Of a stretch of 64,000 nt of DNA, positions 1 to 64,000 are shown piece after piece. The DNA is taken from assembly GCF_026341125.1 (NCBI RefSeq), contig NZ_JAPEOR010000001.1:2914001-2978000 (forward strand), read 5' to 3'. The translations under genes were made by a program, and so were the position numbers. Source of the DNA: Streptomyces sp. NBC_01142. GTDB lineage: Bacteria > Actinomycetota > Actinomycetes > Streptomycetales > Streptomycetaceae. The notes under the pieces are model-generated. The model saw only the letters and a program-made list of their open reading frames with translations. It made no database searches and was not told the origin of the DNA. Each line of letters begins with the position of its first letter. The stretch's first letter is position 1.

Positions 1-111
1 GGAGCAGCTGCGGAACCGATTTCCACAAAAGGCTGAAAGTGCACCTCGATGATCGAAACGCTAAGAGAATCCCTTTTTGTCCGCTATCGGTGTCGGGCGA
101 ATGGGTCATTC

Positions 112-657
112 TTATCCCCCATGTGGCGGACACGATGACGTGTCGGGGCGGCAGCCCGGCGGGTGGATGAGGCCAGGGGCCGCGTCGGCGATCCGCTGCC
201 GCATCGGCCGCCGGTGCAGCGCTTCCAGGGCTTCGCCGATCAGCTCGCTCAAGGGGAACGGCAGCTCGGCCTCGAAGGTGGCCGCTGCCGCGGTGGTGGC
301 CGCCCACTCGGCCTCCAGTGCGGGCAGCAGAGCCTCGGCCTTGGGGGTCAGACGAACGATGCGCCGCCGTGCGTCCTTCCCGGGACCGATGGTGGCCAGC
401 CCTTCCCTGACCAGCTGGGAGACCGTCTGGCTCGCCGCCGAGTGCGTCACGCCGATCGTGTGTGCCAGGTCCTGGATGGAGCGGGGGCCGTCGGCGGCCA
501 GCGTACGTACGGACGGGGCGTACCGCGGGCGGAAACCGTCCAGTCCGAGGTCGGAGTAGACCGCGGTGACATCGGCCTCCAGGAGGCCGAGCAGGTGGCG
601 CAGCCGAGTGCCGAGCAGTTCGGGGCCGGGGCCGGGCTCGGTGGCGGGGGAGCTCAT
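112..657 (-). CDS. MarR-family transcriptional regulator
   Basis: The 181-residue product has a winged-helix core typical of MarR/HTH_12 proteins: a segment reading SIQDLAHTIGVTHSAASQTV (recognition helix region) followed by a basic wing with DARRRIVRLT. Members of this family are dimeric repressors that sense small ligands. I start it at the ATG at 657 because residues upstream of it in the same frame are arginine-rich, non-conserved and would run through the facing gene. The gene is divergent from the proline iminopeptidase gene at 711, and a perfect 12-bp palindrome lies in the 53-bp gap, so it probably represses itself and that neighbour. The ligand is unknown. Confidence 0.8.
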   Translation of the reverse strand: MSSPATEPGPGPELLGTRLRHLLGLLEADVTAVYSDLGLDGFRPRYAPSVRTLAADGPRSIQDLAHTIGVTHSAASQTVSQLVREGLATIGPGKDARRRIVRLTPKAEALLPALEAEWAATTAAAATFEAELPFPLSELIGEALEALHRRPMRQRIADAAPGLIHPPGCRPDTSSCPPHGG

Positions 658-666
658 CTGCTTAAC

Positions 667-684
667 ATAACAGCGCTGTTGTAT
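667..684. promoter_or_regulatory. candidate MarR operator
   Basis: The perfect palindrome AACAGCGCTGTT at 669-680 sits in an AT-rich core between the start codons of the divergent MarR gene and the iminopeptidase gene. Position and symmetry fit an operator for the adjacent regulator. Binding is inferred. Confidence 0.5.
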
Positions 685-710
685 TTCTCCGACGGAAGGG
701 ACCACGACTC

Positions 711-1679
711 GTGCCTGAGCTGTATCCGCCGATCGAGCCGTACGAGCAGGGGATGCTCGATGTGGGCGACGGCAACCTCGTGTACTGGGAGGTCTGCGGC
801 AATCCCGAGGGCAAGCCCGCGCTGTACGTCCACGGAGGGCCAGGGTCCGGCTGCACCACGCGCGCACGCCAGTACTTCGACCCGGACCGCTACCGCGTCG
901 TCCTGTTCGACCAGCGCGGCTGCGGGCGCAGCACTCCGCATGCCGCCGACCCCGCGTTCGGCATGCACCACAACACCACCGGCCACCTGCTCGCCGACAT
1001 GGAACAGCTGCGGCACCAACTCGGCATCGAGCGCTGGCTGCTGTGCGGCGGCTCCTGGGGGTCGACGCTGCTCCTCGCCTACGCCGAACTGCACCCGCAC
1101 CGGGTGTCGGAGATCGTGATCGACGGAGTCACGACAACCCGGCGCTCGGAGATCGACTGGCTCTACCGGGGGGTGGGGCGGTTCTTCCCCGAACAGTGGG
1201 AGCGGTTCAGGTCCGGCGTCCCCGAGGCCGACCGCGCCGGCGATCTGGTCGCCTCGTACGCCCGCCTGATGACGGACCCGGACCCGGCGGTACGGGAGAG
1301 GGCCGCCACGGAATGGTGCCGCTGGGAGGATGCGGTGCTGTCGCTGGAACCCCATGGCGGGCCCACCCCCTACAGCGGCCGTCCTTCGGCCGGGCGCATC
1401 GCGCTCGTACGGATTGCCTCCCACTACTTCGCGCACGGCGCCTGGCTGGAGGAGGGCGCCCTGCTGCGCGGCGCCGGAGGTCTGAAGGGAATCCCGGGGG
1501 TGCTCCTCCACGGCCGCCTGGACATGAGCTCTCCGCTCGACACCGCCTGGGAATTGAGCCGCGCCTGGCCCGAGGCGGAACTCGTGGTCATCGGCGATGC
1601 GGGACACAAGGGCAGCAAGACGGTGAGAGCGCGGGTGCGCGGCGCACTGGACCGCTTCGCATCAACGCTCCCCGAGTGA
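711..1679 (+). CDS. pip: Proline iminopeptidase (peptidase family S33)
   Basis: This 322-residue alpha/beta hydrolase should release N-terminal proline from peptides in the cytoplasm. Visible family features are the oxyanion segment HGGPGSGC near residue 41, DQRGCGRS, the nucleophile elbow GGSWGS near residue 113, a downstream Asp in HGRLDMSSP and a His in DAGHKGSK. HGGPG plus GGSWGS is characteristic of prolyl aminopeptidases. The start is a GTG at 711. The length matches the family. It is divergent from a MarR regulator with a shared operator-like palindrome, so expression is probably ligand-controlled. Some relatives hydrolyse other amides or esters, so exact substrate specificity is uncertain. 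Confidence 0.85.
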   Translation: MPELYPPIEPYEQGMLDVGDGNLVYWEVCGNPEGKPALYVHGGPGSGCTTRARQYFDPDRYRVVLFDQRGCGRSTPHAADPAFGMHHNTTGHLLADMEQLRHQLGIERWLLCGGSWGSTLLLAYAELHPHRVSEIVIDGVTTTRRSEIDWLYRGVGRFFPEQWERFRSGVPEADRAGDLVASYARLMTDPDPAVRERAATEWCRWEDAVLSLEPHGGPTPYSGRPSAGRIALVRIASHYFAHGAWLEEGALLRGAGGLKGIPGVLLHGRLDMSSPLDTAWELSRAWPEAELVVIGDAGHKGSKTVRARVRGALDRFASTLPE

Positions 1680-1788
1680 CTGATGGAGCCTGTGGTGCGG
1701 ATGAGATCAAGCCATTCCGTCTTGGGGTGAATTCCCCTGATCGAGGGGGGATTTCCACGTTTCGCGTTTGCGGCACCGAAGATTTTTT

Positions 1789-1800
1789 TCAACGCGTTGA
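1789..1800. promoter_or_regulatory. 12-bp perfect palindrome upstream of lipoprotein gene
   Basis: TCAACGCGTTGA is self-complementary and preceded by a run of seven T. It lies about 87 bp upstream of the lipoprotein start, in a 207-bp gene-free gap, so it could be a regulator-binding site for that gene. No regulator can be assigned. Confidence 0.3.
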
Positions 1801-1886
1801 ACACTCGCGGCCCCCACGTCCGTACCTAGGGCCAGGAACGGCGCACTGAAGCGTCGCAACGGGCTCGAAGGACTACGGGAGTGGAC

Positions 1887-2861
1887 ATGAACACCTGGCG
1901 GAACGCCTCGCTCGCGGTGACTGCGGCGGCCGTACTCGCGCTGACGACGGCGTGCGGTCAGGACAAGGGGAACGAGACCCCCAATGGCCAGGCGGTCGGA
2001 GCGGCCAACCCGGCGCAGCCCGGCGGTTACGGCTCGGACAGCGGTTACGGCGGCGCGGGCGCCGGTGCCGGCGCCCAGGGAGCTGCGGCGAAGCCCGGCG
2101 GTCAACTGGCCGTCTGGGACAGCAAGGATCTCGGCAAGGTCCTCACCGACAGCGCCGGCCTCACTCTCTACCGGTTCGACAAGGACACGGACAGTCCGCC
2201 GAAGTCGAATTGCGAAGGCGACTGCGCGAAGGCCTGGCCGGTTGTCGCCGCAGGCGGCGTCACCGCCGCACCCGGTGTCGACACCTCCCTGCTCGGCGAG
2301 GTCACCCGGGCGGACGGCACCAAGCAGCTCACCATCGCGGGCTGGCCCATGTACCGCTACGCCAAGGACACCAAGGCGGGTGACGCGAAGGGCCAGGGCG
2401 TCGGCGGGACCTGGTTCGCGTCGGCCCCCGACGGCAAGAAGGCGGCGCCGGGCGGCGCGGGCGCCGGCGAGGAAGCGGGCGAGGAGGGCGGTGCCGACCT
2501 GGCCGGCCTCTCCACCCGCAACGACCCCAAGCTCGGCGAGATCGTCATCGACAAGAACGGCATGACGGTCTACCGCTTCATGAAGGACTCCGCCTGGCCC
2601 ATGAAGACGGCCTGCACCGGCGACTGCCTCAAGAAGTGGCCGGTTGTCGAGCCCGTCGGGAAGAACGACACCGAGGGAATCCTCAAGAAGGGCTTCGTGA
2701 CCTTCGACCGTCCCGACGGAATCAAGCAGCAGACGATCGACTGCTGGCCCATCTACACCTTCGCGGGCGACTCCAAGCCCGGTGACACCAACGGCCAGGG
2801 CGTGGGCGGCACTTGGTATGCCGTCTCGCCCGAGGGCAAGCCGGTCGGAGCGCCCAAGTAG
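1887..2861 (+). CDS. Secreted repeat lipoprotein (COG4315 / PF03640-type)
   Basis: A 324-residue exported lipoprotein of unknown biochemical role. It has a short basic N-terminus, a hydrophobic stretch and a lipobox-like LTTAC with the acylated Cys near residue 22. A Gly/Ala-rich linker follows, then two copies of a paired repeat. Each copy has an LYRFDKD or VYRFMKD strand, a C-x-GDC-x(2-3)-KxWPVV motif (CEGDCAKAWPVV; CTGDCLKKWPVV), a WPMYRYAKD/WPIYTFAGD segment and GQGVGGTWF/GQGVGGTWY. This is the 'secreted repeat of unknown function' family. I prefer ATG 1887, which has GGGAG six bases upstream; GTG 1881 is possible. A strong hairpin follows the stop. Confidence 0.8.
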   Translation: MNTWRNASLAVTAAAVLALTTACGQDKGNETPNGQAVGAANPAQPGGYGSDSGYGGAGAGAGAQGAAAKPGGQLAVWDSKDLGKVLTDSAGLTLYRFDKDTDSPPKSNCEGDCAKAWPVVAAGGVTAAPGVDTSLLGEVTRADGTKQLTIAGWPMYRYAKDTKAGDAKGQGVGGTWFASAPDGKKAAPGGAGAGEEAGEEGGADLAGLSTRNDPKLGEIVIDKNGMTVYRFMKDSAWPMKTACTGDCLKKWPVVEPVGKNDTEGILKKGFVTFDRPDGIKQQTIDCWPIYTFAGDSKPGDTNGQGVGGTWYAVSPEGKPVGAPK

Positions 2862-2883
2862 TCCCCACGCTGCGCGTCCGACC

Positions 2884-2925
2884 CGGCCGGCCCGTCTCAC
2901 GCCCCCCGCGTGACGGCGGGCCGGC
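2884..2925 (+). terminator. Rho-independent-like terminator after the lipoprotein gene
   Basis: GGCCGGCCCGTC pairs with GACGGCGGGCCGGC with one bulged base, and TCACG/CGTGA extends the stem inward. It starts 23 bp after the stop codon. Only a weak T-tract follows, as is usual in Streptomyces. Confidence 0.6.
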
Positions 2926-3104
2926 TCTCTGTTCCGCTGTCTGAGTCCTCGCATGTTCCGTCGATGTGACCAAGACGTGTGACCAAGAACGGACCGCTAA
3001 TTTCCGTTTGGGCTCGCTCTCTTGGCGGGCGATCAGTAGCCTCGGCTCGAACACTGGCCATGGTCATGGCCGAACTCCCCCGTGGCGACTTGTTGGAGAC
3101 ATCG

Positions 3105-3917
3105 ATGGAGCGTCCCGCCTGGGCCCCGCAGGGCATCGACATATCGGTGCCGAGCGTGGCCCGTATTTACGACTACTACCTGGGCGGCTCGCACAATTTC
3201 GAAGTCGACCGGGAAGCGGCCCGCCGCGCCATGGAGTTCATGCCGGGCCTCCCCAAGATCATGCAGGCGAACCGGGCGTTCATGCGCCGAGCCGTGAACT
3301 ACGCGGTGGGGCAGGGCATCTCCCAGTTCCTCGACATCGGCTCCGGCATTCCGGCCTTCGGAAATGTGCATGAAGTGGCACGCAGGGCAAGCCCCGACGC
3401 CCGCGTGGTCTATGTCGACCACGACCCGGTGGCCGTCGCACACAGCCAGGCCGTACTGGAGGGTGACGAGCAGTCAGCCGTCGTCGCCGCCGATCTGCGC
3501 AAGCCGCGGCAGATCCTCGACAGTCCCGAAGTCACCGCGCTGCTCGACCTGGAACAGCCGGTGGCGCTGCTCCTGGTCGCCGTACTCCACTTCATCGAGG
3601 ACCAGGACGACCCGTACAGTGCCGTCGCCGAGTTGCGCGACGCTCTCGCGCCCGGCAGCCTGCTCATCCTCACTCACGCCTCGTACGAGGGCATTCCCCT
3701 CCCCAAGGAGCAGGCGGGCGGCGCGGTCGGCATCTACCAGAACATCCGAAACCCCCTGGTCATGCGTTCACGCGCGGAGATCGCGCGGTTCTTCGAGGGG
3801 TACGGGACGATCGAGCCCGGGCTGGTGTCCATGCCGCTCTGGCGGCCCGACGCCCCCGCCAAGGAGGAGGACCCATACGCCTTCTCGGGCTTCGCCGGGG
3901 TGGGGCGCAAGGCGTGA
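3105..3917 (+). CDS. SAM-dependent methyltransferase, DUF574 (Methyltransf_19) family
   Basis: The 270-residue product begins with the family hallmark PSVARIYDYYLGGSHNF near residue 20 and has the SAM-binding loop FLDIGSGIPAFGNVHEVA and the acidic VYVDHDPVAVAH strand. These features define the actinobacterial DUF574 group, which is abundant in Streptomyces and of unknown methyl acceptor. Start choice: ATG 3105 has GGAG six bases upstream and gives the normal family length, whereas longer in-frame starts add non-conserved residues. The stop codon overlaps the next gene's ATG (TGATG), so translation is probably coupled to the c-di-GMP enzyme downstream. Confidence 0.85.
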   Translation: MERPAWAPQGIDISVPSVARIYDYYLGGSHNFEVDREAARRAMEFMPGLPKIMQANRAFMRRAVNYAVGQGISQFLDIGSGIPAFGNVHEVARRASPDARVVYVDHDPVAVAHSQAVLEGDEQSAVVAADLRKPRQILDSPEVTALLDLEQPVALLLVAVLHFIEDQDDPYSAVAELRDALAPGSLLILTHASYEGIPLPKEQAGGAVGIYQNIRNPLVMRSRAEIARFFEGYGTIEPGLVSMPLWRPDAPAKEEDPYAFSGFAGVGRKA

Positions 3918-6085
3918 TGTCGCCGTCGCAGGCGGCGGGTCCCGCAGCGGACCCGGACAGCCCTGAGGACAGACTCCGCCGGTTCGCGACGATCTGGAGC
4001 CGGGCCGTCTTCCCGGTGACGGCCACGTCGATGACCCGGCCCGAGATCGAAGAGCATCTGCTGCCGCTGGCCCGGCGGCTGAGCGAGACGCTGCACGCGC
4101 GCCCCTTCGACCCGCAGGCCGCCCACCGTGTCGGGACCGCTCTGATCGATGCTCACTGCACCGACCCCGAAGCGCTCAGCCGCACACTCGGCGTCGTCGA
4201 CTCCTATCTGGTCCTGTACTGCGGCGCCGGCGGTGAGTCCGAGCTGACCGCCGAAGAGAGCCGGGCCCGCTGCGCCAGGCTCCAGCACGCCCTCGCTGCC
4301 GGTTTCGCCCACGGGCTGCGCGAGCGCACCCTCGCCGAGCAGGAGGCCATCGCCCGCTCCTCGCTGCGGGCCCGCAGCGACGCGGCGCAGGCTCTGCACG
4401 CCACCGAGGCGCGCTTCAGGGCAGTGTTCGAGGGCGCCGCGATCGGCATCGGGATCGCCGACCTCGACGGCAACGTGCTGGAGGTCAACGAAACACTCAC
4501 CCGGATGTTCGGCGGGCTCGAGCACCATGTGCGCGGCAGGAAGGTGACCGACTGGTCCCATCCCGAGGACCGGCCCCATGTCTGGCAGCTCTACCGGGAG
4601 CTGGTGCGCGGCGAGCGCGAGCACTTCCGGGCGGAGAAGCCGTTCTTCCGCAACGACGGCACCGTGCTGTGGACCAACCTGACGGTCTCCCTGCTGCGGG
4701 ACGCCGACGGCAGGCCTCAGTACCAGCTGGCACTGATGGAGGACACCACCGAGCGGCGGCTGCTCAATCTGCGGCTGCGCTATGAGGCCACCCACGACGC
4801 GCTCACCGGACTGCCCAACCGGACGCTGTTCTTCGAGCGGTTGGAGAAGGCCCTGTCGGCGGGCGACGGCGCCCGCTTCGGCCTCTGCTACCTCGACCTC
4901 GACGGCTTCAAGGCGATCAACGACAGCCTTGGCCACGCGGCGGGGGACCGGCTGCTGGTGGAGGTCGCGGACCGACTGCAGAGCTGCGCCACCGCGCCGG
5001 GCGAGATGGTGGCCCGCCTGGGCGGCGACGAGTTCGTGGCACTGACCACCGGACCCGACACCCAGCGCGAGGTCGACGAACTCGCCACGCGCATCCTCGG
5101 CGTGCTCGGCTCGCCCATCCGCGTCGACGGCCGGGAGTTCACGGTCCGCGGGAGCATCGGCATCGTCGAAGGACCGGCGGGCGAGCGCACCGCCGCCGAG
5201 GTGCTGCGCAGCGCCGACATCACCATGTACCGCGCCAAGTCGGCGGGCGGCAACCGCTTCGAGGTCGCCGACCCGGAGGCGGACGCCCGCGCCATCACCC
5301 GGCACGGCCTGACCACCGCGCTGCCCGCGGCCCTGGAGCGGGAGGAGTTCTTCATCGAGTACCAGCCGCTGGTGCACCTGGGGGACGGAAGCGTTCACGG
5401 GGCCGAGGCGCTGGTGCGCTGGTGCCATCCGCAGCACGGCGTACTGGGACCGGACCGGTTCATTCCGCTCGCCGAGCATACCGGGCTGATCGTGCCGCTG
5501 GGCCGCTGGGTGCTCCAGGAGGCCGTACGGCAGGCCCGGTTCTGGCAGAAGCGTCACTGCGACGGCGGCCCGTTGCGGATCAATGTCAACCTCTCGCCGG
5601 CCCAGCTGCACCACCCGGGGCTGGTCGCCGACACGGTGGACGTGCTCGAGCGCTCCGGCCTCGAACCGGGCGCCCTGTGCCTGGAGGTCACCGAGTCCGC
5701 GCTGATCGGTGCCGACGAGGATCTCCTCAAACCGCTGCGCCAACTCGCCGAGATGGGCGTGGACATAGCGCTCGACGACTTCGGCACGGGCTATTCGAAC
5801 CTCGCCAATCTCCGCCGGCTGCCCGTGAGCGTGCTCAAGCTGGACCGCTCCTTCACCCAGGGAATGCAGCGGCACCCGGCCGACCCCGTCGATCTGAAGA
5901 TCGTCGAAGGGATCGTTTCGCTGGCCCACAGCCTGGAGCTGGCCGTCACGGTGGAGGGAGTGGAGACCGGCGCGCAGGCGGAGCAGCTGCGGGAGCTGGG
6001 CTGCGACACCGCCCAGGGCTGGTACTACGCCCGCCCGGGCGCACCCGACCGGATCCACTCGCTGCTACTGGCCGACGCGGTGTAG
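3917..6085 (+). CDS. rmdA: PAS-GGDEF-EAL cyclic di-GMP enzyme (RmdA-like)
   Basis: A 722-residue cytoplasmic protein with an N-terminal unassigned region (1-150), a PAS domain (about 155-280), GGDEF (about 290-445) and EAL (about 465-715). The diguanylate cyclase motif LGGDEF is intact. The allosteric RxxD I-site just upstream is not conserved, reading roughly AxxE. The EAL domain keeps GAEALVRW, NLSPAQL, LEVTESALI, ALDDFGTGYSNL, LKLDRSF and VTVEGVET, so it should be an active phosphodiesterase. The architecture and the neighbouring second sdhCAB locus match S. coelicolor RmdA (SCO0928), which influences sporulation; that synteny is from memory. Overlaps the methyltransferase stop. A GTG at 3914 is an alternative start. 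Confidence 0.75.
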   Translation: MSPSQAAGPAADPDSPEDRLRRFATIWSRAVFPVTATSMTRPEIEEHLLPLARRLSETLHARPFDPQAAHRVGTALIDAHCTDPEALSRTLGVVDSYLVLYCGAGGESELTAEESRARCARLQHALAAGFAHGLRERTLAEQEAIARSSLRARSDAAQALHATEARFRAVFEGAAIGIGIADLDGNVLEVNETLTRMFGGLEHHVRGRKVTDWSHPEDRPHVWQLYRELVRGEREHFRAEKPFFRNDGTVLWTNLTVSLLRDADGRPQYQLALMEDTTERRLLNLRLRYEATHDALTGLPNRTLFFERLEKALSAGDGARFGLCYLDLDGFKAINDSLGHAAGDRLLVEVADRLQSCATAPGEMVARLGGDEFVALTTGPDTQREVDELATRILGVLGSPIRVDGREFTVRGSIGIVEGPAGERTAAEVLRSADITMYRAKSAGGNRFEVADPEADARAITRHGLTTALPAALEREEFFIEYQPLVHLGDGSVHGAEALVRWCHPQHGVLGPDRFIPLAEHTGLIVPLGRWVLQEAVRQARFWQKRHCDGGPLRINVNLSPAQLHHPGLVADTVDVLERSGLEPGALCLEVTESALIGADEDLLKPLRQLAEMGVDIALDDFGTGYSNLANLRRLPVSVLKLDRSFTQGMQRHPADPVDLKIVEGIVSLAHSLELAVTVEGVETGAQAEQLRELGCDTAQGWYYARPGAPDRIHSLLLADAV

Positions 6086-6119
6086 CGCGCTCAAGCCTGC
6101 GGAGGTCCCCCGGACGACG

Positions 6120-7049
6120 TCAGGGGGAGGGCGAAGCAGCCGTCGCCCGGGAACTGAGCAGCACCCGCTGCAACTCCCGGGCGGCGCGCGGCGGGGCCAC
6201 ATCGCTGCGGTGGGCGAGTGCGATCGTACGGCGCAGCCCCGGACGAGCGAGCGGGGTGACCCGCAGATCGTGCCCGGCCCGCTCCGCGACCATGCTCGGA
6301 ACCACCGCGACACCGAGTCCGGCGCGTACGAATCCGAGTACGGCGTCCATCTCGCCGCCCTCGACGGTGAAGGACGGTTCGAAGCCCTCCGCGCGGCACG
6401 CGGCGACGGTCAGCTCGCGCAGGTCGTAGCCGTGCCGGAACATCACCAGCGGCTCGTCCTGCAGATCGGCGATCCGTACCGGGCGGCGCGGGCCCTTCGC
6501 CGTGGTGGGGGCACCTCCCGGCCGCCAGGCCGGGGGCGACACCACGACCAGGTCCTCCCGCAGCAGCTCGACGGTGGTCAGTGCGGGCGAGGAGGCCGGC
6601 AACGGCAGCACGATCAGGGCCAGATCGAGGGACCCGCGCGCCAGTTCCCGTACGAGATCGTGCGAACCGCTCTCCTCGATCAGCAGCTCGATGCCCGGAT
6701 GCAGATCGTGGAAGGTCCGCAGCACATCGGGCAGCAGACCGGTGCACAGGCTCGGCGTGGCTCCCAGCCTGACCCGGCCGCGGCGCAGCTGGGCGAGCTC
6801 CTGCACCTCGTGGCGTGCGGTGTCGGCGTCGGCGAGGATGCGGCGCGCCAGGGGAAGCAGTGCCTCCCCGGCGTCGGTGAGGGTGATATTGCCACGGGCC
6901 CGGCTGAACAGTTCGGCCCCCAGCTCCTTCTCCAGCGCCCGGATCTGCTGCGAGAGCGACGGCTGGGCGACATGGACCCGCTCGGCGGCCTGGGTGAAAT
7001 GCCGGGTTTCGGCGACCGCCACAAAGTAGAGGAGCTGCTGGAACTGCAT
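6120..7049 (-). CDS. LysR-family regulator next to sdhCAB
   Basis: The 309-residue protein has an N-terminal LysR helix-turn-helix (FQQLLYFVAVAETRHFTQAA, then VAQPSLSQQIRALEKELGAELF) and a periplasmic-binding-like effector domain from about residue 90. ATG 7049 begins exactly at the conserved MQFQQL, and the longer in-frame extension would cross the operator region. The gene is divergent from sdhC with an 83-bp gap that contains a T-N11-A palindrome, the standard LysR site. It therefore probably controls its own expression and that of the succinate dehydrogenase operon. The effector molecule is unknown; a C4-dicarboxylate would fit but is a guess. Confidence 0.85.
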   Translation of the reverse strand: MQFQQLLYFVAVAETRHFTQAAERVHVAQPSLSQQIRALEKELGAELFSRARGNITLTDAGEALLPLARRILADADTARHEVQELAQLRRGRVRLGATPSLCTGLLPDVLRTFHDLHPGIELLIEESGSHDLVRELARGSLDLALIVLPLPASSPALTTVELLREDLVVVSPPAWRPGGAPTTAKGPRRPVRIADLQDEPLVMFRHGYDLRELTVAACRAEGFEPSFTVEGGEMDAVLGFVRAGLGVAVVPSMVAERAGHDLRVTPLARPGLRRTIALAHRSDVAPPRAARELQRVLLSSRATAASPSP

Positions 7050-7058
7050 GGACCCACG

Positions 7059-7073
7059 ATAGGTCATGCCTAT
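7059..7073. promoter_or_regulatory. LysR-type operator (T-N11-A palindrome)
   Basis: ATAGG-TCATG-CCTAT has perfect 5-bp arms and fits the T-N11-A rule for LysR sites. It lies 10 bp from the LysR start codon and 60 bp from sdhC. Binding by the adjacent LysR protein is inferred. Confidence 0.6.
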
Positions 7074-7132
7074 GGACATGAGCAGTACCATGTCTTGGAC
7101 CTCTGGGGTGCTTCGGCCCTAGCGTCGTACCC

Positions 7133-7837
7133 ATGGCTCTGGCAACGCGGACGGATCGAAAACCGTCCCACACGCGAACCTTCTGGGGATCCACCGTCGG
7201 CAAGAAGACGGTCATGGCCGTGAGCGGCCTGATCATGCTCGGCTACCTGGTGGCGCATGTGATGGGCAACCTCAAGGTCTTCTTCGGCGCGGGGGAGTTC
7301 AACGCCTACGGCCACTGGCTGCGCACCATGGGCGAACCCGTCCTGCACTACGAGTGGGGGCTCTGGATCGTCCGCGTGGTGCTGCTCGCGTCCGTCGTGG
7401 GGCACGCCGTCGCCGCGTACCAGCTCAGCCGCCGGGATCTGAAGGCCCGGCCCACCGCCTACGTCCACAAGCGGAAGCGGTCGAGCTACGCCACCCGCAC
7501 CATGCGCTGGGGCGGCATCATCGTGGCACTGTTCATCGTCTGGCATCTGCTGGATCTGACGACCCTCACGGTCAACGAGAACGCGCAGCCCGGTCATCCG
7601 TACGAGAACGTCGTCGCGACGTTCTCCACCTGGTACGGCAACGTCATCTACATCGTCGCGATGCTCGCCGTCGGGCTGCACATCCGGCACGGCTTCTGGA
7701 GCGCCGCCCAGACCCTCGGCGTCGGCAACGCGACCCGCGACCGGATGCTCAAGACCGTTGCCAATGGTCTCGCGCTGGTGCTGACCGTGGGATTCGTCTC
7801 CGTCCCCGTCGCCGTCATGACCGGAGTGGTGAGCTGA
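7133..7837 (+). CDS. sdhC: Succinate dehydrogenase cytochrome b subunit (five-helix, SdhC type)
   Basis: A 234-residue membrane anchor of the class B (Bacillus/Wolinella-like) succinate:quinone oxidoreductase. Five hydrophobic helices are visible: around [69 protein letters not shown] and [17 protein letters not shown]. Several helix-embedded His residues are candidate haem ligands. It precedes sdhA by one base and forms sdhCAB with the following genes. In this family menaquinone is the usual electron acceptor, which fits Streptomyces. This is probably the second succinate dehydrogenase set of the genome, by analogy with SCO0922-0924. Confidence 0.88.
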
Positions 7838-7838
7838 C

Positions 7839-9865
<2,027 letters not shown>

Positions 9866-9869
<4 letters not shown>

Positions 9870-10612
9870 AGCTCACCCTGCGCGTCTGGCGCCAGCGGAA
9901 CCCCGACGCCCCCGGCGCCATGGCCACCTACGAAGTCGACGGCATCTCCCAGGACATGTCGTTCCTGGAGATGCTCGACACCCTCAACGAGGAGCTCATC
10001 CTCAAGGGGGACGAGCCGGTCGCCTTCGACCACGACTGCCGCGAGGGCATCTGCGGCGCATGCAGCCTCGTCATCAACGGCGACGCCCACGGCCCGGAGC
10101 GCACCACCACCTGCCAGCTCCATATGCGCTCCTTCAAGGACGGCGACACCATCGACGTCGAGCCGTGGCGGGCCTCCGCCTTCCCCGTCGTCAAGGACCT
10201 GGTGGTGGACCGGTCGGCGTTCGACCGGATCATCCAGGCCGGTGGCTACATCAGCGCTCCGACCGGCGCGGCTCCCGAGGCCCACGCCACAGCGGTGCCC
10301 AAGCCCGACGCGGACTACGCCTTCGAGCACGCCGAGTGCATCGGCTGCGGCGCATGCGTCGCAGCCTGCCCCAACGGCTCCGCGATGCTTTTCACCTCGG
10401 CGAAGATCAACCACCTCAATGTGCTCCCACAGGGCGCGCCCGAGCGCGAGACCCGGGTGCTGGACATGGTGGCGACGATGGACGACGAAGGCTTCGGCGG
10501 CTGCACGCTGACCGGAGAATGCGCCACCGCCTGCCCCAAGGGCATCCCGCTGCCGTCCATAGCGGCCATGAACAAGGAGTGGCTGCGGGCCACCCGCAAG
10601 GCCAAGCGCTAG
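9866..10612 (+). CDS. sdhB: Succinate dehydrogenase iron-sulfur subunit
   Basis: The 248-residue electron-transfer subunit carries the expected cysteine clusters. The 2Fe-2S motif CREGICGAC is near residue 60 with a distal Cys near 85. [11 protein letters not shown] is near residue 158, and a C-terminal [14 protein letters not shown] is near residue 212. These supply the 4Fe-4S and 3Fe-4S centres that pass electrons from the flavoprotein to the membrane cytochrome. Overlap with sdhA is ATGA. The gene is last in the operon and converges on the UvrA-like gene across a 119-bp gap in which I see no clear terminator. Confidence 0.92.
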
Positions 10613-10731
10613 CCGGGCGGGGACGGCGTCGGAGGGGACGCGGCGGACGGCTTCCTGGACGGCGGCGGTTCCTGCACGGCGAGGCGGCCGGCCCGCTCGC
10701 CCGCATCACGCCGGGTGGGACGGGAAGGTGG

Positions 10732-13206
10732 TCATTGCCCGGAGCCCAGCGCCCGGGCCAGATACGGGGCCGTAGGACCGCCGTCCGCACCCGCCACGTC
10801 GGCGGGAGACCCGGCGGCGACGATACGTCCGCCCTCGTCGCCGCCGCCCGGGCCGAGGTCGATGACCCAGTCCGCGCCCGCGACCACGTCCATGTCGTGC
10901 TCGACGACCACGACCGAGTGGCCCGCCTCGACCAGACCGTGCAACTGCCGCATCAGCACCTCCACATCGGCGGGATGCAGCCCGGTCGTCGGCTCGTCCA
11001 GGACATAGAGGGTGTGGCCTCGGCGCAGTCGCTGCAACTCCGTGGCGAGCTTGATCCGCTGGGCCTCACCGCCCGACAGCTCGGTCGCCGGCTGGCCGAG
11101 CCGCAGATAGCCGAGACCCACATCGAGCAGGGCGCGCAGACTGCGTACGGCGGCGGGCACACCGGCGAAGAAGTCCGCGGCGGCCTCGACCGTCAGGCCG
11201 AGCACCTCGGCGATGTTCAAACCCTCGTAGCGGACCTCGAGCGTCGCCGGGTTGTAGCGGTCGCCGTCGCAGTCGGGGCACGGGGCGTACGTACTGGGCA
11301 GGAAGAGCAGCTCCACCGAGACGAATCCCTCGCCCTGGCAGGTCTCGCAGCGGCCGCCCGCCACATTGAAGGAGAACCGGCCCGCCTTGTAGCCGCGGGC
11401 ACGCGCCTCGTCGGTGGCGGCGAAGAGCTTGCGTACGACGTCGAACAGCCCGGTGTAGGTGGCCAGGTTGGAGCGGGGAGTACGGCCGATGGGGCGCTGG
11501 TCCACCTGCACCAGACGCTGCACGGCCGCCAGACCCTCGACCGAGACACAGCCGGGGGGAGCGGGCGATGCGCTCTCCGTGGACGCCGTGGTGTCCGTGG
11601 TGTCCATGATTTCCGAGGAGTCCGGGGGCTGTGAGCCGAGGTGCTCGGCGAGCACCCCCGCAAGCACCTGCCCCACCAGCGTCGACTTCCCCGAACCCGA
11701 TACACCTGTCACCGCGGTGAACACCCCGAGCGGGAACCGCGCGTCCACGCCCCGCACATTGTGCCGGTCGACCCCCTTGAGCCCCAGCCAGCCCGACGGC
11801 GTACGGACCTCGCGCTCCGGCACGGCCTGCCGGTGGAAGAGGAACCGCCGCGTGGCCGAAGCCTCGACACCGGCCAGGTCGGCCACCGGACCACTGTGCA
11901 GCACCAGACCGCCGTGCTCGCCCGCGTGCGGCCCCACATCGACCAGCCAGTCCGCGCTGCGGACGACATCCAGATGGTGCTCCACCACGAAAACCGAGTT
12001 GCCGGCCGCCTTCAGCCGTTCCAGCACGACCAGCAGTGCCTCGGTGTCGGCGGGATGCAGACCGGCCGACGGCTCGTCCAGGACGTAGACGACGCCGAAC
12101 AGCCCCGAACGCAGCTGGGTGGCCAGCCGCAGCCGCTGCAGTTCCCCGTTGGACAGGGTGGGAGTGGTGCGGTCGAGGCTGAGGTAGCCCAGGCCCAGCT
12201 CGGTGACCGTGGCGATGCGGGCGAGCAGATCGGCGGTCAGCACGCGCGCGGTCTCACCGCCGCCGACCGAGCCGGATTCCAGCACCTCGGCGAGCGAGGT
12301 CAGCGGCAGGCCTGCCAGGTCGGCGATCGTACGGCCCGCGAACGTCACCGCCAGCGCCTCGGGACGCAGTCTGCTGCCCCCGCACGACGGACAGGGCGCA
12401 CTGGCCAGGAACCGCTCGGCCCTGGTGCGCAGCGTCTGGCTCTTGGAGTCGGCGAAGGTGTGCAGCACATAGCGCCGGGCGCTCATGTACGTGCCCTGGT
12501 ACGGGCGTTGGATACGGCCCGCATCCCGTACCGGATGCACCGTGACGACCGGCTGCTCGTCGGTGAACAGGATCCAGTCCCGGTCCTTCTGCTCCAGCTC
12601 CCGCCACGGCCGGTCGATGCCGTACCCGAGTGCGTCCAGCACATCACGGAGGTTCTTGCCCTGCCACGCACCCGGCCAGGCGGCGATCGCGCCTTCGCGG
12701 ACCGAGAGCGAGGGGTCGGGAACGAGAAGCTCCTCGCTGGTGCGGTGGACGCGGCCGAGACCGTGGCACTCGGGGCATGCCCCGGCGGCGGTGTTCGGCG
12801 AGAACGAGTCCGAGTCCAGCTGCTCGGCGCCCTCGGGATGGACGCCTGCCCGCGAGAAGAGCATGCGCAGCGAATTGGAGAGCGTGGTGACCGTGCCGAC
12901 CGAGGAGCGCGAGGAGGGTGAGGAACGGCGCTGTTCCAGCGAGACCGCGGGCGGCAGACCGGTGATCTCGCCGACCTTGGGCGCGCCCACCTGGTGGATC
13001 AGCCGCCGGGCGTAGGGGGCGACGGACTCGAAGTAGCGCCGCTGCGCCTCGGCGTAGATCGTGCCGAAGGCGAGCGAGGACTTCCCGGACCCCGAGACGC
13101 CGGTGAAGACGACCAGGGCGTCGCGTGGGATGTCCACATCGACGCTGCGCAGATTGTGCTCCTGGGCGCCGCGTACGCGGACATACGGGTCATGGGGGCT
13201 GTGCAT
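10732..13206 (-). CDS. UvrA-like ABC ATPase (short UvrA paralogue)
   Basis: An 824-residue tandem ABC ATPase of the UvrA family. The N-terminal Walker A is [12 protein letters not shown] (about residue 35) with signature [12 protein letters not shown]. The C-terminal Walker A is [13 protein letters not shown] with signature [15 protein letters not shown]. Zinc-finger cysteine pairs are seen in [26 protein letters not shown] and CPDCDGDRY. It is shorter than housekeeping UvrA (about 950-1000 residues), like the UvrA2/drug-resistance subgroup that has lost part of the UvrB-interacting region, so a role in intercalator tolerance is more likely than global repair. ATG 13206 is chosen because the conserved fold begins right after it. 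An inverted repeat abuts the start codon. Confidence 0.82.
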
Positions 13207-13230
13207 GGCGGACGATTCTAGGCGTCCGCC
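13207..13230 (-). promoter_or_regulatory. Inverted repeat enclosing a -10-like hexamer at the uvrA-like start
   Basis: On the minus strand GGCGGACG is followed by an 8-nt spacer and then CGTCCGCC directly joined to the ATG. The spacer contains TAGAAT, a good -10 match. It may be a promoter/operator for a nearly leaderless mRNA, or a hairpin over the start region. It does not match a LexA box. Confidence 0.35.
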
Positions 13231-13445
13231 CCAGGGGGCGTCTTTCGGATCGTGCCGGGCTCGCGTGCCCCGGCGCGGCACCTCGCCGGCGTTGCCGTCG
13301 GTCACCGACTCAGAATGGGGCTCCCGCCTGCCTTCGGCGGGCCCCATCCTGAGCCTTGCGATGCTCCCCCGCAGCCCTGAGGGCACCGGAGGCGCCCCAT
13401 GGCCGGACCCCGCTCACCGATCCAGCCCGATCCAAACGGCACCGC

Positions 13446-14501
13446 CTAGCCGTCCGCGCTGGTCAGCCCCGCGATCCCGGCGAGACGACGGAAGGAGTCG
13501 AGCAGCGCCTCACGGTCGTACGTACTGGTGGTGACCAGGACCTCGTCGGCGGCGCTGTCCTTGATCACAGCCTCGAGTGCGTCCGTGACCTGCTCCTCGG
13601 TCCCCGCGACATGGCCGCGCAGCCCCGACTCGTAGAACTCCCGCTCCCTGGCCGTCATCGTCAGCCCCTCGATCCGCCCGGGCGGGGCGAGCGGCGGGAA
13701 CACGCCGTGCGTGCGGGAGTACGCCATCGACCAGGCCTCCGGCATCAGCATCCGGTGCGCGTCCTCCTCGGTGGCGGCGACCGCGACCGTGCCCGCGACG
13801 ACGACGTAGGGCTGATCGGACCAGGCGGACGGCCGGAAGTCCTGGCGGTACCGGTCGATGGCAGCCAGCATCTTGTCCCGGCCTCGGAGGTCGCCGATGA
13901 CCAGTGGCAGCCCGGCCCCGGCGGCGATCTGTGCCCCTTCGCCGATGGCCAGGACGTACGGCGGGACCCGTAGGCCCTCCGCCGGGCGGGCGTGGACCTG
14001 CGGATGCGCCGTCTGCCGGCTGCTGCCGTGCCCCTGTGGTGAGCGATCTGCGGACCCCCGGAAGTAGCCGAGCAGCTCGTCCAGCCGGCCTGCGAAGTCC
14101 TCCGCGTCCTTTTTGTCCCTACCGAGCGCCCGGCGTACCCCGTCGGTGAAGCCGACCGAGCGGCCCAGTCCCATATCGATCCGGCCGGGGAAGAGGGATT
14201 CGAGCACCCCGAACTGCTCGGCGACGACCAGGGGTTGGTGGTTGGGGAGCATCACTCCGCCGGTGCCGACGCGGATCGTCGAGGTCGCGGCCGCGACGGC
14301 CGCGGCGAGGACGGTCGGAGCGGAACCCGCCACACCCGGCACGCCGTGATGCTCGGAGACCCAGAAGCGGTGGTAGCCGAGCGCCTCCAGCTCCTGGGCC
14401 AGGCGCACGGTGTCGCGCAGGGCCGCGGGGCCGTCATGCCCCTAGCGGGTACGGGAACGGTCGAGTACGGAGAGGCGGGTGGACGCGATGACTGTGCTCA
14501 C
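13446..14501 (-). pseudogene. Luciferase-like (LLM) flavin monooxygenase interrupted by an amber codon
   Basis: The intact part encodes a bacterial-luciferase-fold oxidoreductase: ALGYHRFWVSEHHGVPGVAG, TIRVGTGGVMLPNHQPLVVA and FPGRIDMGLGR are typical of the MsnO8-like LLM class. In the same frame, upstream of the first usable GTG (14408), the DNA reads GPAALRDTVRLAQELE, which is normal family sequence. Further upstream is a plausible N-terminus, STVIASTRLSVLDRSRTR, from a GTG at 14501. The two parts are separated only by a TAG at 14442-14444, where relatives would be expected to have a sense codon. A truncated product from 14408 would lack the first beta strand of the TIM barrel, so I call the gene nonsense-interrupted. 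A sequencing error is possible. Confidence 0.7.
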
Positions 14502-14559
14502 ACAGGCTTCAACCCGCTCGCCGGTCCAGGATTCCCGCCGCGTTGCCTAGGGTGGGGAC

Positions 14560-15051
14560 GTGACGCGAAACAGCAGGCCACTGGCCGTATTCGACCTGGA
14601 CGGAACGCTCGCGGACTCCGGGCACCGGCAGCATTTCCTGGAGCGCAGGCCGCGCGACTGGGACGCCTTCTTCGAGGGCGCCCCCGACGACCCGCCGCTG
14701 GCCAAAGGTGTGGAGCTGTGCCTTGCGGCCGCCGAGGAGTGCGAGGTCATGTACCTCACGGGCAGGCCGGAACGGTGCCGCCGGGACACCCTCGCCTGGC
14801 TGGCGGAACAGGGGCTGCCCGAGGGACGGGTGTTCATGCGGCGCAACGACGACCGGCGGCCCGCCCGCAGGACCAAGCTGGAGATACTGCGGCGGCTCGG
14901 CCGCGACCGCGAGCTGCGGATGCTGGTGGACGACGACGAGCTGGTGTGCGACGACGCCGAACGGGCCGGCTTCCCTGTCGTACGGGCCCGGTGGGCGGCC
15001 GGTACGACCGAGGCGCTGAAGGACGCGCAGGAGCGGGAGGGTCGTACCTGA
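14560..15051 (+). CDS. HAD-family phosphatase, polynucleotide kinase 3'-phosphatase-like
   Basis: The 163-residue product has the HAD motifs in order: the nucleophile DLDGT in FDLDGTLADSGHR (about residue 11), motif II in YLTGRPERCRRDT (about 65), a Lys in RRTKLEILRRL, and the acidic motif IV LVDDDELVCDDA (about 125). The arrangement resembles the phosphatase domain of T4-type polynucleotide kinases and other small cap-less HAD enzymes. The substrate cannot be told from sequence; a nucleic acid or nucleotide phosphate is plausible. The start is GTG 14560, preceded by a G-rich segment. It is divergent from the interrupted LLM gene. Confidence 0.75.
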   Translation: MTRNSRPLAVFDLDGTLADSGHRQHFLERRPRDWDAFFEGAPDDPPLAKGVELCLAAAEECEVMYLTGRPERCRRDTLAWLAEQGLPEGRVFMRRNDDRRPARRTKLEILRRLGRDRELRMLVDDDELVCDDAERAGFPVVRARWAAGTTEALKDAQEREGRT

Positions 15052-15107
15052 TCCCCGGCGCGCCCGATCAGCCGCTCGGCCCCCCGTCAGTCGCTCGGCC
15101 CCCCCCG

Positions 15108-15323
15108 TCAGTCGCTCTCCTCGAGGCGGAAGCCGACCTTGAGACCGACCTGCCAGTGCTGGATCTGCCCGTCCACGATCTGGCCGCGAACCTCGGTCAT
15201 CTCGAACCAGTCCAGTCCCCGCAGGGTCTGGGACGCACGGGTGATGCCGTTGCGGATGGCCTGGTCGACGCCCTCCGGCGAGGTGCCGACGATCTCGGTG
15301 ACCCGGTAGGTGTGATTCGACAT
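15108..15323 (-). CDS. Dodecin (flavin-binding small protein)
   Basis: The 71-residue protein matches dodecin across its whole length: YRVTEIVGTSPEGVDQAIRN, then ASQTLRGLDWFEMTEVRGQI (the Trp stacks on bound flavin) and a final VGLKVGFRLEE strand. Dodecins form hollow dodecamers that store or buffer riboflavin, FMN or CoA. ATG 15323 is preceded by GAGGAG on the coding strand. It stands alone between a HAD gene (converging) and a long intergenic region. Confidence 0.92.
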   Translation of the reverse strand: MSNHTYRVTEIVGTSPEGVDQAIRNGITRASQTLRGLDWFEMTEVRGQIVDGQIQHWQVGLKVGFRLEESD

Positions 15324-15776
15324 GTGTGGAGCACTCCTCTCGATGCGTTGACTCCAACCGTGCCCCACCGCAAGGCGGCGCGCGAGGCGTCGGGAGCGGA
15401 CGGCCGAAGCCGGCGGCGCCGAGGGAATGCCGGGAAGGCGGGAGCGGCCGCTGCGATGGAGGGCGTCTGCCTGTTCCACAGGCAGGCAGGCAGGCTCGAT
15501 CACCCGTACGGTCCGGGCGGTCACGACTCTGCATCGCTGCCGACGCCGGCCCGGCGCGGCCTCCGTGCTGTTCGCCGCCCGTCCCGCCGACTCATGAGTC
15601 GGCCTTACGGATCCCGCGCCCGCAGATGTGCATTTCGCTGTATATGCGGCGTTTACGGCGTACCGACAACGAAGGCCCCGACCGGCGAATCGGTCGGGGC
15701 CTTTCATCCGGTGGAGGACGGCCGCCCGTCCCCGCAGAAGTGGTACCGGGGCATGTGGCGGCCGGATTCGGGCCTT
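15324..15776. other. Gene-free stretch between dodecin and CAP-protein genes
   Basis: The 453 bp hold the dodecin ribosome binding site and promoter region and, near the far end, the strong bidirectional hairpin annotated separately. No conserved reading frame or RNA gene was recognised. Confidence 0.5.
15672..15703 (-). terminator. Strong hairpin terminator
   Basis: AAGGCCCCGACCG and CGGTCGGGGCCTT form a perfect 13-bp stem around a six-base loop (GCGAAT). It lies 74 bp beyond the stop codon of the CAP-domain gene and is symmetrical, so it could also act in the plus direction. Confidence 0.8.
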
Positions 15777-16574
15777 CTATCGGGCCGTTCCGAAGTCCTG
15801 CGTCCAGTAGTTTCCGGGCTGCGCGAGGCCGACGCCGATCTCCTTGAACGCACAGTTGAGGATGTTGCGCTTGTGGCCGGGGCTGGTCATCCAGCCCGCC
15901 ATGACGCTCTCCGGCGTGGTGTAGCCGTAGGCCACGTTCTCGCCGTAGGTGCTCCAGCGATAGCCGGCATCCGTGATCCGGTCGCCCGGAGACGACCCGT
16001 TGGAGCCCGTATGGGACATGTTCCGATGGGACGCCATGTCCTTGCTGTGGTCCTGGGCGGCCTTTGTCAGCTTCGCGTTCAGGGTGAGCGGAGAGCATCC
16101 GGCCTTGCTGCGCTCGCTGTTGACGAGCTTCAGCACGCGCGCCGCAGCTCCGGATGCCGGCGCGGTGGCCTTCGGCGCGCTCGGAGCCGCGGTGGCCTTC
16201 GGAGCGCTCGGAGCCTTGGTGGTCTTGGGTGTGCTGGGGGCCGCGGTGGCCTTCGGTGCGCTCGGAGCCTTGGTGGTCTTGGGTGTACTAGGGGCCGCGG
16301 TGGTCTTGGGAGTGCTTGGCGAGGCGGTGGCCTTGGGCGTACCTGGAGTCGCAGAAGGCTTCTGCCACTTTCCCGCAGCCGGATTCTGGCCCCATGCGTC
16401 ACCCCTCCACCGGTCCTCGGAGTTCGTGCTCTTCCAGTGGCCGTCGGACCGGCTGCCCGCGTTTTCCTGAGGGTCGAAGCAGGCCATGGCGGCAGAGGGC
16501 ATGCCCACGGCTCCCACTGCGACGGCAGCGATGACTATCTGCCGGTAGTACGTCTTCTTACGATGCTTGCTCAT
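15777..16574 (-). CDS. Secreted CAP-domain (SCP/YkwD-like) protein with Ala/Pro/Lys/Thr linker
   Basis: This 265-residue exported protein has a Sec signal sequence (basic MSKHRKKTYYR, hydrophobic IVIAAVAVGAVG, cleavage after SAAMA). A short WRGDAWGQ region follows. Then comes a roughly 90-residue repetitive linker built from (T/S)PK(T/A)T(A/K)AP units, and a C-terminal CAP domain (about 150-265). The CAP hallmarks are VNSERSKAGCSPL, HSKDMASHRNMSH, GENVAYGY and MTSPGHKRNILN. YkwD-type CAP proteins are extracellular and of uncertain activity; cell-wall association is suggested by the linker. ATG 16574 has GAGG at the right distance. A strong terminator follows. Confidence 0.88.
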   Translation of the reverse strand: MSKHRKKTYYRQIVIAAVAVGAVGMPSAAMACFDPQENAGSRSDGHWKSTNSEDRWRGDAWGQNPAAGKWQKPSATPGTPKATASPSTPKTTAAPSTPKTTKAPSAPKATAAPSTPKTTKAPSAPKATAAPSAPKATAPASGAAARVLKLVNSERSKAGCSPLTLNAKLTKAAQDHSKDMASHRNMSHTGSNGSSPGDRITDAGYRWSTYGENVAYGYTTPESVMAGWMTSPGHKRNILNCAFKEIGVGLAQPGNYWTQDFGTAR

Positions 16575-17079
16575 GCGTGACCTCGCTCGGTAATCGCGGA
16601 GCGCCCCGGTGCTGCCGACTCTGCGCGTATCTGCGCCTGAGCTGCGGAGACGCCTTGCGGCCGCCATTCTTAGAACCACGGTCGGGGCAGGGCAACGACG
16701 GCACGTACTACCTCGGTTCGTAGGACCGGAGGTCTCTTGCAACGAGCGCACAGGCGTGCTGGTCCGGATCCTGGAGTTCCGGAAATCCCTGTTGCTCCGT
16801 CAGAAGTGCTTGCTCGCTCGACGGACGGGCAAAAGCGCCGAGCGGACCGAATGCCGCCGAAGGCTGTGCAGGGTATGTCTGCACCAAGACGGACAAATCT
16901 CCCTATGTCCCCGAGGTGTCATCTACTATTCAGCGACCTAAGTGCCAAAAATCCCTGTGGCCGATGTCACTTGACGCAAGCGCGGGATCATGGTTTCAGG
17001 CGATTCGCCGCTTCGATGCCCTCCCTGCCGACCTGGACAAACCGGTCACCGTGGTCGCATCGCGGGCACTTTGCCGACC
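16575..17079. other. Long upstream region of the CAP gene and decayed DNA
   Basis: No convincing gene is present. On the minus strand a TTGGCA / 17 bp / TAGATG pair near 16920-16950 could be a distant promoter for the CAP-domain gene. I looked for the ydaO (c-di-AMP) riboswitch often found before Streptomyces cell-wall enzymes and did not recognise it. Confidence 0.35.
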
Positions 17080-17458
17080 GGGGGCGGATGCGAGGCGGAC
17101 CTCCGTGCCCGCCGCCGGATCCGGCTCCACGCCTTCCGGCGCCCTGACCGGTTCTGCCGCCATCGACGTCATCAAGGCGACGGCGGGCAGGCAGTGGCAG
17201 ACAGACCTCGCCCGGACGATGAACTACGTGCCGAACGAGACCACCCTCGCGGGCGTCATCGCGGACGAGGAGAGCACGGCGGCGACGGCAGCGGGAGCCG
17301 CGCGCGGCCGAGCCACGCCCAGCTCACCGCTGAGGGTCGACGTCGAGGCCGACAACCCCCATCAAGCCGCAAGTGAGTGCCGTCCTGCAGGCCGGGACCA
17401 CGCTCGCGCGGCGCGGGCGGCATCCGGGCGCATCACCGAGGCGGTCGAGCCCCACTGA
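17080..17458 (+). pseudogene. Remnant of a sugar ABC transporter solute-binding protein (C-terminal part)
   Basis: One frame reads DVIKATAGRQWQTDLARTMNYVP, NETTLAGVIADEESTAATAA and VEADNP, which resembles the C-terminal part of Streptomyces family-1 sugar-binding lipoproteins (…LVPNKTTLAG… and AVEADNPIKPYM…). After VEADNP the matching sequence continues in the next frame as IKPQVSAVLQAG. It then returns to the first frame as AASGRITEAVEP before the stop at 17458, so at least two indels are present. No signal peptide or N-terminal domain is found and no permease genes are nearby. I regard it as a decayed relic. Confidence 0.45.
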
Positions 17459-17664
17459 GCGGCACCCCCTCCCCGCCCCTCTCCCTGCGCTCTGCCTCCT
17501 TACCCTCTGTGCAGTTCCGGTGGCACCGCATTCCCCGGCATTCAGCCGTCGCACATCCGCACTCCGCCGGGCGGTCATGTCGAATCCAGCCGGCCACGGA
17601 AGAAGTAAGGAGCCGGGCCGCCGCACCCGCGGCCCGTCTCTTCCGTCCGGCACAGGAGACAGCC

Positions 17665-18480
17665 ATGCCCGCATCGCCCGTCGTCGTCCCCGCCCCTCTC
17701 TCCGCGTCCGTTCCCGTCCAGCTTCCGTCGCCCCTCTCCGAATCCGACGAGCCCCGCTATGTCGTTTCCCTGGCCCGGGACCAGGAGGACGTACGAGCCG
17801 CGCAGCGGTTGCGCCACCAGGTGTTCGCCGGGGAGATGGGAGCGCGGCTCGAGAGCCCGGAGCCGGGCTTGGACATCGACGCCTTCGACGCGTACTGCGA
17901 CCACCTTCTCGTCCGCGAGGCCGACACCGGCGAGGTCGTCGGCACCTACCGGCTGCTCCCGCCCGACCGCGCACGGGGCGCCGGACGCCTCTACTCCGAG
18001 GGCGAGTTCGACCTCACCAGGCTCGCCCCGATCCGCGACGACCTCGTCGAGGTCGGCCGCTCCTGTGTCCACCCCCTCCACCGCAACGGCGCCGTCATCG
18101 CCCTCATCTGGGCAGGACTCGCCCGCTACATGACCCGCACCGGGTACACCTGGCTGGCCGGCTGCTGCTCTCTACCGCTCGCGGACGGCGGCACGCTGGC
18201 GGCAGCCACCTGGGACACCGTGAAGGACAGGAACCTCGCCCCACAGGAGTACTGGGTCACCCCCCACAAGCTCTGGAACCCGGACTCCGTCACCCGCCCC
18301 GCCGGGCGCACCGAACTGCCGCCCCTGCTCCGCGGCTATCTGCGACTCGGCGCCTGGGTGTGCGGAGCGCCCGCCCACGACCCCGACTTCGGCGTGGCCG
18401 ACCTGTACGTCCTGCTCTCCCTGCGCCGCACCAACCCCCGCTACCTGCGGCACTTCCTCTCCCTCGCCCCCGTGCGATGA
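17665..18480 (+). CDS. GNAT-type acyl-ACP N-acyltransferase (OlsB-like, PF13444)
   Basis: The 271-residue protein has the Acetyltransf_5 / OlsB layout: YVVSLARDQEDVRAAQRLRHQVFAGEMGA (about residues 31-60), then DIDAFDAYCDHLLVRE, VVGTYRLLPPDRA and EVGRSCVHPLHRNGAVIALIWAGL. OlsB transfers a 3-hydroxyacyl chain from ACP to the alpha-amino group of ornithine (ornithine lipid synthesis), or related acyl-acceptor chemistry. ATG 17665 has AGGAG eight bases upstream. The stop overlaps the next gene, an O-acyltransferase of the OlsA type, by four bases. The pair therefore looks like an aminolipid-forming operon; the amino acid acceptor is an inference. Confidence 0.78.
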   Translation: MPASPVVVPAPLSASVPVQLPSPLSESDEPRYVVSLARDQEDVRAAQRLRHQVFAGEMGARLESPEPGLDIDAFDAYCDHLLVREADTGEVVGTYRLLPPDRARGAGRLYSEGEFDLTRLAPIRDDLVEVGRSCVHPLHRNGAVIALIWAGLARYMTRTGYTWLAGCCSLPLADGGTLAAATWDTVKDRNLAPQEYWVTPHKLWNPDSVTRPAGRTELPPLLRGYLRLGAWVCGAPAHDPDFGVADLYVLLSLRRTNPRYLRHFLSLAPVR

Positions 18481-19352
18481 GCGCCTGGCTGCCCAGCGCC
18501 CCCTGCACCCCGAAGGGCTGTGCCGTCCACCAGGGCCCGGCGGCCGGCGCTCTCACGGCGGCGGCCCGGCTGCTGGCCGGGACGCTGGCCGTGGCCGTGG
18601 GTGTGCTGCTCGCGCCGGCGGCCGCGCTGCTGGGGGCCCGGGTCCGTGACCCGCTGACCCGGTACTGGGCACGCACGGTGCTGCGCGCCTTCGGGCTACG
18701 GATACGGATCACCGGCCGGCCGTACGGCCCGCGGGCGTCCCTGGTGGTCGCCAACCACATCTCCTGGCTGGACATACCGCTGATGGCGGCGGCCCTTCCC
18801 GGACGGATGCTGGCCAAGAGCGAGGTCCGGCGCTGGCCGGTCCTCGGCCCGCTCGCCGCCCGGGGCGGCACCCTCTTCGTGGAGCGCGACCGGCTCCGTA
18901 CGCTGCCCGGCACCGTGCGGGAGATGGCGTCCGCGCTCGGCGGCGGCGCACGCGTGATCGCCTTCCCCGAGGGCTCCACCTGGTGCGGACGCGATCAGGG
19001 CAGATTCCGGCCCGCCGTCTTCCAGGCCGCACTGGACTCGGGCGTCGCCGTCCAGCCCGTACACATCAGCTATCAGCCCACCGGAGCGGCCGCGTTCGTC
19101 GGGGACGATCCGCTGGCCGCGTCCCTGTGGCGGGTCGCGGCGGCCGGCGGGCTCACCGCGGAGATACGGCTGTTGCCGCCGATCCCCGCGGGGAGCTGCC
19201 CCGACCGCCGCTCACTGGCCCGCGCCGCTCAGCTGGCCGTTGCCGCTCAGCCTGCCGTCGCGAGAGAGAGCGCGAAGCGGCCCTCCGTATCCGTCCACCA
19301 GCGCATCAAATCCAGCCCGGCTTCCGCCAGTTCGGTGCGTACGCCTTCCTGA
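18477..19352 (+). CDS. 1-acyl-glycerol-phosphate acyltransferase-like (PlsC/OlsA-like)
   Basis: A 291-residue membrane-associated acyltransferase. After a hydrophobic N-terminal segment (about 25-55) it has the block I motif NHISWLD (H-x4-D, about residue 94), block II around GGTLFVERDR, block III FPEGST and a later VQPVHISY. In OlsA this activity acylates lyso-ornithine lipid; in PlsC it acylates lysophosphatidate. Coupling by ATGA to the OlsB-like gene favours the first role. The last 35 codons overlap the 3' end of egtD on the other strand by 106 bp and look like run-on sequence, so the functional protein may be shorter. Confidence 0.78.
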   Translation: MSAWLPSAPCTPKGCAVHQGPAAGALTAAARLLAGTLAVAVGVLLAPAAALLGARVRDPLTRYWARTVLRAFGLRIRITGRPYGPRASLVVANHISWLDIPLMAAALPGRMLAKSEVRRWPVLGPLAARGGTLFVERDRLRTLPGTVREMASALGGGARVIAFPEGSTWCGRDQGRFRPAVFQAALDSGVAVQPVHISYQPTGAAAFVGDDPLAASLWRVAAAGGLTAEIRLLPPIPAGSCPDRRSLARAAQLAVAAQPAVARESAKRPSVSVHQRIKSSPASASSVRTPS

Positions 19353-20209
19353 CGGAACTTCGCCGACACCTCCGTGCGCATCTCCTCGCCCGCCTCGAAG
19401 GGGACCGCCAGACCCAGCTCGGGGATCTTCACGGTGAGCGCGGAACGGGCGCGCAGCCGCATCTCGACCCACTCCTGTTCGCGGTCCCACAGCGCCACAT
19501 GCTCGAAGTCATCGGGGTCGACGTCCGCGCCCAGCTCCCGGGCGATGACGGCGAGCACGTTCTTGTTGAACGCGGCCGTCACCCCGGCCGCATCGTCGTA
19601 CGCCCTGACCAAAACCGCCTCGTCCTTCACCAGATCCGTGCCCAGCAGCAGCGCGTCACCGGAGTCCATCAGCGACCGAACGGAGCGCAGGAACACCTCA
19701 CGCTCGGCCGGCAGCAGATTGCCGATCGTGCCGCCGAGGAACGCCACCAGCCGCGGGCCCGGAGTACCGGGCAGGGCAAGACCGCGGGTGAAGTCGGCGA
19801 TCAGGGCATGGACATTGAGTCCGGGCCGCTCGGCGAGCAGCGCCTCGGCCGCGCCGGTCAGCGCGCTCTCGCTCACATCGACCGGCACATAGCTGTGCAG
19901 GCCGGGCAGCGCGTCCAGCAGATGGCGGGTCTTCTCCGAGGATCCTGAGCCCAGCTCCACCAGGGTGCGCGCACCGGTCGCCGCTGCGATCTCGGACGCC
20001 CGGGCGGTCAGGATCTCCCGCTCCGCGCGCGTCGGGTAGTACTCGGGGAGCCGGGTGATCTCCTCGAAGAGTTCACTGCCGCGCGCGTCGTAGAACCACT
20101 TGGGCGGCAGGGCTTTGGGCGTACGGGTCAGGCCTTGCAGCACATCGGCGCGCAGGGCGGCGTCCGTCGCGTCCTCGGGCAGGGTACGTGTCAGCAGGAA
20201 CGGGCTCAC
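19247..20209 (-). CDS. egtD: L-histidine N(alpha)-methyltransferase
   Basis: EgtD trimethylates histidine to hercynine with SAM, the first step of ergothioneine synthesis. The 320-residue sequence has PKALPPKWFYDARGSELFEEIT (histidine-binding region) and SAM motifs LVELGSGSSEKTRHLLDAL and YVPVDVSESAL. FLGGTIGNLLP and LLLGTDLVKD are also present, all typical of the family. GTG 20209 forms a GTGA overlap with the egtC stop. It is last in the minus-strand egtA-egtB-egtC-egtD set, and its 3' end runs antisense under the neighbouring acyltransferase gene. Confidence 0.93.
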   Translation of the reverse strand: MSPFLLTRTLPEDATDAALRADVLQGLTRTPKALPPKWFYDARGSELFEEITRLPEYYPTRAEREILTARASEIAAATGARTLVELGSGSSEKTRHLLDALPGLHSYVPVDVSESALTGAAEALLAERPGLNVHALIADFTRGLALPGTPGPRLVAFLGGTIGNLLPAEREVFLRSVRSLMDSGDALLLGTDLVKDEAVLVRAYDDAAGVTAAFNKNVLAVIARELGADVDPDDFEHVALWDREQEWVEMRLRARSALTVKIPELGLAVPFEAGEEMRTEVSAKFRQEGVRTELAEAGLDLMRWWTDTEGRFALSLATAG

Positions 20210-20961
20210 GCGGGGGGCTCCTTGAGCGGGGTCAGCAGGACATCGGTTCGGGTGGCGGCGAGCAGGGTGCGGTCGGGTACCTCCCGCCAGTAGGGATCGT
20301 CGTCGTACGGCTCCGAGGCCACGACCGTGCGACGGCCGGGCTCGGCGAGATACCAGAGGGTGTCGCCCCACGCGGTCGCCGCGATCGTCTCGCCGTCGGT
20401 GAGGAGCAGATTCAGCCGGGATCCCGGCGCGGCCTCGGCGACATCGTGAACGGTGTCGGCGAGCGCCTGGCCGAGCTCGTCGCCGTCGCGCAGCCGGTGC
20501 AGCACGAGCGCCCACAGCAGCGCGGAGTCGCAGCGGGCCTCGAGCGAGAGCAGCTCGGCCGCGGACAGGGACAGGGCGAGCGGCGCCAGTGAGCCGGGCC
20601 AGCCCTTGACCGCGCCGTTGTGGCTGAACAGCCAGGGCCCGCCGGTGAACGGCGCCGCCGCCGCCTCGCCGTCCGCGCCCGCCTCGGTGGCGTCCCGGAC
20701 GGCGGCGAGCAGGGCACCGCTGCGGACCACCCGGGTGAGATCGGCGAAGGAGAGATCGGCCCAGATGGGCCCGGAGCGCCGGTAGCGGGCGGGCACGGGA
20801 TCACCCTCGGCGTACCAGCCGACCCCGAACCCGTCGGCGTTGACCGTCCCGTACCGCTGCCGGCGCGGCGCCCAGGACTGCCGGAAGAGGCTGTGCGCGG
20901 GCTCGACAAGGAGCGCGCCGAGCGGCAGCGGGGGCCCGAGGAAGGCGAGATGCCTGCACAT
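20206..20961 (-). CDS. egtC: Gamma-glutamyl hercynylcysteine sulfoxide hydrolase
   Basis: EgtC is an Ntn-type class II glutamine amidotransferase-fold hydrolase that removes the glutamyl group from gamma-glutamyl hercynylcysteine sulfoxide. The 251-residue protein begins MCRHLAF, so Cys2 becomes the N-terminal nucleophile. It also has NADGFGVGWY, WLFSHNGAVKGW and RCDSALLWAL, which line the active site in this family. ATG 20961 has AAGGAGG upstream. Its stop overlaps egtD. Unusually, it is separated from egtB by 303 bp, whereas the other junctions of the operon overlap. Confidence 0.92.
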   Translation of the reverse strand: MCRHLAFLGPPLPLGALLVEPAHSLFRQSWAPRRQRYGTVNADGFGVGWYAEGDPVPARYRRSGPIWADLSFADLTRVVRSGALLAAVRDATEAGADGEAAAAPFTGGPWLFSHNGAVKGWPGSLAPLALSLSAAELLSLEARCDSALLWALVLHRLRDGDELGQALADTVHDVAEAAPGSRLNLLLTDGETIAATAWGDTLWYLAEPGRRTVVASEPYDDDPYWREVPDRTLLAATRTDVLLTPLKEPPA

Positions 20962-21264
20962 ATCAGCGCACGCCTCCTTGCGGGAGCGCGCACGACGCCC
21001 GCCGTCGGGCGGTGTCACGCGCCGGCCGTTCCGGCTGCGCGATCGGCGCGCGTACGGCCGTTCCCAGGAGTCCCCCTCGGGTCGTCGCGGCCCGGGCGCG
21101 CGGCACATGCTGCCGCGCGTGCCGCTGTGCACTGTGCGTCGAAGTGGCACAGGCCCACGGCGACGGACGCCGTCCGCACGGCAATGGGTGCCGTCCGATT
21201 CGGCGTGCGCCGCGGCCGGGTGACGCGCCACGCGTCGTCCGTGCGGCCGGCCCCGTCCGTGTAC
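20962..21264 (-). other. 303-bp gap inside the egt operon
   Basis: Between the egtB stop and egtC start there is no conserved reading frame. The segment contains GCGCGGCA / TGCCGCGC, an 8+8 inverted repeat around 21095-21115, and the AAGGAGG that serves egtC. It may hold an internal promoter or an mRNA hairpin. Confidence 0.45.
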
Positions 21265-22575
21265 TCACGATCCCTCCTGCGGGTCCGCGTCCCTCGCCGT
21301 GCGGAAACCGGAGAAGATCTGGCGGCGCACCGGCAGGTCCCAGTTGCGGAAGGTACCGCGGCAGGCCACCGCGTCCACGGCGAACGAACCACCGCGCAGC
21401 ACCTTGTGCGCGCTGCCGAAGAAGACCTCGGAGTACTCGCGGTAGGGGAAGGCGGCGAAGCCCGGATACGGCAGGAAGTCGCTGGCCGTCCACTCCCACA
21501 CATCACCGATCAACTGCCGGACGCCGAGCGGGGATTCGCCCTCCGGATAGCTGCCGGCCGAAGCGGGCCGCAGATGGCGCTGGCCGAGGTTGGCGTGCGA
21601 CGGTGTCGGATCGGCGTCGCCCCACGGATAGCGCAGGGAACGGCCCGCGTCCGGATCGTGCCGGGCGGCCTTCTCCCACTCGGCCTCGGTGGGCAGCCGC
21701 CGCCCCGCCCAGCGGGCGTACGCATCGGCTTCGTACCAGCTCACATGCAGCACCGGCTCGTCCGCCGGCACCGGCTCCACCACCCCGAAGCGGCGGCGCA
21801 GCCACTGCCCTCCCTCGTGCTGCCAGAACAGCGGCGCACTGATGCCGTGCTGCCGGATCTGGTCCCAGCCCTCGGCCGCCCACCAGCGCTGCTCGCGGTA
21901 GCCGCCGTCCTCGATGAAGGCCTGGTAGGCGCCGCAGGTCACCGGCACGGTGTCGATGAAGTACGCCGACACGAGACGCTGATGCGCGGGCCGCTCATTG
22001 TCCAGCGCCCACGGCTCGGTGGAGGTACCCATCGTGAACGGGCCGCCCGGGACAAGCACTTCGGCAGGCAGGTCCTGAGCGCTGCCCGCCTGAGGCTCGG
22101 GAGCGGTGAGCGCGGCCGGGCCCCTCCGCAGCTGATGGGTGATCAGCATGGTCTCGTCGTGCTGCTGTTCGTGCTGCGCGATCATCCCGAAGGCGAAGCC
22201 GGAATCGATGAGCCGCCCTCCTTCGAGGGGGGTGCGGTCGAGGATGTCGAGGACTCTGCCCCGTACGTCCGAGGCGTAGACGCGCGCCTCGGCCGGGGCG
22301 AGCAGCGGAAGCGTGGGCCGCAGCGCGCGAGGATGCTCGAAGGCGTCGTAGACCGAGTCGATCTCGGGCCGCAGCGCCTCACGCCCGCCCACCGTCCGCA
22401 GCAGCCACTGCTCCTCCTGGTTGCCGATGTGTGCCAGATCCCAGACCAGCGGAGACATCAACGGGGAGTGCTGGGCGGTCAGATCATGGTCGTCCACGCA
22501 GGAGGTGAGCAGCGCGGTGCGGCTGCGGGCGGCGGTGAGTGCGTCGAGTGCGCGCCGTCGTAGTTCTTCACTCAT
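21265..22575 (-). CDS. egtB: Ergothioneine biosynthesis sulfoxide synthase EgtB
   Basis: EgtB is a non-haem iron enzyme that joins hercynine to gamma-glutamylcysteine with O2. The 436-residue protein has an N-terminal DinB-like helical domain and a C-terminal FGE-sulfatase domain (from about 175: VPGGPFTMGTS, WYEADAYARWAGRRLPTEAEWE, GDVWEWTASDF, VLRGGSFA, RNWDLPVRRQIFSGFR). The three iron ligands are visible as His49 (DLAHIGNQEE), His135 and His139 (AQHEQQHDET). The start overlaps the egtA stop by four bases. Confidence 0.94.
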   Translation of the reverse strand: MSEELRRRALDALTAARSRTALLTSCVDDHDLTAQHSPLMSPLVWDLAHIGNQEEQWLLRTVGGREALRPEIDSVYDAFEHPRALRPTLPLLAPAEARVYASDVRGRVLDILDRTPLEGGRLIDSGFAFGMIAQHEQQHDETMLITHQLRRGPAALTAPEPQAGSAQDLPAEVLVPGGPFTMGTSTEPWALDNERPAHQRLVSAYFIDTVPVTCGAYQAFIEDGGYREQRWWAAEGWDQIRQHGISAPLFWQHEGGQWLRRRFGVVEPVPADEPVLHVSWYEADAYARWAGRRLPTEAEWEKAARHDPDAGRSLRYPWGDADPTPSHANLGQRHLRPASAGSYPEGESPLGVRQLIGDVWEWTASDFLPYPGFAAFPYREYSEVFFGSAHKVLRGGSFAVDAVACRGTFRNWDLPVRRQIFSGFRTARDADPQEGS

Positions 22576-23846
22576 GTGCTCAGTTCCTTCCCGAGGGACG
22601 GGATGCGCAGATCATCGGCGGGACATCGGCCCGTCAGGACATGACGCTCGTTGAAGTCGGCGACCGTGTCCTGCACGGCTTTCGACGCACCGATGCGGGG
22701 GAGTGCCTCCAGGGCGACGGCGAAGCAGGTCACCGCCGCCGCGTGCAGCTCGGGATCGGCCAGCCCGTCCCTGGCGGCGCTGACCCAGAGGGGGTTGCGC
22801 GGCGCGGGCAGCGGACCGGCAGTCTCCGCCAGCGGTTTGACGGCGCGATAGACCGTCTCCGCCGCCTCGGCGTCGTCGAACAGTGCGGTGGTGACGGCCA
22901 GCGGCACCATCCAGCCGTCCTCGCCCGACTGGGCGTCGATCATGCGCAATTCGAGATGGCCCCGGGGCCGTACCGGGGGAAAGAGCGTGGTCAGGTGGTA
23001 GTCGAGGTCTTCCCGGGTGGGCCGGCGTGGCACCCCTGAGCGCATCCACTGGCGAAAGGTGAGTCTCTCGGGCTGCTCCCACGGACTCTCTGCCATACGG
23101 ACACACATCACCGGCGCGTCCAGCGCATGCGCGGTCCAGGCGGACCGCGGCTCCAGGCCCAGGGGCGGCGCAATGGGCCGTACGGCATCGAGCTCCGCCC
23201 ACACGGCCTGCCGGGTGGAGCGCCACCCGGTGTAGCGGCCCTCCCGCGCGGGGGAGTTGGCGAACGCCGCCATCAGCACCGCTCCCAGCAGATGCGCGAG
23301 CTGCCAGCGCCGGCCGTGCCCGAGCGGACCCGGCTCCGCCTCGCCCGCGTCCAGACAGATCTGTATGGAGGCCGACGTGCACATCATGGCGCGACCGGAC
23401 GGGCCCGTCCGGTCGAAGTATGCCTCCATGACGTCGTAACGGGGTGCGTGCAGCAGTCGGCGCGGCGGATGCCAGGGATCGAGGCCGAGTCCGGTGAGAG
23501 CGAGGCCTGCCGGGCGGAGCGCGGAGCGTACCGCGTCCAGATCGGCGGCGATGGAGTCGATGCACTCCATCAGGGAGGCGGCGGGAGCCGAGCTGAGCTC
23601 CAGCTGGCCGCCTGGTTCGAAGGTGAGGGCCGAGTTCAGTGGCAGGGAACGTACCTGGTCGAAGGCCGCCTCGAGACGGTCGGCCCGGACGCGGTGCTGG
23701 GGCAGGTCCAGGTCATGGACGAGCCATTCCACCTCCACGCCCACGGTGCGCGGTGGCCCGTTCTTGAAGCAGATACATCGGAGCAGGTCTTCTGCCTCGT
23801 CCTCGGCGATCGGCCGGCCGTAGTCGCCCGGATCGGGTGGATGCAT
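22572..23846 (-). CDS. egtA: Glutamate-cysteine ligase for ergothioneine (EgtA)
   Basis: EgtA makes gamma-glutamylcysteine, the sulfur donor used by EgtB. The 424-residue sequence shows the GCS2-type landmarks VGVEVEWLVHD (about residue 35), LTFEPGGQLELSS, MMCTSASIQICLD and an RGHLELRMIDAQ segment. ATG 23846 has GAGGAG nine bases upstream. It is the first gene of the operon; a possible -10 (TAGGTT) lies just upstream, but no clear -35 was found. Its own dedicated ligase, together with egtB-D, means the cell can make ergothioneine independently of mycothiol enzymes. Confidence 0.92.
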   Translation of the reverse strand: MHPPDPGDYGRPIAEDEAEDLLRCICFKNGPPRTVGVEVEWLVHDLDLPQHRVRADRLEAAFDQVRSLPLNSALTFEPGGQLELSSAPAASLMECIDSIAADLDAVRSALRPAGLALTGLGLDPWHPPRRLLHAPRYDVMEAYFDRTGPSGRAMMCTSASIQICLDAGEAEPGPLGHGRRWQLAHLLGAVLMAAFANSPAREGRYTGWRSTRQAVWAELDAVRPIAPPLGLEPRSAWTAHALDAPVMCVRMAESPWEQPERLTFRQWMRSGVPRRPTREDLDYHLTTLFPPVRPRGHLELRMIDAQSGEDGWMVPLAVTTALFDDAEAAETVYRAVKPLAETAGPLPAPRNPLWVSAARDGLADPELHAAAVTCFAVALEALPRIGASKAVQDTVADFNERHVLTGRCPADDLRIPSLGKELST

Positions 23847-24035
23847 GATCGGCTCCTCTGTCGACGGCTCTCTGCCAACCTAAGGCTACGGCCGCCGCTT
23901 CGCACAAGAGTGCCGCCGATATGCCCCTGACCTGCCCGTTACCTGCCCAGGGACAGGCCCGATCTGCCCGTGACGGGGCGCTGACGAGCGGAAATCCGAT
24001 TGCCGCATACCCCCCTGGTCGCCGAGGATGCGCGC

Positions 24036-24887
24036 ATGAGTGCACGACTGCGGGGGATCGCAAAGGAAACCGAAGAGATCGTCGAAGCGGGCCGGTATCA
24101 CCTGCCCGGCGGACGAGAGATACGGATCGGGACCGAGGTGAGTGCCGCGCTGGAGGGCACCCGGATGTACGGCCCCGGGCCCGTACCCGTCACGCCCGGC
24201 ACGGACCGTACAACAGCGTTCGAGGTCACCGGCGAGAGCAGCATGGAAGCCGCCCGTCGGCTGACCGCCGCGGACGCGGGACCGGTCGCCGTCCTGAACT
24301 TCGCCTCCGCGCGCAACCCGGGCGGCGGCTATCTCAACGGCGCACAGGCGCAGGAGGAAGCGCTCTGCCGTGCCTCCGCCCTGTACGTCACGCTGCTGCG
24401 TGCACCCGAGTTCTACAGCCATCACCGCGCCGACCGCAGCCCGTTCTACACCGACCGGGTCATCCACTCGCCCGGTGTGCCGGTCTTCCGTGACGACCGA
24501 GGACGGCTGCTGGACGCGCCGTACACCGTGGGCTTTTTGACCTCGCCCGCGCCGAACGCCGGAGTGATCGCGATGCGCACCCCGGACCAGGCGCACCGCA
24601 TCCCGGCCGCCCTGGCCGCCCGCGCCGAGCGGGTCCTGGAGACGGCGGCCGGGCGCGGCTACCGGCGTCTGGTGCTGGGCGCCTGGGGCTGCGGGGTCTT
24701 CCGCAACGACCCCGCAGTGGTGGCGGGCGCCTTCCACGCACTGCTCACCGGGGGCGGACGGTTTGCGGGGCACTTCGAGGAGATCGTCTTCGCGGTACTG
24801 GACCGTACGCCCGCGCAGGCCACGCTCGGGGCGTTCCAGCGGACCTTCGCCGACCGGCTCGAGCGGCTCGGTCAGCGCCAGCCGTAG
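24036..24887 (+). CDS. Bacterial-type poly(ADP-ribose) glycohydrolase (TIGR02452 family)
   Basis: The 283-residue protein carries the PARG signature GGG-x(6)-QEE in NFASARNPGGGYLNGAQAQEEAL (about residues 90-112) within a macrodomain-like fold. Other conserved segments are YTVGFLTSPAPNAG and LVLGAWGCGVFRNDP. Bacterial PARGs remove ADP-ribose chains; the physiological substrate in Streptomyces is unclear. ATG 24036 has GAGGA upstream. Its 3' end overlaps the converging PemK-like gene by 16 bp. Confidence 0.85.
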   Translation: MSARLRGIAKETEEIVEAGRYHLPGGREIRIGTEVSAALEGTRMYGPGPVPVTPGTDRTTAFEVTGESSMEAARRLTAADAGPVAVLNFASARNPGGGYLNGAQAQEEALCRASALYVTLLRAPEFYSHHRADRSPFYTDRVIHSPGVPVFRDDRGRLLDAPYTVGFLTSPAPNAGVIAMRTPDQAHRIPAALAARAERVLETAAGRGYRRLVLGAWGCGVFRNDPAVVAGAFHALLTGGGRFAGHFEEIVFAVLDRTPAQATLGAFQRTFADRLERLGQRQP

Positions 24888-25369
24888 CGCTCCCGCAGCC
24901 GCTGTACGACCATGTCGAAGCGGGATCGGTCGAGCGCACACGCCTCACGGCGCATACCGTCCTCATGTACCCGCAGGACGCGGTCGAGGTCTACCCAGGA
25001 CTCGCGTCCCGCGCGGTCCCACGGCCCGACGCCGATCGCCACCCACTCGCGGTCCCGGTCGTGGCGCTTGCTGGAGAGCTGGACGGCGAGCAGCGTGCCG
25101 CTCTTCTCCCGGGCCACCACCAGCACCGGGCGATCCTTGCCGCGCCCGTCGTTCTCCTCGAAAGGCACCCAGGTCCAGACGATTTCGCCGGGGTCGGGAT
25201 CACCGTCGCGGTCGGGGGCGTACGAGGTGCGGACCGAGCCCACCTCGGTGGGATCGGCCTCGGTGGTGGCGGCGGGGCCGCTGCTGCCGGGAAGGTCGGA
25301 GGGCCCGCCGGATGTGCTGAATGCGCCGGATGTGCCGGATGCGCCAGGGAAGATCGTCACCCGCCTCAC
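24872..25369 (-). CDS. PemK/MazF-fold family protein
   Basis: The 165-residue protein has a 60-residue variable Ser/Gly-rich N-terminus and then a PemK-like (PF02452) barrel: PGEIVWTWVPFEENDGRGKDRP, VLVVAREKSGTLLAVQLSSK and SWVDLDRVLRVHEDGMRREA. MazF/PemK toxins are RNA endonucleases, but no antitoxin gene adjoins this one, and single PemK-fold proteins of this length are common in Streptomyces, so a solitary non-toxin role is likely. The start is GTG 25369; shorter starts are possible because the N-terminus is low complexity. Confidence 0.65.
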   Translation of the reverse strand: MRRVTIFPGASGTSGAFSTSGGPSDLPGSSGPAATTEADPTEVGSVRTSYAPDRDGDPDPGEIVWTWVPFEENDGRGKDRPVLVVAREKSGTLLAVQLSSKRHDRDREWVAIGVGPWDRAGRESWVDLDRVLRVHEDGMRREACALDRSRFDMVVQRLRERYGWR

Positions 25370-25475
25370 GGTAGGACCAGTAGCGGCAGTGCCGGGAGGC
25401 GGGTCGGGGAACGGGAGCCGTCACCTCCGGCACGGCACATCCGGCATTTCACCTCCGGCTGGTAGATCCAACCCG

Positions 25476-26168
25476 TCAGATCCAGCCCTCCAGCGACGTC
25501 ATGAAGGCGTCGAAGTCGTCACGGTGGATGGTGTGGCCCGCGCCCTTGACCGTACGGACCTCGAAGCCGCGCCTCGCCAGCTCGGCGGCGTCGGCGGGAG
25601 AGACGAGAAGGCTCGGGTCGGCACGTGTCACCAGCGAAGGTACGACCGGTTTCGCCGGCCGCAGATCTGCGCCGAAGGTCTCGGTGAGGCCGAACGCGGT
25701 GGCCTCGTCCCAGAGCCTCAGAGTCTCCAGCTCGATGTCGACGTCACGCCCCTCCCAGCGCGGGTTCAAGGCCGCGATCTCCTCCCGCGTAAAGGCCTTG
25801 GCCCGGGCGAGGCGCTCGGGTCCGGTCCCGAGCGCGGCGGGGAGATGCCAGGCCGGGTCGGAGTAGACCGCACGCCGGGGCGCGAGCCGCTCCACGGCCA
25901 GCGAGAGCGTGAGGCCGCCCAGTGAGTGACCCACCGCCAACTCGGCGCCGCGGGGCAGCGTCTCGACGAGGTCGTCCGCGAAGAGCAGCGGGCTGTACGT
26001 GTCGCGGCCGCTTGCCCCGTGGCCGCGCAGATCGACGGCGATGACGCGGTAGCCCTGGGCGGCGAGCGCGGGCCCGACCTTCCGCCAGGTGCGGTGGTCG
26101 GCCATGATCCCGTGGACGAGGAGCGCGACGCGGTCGCCCTCGCCCCAGCTGGTGGTATGGAGTTGCAC
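25476..26168 (-). CDS. Alpha/beta hydrolase
   Basis: A 230-residue alpha/beta-fold hydrolase of unknown substrate. The nucleophile elbow GHSLGG is near residue 81, preceded by VDLRGHGASGR. The acid is in the TRADPSLL region and the catalytic His is in KGAGHTIHRDDFD near the C-terminus, consistent with a Ser-Asp-His triad. The start is the GTG at 26168 (QLHTTSWGEGDRVALLVHG); upstream in-frame residues look non-coding. It is divergent from the LacI-family gene across 375 bp. Confidence 0.75.
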   Translation of the reverse strand: MQLHTTSWGEGDRVALLVHGIMADHRTWRKVGPALAAQGYRVIAVDLRGHGASGRDTYSPLLFADDLVETLPRGAELAVGHSLGGLTLSLAVERLAPRRAVYSDPAWHLPAALGTGPERLARAKAFTREEIAALNPRWEGRDVDIELETLRLWDEATAFGLTETFGADLRPAKPVVPSLVTRADPSLLVSPADAAELARRGFEVRTVKGAGHTIHRDDFDAFMTSLEGWI

Positions 26169-26543
26169 AGTGATGCCCTTCGAGTCCGATGCGGTGCGTG
26201 CGGTGCATGTCGGTGGGTTCAACAGACAGTACGGATCAGGTGCCCGGCACGTGCCCCGACGGCTGAGAGAGCTCCTGCCGCCGGTTCGAAGGCCCCGGCG
26301 GAGATCGCGGAGAGACCGGATACCAGGCCGAAGCCGGTCACGTTCCGGCCCTTGGGGCTGTGTGGCCGGCCGGGGCAAGAAGCGGCCGCTGTGCCCTTCC
26401 CGATAGGTGATCACATGCGGGGACCAGGAAGGAGACTCCGGCGTGTTGCACGTGTCAATGACTCGTGTAAACCCTGTGTGGCACTCGTTTCCGGCCATCC
26501 GTCAGACCTCGTGCACGACAGGTCTGGAAGGATGCCGAGGGCG
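26169..26543. other. Regulatory gap between hydrolase and LacI-family regulator
   Basis: The 375 bp contain no recognisable gene. Near the regulator lies TTGCACGTGTCAA (26446-26458), a near-palindrome with a CACGTG core of the sort used by LacI proteins; TTGCAC could also serve as a -35. The two divergent promoters should lie here. Confidence 0.4.
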
Positions 26544-27566
26544 ATGAGCCAGACACCCGAGCAGTCCGCAGAACGCCCCGTTCCGACCAGTGCAGATGTC
26601 GCCCGGCTGGCCGGAGTCTCGCGGGCCACCGTCTCGTACGTCCTCAACAACACCGCAGCCGTACGGATCAGTGAGCCCACCCGCTGCCGTGTCCGGGAGG
26701 CCGCCGAAGAACTGGGTTATGTACCCCACGCCGCGGCCCGCAGCCTGCGCGCCGGACACACCCGGATGGTCCTGCTCCCCACGGCGCACGTCCCCGTCGG
26801 ACCGCTGTACAGCCGCTTCTTCAACGAACTCCAGTGGGCGCTGCGCCGCCTCGACTACACCGTCGTGCAGTACGGCAGCCTGGGCCTCGACGGCGACGAG
26901 GCCGCCCGCGCCTGGGCGGAACTGCGCCCCGTCGCGGTCGTCTCCCTCGGGGAGGTCGCGCTCACCCGGCAGGGCGTCGCCGTTCTCAAGCGCTCCGGGG
27001 CCAAAGCCGTCATCACGCTCGGCCCGCAGCAGGTCGAAGGCGCCCACTCCCTCGTCATGGACCAGCGCGAGATCGGCGGCTGTGCTGTGGCGCACCTGCT
27101 GGAGCGCGGCCGGCGCGGCATCGGCGTCGTCATGCCGCAGGAGCCGGGGCTCGAGCTCTTCTCCGAGCCGCGGCTCGAAGGGGCGCGGACGGCAGCGGCG
27201 GGCACCGGTGCCCGGATCGAGCCGCTGACCATGGCGTACGGCGAGGAGTCGGCCGCCGTACTTGCCGCCCGCTGGCGGGGGCTCGATCTCGATGCCGTCT
27301 ACGCCTACAACGACGAGTACGCCATGCTCCTGATGCGTGCCCTCCAGGACGAGGGCATCGACATCCCGCACGAGGTGGCGGTGATGGGGGCCGACGATCT
27401 GCTCCTCGGCAGACTGCTGCGGCCCCGGCTGAGCACGGTGCAGATCGACCTGGTCGCCGGTCAGCGACTTGCCGAACTCGTCGACCGCGTCGTGCGCGAC
27501 CCCGGCGACGAGCCCGAGCGGCACGATCTGATGGGGGCGCGGCCGCTCCACCGCGAGTCCAGCTGA
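26544..27566 (+). CDS. LacI-family transcriptional regulator
   Basis: The 340-residue regulator has a canonical LacI HTH at its N-terminus (TSADVARLAGVSRATVSYVL, then RVREAAEELGYVPHAAARSL with the hinge) followed by a periplasmic-binding-protein-like ligand domain (about 70-335) ending in IPHEVAVMGADDLLLG and LSTVQIDL. The effector is normally a sugar or sugar derivative, but no sugar gene is adjacent; the divergent hydrolase is the obvious local target. ATG 26544 places the HTH at residue 15; ATG 26532 is possible. Confidence 0.85.
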   Translation: MSQTPEQSAERPVPTSADVARLAGVSRATVSYVLNNTAAVRISEPTRCRVREAAEELGYVPHAAARSLRAGHTRMVLLPTAHVPVGPLYSRFFNELQWALRRLDYTVVQYGSLGLDGDEAARAWAELRPVAVVSLGEVALTRQGVAVLKRSGAKAVITLGPQQVEGAHSLVMDQREIGGCAVAHLLERGRRGIGVVMPQEPGLELFSEPRLEGARTAAAGTGARIEPLTMAYGEESAAVLAARWRGLDLDAVYAYNDEYAMLLMRALQDEGIDIPHEVAVMGADDLLLGRLLRPRLSTVQIDLVAGQRLAELVDRVVRDPGDEPERHDLMGARPLHRESS

Positions 27567-27639
27567 CCCCCGCACCCGTACCCCCGGTGCCTCCCGGTGA
27601 CGACATGCGCGCCCGACGGCGCGTGTCTAGCGTCGTTGC

Positions 27640-27909
27640 ATGAGCACTCATCCGCAGCGCTTCGAGATCCTGGTGGTCCCCGAGCACGTTGAGGGCAGCG
27701 ATGCCGCTTCCCTGGCCCAGAGCGCCCTCCGCTCGGCCGTGGTGCAGGCCACGGGGCAGCGCGGGTCCTCCGGCTACCCGCGCTATGTGGGCGAGGGCAT
27801 GGAGGCCGACATCGACCCGGCGACCCGCACGGTCGAGGCCCTGCTGGTCGACGGGTCGGAGCTGGACTACGGGATGTCGGCGCGGGTGGTCGAGGTGCCG
27901 GACAACTGA
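27640..27909 (+). CDS. Small conserved hypothetical protein
   Basis: I do not recognise this 89-residue protein. It is acidic and soluble, with no signal peptide or membrane segment, and has a beta-strand-rich pattern (FEILVVPE, ALLVDGSELDYG, ARVVEVP). The ATG follows 73 bp of spacer after the LacI-type regulator. GC and codon pattern resemble a real gene. The IS701-type element inserted 84 bp past its stop. Confidence 0.5.
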   Translation: MSTHPQRFEILVVPEHVEGSDAASLAQSALRSAVVQATGQRGSSGYPRYVGEGMEADIDPATRTVEALLVDGSELDYGMSARVVEVPDN

Positions 27910-27993
27910 CCACCCGCGCGGGCCCGGGCCCCGCCTCCCGGGACGGGGGGCGAGGGCAGGGCGAAGGCGAGTACTGGCTTCTTAAAGCACGTC

Positions 27994-28009
27994 CTAGTAC
28001 TGCAACGGT
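27994..28009 (+). repeat. Left end of the IS701-type element (target copy plus inverted repeat)
   Basis: CTAG followed by TACTGCAACGGT; the exact reverse complement is at 29384-29399. Confidence 0.9.
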
Positions 28010-29395
28010 GCTTGCCGTGACGGTTGGGCAGGTCGGTCGTTTATCAGGTCATGGGTGGGGAACTTGCTGATGCCCGGTCGTGGGCCGGTGAACTGAAGGC
28101 CTTGCACGAGCGGTTCGTGCACCGTTTCTCCAGGTCGGAGCCGCGGGAGTCGGCTCTCGCCTATATGCGGGGGCTGATAGCTCCGCTGGAGCGGAAGAAC
28201 GGCTGGACGCTTGCCGAGGAGGCCGGGCATGGCGGCCCGGACCGGATCCACCGGCTGCTGAACCGGATCGACTGGAGCGCGGACGAAGTCCTGGACGACG
28301 TGCGGGACTACGTCGTCGAGCACCTCGGCGATCCGGATGCGGTGCTGATCGTGGACGACACCGGGTTCCTGAAGAAGGGCATCCGCTCGGCCGGGGTCCA
28401 GCGCCAATACTCCGGAACCGCCGGCCGGACGGAGAACTCCCAGATCGGGGTCTTCCTCGCCTATGCCGGCGGACGCGGCCGCACATTGATCGACCGCCGC
28501 CTCTATCTGCCCACCTCATGGACCGATGACCGCGACCGGTGCCGGGCCGCGGGCATCGACGACACGGTCGCCTTCGAGACGAAAGTGGTGATGGCCAAGG
28601 CCATGGTCCGCCGGGCGATCACGGACCGGATCCCGTTCCGGTGGGTGACCGCCGACGCCGCCTACGGCTTCTCCAAGGGCTGGCGTTCTGAGCTGGAGCG
28701 GGCGGATGTCTTCCACGTGATGGCCACCACCCGGCATGACACCGTCGTCACCCGCTGGGCCATGGACCACCCCGTTCACGATCTGTTTCCCGGGCTGTCC
28801 CGGCAGAAGTGGAAGCGCCGTTCCTGCGGCAACGGCGCCCACGGCCCGAGGGTCTACGACTGGGCGAGGGTCGAGGTCCGTCCCTGGCACCGCGAGGACC
28901 GTCGTCACTGGGTGATCGCCCGCCGAAGTGTCCGCCGGCCCGAGGAGATCTCCTACTACATCGCCTACTGCCCGGCCGACACCACACTCGACGAGCTGAT
29001 CCGCATCGCGGGCAGCCGGTGGGCGGTCGAGGAGTGCTTCCAGACCGCGAAGCAGGAGTGCGGCCTGGACGACTACCAGGTCCGCCGCTACGACGGCTGG
29101 CACCGCCACATCACCCTGGCCATGGCCGCACACGCCTGCCTCACCGTCCTGCGGGCCCGTGAACTCGACACCGGGAAAGCAGAAACGGATCCTCCCAGCT
29201 CATACCCCTGACCCTCCCCGAACTCAGACGCCTGATCACCCGCCTCACTCGACCCCGCCCAAGCACCGACCACGTCCTGCACTGGTCACACTGGCGCCGC
29301 AGACGACAACACCAAGCCCGCATCAGCCACTACAAACGACGCGGCCACACACCACCAGAAGCCAACAAACCATCAGAGCAAAGACCGTTGCAGTA
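27998..29395 (+). mobile_element. IS701-family insertion sequence with CTAG target duplication
   Basis: A 1398-bp element bounded by perfect 12-bp inverted repeats: TACTGCAACGGT at 27998-28009 and ACCGTTGCAGTA at 29384-29395. The flanking CTAG at 27994-27997 and 29396-29399 is the four-base target duplication, matching the YTAR preference of the IS701 family. A further C/G pair makes the original target CCTAGG. One transposase gene fills most of the element. Intact ends and duplication suggest a fairly recent insertion. Confidence 0.9.
28051..29211 (+). CDS. IS701-family transposase
   Basis: A 386-residue DDE transposase. The catalytic acids are seen in VLIVDDTGFLKKG (first Asp), FRWVTADAAYG (second Asp) and RWAVEECFQTAKQE (Glu). 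Its start is taken as ATG 28051, though TTG 28024 is in frame. The reading frame ends early at 29211. From 29184 the minus-one frame continues as NGSSQLIPLTLPELRRLI and stays open, through a basic Trp-Arg-rich tail, to a TAG inside the right terminal repeat at 29397-29399. That continuation looks like the usual IS701 transposase C-terminus, so the gene is either frameshifted or uses -1 frameshifting. Confidence 0.85.
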   Translation: MGGELADARSWAGELKALHERFVHRFSRSEPRESALAYMRGLIAPLERKNGWTLAEEAGHGGPDRIHRLLNRIDWSADEVLDDVRDYVVEHLGDPDAVLIVDDTGFLKKGIRSAGVQRQYSGTAGRTENSQIGVFLAYAGGRGRTLIDRRLYLPTSWTDDRDRCRAAGIDDTVAFETKVVMAKAMVRRAITDRIPFRWVTADAAYGFSKGWRSELERADVFHVMATTRHDTVVTRWAMDHPVHDLFPGLSRQKWKRRSCGNGAHGPRVYDWARVEVRPWHREDRRHWVIARRSVRRPEEISYYIAYCPADTTLDELIRIAGSRWAVEECFQTAKQECGLDDYQVRRYDGWHRHITLAMAAHACLTVLRARELDTGKAETDPPSSYP

Positions 29396-29399
29396 CTAG
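29384..29399 (-). repeat. Right end of the IS701-type element (inverted repeat plus target copy)
   Basis: ACCGTTGCAGTA followed by CTAG; perfect mate of the left end. The TAG read on the minus strand in this target copy is the thioredoxin stop codon. Confidence 0.9.
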
Positions 29400-29791
29400 G
29401 ACTCGGTCGAGGCCTCCGGCGCCGCAGCACCGTCCTTGGCGTCCTCGATCGACTTGCGGACCTGGTCCATGTCCAGCCCGCGCGCCTGACCGATCACATC
29501 CTCCAGGGCGGCCTCCGGCAGCGCGCCGGGCTGGGCGAAGACCGCGACATTGTCGCGGACGATCATCAGCGTGGGGATCGAGCGGATCTCGAAGGCGGCT
29601 GCGAGCTCCTGCTGAGCTTCGGTGTCGACCTTCGCGAAGACCAGGTCCGGGTGACGCTCGGCGGCGCCCTCGTACACCGGGGCGAACTGTCGGCAAGGAC
29701 CGCACCAGGAAGCCCAGAAGTCGATCAAAATGAAGTCGTTGTCGGTCACGACCTGATCGAAGTTTTCCTTGGTGAGCTCAACAGTGCTCAT
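29396..29791 (-). CDS. trxA: Thioredoxin
   Basis: A 131-residue thioredoxin with the active site WCGPC (Cys30, Cys33) in LIDFWASWCGPCRQF, the cis-Pro in IRSIPTLMIV, and a 20-residue acidic extension beyond the usual 105-110 residues. It reduces protein disulfides in the cytoplasm. By position it may correspond to S. coelicolor TrxC (SCO0885), from memory. Its TAG stop lies within the CTAG target copy of the adjacent IS element, so the insertion left the coding sequence intact but replaced everything downstream. It is divergent from an FAD disulfide-type oxidoreductase across 118 bp, suggesting shared redox control. Confidence 0.9.
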   Translation of the reverse strand: MSTVELTKENFDQVVTDNDFILIDFWASWCGPCRQFAPVYEGAAERHPDLVFAKVDTEAQQELAAAFEIRSIPTLMIVRDNVAVFAQPGALPEAALEDVIGQARGLDMDQVRKSIEDAKDGAAAPEASTES

Positions 29792-29909
29792 GACGTGCTA
29801 CCTCTTCCTGATGTCCGGCGGACTCGCCCCCGACAACGGTGCCCGGGGCCTTGCTATTCCTCCCCCTGCCCATGTGGCCAGGACGCACACCCGGGACCAG
29901 ACTGGCTCT

Positions 29910-31340
29910 ATGACGGATGCTGTGGAGTACGACGTCGTCGTGCTGGGTGCGGGCCCGGTCGGGGAGAACCTTGCGGATCGGACAAGGGCGGCGGGCCTGA
30001 GCACGGCGGTCGTGGAGAGCGAACTGGTCGGTGGCGAGTGTTCGTACTGGGCGTGCACGCCCAGCAAGGCCCTGCTGCGCCCGGCGATCGCGCGGGCGGA
30101 TGCCCGCCGCGTCCCGGGCCTGCGTGAGTCGGTACAGAAGCCGCTCGACCCCGAGGCCGTCCTGGCCCACCGTGACGAGTACGTCTCCCACTGGAAGGAC
30201 GACGGCCAGGTCGGCTGGCTGGACTCGATCGGCAGCCGCCTCTACCGCGGACACGGCAGGCTGCACGGCCCCAAGAAGGTCGTCGTCGAGGGTCCCGAGG
30301 GCGAGCGCCATGTCCTGACCGCGCGACATGCCGTCGCCGTGTGCACCGGCAGCCGTGCCGTCCTGCCAGGCGTTCCCGGCCTGGCCGGCGCCAAAGCGTG
30401 GACGAGCCGCGAGGCCACCAGCGCCCGCAGTGTGCCCGGCCGGCTCGCGGTCGTCGGCGGGGGAGTGGTCGGGGTGGAGATGGCCACCGCCTGGCAGGCG
30501 CTCGGCGCGCAGATCACCCTGCTCGTACGCGGCGCAGGGCTGCTGCCCCGGATGGAGCCCTTCGTCGGTGAGCATGTCGCCGATGCCCTGACCGAGGCAG
30601 GCGCCCAGGTCCGCACGCACACCGCTGTCGCCTCGGTCGAGCGCTCCGGCGGCACCGGCCCCGTCACGCTGGTGCTGGACGGCGGCGAGCGGATCGAGGC
30701 CGACGAGGTTCTCTTCGCGACCGGCCGCGCCCCGCGTACCGACGATCTCGGCCTGGAGTCGGTGGGCCAGGAACCGGGCTCCTGGCTGCCCGTCGACGAC
30801 AGCTGCCGGGTCAAGGGCAGCGACTGGCTGTACGCGGTCGGCGACGTGAACCGCCGGGCGCTCCTCACCCACCAGGGCAAGTACCAGGCCCGTATCGCGG
30901 GAGCCGCCATCGCGGCCAGGGCCCAGCGGGTCCCCCTGCTGGAGAGCGACCGCTGGGGCGCCCACGCCGCGACCGCCGACCATGCGGCGGTCCCGCAGGT
31001 CGTCTTCACCGACCCCGAGGCCGCGGCCGTCGGACTCTCCCTCGTCCAGGCCGAGGAGGCCGGCCACCGGGTGCGCGCCGTCGACTACGACCTGGCCTCC
31101 GTCGCGGGGGCGGCTCTGTACGCGGACGGCTACCGCGGCCACGCCCGGATGATCGTCGACCTGGACCGCGAGATCCTGCTCGGCGTCACCTTCGTGGGGC
31201 CGGGTGTCGGTGAACTGCTGCACTCGGCCACGGTGGCGGTCGCGGGAGAGGTGCCGATCGACCGGCTGTGGCATGCGGTTCCCGCGTTTCCGACGATCAG
31301 TGAGGTGTGGCTGCGCCTGCTGGAGACGTACCGCGGTTGA
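29910..31340 (+). CDS. FAD-dependent pyridine nucleotide-disulfide oxidoreductase
   Basis: A 476-residue flavoprotein of the dihydrolipoamide dehydrogenase/mercuric reductase family. FAD motif DVVVLGAGPVGENLA is at residue 8 and the redox-active pair is Cys44/Cys49 in GGECSYWACTPSK. The NAD(P) motif is VVGGGVVGVEMATAW, followed by ATGRAPRTDDLGLE and a C-terminal dimerisation domain. It differs from lipoamide dehydrogenases in two ways: the cysteine loop is ECSYWAC instead of TCxNxGC, and the C-terminal HPT catalytic motif reads FPT (AVPAFPTISE). It probably does not use lipoamide; its disulfide partner is unknown. Divergent from thioredoxin. Confidence 0.82.
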   Translation: MTDAVEYDVVVLGAGPVGENLADRTRAAGLSTAVVESELVGGECSYWACTPSKALLRPAIARADARRVPGLRESVQKPLDPEAVLAHRDEYVSHWKDDGQVGWLDSIGSRLYRGHGRLHGPKKVVVEGPEGERHVLTARHAVAVCTGSRAVLPGVPGLAGAKAWTSREATSARSVPGRLAVVGGGVVGVEMATAWQALGAQITLLVRGAGLLPRMEPFVGEHVADALTEAGAQVRTHTAVASVERSGGTGPVTLVLDGGERIEADEVLFATGRAPRTDDLGLESVGQEPGSWLPVDDSCRVKGSDWLYAVGDVNRRALLTHQGKYQARIAGAAIAARAQRVPLLESDRWGAHAATADHAAVPQVVFTDPEAAAVGLSLVQAEEAGHRVRAVDYDLASVAGAALYADGYRGHARMIVDLDREILLGVTFVGPGVGELLHSATVAVAGEVPIDRLWHAVPAFPTISEVWLRLLETYRG

Positions 31341-31599
31341 GTCACTGCCGTCGCGCCACTGCCGTCGAGCGTCGCCGTCGAGCGGATGCGGATACGGCGG
31401 GTGCAGACGGCTGCCGTAACGGTCCACCGGGGTCCCGCTCTGCCGGTCAATCGCTCCGCCGCCGACCGGACGGCGGCCACGGTGCTGCTGCCGCTGGACG
31501 ACAAGTGTGGTGTGACGAAGGACCGGTCGCCTGGGGAACGCGGGTCGGCGCTGTCACCTCGTGGGGTAGCGGTGGCCGCGCCGGCCCGGCCGGTGGCGG
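31341..31599. other. Short gene-free gap between convergent genes
   Basis: The 259 bp between the oxidoreductase and the AhpD-like gene contain no conserved frame; a few short GCCGTCG(A/C)G repeats are the only pattern seen. Confidence 0.4.
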
Positions 31600-32058
31600 T
31601 CAGCTCCAGTCCGTGCCCGCGACCTGGCGGGTGGCCAGGTTCAGGCGGTTCCAGACATTCACCGTGGCGATGGCGAGGATCAGGGACGCGAGCTGCTCCT
31701 CGTTGTAGTGCTTGGCGGCCTCGTCGTAGACCGCGTCCGGGACCGGGTCGGACTGGTCGGCGGTGCGGGTGACGGCCTCGGCGAGGGCGAGTGCGGCGCG
31801 CTCGGCGTCGGTGAAGTACGGCGCGTCGCGCCAGCCGGCGACGGTGTCGATGCGCTCGTCCGATTCGCCGGCCTTGCGCAGGTCGCGGGCGTGCATGTGC
31901 AGGCACACGCTGCAGCCGTTGATCTGGCTGGCGCGCAGGTTGACCAGCTCGAGGGTGGCGGAGGGGATGCCGGTGGCGGCGGCCGCCCGGCCGAGCGCGA
32001 GCAGGGGCTTGATGGCATTGGGAACGACCAGTGCGGGGTTGCCCATACGTGCGGTCAT
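31600..32058 (-). CDS. Carboxymuconolactone decarboxylase / AhpD-like protein (ECF41 partner)
   Basis: The 152-residue all-helical protein has the AhpD-type active site INGCSVCLHMHARDLRKAGE (CxxC plus nearby His; about residues 47-66), followed by WRDAPYFTDAERAALALAEAVT and a C-terminal LILAIATVNVWNRLN. Members are peroxidase or disulfide-relay enzymes. It is divergent from an ECF41 sigma factor, and this pairing is the defining genomic context of ECF41. A promoter matching the ECF41 motif reads into it. ATG 32058 is taken; ATG 32046 is possible. Confidence 0.88.
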   Translation of the reverse strand: MTARMGNPALVVPNAIKPLLALGRAAAATGIPSATLELVNLRASQINGCSVCLHMHARDLRKAGESDERIDTVAGWRDAPYFTDAERAALALAEAVTRTADQSDPVPDAVYDEAAKHYNEEQLASLILAIATVNVWNRLNLATRQVAGTDWS

Positions 32059-32154
32059 GACAGTTCTCGTTGGGTTTCCGCCGGGCCCGGAGGCGGAACA
32101 ACCACCGGCTCGTTCGGCGGGTCCTATCGTCGGGATCTTGTTCGTCACTGCACT

Positions 32155-32181
32155 GACGGAACGCGACGGGAGAATGTGACC
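32155..32181 (-). promoter_or_regulatory. Candidate ECF41-dependent promoter
   Basis: Read on the minus strand: GGTCACA (32181-32175), 16 bases, then CGTC (32158-32155). This fits the published ECF41 consensus TGTCACA-N16-CGTC with one mismatch. It points at the AhpD-like gene and overlaps the region just upstream of the sigma factor start. Confidence 0.7.
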
Positions 32182-32182
32182 G

Positions 32183-33052
32183 GTGAACGAAGAGGAATTT
32201 CTGGCGGAGCGGTTCGAGGCCGACAGAGGCCATCTGCGGTCGGTGGCCTACCGGATGCTCGGCTCGCTCAGCGAGGCGGAGGACGCCGTGCAGGAAGCCT
32301 GGTTCCGGCTTCACCGCACCGACGTCAGCGAGGTCCGGAACCTGAGCGGGTGGCTGACCACCGTCGTCGGCCGGGTCTGCCTGGACATGCTGCGCTCGCG
32401 CACGTCACGGCGTGAGGAAGCGCTGGACACCTACGTGCCCGATCCGATCGTCAGCCCCGCGGCCGGGGGCGACCCCGAGCACGAAGCCCTGCAGTCCGAC
32501 TCCGTAGGTCTCGCCCTGCTCGTGGTCCTGGAGGCGCTGCCGCCGGCCGAGCGGCTCGCGTTCGTCCTGCACGACATGTTCGCCGTGCCCTTCGACGACA
32601 TCGCCCTCATCGTGGAGCGCACCCCGGCCGCGACCCGGCAGCTCGCCAGCCGCGCACGCCGCCGTGTCCAGGGAGCCGCCCCGGCCCCGGAGGCGGACCG
32701 CACCCGCCAGCGCGAGGTCGTCGACGCCTTCCTCGCCGCGGCGCGCGGCGGCGACTTCGAGGCGCTCGTCGCGGTCCTCGATCCCGATGTCCTCCTGCGC
32801 GCCGACACCGGCGCCGGACCGGCCGGTGTCTCCCGGCTGATCCGTGGCTCGCTGGCCGTGGCCCAACAGGCGCTCACCTTCCAGCGTTTCGCCCAGTACG
32901 CCCGGCCGGCACTCATCAATGGAGCCTGGGGAATCGTCACTGTCCCCCATGGACAGGCGTACTCCGTCATGGACTTCACCGTCAGGGACGGGAAGGTCGT
33001 CGAGATCAACCTGCTCGCCGACCCCGCGCGCCTTGGCCGGCTCGGCCTGTAG
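32183..33052 (+). CDS. RNA polymerase sigma factor, ECF41 (SigJ) family
   Basis: The 289-residue protein has sigma region 2 (about 6-75: LRSVAYRMLGSLSEAEDAVQEAWFR, WLTTVVGRVCLDMLRSR) and region 4 (about 110-165: ALPPAERLAFVLHDMFAVPFDDIA, then TPAATRQLASRARRRV). A C-terminal SnoaL/NTF2-like extension (about 175-289) acts in ECF41 factors as a built-in regulator in place of an anti-sigma protein. It should transcribe the divergent AhpD-like gene. The GTG at 32183 has GGGAG about ten bases upstream. A strong terminator follows at 33096-33132. Confidence 0.92.
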   Translation: MNEEEFLAERFEADRGHLRSVAYRMLGSLSEAEDAVQEAWFRLHRTDVSEVRNLSGWLTTVVGRVCLDMLRSRTSRREEALDTYVPDPIVSPAAGGDPEHEALQSDSVGLALLVVLEALPPAERLAFVLHDMFAVPFDDIALIVERTPAATRQLASRARRRVQGAAPAPEADRTRQREVVDAFLAAARGGDFEALVAVLDPDVLLRADTGAGPAGVSRLIRGSLAVAQQALTFQRFAQYARPALINGAWGIVTVPHGQAYSVMDFTVRDGKVVEINLLADPARLGRLGL

Positions 33053-33095
33053 CAGTTGACCGCTGCCGCCCGCCGAGAGGTCCGCGGCATCGCCG

Positions 33096-33132
33096 AGCGC
33101 CCCCAGCCCGATTCACGTGGGCTGAGGGCGCT
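33096..33132. terminator. Bidirectional hairpin terminator
   Basis: AGCGCCCCCAGCCC pairs with GGGCTGAGGGCGCT (13 of 14 pairs) across a nine-base loop. It separates the convergent sigma factor and small secreted protein genes. Confidence 0.75.
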
Positions 33133-33151
33133 TGCGTGTGTGATGCCGGGA

Positions 33152-33496
33152 TCAGTTCAGCGGGGCGCTGATGGTTCCGTTGAACTGGATGGGAGGCCAT
33201 CCACGGGAAGCGGCGACCTCGTTCAGAGCGTTCGCGATCTCCAGCGCGGTGATGTTGTTCTTCGGCGGCGCGTTCTCGACCCGGACGCTGAACTTCACTT
33301 CCATGTACGCATCGATGTCGCCGATGCTGGTGGACCCCTCGAACTGGGTCCCGGGACCGAACTCGACGGCTGACGCCTTTGAAGCCCCGGTGGTCTCGAC
33401 TCCGGCTGCCTGCGCGGAACCGCTGGACGCGAGGACCGCACCGGCTGCGGCGGTGCCCGAGTAACCCAGCAGAGCACGTCTGGAAACCCTGGTCAT
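33152..33496 (-). CDS. Small secreted protein with Tat-like signal peptide
   Basis: The 114-residue product starts MTRVSRRALLGYSGTAAAGAV, a twin-arginine signal (SRRALLG) with predicted cleavage after GSAQA near residue 30. The mature 85 residues are soluble, lack cysteine, and contain VEFGPGTQFEGSTSIGDIDA and VAASRGWPPIQFNG. I do not recognise a function. ATG 33496 has an excellent AAGGAGG five bases upstream. It stands alone. Confidence 0.65.
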   Translation of the reverse strand: MTRVSRRALLGYSGTAAAGAVLASSGSAQAAGVETTGASKASAVEFGPGTQFEGSTSIGDIDAYMEVKFSVRVENAPPKNNITALEIANALNEVAASRGWPPIQFNGTISAPLN

Positions 33497-33817
33497 GTTC
33501 CCCTCCTTGATCACGCAAAGCCTCCCCCCTTGGAGGCTGGCGTTGATCATATGAACGCGAGGGATGTCGTGAGGCAGAACGAGATCATCCGCTTATCTCG
33601 GTCTTAAACGTCCGATGCCGCTGGTGCGTCGAGCGTGATCGCTCGGTTCGGTAGCCGGCGTACGCGGAAGCGGCCTTCGTCCGAGACATGCGCTCCGACC
33701 GAGGGGTACGCATGTCCGGTTCTTGCGGTCTGGTGGTCGTCCGGGGCCGGGTCGGCAGGGATTCGGCGCTCGGGCCGGGCAAGTGGACTTCGGGGCGGAC
33801 GTGCCGGCCTTCGCGAG
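33497..33817. other. Gene-free stretch upstream of the small secreted protein
   Basis: About 320 bp with no conserved frame. It holds the promoter region of the secreted protein and the 3' side of the FhuF-like gene. Nothing else was recognised. Confidence 0.4.
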
Positions 33818-34681
33818 CTAAGCGGGCGCGTCGCCCTCGAGGCGGCGCACCCGCTCCGTGTCGCAGGTCCGGGGGCAGGTGCCGCAGGCCTCGGCGGGGC
33901 GGATCGTGTAGTAGAGGCAGCAGCCGAGACGCGTGCGGGTGGTGTACGACTGTCCTTCGCGGCCCGTCAGCCGGCGGAAGTCGGCACCGCCGGGGAACGG
34001 TGGGACGGGCCCCGGAAGCAACTCTCCGGCCGCCCGCACCGCTTGCTCCTCCTGCCCGAGCATGCGTCCGAGGTACCAGATACCTGACACCAGGTCGTCG
34101 CCGACCATGCCCCACAACGCCCGTGGCCCCCGCCGCAGTTGCGGGCCGATTGCGGCCAGCAGGGGGCGTACGTGGTCGGCGACAGCCGCCCGCAGCTCGT
34201 CCCGCAGCGCTTCCTCGTGCGCCACCACGCGGGCGCCGGGCAGCTCGGCCGCCGGATCGTCGGGGAGGCACGCGAAGCCGCCCGGGACGATTCCGTAGGC
34301 CCCCGTGGTCAGGCTGATCCGGACGTCGTACGGGCGGATCCTCGGCACGCGCCGTTCCAGGTACCAGGGGCCGCTCATCAGCAGGCTGACGGACCAGAGG
34401 TAGTCGTGCAGCGCGCGGGAGGCGACGACATCGCGCCGGGCGGTGTGTGCGTGACGGTTGTGGATGCGCCGCGCCTCGGCGTCGAGGAACGCGTCGAGGA
34501 GTTCCGGACGGCCCGCCAGTTCGGCGCCGTCGGCCCAGCCCTGGGCGGCCGGTGAGCCGGGTTCCGCGATGTCCACCTGCAACGACTGGCAGAGTACGGC
34601 GAGTCGTCGGTAGGTCGAGGTGAGCAGGGCGGAGCAGCTCACGACGGGTGCGGCCAGTGCAAACCCCGGGGCCAGGGTCAC
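33818..34681 (-). CDS. FhuF-like siderophore-iron reductase (2Fe-2S)
   Basis: The 287-residue protein ends with LGCCLYYTIRPAEACGTCPRTC: the CC-x(10)-C-x(2)-C pattern that binds the 2Fe-2S cluster in FhuF-type ferric siderophore reductases. The preceding region has a FhuF-like layout (WYLGRMLGQEEQA, GGFACLPDD). FhuF proteins release iron from imported ferric siderophores in the cytoplasm. A DtxR-type iron box lies 40 bp upstream, so expression should rise under iron starvation. It is divergent from the siderophore biosynthesis operon, supporting a dedicated role in recycling its product. Confidence 0.8.
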   Translation of the reverse strand: MTLAPGFALAAPVVSCSALLTSTYRRLAVLCQSLQVDIAEPGSPAAQGWADGAELAGRPELLDAFLDAEARRIHNRHAHTARRDVVASRALHDYLWSVSLLMSGPWYLERRVPRIRPYDVRISLTTGAYGIVPGGFACLPDDPAAELPGARVVAHEEALRDELRAAVADHVRPLLAAIGPQLRRGPRALWGMVGDDLVSGIWYLGRMLGQEEQAVRAAGELLPGPVPPFPGGADFRRLTGREGQSYTTRTRLGCCLYYTIRPAEACGTCPRTCDTERVRRLEGDAPA

Positions 34682-34720
34682 GGGTACTCCTCAACACCAA
34701 AGCGAATACGAGGGAGGAGA

Positions 34721-34739
34721 TAAGGCAAGGCTCACCTTA
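34721..34739 (-). promoter_or_regulatory. Iron box upstream of the FhuF-like gene
   Basis: TAAGGCAAGGCTCACCTTA has matching TAAGG/CCTTA arms and follows the actinobacterial DtxR/IdeR/DmdR1 consensus TTAGGTTAGGCTCACCTAA. It lies 40 bp from the FhuF-like start codon. Repression by Fe2+-loaded DmdR1 is inferred. Confidence 0.75.
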
Positions 34740-34795
34740 ACCACACTGAGGATCTCGATGGCGAACCGGGCCCGCCCCGCGGCGAATTGACAGAC

Positions 34796-34814
34796 TTAGG
34801 TATGCCTAACCTAG
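34796..34814 (+). promoter_or_regulatory. Iron box upstream of the siderophore operon
   Basis: TTAGGTATGCCTAACCTAG closely matches the DtxR/IdeR-type 19-bp iron box. It lies about 156 bp before the ATP-grasp start and on the operon side of the divergent gap, so it should control the four biosynthetic genes. Confidence 0.78.
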
Positions 34815-34970
34815 GCTCTCCGTTCGTGATCCAGAACAGAGGGGTCGCTCTCCCGGGCGGCCTGCCCGCCCGGCGGATGCCGCTCATCCCCGCCGGTGCA
34901 GGCGCGTCGGCGCCGTGCGCCGCGCCGGGAACCTGTCCCACCCGACCTTGCGCGCGGAAGTGATCCCTTC

Positions 34971-36161
34971 ATGCAGCTGTACCTGCTCGCCCTCAACCCG
35001 ACCGACTCGGTCACCGAGGGATTCCTCCCCGCCGCCCACCGGCTCGGCCTCGACGTGACCGTGCTCACCGACCGGCCCGAGGCGCACCGTGCCGTCCACC
35101 CGGACATCGAGCTCCTGGAGTGCGACGTACACGACTTCCGTGCGGTCATCACCCGCATAGCGACGCACCGCACTGCGGACGCGGTTTTCACCAACAGCGA
35201 CCACCTGCAGACCCAGGCGGCCCTGGCCGCAGGTTACTTCGGCCTCCCCGCCAAGAACTGGCAGGCCACGCTGCGTACCAAGGACAAGGCGGAGATGCGC
35301 CGCCACCTCTCCGCCACCGGCGCCGACACCGTCCGGGCGGCGGAGCTCGCCGCCGGACAGGACCCGGCCGGAGCACTCGGCCTCGACGTGCCGTACCCCT
35401 GTGTGGTCAAGCCGCGCGAGGGCGTGGCCAGCGAGGACGTGGTACTGGCACAAACGCCCGGAGACCTGGTGCTGCGCTGCAAGGAGATCCAGGCGCGCCG
35501 GCCGCGGGCCGCACTGGTCGTCGAGGAGTATCTGGCCGGCGAGCTGTACACCCTGGAGACGCTCGGAGACGGCCGCATCCGCCATGTGCTGGGCGGATTC
35601 CATACCGAGCTGTCCCCACCGCCGTACTTCATCGAGGAGCGGCTGTCCTACGTCCCGGTCCACCCCGAGCCGGTGGTGGCGCAGGTCCTCGCCCAGCTGG
35701 ACGCGCTCGGAGTCGGCTTCGGCGCCTGCCACACCGAGTTTGTGGTGCACGAAGGACGCGCACGCCTCATCGAGGTCAACTACCGTGCCATCGGCGACCA
35801 GTGCGACCTGCTCCTCGCCCAGTTGCTGGACGTTCCGCTCTTCGAGCACATCCTCCGTACGCACCTGGGTGAGCCGCTGCCTGCGGATTTGGGGATACGG
35901 ACCGACGGCGTGGCCCGGCTGGACTATCCGTGTGCGGAGCGCGCCGGAACGTTGCGGGCCGCACCCGCCGCAGCCGATCTGGCGTTCGGTGACGTGAAGC
36001 TGACATACCGTCCGCTGCGCGGGATCGGCGAGCGGCACGAGCTCTACCGCACCAACCGCGACTTTCTGGGCGTTGTCCGGGCCATCGGTGCCGACAAGGA
36101 ATCCGTGGACCGGGTCGTGGCCGACTTCCTCGCCGCGCAGCGCTGGGAGATCACGCCGTGA
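34971..36161 (+). CDS. ATP-grasp ligase of the siderophore operon
   Basis: A 396-residue ATP-grasp enzyme, probably forming an amide between a carboxylate and an amine. An N-terminal Rossmann-like preATP-grasp domain (MQLYLLALNPTDSVTEGFLP) is followed by the ATP-grasp fold (about 110-310): KDKAEMRRHLSATGAD, YPCVVKPREGVASEDV, ALVVEEYLAGELYTLE and the Mg-binding HTEFVVHEGRARLIEVNYR. It resembles the carnosine synthase/L-amino-acid ligase branch. The stop overlaps the next gene by GTGA. ATP-grasp enzymes are unusual partners of IucA/IucC synthetases, so its role may be an extra condensation such as coupling an amino acid to the siderophore core. ATG 34971 is preferred over longer in-frame starts. 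Confidence 0.8.
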   Translation: MQLYLLALNPTDSVTEGFLPAAHRLGLDVTVLTDRPEAHRAVHPDIELLECDVHDFRAVITRIATHRTADAVFTNSDHLQTQAALAAGYFGLPAKNWQATLRTKDKAEMRRHLSATGADTVRAAELAAGQDPAGALGLDVPYPCVVKPREGVASEDVVLAQTPGDLVLRCKEIQARRPRAALVVEEYLAGELYTLETLGDGRIRHVLGGFHTELSPPPYFIEERLSYVPVHPEPVVAQVLAQLDALGVGFGACHTEFVVHEGRARLIEVNYRAIGDQCDLLLAQLLDVPLFEHILRTHLGEPLPADLGIRTDGVARLDYPCAERAGTLRAAPAAADLAFGDVKLTYRPLRGIGERHELYRTNRDFLGVVRAIGADKESVDRVVADFLAAQRWEITP

Positions 36162-37999
36162 CGGAGAAGCGGCCGGAGGCGGGGAAGGAAACGCGGGCGG
36201 GGGCGGTGACGAAGGCGGGGGCGGTGACGGGGACGAAGGCGACGGAGGCCTCCGCGGCCGAGGCGGAGCTGCTGCAGCGCGTGCTCGGCGCGCTGCTGCG
36301 CGAGGACGTCGTGGGCCTGCGCACCCGCGGCACCGTCCTCGAGCGGCCGGACGGAGCCTGGCTGCGCCTGGCAACCGATGACGGGGACGCGCTGCTGCTG
36401 CCGGTCCACGAGGACGGATTCCAGTGCGAGAGATCCGCCCGGCTGCCCCTGCTGAGACGGGAGTCCGACGGGACGGAGCTGACCACCGCCGACGGCATTC
36501 TGACTGTGCTCGGCGCCCTCGCCGACCCCGTGGACCGCCGCGGCTTCGACGCGTTCGCCGAGGAGTGCCGGCAGACGCTGGAGACCCTGCGCCTGCACGC
36601 CGACACGCAGGACGAGGTCACCACAGCGCTCGCCGACCGGCACGGCGCCGATCCCGCACAGTGGACCGGCCTCGCCGCAGGTCTGGCCCACGACACCCTT
36701 GCCGCCCGCCTCGACCACCCCGTCTACCCGACAGGACGCGGCCGCTCCGGGCTCACAAAGCACCAACTGCGCACGTACGCACCGGAGTTCCATCCCCGCT
36801 TCGCTCTGCGCTGGCTCGCCCTGCCCATCGAAGAGGTCACCTCGCAGGGCGGGGACCCTGCGGCGGACCCGGCCTGGCCGTGGCCCGCGCCGACGGCGCT
36901 CGGACTGCCGGAACTCGACGGCAGCCACCTCGCCCTCCCCGTCCACCCACTGACCGTGGGCGAACCGCTGCGGGACGCGCTGCGCGCCACCGGACTCGAC
37001 AGCCGGGCCGTCCTGGCCGAGAGACCGTACCTGGAGGCCGTACCGACCCTGTCGATGCGGACCGTCGCCCTCGCCGCGCACCCCCGCATCCATCTCAAAC
37101 TGCCCCTGGCCACCTCCACCCTGGGCCTGCTCAACCGGCGCACCATCAAGCCCGGCACGCTCGTCGACGGTGCTGCCGGCCAGCGCCTGCTGCAGACCGT
37201 GATCGCCCGCGAGCACCGCTTCCGCGACAGCATCCTCCACGCCGACGAGACGCGGTTCGCCCATGCCGGCCATGAACTCCTCGCCGTACTGGTGCGCCGC
37301 AACCCCGCCGGTCTGGACGACGCCGTCGTCGTACCGATGGCGGCCCTGCTGAGCCGGGCACCCGGTGGCCGACTGCTGATCGACCACCTCGCCGACCGCT
37401 TCTACGGCGGCGATCCGCTCGCCCTCCTCGATGCCGCTCTCACTCTGCTCTTCGACTGGCAGACCATGCTCTTCGGCTACGGGATAGCCCTGGAGTCCCA
37501 CCAGCAGAACATCTCTCTGGTCCTGGAGGAGGACGGGGGCCGCCCCCGCATCCGGCTGCTGCTCAAGGACAACGACGGCCCGCGCATCAACACCGTCCGG
37601 ATGCGCGAGACTCTCGGCGCCGACGCGCCGGACCCGGCGGCGTTCGACGACGTACGGATCTTCGGTGACAGCGACGGGCCCGTCGTCGATCTGTTCACCA
37701 CCATCACCGTCCACCTGTGCGCGGGAGCGTACGCCTTCGGGCTCGCCCGGCACGGCCGCGCCCCGCTCCACCGGCTGCTCGGACTCGTCCGCGAACGGCT
37801 CGGAGAGGCCGTGGCACGGCTCGGGACGCGGCCGGGACAGCCCGGCGCCGTACTGCGCGAGCACGTCCTGGACGCGGCGCACCTGCCCGTCAAGGCGATG
37901 GTGACCGCCGGTACCCTGTTCACCAAGGACCGCTCGGGTGCGTCCGACATCAACAAGCACTACACCACCGGTCCCAACTACCTGTTGCGCGGAGTGTGA
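36158..37999 (+). CDS. IucA/IucC-family siderophore synthetase 1 (NIS synthetase)
   Basis: A 613-residue NRPS-independent siderophore synthetase, which adenylates a carboxylate such as citrate and condenses it with an amine or alcohol. Family segments are HPVYPTGRGRSGL near residue 189, RTYAPEFHPRFALRWLAL, the catalytic region GYGIALESHQQNISLVLE and LLLKDNDGPRI, and the C-terminal FhuF-like transporter domain (ending in KAMVTAGTLFTKD). Two departures are notable: the first motif lacks the usual second His and Lys of HPxHPxxKxRxG, and the common RDfEG motif reads KDNDG. An unusual Lys/Thr/Ala N-terminal tail precedes the fold. It starts with GTG overlapping the ATP-grasp stop. Confidence 0.85.
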   Translation: MTEKRPEAGKETRAGAVTKAGAVTGTKATEASAAEAELLQRVLGALLREDVVGLRTRGTVLERPDGAWLRLATDDGDALLLPVHEDGFQCERSARLPLLRRESDGTELTTADGILTVLGALADPVDRRGFDAFAEECRQTLETLRLHADTQDEVTTALADRHGADPAQWTGLAAGLAHDTLAARLDHPVYPTGRGRSGLTKHQLRTYAPEFHPRFALRWLALPIEEVTSQGGDPAADPAWPWPAPTALGLPELDGSHLALPVHPLTVGEPLRDALRATGLDSRAVLAERPYLEAVPTLSMRTVALAAHPRIHLKLPLATSTLGLLNRRTIKPGTLVDGAAGQRLLQTVIAREHRFRDSILHADETRFAHAGHELLAVLVRRNPAGLDDAVVVPMAALLSRAPGGRLLIDHLADRFYGGDPLALLDAALTLLFDWQTMLFGYGIALESHQQNISLVLEEDGGRPRIRLLLKDNDGPRINTVRMRETLGADAPDPAAFDDVRIFGDSDGPVVDLFTTITVHLCAGAYAFGLARHGRAPLHRLLGLVRERLGEAVARLGTRPGQPGAVLREHVLDAAHLPVKAMVTAGTLFTKDRSGASDINKHYTTGPNYLLRGV

Positions 38000-38005
38000 C
38001 CGGCG

Positions 38006-39796
38006 ATGTCCCCAGCCCATTCCTCTGCTCGTTCGTCCGCCCAGTCCTCCCCTCCCACCGGGCTGCCCACCGCCGACCAGGCCGTGGCCCACACCCTCCT
38101 CAACTGTCTGCTCCGCGAGGTGTCGGGCCCCGAGCACCAGACCGCCGTCATCGACGACCACCTGCTGCTGCGTCTGCCGCTGCGCGGGGTGCTGCTCCGG
38201 GTCGCCCTGCGCCGTACGTCCCTCCTGGGAGCGCACCGCTTCACCGGCCCGGTCACCGAACAGACCGACGGCGGCTGGTCCGAGCTGGACTGGCTCCGCC
38301 TCGCCGAGTACACGCATGCAGAGCTCTCGCTCCGTACGGGGTCGCGCAACGACGAATTCCTGGACCAGATCGTCTCGAGCCATCAGGGAGTCTCCTCCGC
38401 GCTGGCCGCGCCCCGTCCGGCCGTTGAGGCGCCGCATGCCGGAGTCGGGTCCCCTGACTGGCTCGTCACCTATCTCGCATCCGAGCAGTCCCTCGTGCTC
38501 GGCCACCGCTTCCACCCCACCCCCAAGGCACGCAGCGGCGATCGGGCCTCCTGGTCCGCCTATGCCCCGGAAGCCGCCGCCTCCTTCCCGCTGCGCCTGC
38601 TCGCCGTCCGCGACCACCTGATCGCGCAGGAGTCCGCCGAGCCCGGTGCCACCGACCCGCTGGACCGACTGGACCCGCTGGACCGGCGGGCGGTCCCCGA
38701 CGGCTACCGGCTGCTGCCCGCACACCCGTGGCAGTACGGACTGCTGCACGAACACCCGGCACTGCGGTCGGCGCTCGACCGGGGCGACATACTCGACCTG
38801 GGCCTGGGCCGCAGGCGCTTCACCGCCACCGCGTCCGTACGCACCGTCTACGACGGCGACACGTTTCTGAAGTTCAGCCTCAACGTCCGTATCACCAACT
38901 GCCTGCGCAAGAACGCCAGTTACGAGCTCGCCGGTGCGGTGGCCCTCACCCGTCTGCTCGGTCCGGCCCTCACCGACCTGACTGCCCGTTTCCCGGGCAG
39001 TGGCATGCTCCGCGAACCCGCCTACCGCAGCCTCGCACTCCCCGGCCCGGACGGCCGGCCCGACCTCGCGCTCCTCGAAGGCTTCGGGGTGATCGTCCGT
39101 GAAGGGCTCACCGGCCACCTCGTCCCCGGCGCCACCCCGCTCCTCGCCGCGGCCGTCGCCGACGAGTACGCCACGGGTCCCGGCCATATCTCCCGCCTGC
39201 TGGCCGATACGGATCAGGGAACAGCGCTGGAGTGGTGGCAGACGTACCTCACGCTGCTCATCCCGCCCGTCCTGGCCGCCTACTTCGACCACGGGCTGGT
39301 CCTCGAACCCCATCTGCAGAACGTCCTCGTCTGTGTCGACGCCGACGGCAGGCCCGCCCAGGTCCTCTTCCGCGATCTGGAAGGCACCAAGCTGATTCCC
39401 GAGCACCACGCCCTCACCCTGGCCGCGCTGCCGGAGGAGGTCGCAGGCCCGATGACGTACGACGCACAGCGTGGCTGGGACCGCGTCGTCTACTGCCTGC
39501 TGGTGAACCATGTCGCCGAAATGCTCGCCGCCCTCGCCGATCTGCACCCGCAGACCGAGCCCGCCCTGTGGTCGCAGGTCCGCCGCACACTCCAGGACTA
39601 TGCCGACGAGCACGGCTGCCCGCCCCGCCTGAACGCCCTGCTGGCAGGCGCGCCACTGCCCGCCAAGGCCAATCTGCTGACCCGCTGGGAGCGCACTGCC
39701 GACCGCGAGGCGGGCTATGTCCGCGTGCCCTCTCCGCTCGCCGAGGACGTGCTGTCCGGAGCGATCCGCACCGATGACGTCTGGAACGCCCGATGA
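38006..39796 (+). CDS. IucA/IucC-family siderophore synthetase 2 (NIS synthetase)
   Basis: The 596-residue second synthetase is closer to the family norm: LGHRFHPTPKARSG (about residue 165), YRLLPAHPWQYG, FLKFSLNVRITNCLRKN, DHGLVLEPHLQNVLVCVD and LFRDLEGTKLI. The last two carry the substrate- and ATP-contacting residues. Two NIS enzymes acting in series typically build a symmetric or pseudo-symmetric citrate- or dicarboxylate-based siderophore. The gene starts six bases after the first synthetase and overlaps the decarboxylase gene by ATGA. Confidence 0.88.
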   Translation: MSPAHSSARSSAQSSPPTGLPTADQAVAHTLLNCLLREVSGPEHQTAVIDDHLLLRLPLRGVLLRVALRRTSLLGAHRFTGPVTEQTDGGWSELDWLRLAEYTHAELSLRTGSRNDEFLDQIVSSHQGVSSALAAPRPAVEAPHAGVGSPDWLVTYLASEQSLVLGHRFHPTPKARSGDRASWSAYAPEAAASFPLRLLAVRDHLIAQESAEPGATDPLDRLDPLDRRAVPDGYRLLPAHPWQYGLLHEHPALRSALDRGDILDLGLGRRRFTATASVRTVYDGDTFLKFSLNVRITNCLRKNASYELAGAVALTRLLGPALTDLTARFPGSGMLREPAYRSLALPGPDGRPDLALLEGFGVIVREGLTGHLVPGATPLLAAAVADEYATGPGHISRLLADTDQGTALEWWQTYLTLLIPPVLAAYFDHGLVLEPHLQNVLVCVDADGRPAQVLFRDLEGTKLIPEHHALTLAALPEEVAGPMTYDAQRGWDRVVYCLLVNHVAEMLAALADLHPQTEPALWSQVRRTLQDYADEHGCPPRLNALLAGAPLPAKANLLTRWERTADREAGYVRVPSPLAEDVLSGAIRTDDVWNAR

Positions 39797-41121
39797 CGGT
39801 CTCCACGAACCCTGTTGCCCCCACCACCCCTGTTGCCCCCACCACCCCTGTCGTCCCGGCCCCCCTTGCTGTCCCCACCGCGCCGGTGCGCGAGCACGCC
39901 CTGTCGCTCACCGCCGAGAATCTGCCCGCGTACCTGTACGACCTCGGCGCACTGCGCGCGCACGCCGCGTCCGTACGATCGGCGCTTCCCGAGCGCGTCG
40001 AGCTCTACTACGCCGCCAAGGCCAACCCGGAACCGGAGATTCTCGCCACGCTCGCCCCGTACGTGGACGGCTACGAGGTCTCGTCCGGCGGCGAACTCGC
40101 CCATGTCGCCAAGGCCGTGCCGGGCCGTCCACTGGCCTTCGGCGGCCCCGGCAAAACCCCGGCCGAGACAGCAGCGGCCCTGGAACTGGGTGTGGAACGC
40201 TTCCATGTCGAGAGCGTCTCCGAACTCCATATGCTGGCGAACCTCGCCGCCCGCCTGGCACCCGACGCACACATCGCGGTCCTGCTCCGCTTCAACCTTC
40301 CCTTGGCGGACGGTTCGTTGGAGGCCAGCGCCCTGTCCATGGGCGGCCGCCCGACCCCGTTCGGACTGGACCCGTCCCAGGCGGACACCGCGGTCCGCAT
40401 CCTCACCGACGGCACCCACCCGCAACTGGAGCTGCGCGGCATCCACGCCCACCTGGCCAGCGGCCTTCAGGCCCCCGAACAGCTCGCGGTCGCCGAGTCC
40501 GTGGTGGCCTGGGCCGCGAGCCTGGCCGCCCGCCACGGCATCTCCCTCCCCGAGGTGAATGTCGGCGGCGGCATGACGGTCGACTACACGGACCCGGAAG
40601 CCCGGTTCGACTGGCCGGCCTACGGCGCGGGCCTCGCCCGCCTCACCGCCGCCCACCCGGACCTGCTCCTCCGTATCGAACCGGGCCGCGCCCTGACCGC
40701 GTACTGCGGCTGGTACGCCACCGAGGTGCTCGATGTGAAGCACAGCCACGGCGAGGAGTTCGCGGTCGTCCGCGGTGGCACCCACCACCTGCGCACCCCC
40801 GCGACGAAGGGCCACGACCAGCCCTGCGCGCTGCTCCCCGTGGACACCTGGCCCCACCCCTGGCCGCGGTCCATGGCCAGGCAGGACCTGGTCACCCTGA
40901 CCGGCCAGCTGTGCACACCGAAGGACGTCCTCGCCCGCCGGGTCCCGGCGGCGGGGCTGAGGGCGGGAGACCGTGTGGTGTTCGCGCTGGCCGGGGCGTA
41001 CGCGTGGAACATCTCTCACCACGACTTCCTGATGCACCCCCGGCCGGGCTTCCACTTTCTCGACTCCTCCCTGCCGGCCGGGCCGTTCAATGGTGATCAG
41101 CAGCCGTCGAACGAGGACTAG
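39793..41121 (+). CDS. PLP-dependent decarboxylase (Orn/Lys/DAP, LysA/SbnH-like)
   Basis: A 442-residue fold-type III PLP decarboxylase. The PLP lysine is in LYYAAKANPEPEIL (about residue 76). Other family features are IHAHLASGLQ, VNVGGGMTVDY, LLRIEPGRALTAYCGWY and the substrate-binding cysteine loop GQLCTPKDVL near the C-terminus. A Pro/Thr/Val repeat tail of about 35 residues precedes the fold. In staphyloferrin B synthesis the comparable enzyme SbnH decarboxylates a citryl-diaminopropionate intermediate; here it could make a diamine or decarboxylate an NIS intermediate. It is last in the four-gene operon. Its TAG stop lies inside the left arm of a large inverted repeat. Confidence 0.85.
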   Translation: MTVSTNPVAPTTPVAPTTPVVPAPLAVPTAPVREHALSLTAENLPAYLYDLGALRAHAASVRSALPERVELYYAAKANPEPEILATLAPYVDGYEVSSGGELAHVAKAVPGRPLAFGGPGKTPAETAAALELGVERFHVESVSELHMLANLAARLAPDAHIAVLLRFNLPLADGSLEASALSMGGRPTPFGLDPSQADTAVRILTDGTHPQLELRGIHAHLASGLQAPEQLAVAESVVAWAASLAARHGISLPEVNVGGGMTVDYTDPEARFDWPAYGAGLARLTAAHPDLLLRIEPGRALTAYCGWYATEVLDVKHSHGEEFAVVRGGTHHLRTPATKGHDQPCALLPVDTWPHPWPRSMARQDLVTLTGQLCTPKDVLARRVPAAGLRAGDRVVFALAGAYAWNISHHDFLMHPRPGFHFLDSSLPAGPFNGDQQPSNED

Positions 41122-41238
41122 AAGTGTCCTGAAGATCTTGAAGTCGCGCCTGGCTTGCCCACATTCATGGCGATTGACATTTACCGGCAATCCGGGGTGA
41201 GTCGGGCGGTCAGAGCAAGATCTTCATCGGTCTTCTAG
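41118..41238. repeat. 121-bp segment with 23-bp imperfect inverted repeats (possible MITE)
   Basis: The left arm (41118-41140) starts CTAGAAG and ends TGAAGATCTTG; the right arm (41216-41238) starts CAAGATCTTCA and ends CTTCTAG. They match at 18 of 23 positions when one is reverse-complemented, and enclose 75 bp. Both outer ends are CTAG. It could be a miniature element with a CTAG target, or the terminator region of the siderophore operon. Confidence 0.5.
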
Positions 41239-41840
41239 TGGCGCTGGGCTTCCCGCGGGGGAGGGGCGGTGAGTGAGCTGCCGGCCTGGTATGCCGTCCC
41301 CGCGGGGGCTTGGCGGACTGCGTCGCCGCCCGGGCGATCCTGCGGCTGGTGTGTGCCGTGGACGATCAGTGCCCAGGTCAGGCAGGCGAACGCCGCGGTG
41401 TGGAGGAGAGCGCGGACGACGTTCCAGGTGACCCACTTGGCCTCGAACTGGGCCCGGACCACGCCTAGTTCATTGATCCGGTCGGGGTCGCCGGCCTGGG
41501 CGAGCTGGTCGTTGAGTGGGACGTTGACGCCGCTGGTGACCGCGAGGGCCACCACGTACAGGACCAGCGCGGCGATCAGCCACGGCAGTGCGGGGCGGCT
41601 GTGGCCCCGCCAGGCCAGGACCACGGCGAGGCCGACGAGCGGGATCGCGCCCATGAAGGGGAGCATGAACACCGGGTTGAGGATGGCCTTGTTGATGCCC
41701 TGCATGGCGTCGACGAGCGTGTGGTCGGAGGAGCGGGCGAGGCCGGGCATGACCGCGTAGGCGAAGGCCGCGAACAGGCCGGCCATCAACCCGGTGGAGA
41801 GGGTGGCGGCGAGCAGCGTGGCGGTCTGCAGGTGTCTCAT
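41235..41840 (-). CDS. DUF1772 (anthrone oxygenase-like) membrane protein
   Basis: A 201-residue protein with four hydrophobic helices (ATLLAATLSTGLMAGLFAAFAYAVMPGL, FMLPFMGAIPLVGLAVVLAW, PWLIAALVLYVVALAV, RALLHTAAFACLTWALI). It contains the DUF1772 signature around VNVPLNDQLAQAGDP and WVTWNVVRALLHT. Some DUF1772 proteins are cofactor-free anthrone oxygenases, but most in Streptomyces are uncharacterised. It overlaps the upstream NmrA-like gene by ATGA, so the two form an operon divergent from a LysR gene. A Gly/Pro-rich 35-residue tail ends the protein, whose 3' end touches the inverted-repeat element. Confidence 0.8.
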   Translation of the reverse strand: MRHLQTATLLAATLSTGLMAGLFAAFAYAVMPGLARSSDHTLVDAMQGINKAILNPVFMLPFMGAIPLVGLAVVLAWRGHSRPALPWLIAALVLYVVALAVTSGVNVPLNDQLAQAGDPDRINELGVVRAQFEAKWVTWNVVRALLHTAAFACLTWALIVHGTHQPQDRPGGDAVRQAPAGTAYQAGSSLTAPPPREAQRH

Positions 41841-42691
41841 TCCGCGCTCCCGGGGGCGGTGGCGGCGGCCGTCCAGACGCCGGTGGCGGCCGTCTCGTGG
41901 GCGTAGGCGGTGAAGTCCCGGGCCGGGCGGCCGAGGACCTGCTGGACGCCGTCGCCCAGGTAGGCGTTCCGGCCGTCGAGGACCGTGGTGAAGAGGTAGG
42001 TGATCAGGCCGGTGACCTCGTCCGGGACACCCTCGGCGGCCAGCGCGGCGGCGTAGGCGTCGGCCGGCACGGAGACGAAGGGGATGGTCCGGCCGGTCGC
42101 GTCGGCGATGGCGGAGACGGCGTCGGCGAAGGTGAGCAGGCGCGGTCCGGTGACGTCGTACGTCCGGCCGGTGTGCCCCTGCCCGGTGAGGACGGCCGCG
42201 GCGACCTCGGCGATGTCGCCTGCGTCCACGAAGGGCTCGCCCACCTCGAAGGCGGGCAGCGCCACCTCACCGGCCCGCACGGGCTCCAGCAGGTAGTCCT
42301 CGCTGAAGTTCTGGGCGAACCAACTGGCCCGCAGCACCGTCCAGTCCGCCCCCGAGGCGGCCACGGCCTTCTCGCAGTCCTCCGCCTCCGGCTCGCCGCG
42401 GCCGGAGAGCAGCACCAGGCGCCGCGCGCCCGACGCCACGGCCGTCTCGGCGAAGGCGCCGATCTCCTCCGGCGCTCCGGGAGCGGCCAGATCCGGGTAG
42501 TACGAGATGTACACCGCGCTCACCCCCGCCAGCGCGGGCGCCCAGGTCGCCCGGTCCGTCCAGTCGAACGGCACGCCGCCCGACCGGGAGCCGATCCGTA
42601 CCGGCAGATCGCGTCCGGTCAGCAGCCGTGCGACGCGGCTGCCGGTCTTGCCGGTGCCGCCCAGGACGAGGGTCAGGTCATCACGGGTCAT
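41837..42691 (-). CDS. NAD(P)H-binding NmrA-family protein
   Basis: A 284-residue atypical short-chain dehydrogenase. The dinucleotide loop LVLGGTGKTGSRVARLL is at residue 9, followed by AVYISYYPDLAAPG, RRLVLLSGRGE, VLRASWFAQNFSE and EVGEPFVDAGDIAEVAAAVLTG, which together mark NmrA/HSCARG-like redox sensor or quinone reductase-like proteins. The classical YxxxK pair is not obvious. It leads an operon with the DUF1772 gene and is divergent from a LysR regulator (205-bp gap), which is its likely controller. The substrate is unknown. Confidence 0.85.
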   Translation of the reverse strand: MTRDDLTLVLGGTGKTGSRVARLLTGRDLPVRIGSRSGGVPFDWTDRATWAPALAGVSAVYISYYPDLAAPGAPEEIGAFAETAVASGARRLVLLSGRGEPEAEDCEKAVAASGADWTVLRASWFAQNFSEDYLLEPVRAGEVALPAFEVGEPFVDAGDIAEVAAAVLTGQGHTGRTYDVTGPRLLTFADAVSAIADATGRTIPFVSVPADAYAAALAAEGVPDEVTGLITYLFTTVLDGRNAYLGDGVQQVLGRPARDFTAYAHETAATGVWTAAATAPGSAE

Positions 42692-42896
42692 GGTGGTTGT
42701 CCTCCGCGTTCTCGGTGGTGGCGGCCGTGTCGTCCGGCCACATCCCTATCGTCGGGTGGCGGGGGATCGGCAACAACGAGCAAGCGTGCAAGGATCGTTG
42801 ACCTACAGGTTCACGAACAGAGCCGGCGGCCGGACGGGTGGACACGGGCCCGGCGGACAGCGAACCGCGGACACCGGCCCGACGGACGAGGTGGTC

Positions 42897-43805
42897 ATGG
42901 AACGGCGTGACATCGAGATCTTCCTGACCCTCGCCGAGGAACTGCACTTCGGCCGCAGCGCCGAGCGGCTGCACGTCTCCGTCGCCATGGTCAGCAAGGC
43001 GGTCAAGAAGCTGGAGCGCGCCGTCGGGGCCCCGCTGTTCGACCGCACCAGCCGCCGGGTGACCCTGACGCCCATCGGACAGCGCCTCGACGACGACATA
43101 CGCCCCGCCCACCAGCAGATCCTCGAAGGCTTCGCGCGGGCGGTCGCCGCGGGCTCGGGACTCGACGGCGAGCTGCGCGTCGGTTTCCTCGGCACCGCGG
43201 TCGCCCAGTTCGTCCTGCAGGTCGCCGAGGCGTTCCAGGCCACCCACCCGGCCTGCCGGGTCGAGCTCATCGAGAGCCGTTACGCCGACGGCACCGCACT
43301 CCTGCACGGCGACACGGTCGACGTCCTGCTGATCGCCGCACCGGGCTTCGATCCCGACCTCGTCGAGAGCCCCGTGCTCTTCCGCGAGCCCCCGGTCCTC
43401 GCGGTCTCCGCCCGCCACCCCTTCGCCCGCCGCGCCTCCGTCTGCCTGGAGGACCTCGCCCGCGACAAGGTGCTGCGCCCGCGCGGCATCCCCGCCGAGA
43501 TCGACGCCCTCTCCGTGCCCAGCCACACCCCCGCCGGCCGGCCCATCGAGCGCGGTACGGACTTCGCGACCGTCCAGGAGATGTTCGCCCTGGTGGGCGC
43601 GGGCCGCGGCATCTTCCCCGTCCCCACCCACGCGGCCCGCTACGACGCGCGGCCCGACGTGGTCTACGTCCCCCTCAGCGACGGCCTCCCCTACGCATGG
43701 CGCCTGATCTGGCGGGCCGCCGCCGAGACCAGCCGGACCCGCGCCTTCTGCCTGGCCGCCCGCGTGTTCGTCGAGGCCCACGGGAACCCGCTCTTGGCCG
43801 CGTGA
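42897..43805 (+). CDS. LysR-family transcriptional regulator
   Basis: The 302-residue protein has an N-terminal LysR HTH (ERRDIEIFLTLAEELHFGRSAERL, MVSKAVKKLERAVGAPLFDRTSRRVTL read as separate helices) and an effector domain from about residue 90 (LDGELRVGFLGTAVAQFVLQV). ATG 42897 starts at the conserved MERRDIE. It is divergent from the NmrA-like/DUF1772 operon and probably controls it. No clean T-N11-A palindrome stood out in the gap. Confidence 0.85.
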   Translation: MERRDIEIFLTLAEELHFGRSAERLHVSVAMVSKAVKKLERAVGAPLFDRTSRRVTLTPIGQRLDDDIRPAHQQILEGFARAVAAGSGLDGELRVGFLGTAVAQFVLQVAEAFQATHPACRVELIESRYADGTALLHGDTVDVLLIAAPGFDPDLVESPVLFREPPVLAVSARHPFARRASVCLEDLARDKVLRPRGIPAEIDALSVPSHTPAGRPIERGTDFATVQEMFALVGAGRGIFPVPTHAARYDARPDVVYVPLSDGLPYAWRLIWRAAAETSRTRAFCLAARVFVEAHGNPLLAA

Positions 43806-43877
43806 CGGACGGGCGGCCGTGAGGGTCCAGGCGTACGGGGGCCGAGTAGGAACGGACCAGGAAACCGGTGTTGCTGT

Positions 43878-43896
43878 CAGAAGTTTTGACAGGCCG
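43878..43896. promoter_or_regulatory. Inverted repeat with TTGACA before the small HTH gene
   Basis: CTGTCA and TGACAG flank seven bases; the right arm includes TTGACA, a perfect -35 hexamer, about 26 bp before the GTG at 43922. This arrangement suits autoregulation by the small HTH protein. Confidence 0.4.
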
Positions 43897-43921
43897 TGAT
43901 TCGGGCCGTCAGGGTGTGCGG

Positions 43922-44197
43922 GTGAGCGATGACCCGACGATCGGTTTCCTGAAGGCGGATGTGGCGCGGTTCTGCGCCGGTCTGGATGAGGTGGCTCCCG
44001 CGATCCGGTTGCGGCTGGTCGTCCAGTTGCGGCAGGCGTTGGGAGAGGTGACGGACGCGGCGCTGGACGGCGGGATGGCCGCGGCGAAGGCGGAGGGCTG
44101 GGGGCTGCGGCAGATCGGTGCTCAGGCGGGTCTGTCGCACGAGAAGGTCCGCTACCGGCTCGCCCGGGTGTCGGACGAGCCGCCTGGGCCTGCCTAA
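43922..44197 (+). CDS. Small helix-turn-helix-like protein
   Basis: I do not recognise the family of this 91-residue protein. Its C-terminal third (AAKAEGWGLRQIGAQAGLSHEKVRYRLARV) has the pattern of a helix-turn-helix, and the N-terminal part is helical (FLKADVARFCAGLDEVAPAI). It may be a DNA-binding accessory of a mobile element or a small autoregulated repressor: an inverted repeat with a -35 hexamer lies just upstream and a CTA-rich repeat follows its stop. GTG 43922 is chosen as start; an upstream in-frame start at 43868 would include the repeat. Confidence 0.5.
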   Translation: MSDDPTIGFLKADVARFCAGLDEVAPAIRLRLVVQLRQALGEVTDAALDGGMAAAKAEGWGLRQIGAQAGLSHEKVRYRLARVSDEPPGPA

Positions 44198-44226
44198 GTA
44201 CTACAGATCTAGCGATGTGGTACTAG
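44194..44226. repeat. Imperfect inverted repeat of CTA/TAG type
   Basis: CTAAGTACTAC at the left faces GTGGTACTAG at the right across a short core containing CTACAGATCTAG. Read from the right it begins CTAGTAC, the same seven bases that begin the IS701-type element end at 27994. It may be a relic of a related element or simply a terminator hairpin. Confidence 0.3.
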
Positions 44227-44232
44227 TTGCCG

Positions 44233-44583
44233 ATGTCCGTGCGTCGCGTCGTGCCCGACATCCGGTCCGAGGCCATGGAGGAGAGCCGGGACTTCTACGG
44301 ACTCATCGGGCTGGAGGAGGTCATGAACCACGGCTGGGTCATGACGCTCGCCTCCCGGTCCAACCCCACCGCGCAGGTCACCCTCAACACCCATGACGCG
44401 ACCGCGTCGGTGGAGCCCGACATGAGCATCGAGGTGGACGACGTCGACGGGGTGTACGCGGCCATGCTCGAGCGGGGCGCGGAGATCGTGCACGCGCTGC
44501 GGGACGAGGAGTGGGGCGTACGCCGGTTCTTCGTACGCGACCCCAACGGCCGGGTGGTCAACGTCGTCACCCATCGCACATGA
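44233..44583 (+). CDS. VOC-superfamily (glyoxalase/bleomycin-resistance fold) protein
   Basis: A 116-residue single VOC domain: RRVVPDIRSEAMEESRDFYG at the start, then LEEVMNHGWVMTLAS, MSIEVDDVDGVYAAMLERGA and the closing RRFFVRDPNGRVVNVVTH. Members bind metals or hydrophobic ligands; substrate cannot be inferred. ATG 44233 gives the normal length. It follows the small HTH gene by 35 bp. Confidence 0.82.
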   Translation: MSVRRVVPDIRSEAMEESRDFYGLIGLEEVMNHGWVMTLASRSNPTAQVTLNTHDATASVEPDMSIEVDDVDGVYAAMLERGAEIVHALRDEEWGVRRFFVRDPNGRVVNVVTHRT

Positions 44584-44887
44584 CACCCGCGCGCTTCTCC
44601 CGGTGACAGGGACCGGCCGCCGGGACCGGCCGCCGGGCGTGGGCGTGTCCGCGGCCGCATGCCCCTTGCGCCCGGCGTTCGGACTGCTGCGGAGCAGGCG
44701 TGAGAGGTGGGCCGGACTCAGCAACTGCCGCAACTGCCCCTGCGCAGCCCCCTCGTGGAGGCTCTCGGCGCCGGGTTCACCTGGCCGGTCGGGCCGCCTG
44801 CCGGTCAGGACCTATGGTTGCCCATTCAACTAATGTCTCGGCGTGGGGGCTGACGGCTCATGCCCGTACAGGAATAGGTTGAGCGGC
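44584..44887. other. Gene-free stretch before the pirin gene
   Basis: About 300 bp without a supported gene. An AT-rich patch near 44818-44840 (TTGCCCATTCAACTAATG) is the best candidate for the pirin promoter. Confidence 0.35.
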
Positions 44888-45853
44888 ATGAGCAATCTGG
44901 ATCGTCAGGCCGCCCTCTCCGTCTGCGGCGGTCGTGGCTTCGTTGTCGCCGAGCCCGTCCGCGAACTCCTCAGCCCCCGCAGGGTCCAGCTCGGCGAGTC
45001 CACCGAAGTCCGCCGACTGCTGCCCAACCTCGGCCGCCGGATGGTGGGAGCCTGGGCCTTCGTCGATCACTACGGTCCCGACGACATCGCCGACGAGCCC
45101 GGCATGCAGGTCCCGCCCCACCCGCACATGGGTCTCCAGACCGTCAGCTGGCTCCACGAGGGCGAGGTACTGCACCGCGACAGCACCGGCAGCCTGGCCA
45201 CCGTCCGCCCGCGCGAACTCGGTCTGATGACCTCCGGCCGGGCGATCAGCCACTCCGAGGAGAGCCCCACGTCGCACGCGCGGTTTCTGCACGGGGCCCA
45301 GCTCTGGATCGCGCTCCCGAACACCGAGCGGAACGTCGAGCCGCACTTCCAGCACCACACCGGCCTGCCGACCGTCACCGCGCCGGGCCTGACGGCGACC
45401 GTCATCCTCGGCGCACTCGACGGCGCGGCCTCGCCCGGCACGACGTACTCCCCGCTCGTCGGCGCCGACCTGGCACTCGCCGGGGGCACCACGACGAGCC
45501 TGCCGGTCGACCCCGACTTCGAGTACGCCGTGCTCTCCATGTCCGGCGAGGCCCATGTCGACGGCGTGCCCGTACTGCCCGGCTCGATGCTCTACCTCGG
45601 CTGCGGCCGCACCGAACTCCCGCTGCGCGCCGAATCCGACGCCGGTCTGATGCTCCTGGGCGGCGAGCCGTTCGAGGAAGAGATCGTCATGTGGTGGAAC
45701 TTCATCGGACGTTCCCACGAGGAGATCGAGGCAGCGAGGACGGACTGGATGTCCGGCTCACGCTTCGGGGAGGTGAAGGGCTACGACGGTGGCCCGCTGT
45801 CGGCCCCCGAGCTTCCGCCAGTGGCGTTGAAACCGCGCGGACGAGTGCGCTGA
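44888..45853 (+). CDS. Pirin-family protein
   Basis: A 321-residue double-cupin. The N-terminal cupin holds the metal ligands in PPHPHMGLQTVSWLHEGEV (His-x-His, near residues 77-79), a later His in ISHSEE and a Glu. The second cupin (about 200-285) contains YAVLSMSGEAHVDG and LGGEPFEEEIVMWWNFIG. Pirins are iron proteins; some have quercetin 2,3-dioxygenase activity and others act as redox regulators. ATG 44888 is preceded by GAGCGG. It is a single-gene unit. Confidence 0.9.
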   Translation: MSNLDRQAALSVCGGRGFVVAEPVRELLSPRRVQLGESTEVRRLLPNLGRRMVGAWAFVDHYGPDDIADEPGMQVPPHPHMGLQTVSWLHEGEVLHRDSTGSLATVRPRELGLMTSGRAISHSEESPTSHARFLHGAQLWIALPNTERNVEPHFQHHTGLPTVTAPGLTATVILGALDGAASPGTTYSPLVGADLALAGGTTTSLPVDPDFEYAVLSMSGEAHVDGVPVLPGSMLYLGCGRTELPLRAESDAGLMLLGGEPFEEEIVMWWNFIGRSHEEIEAARTDWMSGSRFGEVKGYDGGPLSAPELPPVALKPRGRVR

Positions 45854-46502
45854 CCTGGTGTTTGTCGGTCCGTTATGCGTGTCGGTCCAGTTCTGGGGAG
45901 GTGAGGGTCCCACGCCGCCTGCCTCAGTGCGGCCGGCGTCGACGGTGCGCACCGGCATCCGGCGGCTCACCCGCCGGGCCGTACGCGAGAACGCGCGCGG
46001 GTTGCCGAACGACGTGCGTGCACCGGCCGGGTGGCGGGCTCGTCGGCGGTCATCTCGGCTCCCTCGTCCCCCCATTGACGCTGTCAGCATCCGCCGGGCC
46101 GAGCCCGCGCCCCAGGGGCCGCCAGGGCAAGGACGGGGCCGACCGGCCCTGATGGCGAAGGCCTCGGTGAGCACGTCGTGCGGCTGCGCGGCGGACGGAA
46201 TCCGGACCGGCTCGGCATGGGCCGAATGTCCCCGGCCGGGGCCGGTTCGCCCCTCCCCGGCCGCCCGCTGCCGTGGAAGCGTCCGAAGCGACGCTCCAGA
46301 GCGGGGGGTGTCCGGAAGGCGGTGACCCCGTGGACAGGCCGTTGTGCGTAGGAGCAGACGGCTCGGAGCCGAGCCCGCAATGCGGCCCGGTCCACCACGC
46401 CGCGCTGCACCACGCGGCCTGCCCGGTGGCCGTCGTTCCGCACGACTGACCGCAGCCGCGGCCCGGCTCACGCCGTTACTCCGCCGCACAGGGAGACTCA
46501 CC
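45854..46502. other. Long regulatory gap upstream of a universal stress protein gene
   Basis: The 649 bp have no conserved coding sequence. The right half carries two DevR-like boxes (46219-46232 and 46239-46252), and AGGGAG precedes the stress-protein ATG. The left half shows nothing I recognise. Confidence 0.45.
46219..46252 (+). promoter_or_regulatory. Pair of candidate DevR/OsdR boxes
   Basis: GGGCC-GAAT-GTCCC (46219-46232) and GGGCC-GGTT-CGCCC (46239-46252) are centred 20 bp apart, two helical turns. They resemble the mycobacterial DosR half-site spacing GGGAC-N4-GTCCC. A close relative of the first box lies upstream of the NarL-type regulator at 53114. Confidence 0.5.
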
Positions 46503-47351
46503 ATGGAACGCCACATCACCGCAGGCATCGACGGATCGAGCGAGAGCCTCGACGCCGCCGACTGGGCGGCCCGGGAAGCCCTCAGCCGCGGCCTTCCGCT
46601 CCACCTGGCCCACGCCGTCGACGAACCCGCGTCGCGAACCCGCCTCCCGGAACTCGACACCCCCGCCGAGCGCGAGCGCACGGCCCTGGACCGCGCCGCG
46701 CTGCGGCTGTCCTACGGCCACCCGACGCTGAGGATCCGTTCCAGCCGCGTCCCGGGCCCGCCGGTCCCAGCGCTGCTGGCCGCCGCGGAGTCCGCCGAGA
46801 CCCTGGTACTCGGCTCGCGCGGCTACACCGGCTTCGCCGCCTTCATGGTCGGCTCCGTCGCCTTGGCGGTCACGGCCGGTGCTTCACGACCGGTCGTGCT
46901 CGTACGCGCGGGGGAGCGGCCCGCGGACGAACACGAGGACTCGACGTCCAGTCCTTACCTCCCGGTCGTCCTCGGCCTCGACCTGGAGCATGCGTGCGAC
47001 GAGGTACTGGAGTACGCCTTCGACGCCGCGGCCGTCCGCCATGCGCCTCTCCACGTCGTGCACACCTGGATGGTGCCGCTGATGCCGTCGGCATCAGCCG
47101 ACGACCCCGCGGAGGAGAAGGCCCGCGCTCTGTCCGCGACGCTGGCCCCGTGGCGCCACAAGTACCCCGAAATCCCGGTGCGGGAGCAGCTGTTCCACGG
47201 CCGGGCAGGTCACCATCTGCTGATGGCCTCCACCAAGGCGAGCCTGATGGTCATCGGCCGCCGCACCACACCGGGCGGGCATCTGGGGGTCACCACGCAC
47301 TCGGTGGTCCACCATGTGCTGTGTCCGTTGGCGGTGGTACCGCATGCCTGA
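46503..47351 (+). CDS. Universal stress protein, two UspA domains
   Basis: The 282-residue protein contains tandem Usp domains (about 1-140 and 155-282). The first has ITAGIDGSSESLDAADWAAR and the ATP-loop-like LVLGSRGYTGFAAFMVGSVA; the second has LPVVLGLDLEHACDEVLEYA and LMVIGRRTTPGGHLGVTTHS. The G-x2-G-x9-G(S/T) nucleotide loop is clear in the first and weaker in the second. Tandem Usp proteins are prominent members of the DosR/DevR dormancy regulon. ATG 46503 has AGGGAG upstream, and two DevR-like boxes lie 250-280 bp before it. Confidence 0.9.
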   Translation: MERHITAGIDGSSESLDAADWAAREALSRGLPLHLAHAVDEPASRTRLPELDTPAERERTALDRAALRLSYGHPTLRIRSSRVPGPPVPALLAAAESAETLVLGSRGYTGFAAFMVGSVALAVTAGASRPVVLVRAGERPADEHEDSTSSPYLPVVLGLDLEHACDEVLEYAFDAAAVRHAPLHVVHTWMVPLMPSASADDPAEEKARALSATLAPWRHKYPEIPVREQLFHGRAGHHLLMASTKASLMVIGRRTTPGGHLGVTTHSVVHHVLCPLAVVPHA

Positions 47352-47417
47352 TGGACGCAGTCGCCAACCCCGGCCGTGTGCCGCCGGGACCGGCCTCAGG
47401 AAGCGCCGGGACCGGTC

Positions 47418-47884
47418 TCAGGATGCACAGCCTCTGAGGACGCCGACGCTGCGGTGCTCGCCGGTGGACCGGTCGGTCACGTCGCATGTCACGCCGACCA
47501 CGCCCTCGACCGCATGCGCGAGGCGGGCCGCCACCGGAATGAGTGCGCTGTCCCGGACGGCCGCCGCCGAGCGCGACCACTCCCTGAAATCCTTGGCACT
47601 CACCGAACCGGCCTTCGCCGTGTCGCGGAGCCGCTGCATCTGCTCGGTCGTCCCCGGACCGTCTTCGTGGAACTCCTCCTTGTGCAGCAGATCCGCCTCG
47701 GAGACCACCCCGACCACGCCTCGGAGACCACCCCGACCACATGGCACTCGCCTTCCGGGACCGGAACGGCCGTGACTTTCCACTGCCTCATGACGGCGAC
47801 GATCTCCTTGAACTGAGCGTCGGGCGCGACAGCCACGAGGGTCGTGGTCACGACGCCGTGCACGGTGTACGGGCTGCCGGCCAT
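47418..47884 (-). pseudogene. CBS-domain (plus BON-like tail) protein gene broken by a 23-bp tandem duplication
   Basis: From ATG 47884 the frame encodes a CBS domain (YTVHGVVTTTLVAVAPDAQF, MRQWKVTAVPVPEGECHVVG) up to VVSEA, then goes out of frame. The matching continuation, SEADLLHKEEFHEDGPGTTE and onwards to the stop at 47418, is in another frame. The switch point is an exact 23-bp tandem duplication (47695-47717 and 47718-47740); removing one copy restores a single open frame. The restored product has one CBS domain followed directly by a BON-like end (DSALIPVAARLAHAVEGVVG). Since CBS-CBS-BON is the common form, an internal deletion probably also occurred. Confidence 0.8.
47695..47740. repeat. 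Exact 23-bp tandem duplication
   Basis: Two adjacent identical copies of the 23-mer starting GCCTCGGAGACC and ending CCCGACCAC. The length is not a multiple of three, so it frameshifts the CBS-domain gene. Confidence 0.95.
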
Positions 47885-48005
47885 GACGGGATCCTCATCC
47901 GACGTGGGCCGGAGCGGTATCTCAGCCTCAGCGTGGGACGGCCGTCGCGCTGCCGGACAGTGCCGACCGGGTGCCGCGGCGGCCGCACCGGCTCCCGTCG
48001 CGCAC

Positions 48006-48040
48006 GGGCCGACAAGTCCCGCCGTGGGACCGCCCGGCCC
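48006..48040. promoter_or_regulatory. Pair of DevR-like boxes between CBS and alcohol dehydrogenase genes
   Basis: GGGCC-GACAA-GTCCC (48006-48020) and GGGAC-CGCCC-GGCCC (48026-48040) are centred 20 bp apart, each with a five-base spacer rather than four. They sit in the divergent gap about 80-115 bp before the dehydrogenase ATG. Confidence 0.4.
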
Positions 48041-48119
48041 AAGCGCCGCCGCCCTGCCCCGGGACACGCTGGAGGTGACCACCGGCAACCCAGGAAGCCC
48101 CAGGAGGAAGGACGACGTC

Positions 48120-49184
48120 ATGAAGGCATTCGTCTTCGAGGGTCCGGGACAGACATCCTGGCGGGACGTACCGGATCCAGGTATCAAGGACGCCGCGGAC
48201 GCGGTCATCCGCGTCGATGCGGTCACCATCTGCGGCACCGATCTGCACATCATCAAGGGAGACGTGCCCGAGGTGACCTCGGGAAGGATTTTGGGGCACG
48301 AGGCAGTCGGCGAGGTCATGGAAGTCGGGAGCGACGTCCGCTCCGTACGCCCCGGCGACCGAGTCCTGGTGTCCTGCATAGCGTCCTGCGGACGCTGCCG
48401 CTTCTGCCGGGAGAACCGGTACGGGCAGTGCCGGGGCGGCGGTGGCTGGGTGCTGGGCCATCTGATCGACGGCACCCAGGCCGAGTACGTCCGTGTGCCG
48501 TTCGCCGACCTGTCCGTACATCTGCTGCCCAGCGCCGTGGACAGCTACGACGCGGTGCTGCTTGCCGATATCTTCCCCACCGCCTACGAAGTGGGCGTAC
48601 TCAACGGCCACGTGTGTCCCGGCGACACTGTCGTGGTGGTGGGCGTAGGTCCGATCGGGCTCGCCACGATCGCGACCGCCGAGCTGTACACGCCCGGGCG
48701 GGTCATCGCGGTCGACCTGGCCGACTCGCGGCTGGCCGCCGCCCGCGCCATGGGTGCCGACGCGACGGTCAACGCGGCCGAAGGCCCCGAGAAGCTGGTC
48801 GAAGACCTCACCGAGGGCCTCGGTGCCGACGTGGTGGTCGAAGCCGTCGGCGTGCCGGAGGCGTTCGAGATGTGCACCCGCATGGTGCGCCCGGGAGGAC
48901 ACGTCGCCAATGTCGGCGTTCACGGCAAACCCGCGGCCCTCCACCTCGAAGACCTGTGGATCAAGGATGTGACCATCACGACGGGCCTGGTCGACACGTA
49001 CTCCACCCCGCTGTTGCTGCGCATGATGGCGGCCGACAGGCTGCCCGCCATCGCGCTCGTGACGCACCGCTTCGAGCTGGAGCAGATGGAGGAGGCGTAC
49101 GACGTCTTCTCCCGTGCCGCCGACACCGGCGCGCTCAAGGTGGTGCTCGGAGAGGCCCAGCACACCACTGTGGTGCGCGCGTAG
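48120..49184 (+). CDS. Zinc-dependent alcohol dehydrogenase (MDR family)
   Basis: A 354-residue medium-chain dehydrogenase. Catalytic zinc ligands are in TICGTDLHIIKG (Cys near residue 38) and GRILGHEAVGEV (His, Glu). The structural zinc site is CGRCRFCRENRYGQC (four Cys, about 94-108). The NAD-binding loop is VVVVGVGPIGLATIA (about 172), with an acidic residue in VIAVDLADS that indicates NAD(H). The substrate is a primary or secondary alcohol or aldehyde of unknown identity. AGGAGGAAGG precedes the ATG at 48120. Its location among stress and dormancy genes, with DevR-like boxes upstream, suggests a role in low-oxygen redox balancing. Confidence 0.88.
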   Translation: MKAFVFEGPGQTSWRDVPDPGIKDAADAVIRVDAVTICGTDLHIIKGDVPEVTSGRILGHEAVGEVMEVGSDVRSVRPGDRVLVSCIASCGRCRFCRENRYGQCRGGGGWVLGHLIDGTQAEYVRVPFADLSVHLLPSAVDSYDAVLLADIFPTAYEVGVLNGHVCPGDTVVVVGVGPIGLATIATAELYTPGRVIAVDLADSRLAAARAMGADATVNAAEGPEKLVEDLTEGLGADVVVEAVGVPEAFEMCTRMVRPGGHVANVGVHGKPAALHLEDLWIKDVTITTGLVDTYSTPLLLRMMAADRLPAIALVTHRFELEQMEEAYDVFSRAADTGALKVVLGEAQHTTVVRA

Positions 49185-49228
49185 CGCCACCCGGGTCAGC
49201 GGCCGCCGGGCAAGCGCCGCAGTGACGG

Positions 49229-49290
49229 TTCGCGACACGAGCACCTCAGTTTCGCGACACGAGCACTCGATTAGGCACGAGCACCTCAGT
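49229..49290. repeat. 22-bp direct repeats near the 3' end of the nitroreductase gene
   Basis: The unit TTCGCGACACGAGCACCTCAGT at 49229-49250 is repeated at 49251 for 16 bases (TTCGCGACACGAGCAC), and its second half recurs at 49276-49290. The repeats overlap the run-on end of the nitroreductase frame. Confidence 0.8.
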
Positions 49291-50349
49291 CAGGCAGGAG
49301 CCGTCCTGAGGAGGAGGCACAGATCTGTGCAGGCCCGTCACACGATGTCGAGTATGTCGTTCACCGGTCGCCGCGGGGTCGCCGCGGGGTCGCCGCGGGG
49401 TCGCCGGGCCGGTCGGACCGTACCCGAGACGGATCACCATCTGTACGTGTGACATGGCCGATTCCGGATCCCGTACCGCCCACCGAAGCTCGGGCCATTC
49501 CAGAGCATGCGAGGTCATCGACGTGACCAGTCCGTCCAATGTCGCCTGCAACAGCACTCGTTCCATCGCCTGCCCGGCCAGCAGCCAGTCCGCCGGACGG
49601 TCGGAGGCCGTGCCCAGCAGCGCGATCCGTGGCCGCTTCTCGAACGTCGCCGAGTCACGGCCGGGTATGGGACGTCGCCCGGCGAAGTCCCGTACCGGAG
49701 CGGTGACATCGCGCTGACGAGGACCGAAGGCGTACGCGGGAATCCCCTCCACACGCGTGGCGTCGTCCTCCGCGCCCGTGCCCGTCCAACGGGCCGTCTC
49801 CTCTCCCCGGCCCGGATCCAGCACCTCGCGGCCCTCGGCGTCGTGGATCAGGTCCAGCACTGCCTGGACATGCCACTCGTCGGGCACATACAGCCGAACT
49901 CCTTCGAGTGTCGCGGCACCGCGCAGCTCGTCGAGAATCTCCGTCGGGATCTCCTCGTCGGTGAAGGGGAAGCGGCTGGTGTGCCGACGGCGGATCGCGG
50001 GGTGGAGGACGGCGAGTTCGTCGTCCGGGCTCGCGGGGCGGCCGAGGGCGACCTCGGCGAGCAGCCACGGGTCGGCCGGGTCGGGCAGCAGCGTGGTGAG
50101 CGGCTCCCAGCCCGCGTGTCGGGCGGCCACGCGGAGGTTGAACAGCGCGGCGCCGCAGCCCAGGTGCAGGGCGCGGTTGTCCGGGTCGGCCTTCGGCATG
50201 GTGCGCTCCGGGTCGGCACGGACCTGGAGCGAACCGTTCTCGCGCAGGAAGCGGAACCTCCATGGCTGGGCGTTGTGCATGGACGGGGCCGACGCGGCGT
50301 CCTCGACGAGGGCTGCCACGGAGGTCGCGTCGAGTGAGGGTGCGGACAC
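49246..50349 (-). CDS. Acg-family FMN-binding nitroreductase-like protein (altered C-terminus)
   Basis: A 367-residue member of the Acg/nitroreductase-like group (compare Rv2032 and Rv3131 of the mycobacterial DosR regulon). Typical segments are ASAPSMHNAQPWRF at residue 18, RALHLGCGAALFNLRVAA, RRHTSRFPFTDEEIP, LLAGQAMERVLLQATLDGL and MVIRLGYG. The family normally ends soon after TPRRPV. Here the DNA at that point has three tandem 11-bp units, and the protein runs on for 45 non-conserved residues. With a single unit the frame would read TPRRPVNDILDIV and stop at 49338. GTG 50349 has AGGAGG upstream. The enzyme core is probably intact. Confidence 0.82.
   Translation of the reverse strand: MSAPSLDATSVAALVEDAASAPSMHNAQPWRFRFLRENGSLQVRADPERTMPKADPDNRALHLGCGAALFNLRVAARHAGWEPLTTLLPDPADPWLLAEVALGRPASPDDELAVLHPAIRRRHTSRFPFTDEEIPTEILDELRGAATLEGVRLYVPDEWHVQAVLDLIHDAEGREVLDPGRGEETARWTGTGAEDDATRVEGIPAYAFGPRQRDVTAPVRDFAGRRPIPGRDSATFEKRPRIALLGTASDRPADWLLAGQAMERVLLQATLDGLVTSMTSHALEWPELRWAVRDPESAMSHVQMVIRLGYGPTGPATPRRPRGDPAATGERHTRHRVTGLHRSVPPPQDGSCLTEVLVPNRVLVSRN
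49366..49406. repeat. Three tandem 11-bp units plus a partial fourth
   Basis: GGTCGCCGCGG occurs at 49366-49376, 49377-49387 and 49388-49398, followed by GGTCGCCG. Each unit adds 11 bp, so copy number sets the reading frame of the nitroreductase C-terminus. Confidence 0.95.
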
Positions 50350-50428
50350 TGGAGCCTCCTGGCGGTGAGCGGTCGCGCGCGACGGCAGCGCCCTTCCAGG
50401 GTCGCCGCGCGGCAGTCCGCGGCAGGAG

Positions 50429-50461
50429 GGGCCAAGGGGCCCTGCGTGGGACCGAACGGCA
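50429..50461. promoter_or_regulatory. Pair of DevR-like boxes between nitroreductase and histidine kinase genes
   Basis: GGGCC-AAGG-GGCCC (50429-50442) and GGGAC-CGAA-CGGCA (50448-50461; right half weak) are centred 19 bp apart in the divergent gap, 80-112 bp from the nitroreductase start and about 150-185 bp from the kinase start. Confidence 0.4.
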
Positions 50462-50612
50462 CTGGCTCCCTGTTTCGGCCGTATCCGAAAGGTTGTTTCC
50501 GGTCACAAGCCGTAATGACTTCTGGTCAGGACGGCGGGCCGGGGGGCTCCCCGGGCGATACCGTGAAGGTGCAGGTGGCGTGCCGTGTTCGCTCGACCTT
50601 GGCGGAGGGCTC

Positions 50613-52331
50613 ATGGGCGGGGAAGACCGGGGCGACGGGGGCCGAGTCCCGCGGCTGCGGTTCGACGAGCTGCTGGAGGAGCTCCACGCTCGTATCGACG
50701 AGGTGCGGGGGGCCAGGGACCGGCTGAACGGTCTGCTGGAGGCAGTGCTCTCCGTGGGCCAGGGGCTCGATCTGCCGCAGGTGTTGCGCGAGATCGTGGA
50801 GGCCGCCGTCGTCCTGGTGGACGCCGGCTACGGTGCTCTCGGCGTCATCGAGGGCGGCAAGAAGCTTTCCCAGTTCCTGCCGGTGGGCATCAGCGACGAG
50901 CTGCGCGCACAGATCGGCGACCTGCCGTCCGGGCACGGCCTGCTCGGCGAGCTGATCCGGCATCCCGAACCGCTGCGTCTTGGCGAGCTGTCCGAGCATC
51001 CGGCCTCGTCCGGCTTTCCGGCGCACCATCCGCCGATGCACTCCTTCCTCGGAGTACCCATCCGCGTCCGCGACGAGGTGTTCGGCAATCTCTATCTGAC
51101 GGAGAAGCGCGGCGGGGCCGAGTTCGACGCCGAGGACGAAGCGGTGCTCTCGACGCTGGCCGTCGCCGCCGGAATTGCCATCGAGAACGCCCGGCTCTTC
51201 GAGGAGGTCCGGCTCAGAGAGCGCTGGCTGGCGGCGAGCGCGGAGTTCACCAGTGCGTTGCTGTCCGGATCGTCCGAGATCCAGGTGCTCGAGGTGATGA
51301 CCGAGCGGGCCCGTCAGATCACCTCGGCCGAGCTCGGGGCGGTGTATCTGCTGGGCCGGGGCGGCGAGCTGCGCGGGGCGCTCGCGCTCGGCGAAGGTGC
51401 CGATGCGCACCGGGGGGTGGTCCTGCCCGGCGAAGGAACGCTGGCCGCCGCCGCGCTCGTCGAAGGGGGCCTGATCACCGCGGTGGATGTGGCCGCCGAC
51501 GAGCGCGTGACTGTCGAGCGGGGCTGCTGGGACGGTTTCGGTCCCGTCGTGGCTGTCCCGGTCGGCACGAAGGACAAGGTCCGGGGTGTGCTCATGCTGG
51601 GGCGCCGCGCGGGACGTCCCGCGTTCACCGAGGCGGAGACCGCCCCCTTGTCCGGTTTCGCGGGCCAGACGGCGCTCGCACTCGAGCTGGCCGACCGGCG
51701 GCGGGACGCCGAACAGATGAGCCTGCTGGCGGACCGTGACCGGATCGCCCGCGATCTGCACGATCTCGCGATTCAACGGCTGTTCGCGACCGGCATGACA
51801 TTGCAGAGCGTGCAGCGACTCGTCGAGCACCCGGAAGCCTCCGAGCGACTGGTGCGCGCGATCGACGACCTCGACTCCACCATCAAAATCATCCGGTCGA
51901 CCATCTTCGGGCTCCGTGAGCACGAGACGCCGAACGCGCTGCCGGGGCTCAGGATTCGCGCCGTGCGGACCCTCGAAAAGTCGGCCGAGGTGCTCGGCTT
52001 CGCGCCCGCCCTGCGGTGGGAAGGCTTGATCGATACCGACGTGCCGCGCCCGGTCGCCGACGATGTCGTCGCGGTGCTCGGCGAAGCGCTCACCAACGTG
52101 GCCCGTCACGCGCAGGCATCGAAGGCAGAGGTCTCGCTGGTGGCGCAGGCCGGGACATTGGCTGTGACGGTCGTCGACGACGGTGTCGGCATCGCGGAGG
52201 ACGGCCGACGCAGCGGCCTGCGCAACCTGGCCGAACGCGCTGCGAATCTCGGCGGCGAGCTGAGGGTGGCAGGCGCAGCCGACGGCGGTACGCGACTGGA
52301 GTGGCGTGTGCCGCTGGGCCGACGGCCTTGA
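50613..52331 (+). CDS. GAF-domain sensor histidine kinase (DevS/DosS/OsdK-like)
   Basis: A 572-residue cytoplasmic sensor with two GAF domains (about 60-205 and 230-375), a HisKA_3 dimerisation helix with the phospho-acceptor His383 in RIARDLHDLAIQRLF, and an HATPase_c domain (EALTNVARHAQASKAEV, VVDDGVGIAEDGRR, GLRNLAERAANLGG). This is the architecture of mycobacterial DosS/DosT, where the first GAF binds haem and senses O2, NO and CO. The first GAF here includes HGLLGELIRHPEPLRL and AHHPPMHSFLGVPI; a His in that area could ligate haem, but this cannot be proved from sequence. ATG 50613 has GGAGGG upstream. It is convergent with the cognate regulator gene. Confidence 0.88.
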   Translation: MGGEDRGDGGRVPRLRFDELLEELHARIDEVRGARDRLNGLLEAVLSVGQGLDLPQVLREIVEAAVVLVDAGYGALGVIEGGKKLSQFLPVGISDELRAQIGDLPSGHGLLGELIRHPEPLRLGELSEHPASSGFPAHHPPMHSFLGVPIRVRDEVFGNLYLTEKRGGAEFDAEDEAVLSTLAVAAGIAIENARLFEEVRLRERWLAASAEFTSALLSGSSEIQVLEVMTERARQITSAELGAVYLLGRGGELRGALALGEGADAHRGVVLPGEGTLAAAALVEGGLITAVDVAADERVTVERGCWDGFGPVVAVPVGTKDKVRGVLMLGRRAGRPAFTEAETAPLSGFAGQTALALELADRRRDAEQMSLLADRDRIARDLHDLAIQRLFATGMTLQSVQRLVEHPEASERLVRAIDDLDSTIKIIRSTIFGLREHETPNALPGLRIRAVRTLEKSAEVLGFAPALRWEGLIDTDVPRPVADDVVAVLGEALTNVARHAQASKAEVSLVAQAGTLAVTVVDDGVGIAEDGRRSGLRNLAERAANLGGELRVAGAADGGTRLEWRVPLGRRP

Positions 52332-52362
52332 CGGCGGCCGGGTGTCAGGGGCGGCGCCGGGG

Positions 52363-53055
52363 TCAGTGAGGTGGATCCTCGTGTCCATGGACCTGTGCCG
52401 CGATGACCGCGGCCTGGACGCGGCGTTCCACACCGAGCTTCGACAGCAGCCTGGAGATGTGGTTCTTGACCGTCTTCTCCGACAGATAGAGCTTCTTGCC
52501 GATCTCCCGGTTGGTGAGCCCTGCTCCGATCAGCTCGAGAACGGCTCGCTCGCGCTCCGAGAGCACCGCCAGCCGTTCGTCCCCGGCGGGCTGCGTGGCC
52601 TCGGGATCGCGCAGCGAATGCATCAGCCGTGCCGTCGTCGCCGGGTCCAGCATCGACTGGCCGGTCGCCACTGTGCGTACGGCGGAGACGAGGTCGGACC
52701 CTTTGATCTGCTTGAGTACGTATCCGGCGGCTCCGGCCATGATCGCGTCCAGCAGCGCGTCCTCGTCATCGAAGGAAGTGAGCATCAGGCAGGCGAGCTG
52801 CGGCATGCGTGAGCGCAGCTCGCGGCAGACGGTGATGCCGTCGCTGTCCGGGAGACGGATGTCGAGAACCGCGACATGGGGACGGAGCGCGGGCCCGCGC
52901 GTCAGGGCCTGTTCGGCGTTCGCCGCGTCACCGACCACTTCGATGTCGGGCTCGCCGCCGAGCAGGTCGTGCAGTCCGCGACGGACGACCTCGTGATCGT
53001 CGAGGAGGAAAACCCGGATCGGGGTCTTTGCCGAGAACGCCGGTACCTCGGACAT
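52363..53055 (-). CDS. NarL/FixJ-family response regulator (DevR/OsdR-like)
   Basis: The 230-residue regulator has a receiver domain (acidic pair Asp19/Asp20 in VFLLDDHEVV, phospho-acceptor Asp65 in VAVLDIRLPDSDG, switch Thr in LMLTSFDDE, Lys in YVLKQIKG). Its C-terminal LuxR HTH (about 165-225) has LSERERAVLELIGAGLTNRE and YLSEKTVKNHISRLLSKLGV. The recognition helix KTVKNHISRLL is that of DevR/DosR. Partner of the adjacent GAF kinase, arranged tail to tail with a 31-bp gap. A DevR-like box lies 59-73 bp upstream, consistent with autoregulation. Confidence 0.9.
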   Translation of the reverse strand: MSEVPAFSAKTPIRVFLLDDHEVVRRGLHDLLGGEPDIEVVGDAANAEQALTRGPALRPHVAVLDIRLPDSDGITVCRELRSRMPQLACLMLTSFDDEDALLDAIMAGAAGYVLKQIKGSDLVSAVRTVATGQSMLDPATTARLMHSLRDPEATQPAGDERLAVLSERERAVLELIGAGLTNREIGKKLYLSEKTVKNHISRLLSKLGVERRVQAAVIAAQVHGHEDPPH

Positions 53056-53113
53056 GTCAGCCCCCTGAAGCTCTGTCCCACTCGATCATGTCCATCGCCG
53101 GGCTGCCGCAACA

Positions 53114-53128
53114 GGGCCGAATGGTCCC
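53114..53128 (-). promoter_or_regulatory. Candidate DevR box upstream of the response regulator gene
   Basis: GGGCC-GAATG-GTCCC is almost the same as the box at 46219 (GGGCC-GAAT-GTCCC), with one extra G in the spacer. It lies 59 bp from the regulator's start codon. Confidence 0.45.
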
Positions 53129-53224
53129 CATCGCGCCCCCTTGCCCGCTCAGTCGTCGGCAACGGCGGCGTGAAGGACCTGCCATGGGTGGCGCTGGGCG
53201 AGAACCCGGGCCGGCCCGGCAACG

Positions 53225-53325
53225 ATGACCGTGACGGCGATCAGCCTTGCGGTGGCCGCGGTACCGGAGTCCTTGCCGGCCGTCGTCACGCTTGCCCTGG
53301 TGCTGGGCGCCCGGCGTATGGCCGC
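53225..53325 (+). pseudogene. Fragment of a P-type cation-transporting ATPase
   Basis: The frame encodes MTVTAISLAVAAVPESLP followed by AVVTLALVLGARRMA, which is transmembrane helix 4 with the PEGLP/PESLP motif of P2-type cation ATPases (CtpF/calcium-ATPase-like). Neither the phosphorylation motif DKTGT nor other domains follow, and the sequence becomes unrelated after about residue 33. It is a leftover of a gene that in mycobacteria belongs to the DosR regulon (ctpF). Confidence 0.6.
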
Positions 53326-53344
53326 TGGGCCGCCGCGGCGTGCT

Positions 53345-53815
53345 TCACGAGGGCTTGGACGTGACGCCCCCACCGCTGGCGTCCGGGCGGACGATCACCA
53401 CCGGACACTTCGCGTGCTGCGCGCACTGCTGGCTCACCGAGCCGAGCAGCGCACGCGCGAACCCTCCCAGGCCACGGCTGCCCACGACCAGCACCTCGGC
53501 GCCGTCGGCCGCGTTCAGCAGCACCTCAGTCGGGTTTCCGCGGACCAGGAGCTCCCGCACTTGCGAGGTTCCCGACTCACCGAGCACCTCACGAACCTCG
53601 TTGACCAGCCCCTGTTCGGCTGCCTCCTTGTCGAACTCGACGTCCACCGCCGGCGCCGACCATCCACGCGCACCGGGCAGCTCGTACGCCGCCACCGCTT
53701 CGACGGCTCCTCCGACCAGACCGGCATACCGGACCGCCCATCGCAACGCAGCATGCGAGGAGGGCGAACCGTCGACACCGACCACGACGCGCGGAGACGA
53801 ATCCTGCCTGTCCAT
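53345..53815 (-). CDS. Universal stress protein, single UspA domain
   Basis: A 156-residue Usp with VVVGVDGSPSSHAALRWAVR at the start, YELPGARGWS, and the nucleotide loop VLVVGSRGLGGFARALLGSVSQQC (G-x2-G-x9-GS) followed by CPVVIVRPD, so ATP binding is likely. It lies beside the P-type ATPase scrap and the DevR-like regulator. ATG 53815 gives the standard length. No clear DevR-like box was found upstream. Confidence 0.9.
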   Translation of the reverse strand: MDRQDSSPRVVVGVDGSPSSHAALRWAVRYAGLVGGAVEAVAAYELPGARGWSAPAVDVEFDKEAAEQGLVNEVREVLGESGTSQVRELLVRGNPTEVLLNAADGAEVLVVGSRGLGGFARALLGSVSQQCAQHAKCPVVIVRPDASGGGVTSKPS

Positions 53816-54057
53816 ACCGCTCCACCTCTCTGCATGCCCCTGGCAGCCACGCTGCGCGATTCCGCCGGGGTCCGCAATCCGAGCGCGGCCGAGCGGGGGC
53901 GGAGAGGTGGCGTGAGCCGACCGGTCATACGGGTGAGCACGGCCCCAGCCCCCGCAGACGGCAGCAACCGCGCCCCGGCCGCGTCGACCCGCCGCTCGAC
54001 GTTCCGCCACCGGCACCGCAGCGGCCCTTCTGCCGCCAGATGTGATCGCCCCGTCGT

Positions 54058-56124
54058 CTACCGGCGGGTGCGTACGAGCAGATAGAGGAAGTACGGCGTG
54101 CCGATCACCGCGGTCATCAGGCCGGCGCCGAGCTGGGCAGGCGCGATCACCGTCCGGCCGATCAGGTCCGCGACGCAGACGAGCAGGGCACCGAGGAGCA
54201 CCGAGACCGGAACCACCCGGGCGTGCTGCCGGCCCACCAAGGCCCTGGCCGCGTGCGGCGCCACGAGTCCCACGAAGGCGATCGTGCCCGCGGCGGCCAC
54301 GGCGGTGGCGCTGAGCAGGACGCACAACACGAGGAAGCCCAGGCGTCCCCGCGACAGGTTGAGCCCCAGAAGCTTCGGGGTGTCCTCGTCCAGCGACACG
54401 AGATCGAGCTCGGTGCGCCGCAGGACCGCGACGAGCAGGCCCACGCAGAGCACGCCCGCGAGAGGAGCCACGTCGGGCAGGGTCCGCCCGTAGGTGGAGC
54501 CCGACAGCCAGGTGAGCGCCTTCGTGGCGTTGAACGGGTCGGTGAGGACGATGAGCAGGCTGATGAACGCGGCGGTTCCGGTGGCGACGCCGAACCCGAC
54601 GAGGACGAGCCGGTTCTGCTGGAACCCGCCCCGCGCGGCGAGCCCGAAGACGAGGGCGGAGCTGGCCGCGGCGCCCGCGAACGCCGCGCCGGCCACGCTC
54701 CACGAGCCGGCCGCGGGCACCGTCGTCACGAGGAGCACTGCGCCGAGCGCGGCCCCGCCGGAGACGCCCAGGGTGGCGGGCTCCGCGAGCGGATTGCGGG
54801 TCACGGCCTGGACGAGTGTCCCTGCCAGGGCGAGTGCCGCGCCGGCGAGGAGCGCCGCGAGGACGCGGGGCACCCGGGTGTCGAGGACGAACCCGACGGT
54901 CTGGCCCGCTCTGCCCTGCGCCCAGTTCACCACGTCTCCCAGCAGCAGCTTGCTGTCGCCCAGCAGCACGGCGGCGATGGCGACGCCGACGAGCACCGCC
55001 ACCAGGACGGCCGTGGTGGTCAGGAAGACGGCCCGGCTCCTGATGCGCAGCCGGTCGGGCGCGGCGGCTCCGGCGGTGTCCCGGACGCGGGTTGCCATCA
55101 CGATCAGGAACACGGCGCCGACGAGGCTGGTGGCAACGCCCGTGGGCACGGCGACCGCCACGTCCGCCGCTACGAAGGTGCGCAGGAGCACGTCCGAGCC
55201 GAGCACCAGCACCGCACCGGCCAGGCCCGCGATCGGAACGCCCGTACGCGCCCGGGAGAACGCGCGGAACCTGCGGGCGAGCGGGCGGACCAGGGCGGGG
55301 GCGCACAGGCCGACGAAGCCGATCGGTCCGGCGAGCGTGACGGCAGCCGCGGAGAGCAGCGCCGAGAGCACGACTGTCGTGACACGCGTGGAACGCACGG
55401 GGACGCCGAGGCCGCGTGCCGCGTCGTCGCCGAGGGCCAGGGTGTCCACCCGGCGGGCGACGAGCAGCAGCCCGACGAGTCCGGCGAGGCCGATCGGCGC
55501 CATCTGGAGCACGCCGTCGAACCCGTTCTGCGAGATGCTGCCCTGGTTCCACCGGAAGATGCCCTCCGTCTGCTGGGGGAACAGCAGGAGCATCCCCTCG
55601 GTGACGGCGGTCAGGCCGAGGGTGAGGGAACTGCCGGCGAGAACGAGCCGTACGGTGCCGGCGCCCAGGCCCGACACACCGAGCACGGCCGCCGCAGCGG
55701 CGAGGCCGCCGACGAACGCGACGCCGGAGGCGGCGAACAGCGGCAGCGAGACACCTGTGACCGCTATCAGCCCGAGGGACAGGTAGGAACCCGCGTTCAC
55801 CGCAAGGGTGTCGGGTGAGGCGAGCACGTTGCGGCTCACCGCCTGCAGGGCGGCGCCCGCCATGCCGAGCACGGCCCCGACGAGCAGCCCCGCGGTCATC
55901 CGCGGCAGCCGGGAGGCGATGATGACGGACGCGTCGTCCGGGTCGGCGCGTCCGGTGAGCGCCTTCCAGATCTCGGGGGCGCCGACGGAGGCCGTGCCCT
56001 GGGTGATGTCGACGACCGCGAGGGCGGCGACGAGGAGGACCAATGCGGCCGTCACCGCGGCCGCGCCCGTCCGGGACGGGGCCGTCGACGGACGGGTGGC
56101 GGGAGTGGAAGCGGTGACGGCCAT
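54058..56124 (-). CDS. Fused FecCD-type siderophore ABC permease (FhuB-like)
   Basis: A 688-residue membrane protein made of two FecCD permease halves in one chain, as in E. coli FhuB. Each half has the signature pattern: SRLPRMTAGLLVGAVLGMAGAALQAVSRN and TRVPRVLAALLAGAALALAG near the start, and GPIGFVGLCAPALVRPL and GTIAFVGLVAPHAARAL near the end (coupling-helix region). About 18-20 transmembrane helices are expected. It starts five bases after the binding-protein gene. Together with the next two genes it forms a ferric-siderophore importer under an iron box. Confidence 0.9.
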   Translation of the reverse strand: MAVTASTPATRPSTAPSRTGAAAVTAALVLLVAALAVVDITQGTASVGAPEIWKALTGRADPDDASVIIASRLPRMTAGLLVGAVLGMAGAALQAVSRNVLASPDTLAVNAGSYLSLGLIAVTGVSLPLFAASGVAFVGGLAAAAAVLGVSGLGAGTVRLVLAGSSLTLGLTAVTEGMLLLFPQQTEGIFRWNQGSISQNGFDGVLQMAPIGLAGLVGLLLVARRVDTLALGDDAARGLGVPVRSTRVTTVVLSALLSAAAVTLAGPIGFVGLCAPALVRPLARRFRAFSRARTGVPIAGLAGAVLVLGSDVLLRTFVAADVAVAVPTGVATSLVGAVFLIVMATRVRDTAGAAAPDRLRIRSRAVFLTTTAVLVAVLVGVAIAAVLLGDSKLLLGDVVNWAQGRAGQTVGFVLDTRVPRVLAALLAGAALALAGTLVQAVTRNPLAEPATLGVSGGAALGAVLLVTTVPAAGSWSVAGAAFAGAAASSALVFGLAARGGFQQNRLVLVGFGVATGTAAFISLLIVLTDPFNATKALTWLSGSTYGRTLPDVAPLAGVLCVGLLVAVLRRTELDLVSLDEDTPKLLGLNLSRGRLGFLVLCVLLSATAVAAAGTIAFVGLVAPHAARALVGRQHARVVPVSVLLGALLVCVADLIGRTVIAPAQLGAGLMTAVIGTPYFLYLLVRTRR

Positions 56125-56129
56125 GGGTG

Positions 56130-57113
56130 TTACTTCTTCGTCAGTGCCTGGACGACGGAGTCGACGTACTTGCCCATCGATTCGGGGCCGCCGAACATCC
56201 AGATGCCGTCGGGCAGCCGGTGGACGTTGCCCTTCTTCACGAACGGCAGCGAGGTCCACACCTTGTCCTTGGCCAGGACGCCGTTGAACGGCGTGCTGTT
56301 CTCGTCGCCTTCGCTGCCGATGTAGGCGAACTGCACGTCGCCGAGCTTGGTGAGGCCCTCGACGTCGGTGGTGGCGAGTCCGTAGGCCGGGTCGCCCTTG
56401 ACGGTCCAGGCGTTCTTCAGGCCGATCTTCTCGTTGACGGCACCGATGAGCGAGCCGCTGGTGTACGGCCTGATCGAGACCTGCTTGGAGACGACGTAGC
56501 CGTCGGCGAAGGCGTACTTCGCGTCGGCGAGCTTGGCGTCGGCGAGGGCCTTCTTGCCCTCGGCGAGCTTCGCCTCGAAGTCCTTCTTGAGCTTCCCGGC
56601 CTGCTCCGTGGTGCCGGTGGCCTGGGCGATGAGGTCGAGGTTCTTGGTCATCTCCCCGATCGGGTCCTTGGCGTCGGCGGGCCGAACCTCCAGGACCGGG
56701 GCGACCTTGCGCAGCTGCTTCACGGCGGCCGGCTTCAGGTCGCTGGTGGCGACGATGAGGTCCGGCTTGAGGGAGGCGATGGTCTCCATGCTCGGCTCGC
56801 CGCGCGTGCCGATGTCCTTGGGCTCGTTCTTCAGCGGGACTGCGGTGTCCCAGGTCTTGTAGCCCTTGACGTCGGCGACGCCGACGGGGTCGACGCCCAG
56901 CGAGATCAGGCTCTCGACGACGTTCCACTCGGTGCCGACGACCTTCTTGGCCGGCCCGTCGAGCTCCACCTTCGCGCCGGTCGCGTCGGTGAGGGTGATG
57001 GGCTCGGCGCTCTTCTTCTTGGCGTCGTCGGCGGCGGGCTCGGTGGTACCGCAGGCGGTCAGGGTGAGGGCCGCCGCGGTCGCGACCGCGGCGGTGAGGA
57101 GGAGGCGTCTCAT
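56130..57113 (-). CDS. Siderophore-binding lipoprotein (FecB/FepB family)
   Basis: A 327-residue substrate-binding protein of the FecB class. It has a signal peptide with lipobox LTAC (Cys near residue 21 in LTLTACGTTEP), then PITLTDATGAKVELDGPAKKVV, SLISLGVDPVGVADV, IASLKPDLIVATSD and a long helix (KLKKDFEAKLAEGKKALADA) linking the two lobes. It delivers ferric siderophore to the fused permease. The start overlaps the ATPase stop by ATGA. The siderophore bound is unknown; the product of the NIS operon 13 kb away is a reasonable candidate. Confidence 0.9.
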   Translation of the reverse strand: MRRLLLTAAVATAAALTLTACGTTEPAADDAKKKSAEPITLTDATGAKVELDGPAKKVVGTEWNVVESLISLGVDPVGVADVKGYKTWDTAVPLKNEPKDIGTRGEPSMETIASLKPDLIVATSDLKPAAVKQLRKVAPVLEVRPADAKDPIGEMTKNLDLIAQATGTTEQAGKLKKDFEAKLAEGKKALADAKLADAKYAFADGYVVSKQVSIRPYTSGSLIGAVNEKIGLKNAWTVKGDPAYGLATTDVEGLTKLGDVQFAYIGSEGDENSTPFNGVLAKDKVWTSLPFVKKGNVHRLPDGIWMFGGPESMGKYVDSVVQALTKK

Positions 57114-57970
57114 GAGGTGGGGCTGAGCCTTTCGGTTCGTGTGTGGTGGCGGCCGATCGCGCGGGTGCGCAGCCGGCCCGTCAGGGGATCGGTGTCGACT
57201 TCGATGCGGATCCCGTAGGTCTCGGTCAGCTGCTGCGCCGTCAGCACGTTCTCGGGGAGGCCGTCGGCGATGATCCGTCCCGCCTCGAGCAGCACGATCC
57301 GGTCGGCCACGGCCGCGGCCTGGTCGAGGTCGTGCAGGACGGCACCAACGGCGATTTGGTGGTCGTCCGCCAGGTCGCGGACGAGATCGAGGAGTTCGAT
57401 CTGGTAGCGCAGGTCGAGGTAGGTCGTCGGCTCGTCGAGGAGCAGCACGCCGGTCTCCTGGGCGAGGCAGCAAGCGAGCCATACGCGCTGGAGCTGTCCT
57501 CCGGAGAGATGCTCGGCTCCCCGTTCGGCGAGTTCCGCGACGCCCGTCATGGCGAGCGCGCGGTCCACCGCGGCCCGCCCGTCCGGGTCCGCCTTGCCCC
57601 AGCGCCCCCGGTACGGGTAGCGGCCGAACTCGATGACGTCCCGTACGGTCAGCCCGCTGGGCGTGGGGCGTCCCTGTGTCAGCAGGGCAACACGGCGCGA
57701 GAACTCACGGGAGGTCAGAGCAAGGCCGTCGGTGTCGGCGTCGATGACGATGGTGGCGGTCCTGGCCCGCTGCAGCCGCGCGAGCGTGCGCAGCAGCGTC
57801 GACTTCCCGCTGCCGTTCGGTCCCACCAGGACGGTCACTTCGCCGGGCCGCAGCGTCAAGGACGCGTCGTGCACGACATCGACACCTTCGTACGCCACGG
57901 TGACACCCGTGGCCGACAGTTCATGACCGCGGGGGCCCATGGCCTCGGAGGTCTCTTCACCAACGTTCAC
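57110..57970 (-). CDS. Siderophore ABC transporter ATPase (FecE/FhuC family)
   Basis: A 286-residue ABC ATPase: Walker A LVGPNGSGKSTLL near residue 47, Q-loop VALLTQGRPTPSGLTVRDVIEFGRYPY (split by family convention), signature LSGGQLQRVWLACCLAQ, Walker B VLLLDEPTTYLDL and switch His in VLHDLDQAA. First gene of the operon. GTG 57970 lies only six bases from the iron box, implying a very short leader; ATG 57940 is a possible alternative start. Confidence 0.9.
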   Translation of the reverse strand: MNVGEETSEAMGPRGHELSATGVTVAYEGVDVVHDASLTLRPGEVTVLVGPNGSGKSTLLRTLARLQRARTATIVIDADTDGLALTSREFSRRVALLTQGRPTPSGLTVRDVIEFGRYPYRGRWGKADPDGRAAVDRALAMTGVAELAERGAEHLSGGQLQRVWLACCLAQETGVLLLDEPTTYLDLRYQIELLDLVRDLADDHQIAVGAVLHDLDQAAAVADRIVLLEAGRIIADGLPENVLTAQQLTETYGIRIEVDTDPLTGRLRTRAIGRHHTRTERLSPTS

Positions 57971-57975
57971 GACGC

Positions 57976-57994
57976 AAAGGTTAGCCTAACCTTA
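57976..57994 (-). promoter_or_regulatory. Iron box of the siderophore uptake operon
   Basis: On the minus strand TAAGGTTAGGCTAACCTTT, a near-perfect palindrome matching the DtxR/IdeR consensus TTAGGTTAGGCTAACCTAA. It directly precedes the ATPase gene and should repress the importer when iron is sufficient. Confidence 0.85.
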
Positions 57995-58431
57995 GATCGG
58001 TTCGTGAAGAGGGTGGAATAGTCTGACGCAAGGCGATAATCCGCCAGATTGTGGCGGGCTGCTACCGCTCCGGCACTCCCGCCGGTGGAACGGAATCCGC
58101 AGAGGTCGGCTGCGTTGATCTTGCGTGTCGAAGGCGAACCGGTGTCTGTGTCGCGGGACGAGCAGCGCACCGTACAGAGGCGGCGAAAGCGGTCCACGCC
58201 AGGCAGAGGCCCGGCAGGCCGATCCGGGCGTGAACGCCGAGGAGCCGGCCGAGTGGGATGAGCAGCTGGTCGCTGGTCGCGGAGGCGATCATGACGCTTC
58301 GGGCACGCCATGTTTCCACCGGGCGGGGATTGACCGTCGGCGGAACCCTCCCGCAGCCGCAGCCGCAGCCGCAGCCGCAGCAGCCGTGCTGGACATCTGC
58401 GCTGTCCAGGAGCGTGCCGCGCGCATCCGCA
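57995..58431. other. Gene-free stretch with a GCAGCC hexanucleotide run
   Basis: About 440 bp with no convincing gene on either strand. The only clear structure is five tandem GCAGCC units around 58353-58382. Short frames across the run are low complexity (Pro-Gln or Cys-Gly) and unsupported. Confidence 0.5.
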
Positions 58432-58641
58432 TCACTCGGCGATGTAGGTGCGGTAGGTCCAGCGGTAGACGGGCATTCTTTCACCGTGCAGAGTGCGGTA
58501 CTCGTGCGTGAACTCGAAGTGCTCATAGGCGTTGTGGCGCAGTATCTTGACTGGCTCCCCGCACCCTCCGGGTGGCAGGGCCCGGACTTGAGGAAGGTCG
58601 TCCGGGCCTCCTTGAAGAAGCACTAGATTCGATGGGTGCAT
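58432..58641 (-). CDS. Small conserved protein, DUF5988-like
   Basis: A 69-residue protein with two conserved-looking segments: NLVLLQGGPDDLP near the start and ILRHNAYEHFEFTHEY then MPVYRWTYRTYIAE at the end. This pattern matches the DUF5988 group of small actinobacterial proteins that sit beside polyketide and other secondary-metabolite genes; the assignment is from memory. Function is unknown. ATG 58641 has GGAGG eight bases upstream. It lies 108 bp past the PKS stop on the same strand and may be co-transcribed. Confidence 0.7.
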   Translation of the reverse strand: MHPSNLVLLQGGPDDLPQVRALPPGGCGEPVKILRHNAYEHFEFTHEYRTLHGERMPVYRWTYRTYIAE

Positions 58642-58749
58642 GGCTCATGCCTCCAGAGCCTGGGACGAGACGGAGTGAAGCAGCGTTGAAGGGCGAGCCG
58701 GTCGTACGAGCCGTCGGCGCGGCTCGCTTGAGGCTTGTGACGTGTGGGC

Positions 58750-61700
58750 TTATGAACCGTCAGGGTCCTGGAGCCTGAGGCCCATGTGGTCGGCGAGACC
58801 TGTGGCGAGCGCCGCCAGCGTCGGATGCTGATAGACGAAGTTGGCGGCGATCTTGATGCCGAGACCCGTTTCCAGGCGGGTTCGCAGTTCCAGGGACAGC
58901 AGCGAGTCGAACCCCAGTGACTTCAGCGGAGTCTGCGGATCGAGGGTGGTGTTTCCCAGCCGGAGCACCGCGCGGATGTGGTCGGCGATGTAGGCCTCGA
59001 GGGCGGTTCGTCGGGCAAGACCTGCCGGTATGGAGCTCAGCTCGGCCCGAATGTCGATGCTGTCGCCCTGCTCGGTGATTCCGGACGGTTCGTCTGCGAG
59101 GAGGCTGAACAGCGACGAATGCCTGACAGCCGGGAGGATCCAGGTATCCGGTTTCCCGGGGATCACGGCGGTGCGTGTGCGCCGGTGCACGAGGAGCGCG
59201 TTCAGCGCCTGGAGTCCCTTTTTCGTGGGGATGGTCTGGTAGCCGCGTTCGGCGAAGTCGACGGCGGCTCCTGTCTCACCCCATGCGCCCCAGTTCACGG
59301 AGAGGGTCGGCATGCCGCGGCCCGTCCGCCAGGTGGCGAATCCATCCAGCCAGGAGTTGGCGGCGGCGTAGACGCCCTGGCCGGGATTGCCCAGCAGGGA
59401 GGCCATGGACGAGAACACGACGAACCAGTCGGGGGCGTGGGTGGCGGTGGCTTCGTGCAGCCTCCACGCACCGGTTGCCTTGGGATGCCACACCCGTAGG
59501 AGCTGGTCGTCGGTGATGTTGGTGACCGCGGCGTCGTCGAGGACCATGGCCGCGTGTACGAGGCCGCGCAGGGCCTGGCCGTTCGCGGTGGCAGCGGTCA
59601 CGAGGCGTTCGGCGGTGCCCGGGCCGGCGATGTCGCCGAGAACGACCGTGATCCGGGTCCCGCGGGCGCGCAGCTCCTCCAGGGTCCGTTCGGTGGACGG
59701 TGAGCCGGGCGAGCGGCCGTTGAGGACGAGATGACCGGCGCCCTGTTCGGCGAGCCAGCAGGCTGTCGCGAGGCCGACACCCCGCAGTCCGCCGGTGACG
59801 ATGTAGGCGCCGTCCGGGTGCACGGCGGAGGGTCCTTCGGGGATCACGGCGGTCGTGTCGCCCCGGTCGGGGACGGTCAGGATCAGCTTGCCGATGTGAC
59901 TCGCACCCGCCATGAAGCGGAACGCCTCTGTGACCTCGGCCAGGGGGAAGCTTCGGTGGGGCAGCGGCTTCAGACGTCCCGAGGCGACCTCGCCGAGCAC
60001 CTCGCGGAGCATGCTGGTGAACACCTCTGATCGCTCGTGCTGGACCTCAATGAGGTCGACGGTGCTGAGGGTGATGTTGTGCCGGAACGGCGACAACCCG
60101 ACGGACGCGTCGGAGAGGATGTCGCGCACCCCGAGTTCGACGAAACGGCCGAAGGGGCGCAGAGTTTCGAGCCCGGAGCGGATCGCCGCGCCCGACAAGG
60201 AGTTGAGGACGACATCGACGCCCTCGCCCCCGGTGGCGGCTCGCGTCTGCTCGGTGAAGTGCAAGGACCGGGAATCCATGACGTGCTCGATGCCCATACC
60301 GCGCAGATAGCCGCGCTTCTCCGCGTTGCCGGCTGTGGCCAGTACCTCGGCCCCCAGCATCCGGGCGACGCCGATGGCGGCAAGACCGGTCCCGCCGGTC
60401 GCCGAGTGGATCAGAATCCGTTCACCGGCGGTGAGCCGCGCCACGTGGCGCAAGGCGTACCACGCGGTGACGTACGCGGCGGGGAGTCCTGCCGCTGCGG
60501 TGAGATCGATTCCGGCCGGTACGGGCGCGACGGCTTGGACGGGCACGGTGACGAACGAACCGAAGGCCCCGCCCCGCAGGTCGACGGCCAGCACCGGGTC
60601 GCCCACGCGGACGGCCGTGACGTCCGGCCCCACCGCGGTGACCGTCCCCGCGCACTCGAAGCCGATGCGGTACCTCGCTTCCTCGTCCACGGAGAGAAGG
60701 CCCATGGCTGTGAGCACGTCCCGGAAGTTCACCGCTGCGGCACGGACGCGGAGTTCGACTTCCCCCGGCCCCGGGGCTGGCCTGTCGGTGGCGGTGAGTT
60801 CGAGAGAGCCCAGGTCGCCGAAGCGGCCGACCCGGAGCCGGAAGCGGTCCGTACCGTAGCGCACGGTGCGTGTGGTGGCCGTGCCGCGCTCGGTCTCCGT
60901 CAGCGGGGCGTAGTCCAGCCGGGCGATGTGGCGGGTGCCGCCGCGCAGGGCGACCTCGTCCTCGGGACCCGCGTTCAGCAGTTCGGCCGCCACGTCGTGC
61001 AGCGCGACGTCGGCCGGGTCGGCATCCAGATGGGTGGCGCGGACTTCGGGGTGCTCGTAGGCGAGGACGCGTACCACTCCGCGCAGTGCGCTCTGGCCGG
61101 GGTCGGCCGGGTCGCCGGGGTCGACGCTCTGGGCGCCACGGGTGACCACGAACAGGCGAGGAGGTTCGAGACAGCCGGAGACGGCGGCTTGCGCGACGTC
61201 GAGCAGCCGTCGGGTGCGTCGCAGCGCATGCGCTGCCGGGTCCCCGCCGTCGGCGGGTGGCGCGCAGACCAGCACCACCGCGTTCGGATGCGCCGGGTGG
61301 TCTGCCCAGCGGTCGAGGAGTGCGTCTTTGAGCAGCCCGAGCGGGTGGTCGCCGATGGGGGTGTCGAGCACGTCGGTGGTTGCCCCCGCCGTGTGCAGCA
61401 CGGCGGCCAGCGCCTGGGCGGAGCCGTCCGCCTCACCGATGACGAGCCAGCTTCCGTGCGGTGTCGTCCCTTTCGTCTCCGGGCGCGCGGCTCGTTGCCA
61501 GCGGGTCTCGAGGAACCAGCCGTCGACACCGGCTGCACCGGGCGCGCCATGGCGTACCAGCTGCAGGCTGTCGATACTGAGCACGGGCTTGCCCGCCTCG
61601 TCCAGCAGACGGACGTGTCCGGTGACGCCGTCGGCCTTCTCCTCCACGATGCGGGCGTGGCAGTACACGGCTGTCGTGGGGTCGCCGAGGATGCGTATCG

Positions 61701-64000
61701 CCTTGACCCCGACCGGAAGGACCAGGCCCTGGCCGGGCTCCCGGATCAGCCCCGCCACCAGCGTTTGCGCGCAGCAATCGACAAGGACCGGGTGGATGCG
61801 CAGATCGTGCGGCGTCGATGTGGCCTCCGCCGGTATCTCGACGCGGGCCCACGTGCTCTCGCCGTCGCGTGAGACCCGCAGGTTCGTGATGCCGGTGAAG
61901 GCCGGGCCGTGTTCGATGCCGCGGGCACGCATGCTCGCGTAGAGGGAGGCCGGGTCGAGGGCGACCGGATGTTGTGCCGGCAGAGCTGTCAGCTTCGCCG
62001 TCGGCGGCAGCGGCAGTACGCCGGTGTGGTGCAGCTCGGCAGTCGCCTGCCGTACCCAGCTTCCGTTGTCACCGCGACCGAAGATCTCGCACTCGGCACG
62101 GTCCGGAGCGGTCACGGTGACGCTTGTGATCACCTCGGTATGCGCGGACAGTTGCAGCAACTCGAGGAACCGGACGTCGGTGACCTCGATTTCCTGCGGA
62201 GGCGCGCCGAACACCTCGCAGGCTGCTGTCAGGGCGACGGCGCAGTAGCCGGCGCCGGGGAATACCGGATCGGCGTGCACCCGGTGGTCGGCCAGCCATG
62301 GCACCGCCGCGGTCCCCGCGTCTCCCTGCCAGGAGTGGCGGACCTGTTCACCAGGGACCTCGGTGTGTGTGCCGGGCAGGCCGCCGGCCGTTCCCGCGGG
62401 AGCGCTCGGGAGCGGGGCGACATCGGCCCAGTGACGTTGCCGGTCGAAGGTGAAGGAGGGTACGTCGGCGAGCTCCGCGTCCGCGTAGAGCTTCGACCAG
62501 TCGACATTGACGCCCGCGCAGTGCAGAGCAGCCAACTGGGTGCGGAACGTGGTCAGTTCCTCCTCGTCGCGGCGCAGTGTGGGCAGGACGACCGGGTTCT
62601 CGATGAGCCGGGACAGGCTGTCCGTGACGGAGCGGGTGACCACCGGGTGGGGAGAGACTTCGACGAAGAGGTGGTGCCGGTCCGCGGCAGCTGCGGCGAT
62701 CGCGGAGGCGAACCGGACGGGACGGCGCAGGTTCGCGCACCAGTAGACGGCGTCGAAGTCGGGAGTCCGGCGTGGGTCACTCAGCACTGTCGAGTAGAAG
62801 GGGACTCGGGGCTGCTCGGGTGTCACGTCCGCCAGAGCCGTGCGGAGGTCGGCGAGCAACGGATCCACCTGCGGAGAGTGCGAGGCGACATCCACGGCGA
62901 TCAGGTGCGCGGGGATGGCCCGCGCATCCCAGGCGGCAACCAGCCGTTCCACCTCTTGCCTTTCACCGGCGACGACCGTTGAGCCGGGGGCAGCCAGGAC
63001 GGCAATCGAGACCGCTCCGGTTGCACAGGCGGTGCTGAGTTCCTCTTCCACCGCGGCCCGATCCAGGTTCACGGTGGCCATCGCGCCGGCTCCGGCAATC
63101 CGGGTCAGCAGCGAGGACCGGCGGCAGATGACCCGCACACCGTCGGCGAGAGTCAGCGCTCCGGCCACGACAGCGGCCGCGACCTCACCCATGGAATGGC
63201 CCACGACGGCGGCCGGTTCGACCCCGTGCGCCCGCCACAGGGCGGCAAGCGAGATCTGCAGTGCGAACAGCAAGGGCTGCACCCGCGAGCATTCGGTCAC
63301 CGGCACCCGGGTGTACACCATGTCGAGTACGGAGAACCCGGCCTCGTCCCTGATCAGCGCATCGGCTTCGGCCATGGCCTCGGCGAAGGCCGGTTCGTGG
63401 TCCAGCAGAGTGCGTCCCATGCCCGGCCATTGCGAGCCCTGCCCCGAGAACACCCACACCGGGCGCCGCGAGACTCCGGCGGCCACCGTGCCGGACACCA
63501 GGCCCGGGTGGGCCACTTCGGCCGCGAAGGACCTCAGGGCGCCGACCAGGTCACGGCGGGAGGCGGCCACCACGCCGAGGCGGCCGCGGCCCGGCGATCG
63601 CCTCAGTGCGAGTGTGTGGGCGACGTCGCACAGCGGCACGCTCGATCCGTCACCCTCGAGCCAGTCGGCGAGCCGTTCCGCCGCCAACGGGAGCACTCTG
63701 GCGGACCCCGCGGGTACGAGAAAGACCTCGGGCGTCGTGCCCTCCGGGCGGCGTGGGACAGGCCGACGGCCGGAGGCGGCGGCCGGTGCCTGCTCGAGTA
63801 CGACGTGGGCGTTGGTGCCGGAGTATCCGAAGGACGAGACCGCCGCGAGCCGGGGGCTCGAGCGGGTGGGCCACTCGGTCAGCCGGGTGGGCGCGAAGAA
63901 GCGGGTTCCTTCCGCTCGGATGGCCGGGTTCCACTCGGTGAAGTGCAGGTTGGGCGGGACGAGTCCGCGCTGCAGGCACAGCACGGCCTTGATCAGGCCG
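58750..64000 (-). CDS. Type I polyketide synthase, partial: (KS)-AT-DH-ER-KR-ACP
   Basis: The 1,750 visible residues are the C-terminal part of a highly reducing PKS that enters from beyond the window. In order: the end of a KS (PPNLHFTEWNP, SSFGYSGTNAHVVLEQAP); AT (VWVFSGQGSQWPGMG, GHSMGEVAAAVVAGAL, DVASHSPQV); DH (WLADHRVHADPVFPG, HPVLVDCCAQ); a central structural region; ER (VNFRDVLTAMG, LIHSATGGTGLAAIG); KR (GAYIVTGGLRGVGLATA, VVFSSMASLLG, GVYAAANSWLD); and ACP (LGFDSLLSLELR). No thioesterase follows. The VASH motif in the AT resembles methylmalonyl-type YASH. In the DH the usual Gly of HxxxGxxxxP is Ala. Single-module reducing enzymes of this layout (mycocerosic acid synthase type) act iteratively. 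Confidence 0.9.
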   Translation of the reverse strand, partial: GLIKAVLCLQRGLVPPNLHFTEWNPAIRAEGTRFFAPTRLTEWPTRSSPRLAAVSSFGYSGTNAHVVLEQAPAAASGRRPVPRRPEGTTPEVFLVPAGSARVLPLAAERLADWLEGDGSSVPLCDVAHTLALRRSPGRGRLGVVAASRRDLVGALRSFAAEVAHPGLVSGTVAAGVSRRPVWVFSGQGSQWPGMGRTLLDHEPAFAEAMAEADALIRDEAGFSVLDMVYTRVPVTECSRVQPLLFALQISLAALWRAHGVEPAAVVGHSMGEVAAAVVAGALTLADGVRVICRRSSLLTRIAGAGAMATVNLDRAAVEEELSTACATGAVSIAVLAAPGSTVVAGERQEVERLVAAWDARAIPAHLIAVDVASHSPQVDPLLADLRTALADVTPEQPRVPFYSTVLSDPRRTPDFDAVYWCANLRRPVRFASAIAAAAADRHHLFVEVSPHPVVTRSVTDSLSRLIENPVVLPTLRRDEEELTTFRTQLAALHCAGVNVDWSKLYADAELADVPSFTFDRQRHWADVAPLPSAPAGTAGGLPGTHTEVPGEQVRHSWQGDAGTAAVPWLADHRVHADPVFPGAGYCAVALTAACEVFGAPPQEIEVTDVRFLELLQLSAHTEVITSVTVTAPDRAECEIFGRGDNGSWVRQATAELHHTGVLPLPPTAKLTALPAQHPVALDPASLYASMRARGIEHGPAFTGITNLRVSRDGESTWARVEIPAEATSTPHDLRIHPVLVDCCAQTLVAGLIREPGQGLVLPVGVKAIRILGDPTTAVYCHARIVEEKADGVTGHVRLLDEAGKPVLSIDSLQLVRHGAPGAAGVDGWFLETRWQRAARPETKGTTPHGSWLVIGEADGSAQALAAVLHTAGATTDVLDTPIGDHPLGLLKDALLDRWADHPAHPNAVVLVCAPPADGGDPAAHALRRTRRLLDVAQAAVSGCLEPPRLFVVTRGAQSVDPGDPADPGQSALRGVVRVLAYEHPEVRATHLDADPADVALHDVAAELLNAGPEDEVALRGGTRHIARLDYAPLTETERGTATTRTVRYGTDRFRLRVGRFGDLGSLELTATDRPAPGPGEVELRVRAAAVNFRDVLTAMGLLSVDEEARYRIGFECAGTVTAVGPDVTAVRVGDPVLAVDLRGGAFGSFVTVPVQAVAPVPAGIDLTAAAGLPAAYVTAWYALRHVARLTAGERILIHSATGGTGLAAIGVARMLGAEVLATAGNAEKRGYLRGMGIEHVMDSRSLHFTEQTRAATGGEGVDVVLNSLSGAAIRSGLETLRPFGRFVELGVRDILSDASVGLSPFRHNITLSTVDLIEVQHERSEVFTSMLREVLGEVASGRLKPLPHRSFPLAEVTEAFRFMAGASHIGKLILTVPDRGDTTAVIPEGPSAVHPDGAYIVTGGLRGVGLATACWLAEQGAGHLVLNGRSPGSPSTERTLEELRARGTRITVVLGDIAGPGTAERLVTAATANGQALRGLVHAAMVLDDAAVTNITDDQLLRVWHPKATGAWRLHEATATHAPDWFVVFSSMASLLGNPGQGVYAAANSWLDGFATWRTGRGMPTLSVNWGAWGETGAAVDFAERGYQTIPTKKGLQALNALLVHRRTRTAVIPGKPDTWILPAVRHSSLFSLLADEPSGITEQGDSIDIRAELSSIPAGLARRTALEAYIADHIRAVLRLGNTTLDPQTPLKSLGFDSLLSLELRTRLETGLGIKIAANFVYQHPTLAALATGLADHMGLRLQDPDGS

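Follow-up and report, generated by a model that had tools for sequence, protein, structure and literature searches.

A probable vibrioferrin-type siderophore operon, compact and lacking the exporter gene pvsC, in Streptomyces sp. NBC_01142

In Streptomyces sp. NBC_01142 an ATP-grasp ligase, two IucA/IucC (NIS) synthetases and a PLP decarboxylase are encoded side by side, and the question arises as to what kind of siderophore such a set of enzymes would make. The first-pass annotation regarded an ATP-grasp enzyme in place of a third NIS enzyme as unusual and could match the combination to no known product. Our results lead to a different answer. The combination is the gene set and the gene order of the vibrioferrin (pvs) loci minus pvsC, as found in both plasmids and genomes, and the operon is very probably a vibrioferrin-type siderophore operon in a compact form without this exporter gene. 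That is to say, it is a known kind of system in compact form, and the oddity once claimed for it does not hold.

Operon layout and predicted iron control

The operon comprises four plus-strand open reading frames, which are referred to as A, B, D and E, in the window (the whole stretch of 64,000 nucleotides analysed here). Their junctions are GTGA, 6 bp and ATGA, just as first annotated, and their domains are confirmed by Pfam. The features discussed in this work are as follows.

33818..34681, minus strand: FhuF-like 2Fe-2S siderophore-iron reductase, divergent from the operon (FhuF_C, PF11575)
34721..34739, plus strand: iron-box-like site nearer fhuF, 1 mismatch to the degenerate iron-box pattern
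34796..34814, plus strand: iron-box-like site nearer the operon, 2 mismatches to the degenerate pattern
34971..36161, plus strand: A, PvsA-like ATP-grasp ligase (Pfam ATP-grasp_4)
36158..37999, plus strand: B, PvsB-like NIS synthetase (Pfam IucA_IucC and C-terminal domain)
38006..39796, plus strand: D, PvsD-like NIS synthetase (Pfam IucA_IucC and C-terminal domain)
39793..41121, plus strand: E, PvsE-like PLP decarboxylase (Pfam Orn_Arg_deC_N)
54058..57970, minus strand: FecCD-type ABC importer (ATPase, binding protein and fused double permease), about 13 kb from the operon
57976..57994: iron-box-like site by the FecCD-type importer

For gene A a longer frame begins at 34896, while the alignment of the relatives begins at 34971. 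No N-hydroxylase or acyltransferase is encoded among the four operon genes, in agreement with the previous exclusion of a desferrioxamine- or aerobactin-type hydroxamate pathway, and the reading as an NIS carboxylate siderophore operon, probably based on citrate, is retained. As for the divergent gene, its product reaches the cut-off of FhuF_C at its C-terminal end (28.2 bits versus 20.5) and carries the cysteine pattern CC-x10-C-x2-C, but its NCBIfam FhuF score falls well short of the cut-off (26.8 versus 63.85).

The iron box proposed ahead of the operon is in fact represented by two iron-box-like sites, both inside the fhuF-A intergenic gap 34682-34970. The degenerate pattern occurs three times in the 64 kb, where 100 shuffled versions average 0.03. 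Scoring with a 19-base iron-box consensus picks out these three again and nothing else in the window with at least 13 matches, and 218 of the 220 tiles of 290 bases score 12 or less. Judged from these predicted sites, the four-gene operon is apparently iron-controlled, and a DtxR-family (DmdR) repressor would be the candidate to act on them.

The surroundings offer two further observations. To the left of the fhuF-like gene, at a distance of about 4.6 kb, a DDE-superfamily transposase gene lies at 28024-29211 of the window (plus strand). Outside the window, the 10.1 Mb genome has three more IucA/IucC genes, one single and one pair, at C2:1892967-1893716 and C1:1684242-1687680, and the strain may accordingly make other NIS siderophores.

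Gene order shared with the pvs loci

A tblastn search of the ATP-grasp protein against plasmids gave 13 records with one place covering at least 80%, of which 8 were examined. Five annotated loci, in Vibrio, Pantoea, Cupriavidus, Rhodococcus and Piscirickettsia, have the order ATP-grasp, IucA/IucC, MFS transporter, IucA/IucC and type III PLP enzyme. A is 33-48% identical to their ATP-grasp proteins, one of which carries a PvsA annotation; in line with this annotation, we take the first pvs gene to be the ATP-grasp gene. The plasmid loci of Streptomyces chartreusis, Nonomuraea and Embleya, which come without gene annotation, have A-B-D-E with no C. A similar picture comes from the scan of named genomes: among the best 80 of 560 loci, which include Pseudomonas fragi, Azotobacter, Xanthomonas and Edwardsiella, A-B-C-D-E is collinear in 76, and in the other four (L047, L069, L084 and L120) the locus sequence ends early. 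The Azotobacter chroococcum locus (L079) belongs to the same best 80 of 560, and vibrioferrin is reported, in passages of PMC7527475, from cultures of A. vinelandii and A. chroococcum.

The vibrioferrin operon pvsABCDE is that of Vibrio parahaemolyticus, and a review (PMC5577590) covers the operon, how it was disrupted and how it was expressed in E. coli. This species is not among the best 80 of 560 named loci, and the likeness was judged through Vibrio fortis (L006), whose proteins are 30-44% identical to those of the window, and through the other loci. The set and order of A, B, D and E are the same, and so are the protein families: the PvsA-like ATP-grasp enzyme, the two NIS synthetases and the PvsE-like decarboxylase are all present and collinear. 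Unlike in pvs, the MFS exporter PvsC is missing between the synthetases, where only a 6-bp gap is left, and a divergent FhuF-like gene takes the place of the receptor and importer genes that adjoin the V. fortis locus. Hence the window operon is related to the pvs operon but lacks C, and is in this sense incomplete. The vibrioferrin-type reading is based on the A-B-(C)-D-E order, on AcsD as the nearest relative of D, and on the residues kept, the latter two of which are taken up below.

With this reading the product would be vibrioferrin or a near analogue, and the latter overlaps with an alternative in which the same enzyme logic yields a vibrioferrin analogue with another amino acid for alanine or another keto acid for 2-oxoglutarate. 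The window proteins are 27-51% identical to their proteobacterial counterparts, with A and B at only 27-48% when the Rhodococcus proteins are included, and in each protein 15 to 20 near-invariant columns differ, so that another amino acid or keto acid can be entertained. Moreover, A and B each have 16 sites at which the Streptomyces-type and the named loci keep different residues (at least 90% on each side). On the other hand, the set and the order are the same and the near-invariant columns are mostly kept (64/79 in A, 77/97 in B), and a change of building block is regarded as possible but not likely.

Printed accounts from Streptomyces itself also bear on the earlier statement that no match was known. 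According to passages of PMC9394381, avsABCD of S. avermitilis (SAV7320-7323) is a vibrioferrin-like polyhydroxycarboxylate siderophore cluster, with four genes as in the window, the last of them a diaminopimelate decarboxylase; it is listed there with three siderophore synthetase components rather than with an ATP-grasp enzyme and two, and the two clusters are likened by description only. Two other papers list for S. tunisialbus an antiSMASH region that is 18% similar to vibrioferrin (PMC7385001) and mention an alpha-hydroxycarboxylate siderophore, with no structure named, from Streptomyces sp. S073 (PMC12093950). Our literature search, covering mainly freely accessible papers and parts of them, found no report of vibrioferrin isolated from Streptomyces.

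Absence of the exporter and the linked importer in many Streptomyces loci

The A protein is found in 47 of 199 Streptomyces genomes at an E value of 1e-60, the own genome counted, with identities of 59-84% across the genus. Flanks taken from 40 of the 46 other carriers have A, B, D and E collinear in every case, 15 with C and 25 without. Together with the window and the three plasmid loci they make up 44 actinobacterial loci, 15 with C and 29 without. Beside the cluster, a binding protein of the type seen at vibrioferrin loci is encoded in 14/15 loci with C and in 0/29 without, and a FhuF-like homologue is present at 27 of the 44 (the window's own counted), namely 12/15 with C and 15/29 without.

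The absence extends beyond the locus. C is detected genome-wide in 15/15 full-form genomes, while at an E value of 1e-20 it is missing from 25 of 26 C-less genomes, the own included; the own genome has no PvsC homologue at this threshold and only two partial matches of 25-27%. In the remaining C-less genome (L127) the B-D gap has a clear remnant of C, covering residues 20-45 and 285-374, and weaker traces are seen in the same gap of L142 (E value 0.001), L010 (0.018) and L125 (0.48). In L127 the remnant lies at 9745-10157, and the matches to E at 11938-13147 fall into two pieces in different frames, from either sequencing error or decay. As for the binding protein of the full form, it is found at 63% identity or more in 14/15 full-form genomes, as distant members only (37-48%) in 16/26 C-less genomes, and not at all at an E value of 1e-40 in 10/26, among them the own genome, which gave a match of 32% identity.

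A tree was built from the four proteins (52 loci, 1902 columns), and the node of the window has a support of 0.66. On it the presence of C requires 9 changes by Fitch counting and 13 under loss only; a recount meant to collapse weak nodes also gave 13 and is not an independent check. Since C occupies the same position in distant phyla, the changes are read as losses, and the operon in the window has most likely arisen from a form with the exporter, though transfer of whole clusters could bring the counts down. What is mildly new is that scattered lineages are without the exporter and the linked importer, with the four enzymes apparently selected for, and this repeated absence of transport genes may be the sole part unexpected to specialists.

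Another carrier was considered within the window. The FecCD-type importer at 54058-57970 has binding-protein relatives in 74/199 Streptomyces genomes at an E value of 1e-60, which co-occur with the siderophore cluster in 16 genomes against 17.5 expected. Its occurrence thus looks independent of the cluster, and it was dropped as the carrier of this siderophore and left unassigned. In L147 (14267-15022), L007, L008 and L009, a gene of the aldolase/citrate-lyase family adjoins the cluster, similar in kind to the citrate synthase SbnG of staphyloferrin B; no match to it is found near the window cluster.

Iron-box-like sites recur in the relatives. A site with at least 14 of 19 matches is found in all 14 fhuF-A gaps tested, and among C-less loci without a close fhuF, at least 14 matches occur upstream of A in five of six, the sixth having 13. 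In two full-form loci, where importer genes lie upstream of A, the 103-105 bases directly upstream of A score 8 and hold no iron-box site. Moreover, the dN/dS of A, B, D and E, estimated by the Nei-Gojobori method between the window and 7 relatives, is 0.17-0.34, from which the four enzymes look selected for.

These facts can be put together in a further way, in which the exporter and importer were repeatedly stripped while the enzymes stayed under selection, with a product that either travels by general carriers or has ceased to be a classical siderophore that is secreted and recaptured, and may be altered in structure or act as a citrate chelator inside the cell; we consider this unlikely. 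It is very unlikely that the operon is a relic, decaying and without a product since its transporters were lost. The missing exporter and linked importer would suit a relic, as would L127 with its C remnant and its E matches in two frames, but the four window frames are all open, the dN/dS is low, and the iron-box-like sites recur. With the vibrioferrin-type reading, the product would be secreted and taken up again via transporters encoded elsewhere, and the divergent FhuF-like reductase would release the iron.

The four enzymes and a candidate route

For enzyme D alone, AcsD is the top PDB match (229 bits), and a profile of 6 sequences gives 447 bits for AcsD, 246 for IucA and at most 130 for others; the NCBIfam SbnF cut-off is not reached (42.3 versus 900). 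E434, R493 and K554 of D align with E442, R501 and K563 of AcsD, and these three serine-recognition residues are identical in D of 81/81 named and 43/43 actinobacterial relatives (124 aligned). Altogether 13 of 13 AcsD sites checked, these three and ten further ones with R305 among them, are kept in the same 81/81 and 43/43 proteins. The achromobactin pathway, to which AcsD belongs, shares this likeness to D and, unlike the window operon, presumably has no ATP-grasp gene. By these residues, as compared with AcsD, D appears to be an AcsD-type (citrate, serine) synthetase.

The AcsD paper (PMC3323832) gives a basis for reading these sites. AcsD esterifies citrate with L-serine; E442 serves for amino-group recognition and as base, while recognition of the carboxylate is ascribed to R501 and K563. 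Mutants show that two of the three residues matter for the acceptor, and the role of the third is assigned from the structure and from a mutant that was poorly expressed (PMC3323832). Serine is preferred over ethanolamine, and amines, diaminopropionate among them, react about two times faster than their alcohol counterparts (PMC3323832). The preference for serine leads us to place decarboxylation after esterification, while the faster reaction of amines means that the residues alone would also allow a diamine acid.

For enzyme E the best PDB match is 6knh (275 bits), presumably SbnH of staphyloferrin B, followed by BtrK (140 bits). The motif GGTHHxRTP is found in 81/81 named pvs-type decarboxylases and in 43/43 actinobacterial ones (window included, L127 dropped), where 6knh has GGTQQFRLP. 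The motifs GAYA[WH][NH]ISH and QLCTPKD, the latter of which is also in 6knh, occur in 81/81 named and 42/43 actinobacterial proteins, and both misses are L139, whose match covers only 83%. For B, a profile of 6 proteins gives 7cbb, which we take to be SbnC of staphyloferrin B, as the top PDB match (156 bits) and IucC next (100 bits), and the best NCBIfam match is SbnC at 58.3 bits against a cut-off of 700. The nearest PDB matches of A are L-amino acid ligases, which are weak (37 and 30 bits) and fit an amide-forming ligase, so the amide bond formerly proposed for this enzyme is still its likely role. A passage of an ATP-grasp paper (PMC4431377) cites the vibrioferrin operon paper for siderophore peptide-like-bond ligases.

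Taking these together, we propose that D would convert citrate to its adenylate and then to an ester with the side chain of L-serine, after which E would decarboxylate O-citryl-serine to O-citryl-ethanolamine. A would then join alanine to the free amine via an acyl phosphate, and B would adenylate 2-oxoglutarate and join it to the amine of alanine, the keto acid cyclising thereafter. In passages of two reviews (PMC6836290, PMC5577590) PvsA makes the citrate ester and PvsE acts on free serine, an order from which ours would depart; the 2017 review (PMC5577590) calls the pvs enzyme functions untested.

The decarboxylase had been thought either to make a diamine or to trim an intermediate. The second of these, on a citryl intermediate, is likely; the first is disfavoured, since an AcsD-like D with the L-serine recognition residues favours the route from O-citryl-serine to O-citryl-ethanolamine. 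If 6knh and 7cbb are SbnH and SbnC, the solved structures closest to E and B come from the staphyloferrin B (sbn) pathway, which uses three synthetases, no ATP-grasp enzyme, and diaminopropionate instead of serine. A staphyloferrin-B-like or otherwise diamine-based citrate siderophore, which these relatives and the acceptance of 2,3-diaminopropionate by AcsD-type enzymes would suit, is extremely unlikely, as the operon has only two NIS synthetases and an ATP-grasp enzyme, E carries the GGTHHxRTP of pvs-type loci, and B and D stay below the SbnC and SbnF cut-offs.

To sum up, the vibrioferrin-type reading would bring into Streptomyces a type of carboxylate siderophore that is weak and photolabile and has been known chiefly from marine Gram-negatives, with such a cluster in about a quarter of the sampled species as counted by the ATP-grasp gene. 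It also spells out in which order the pvs enzymes would act, and operons that have or lack the transporter genes form natural pairs on which this order can be tested.
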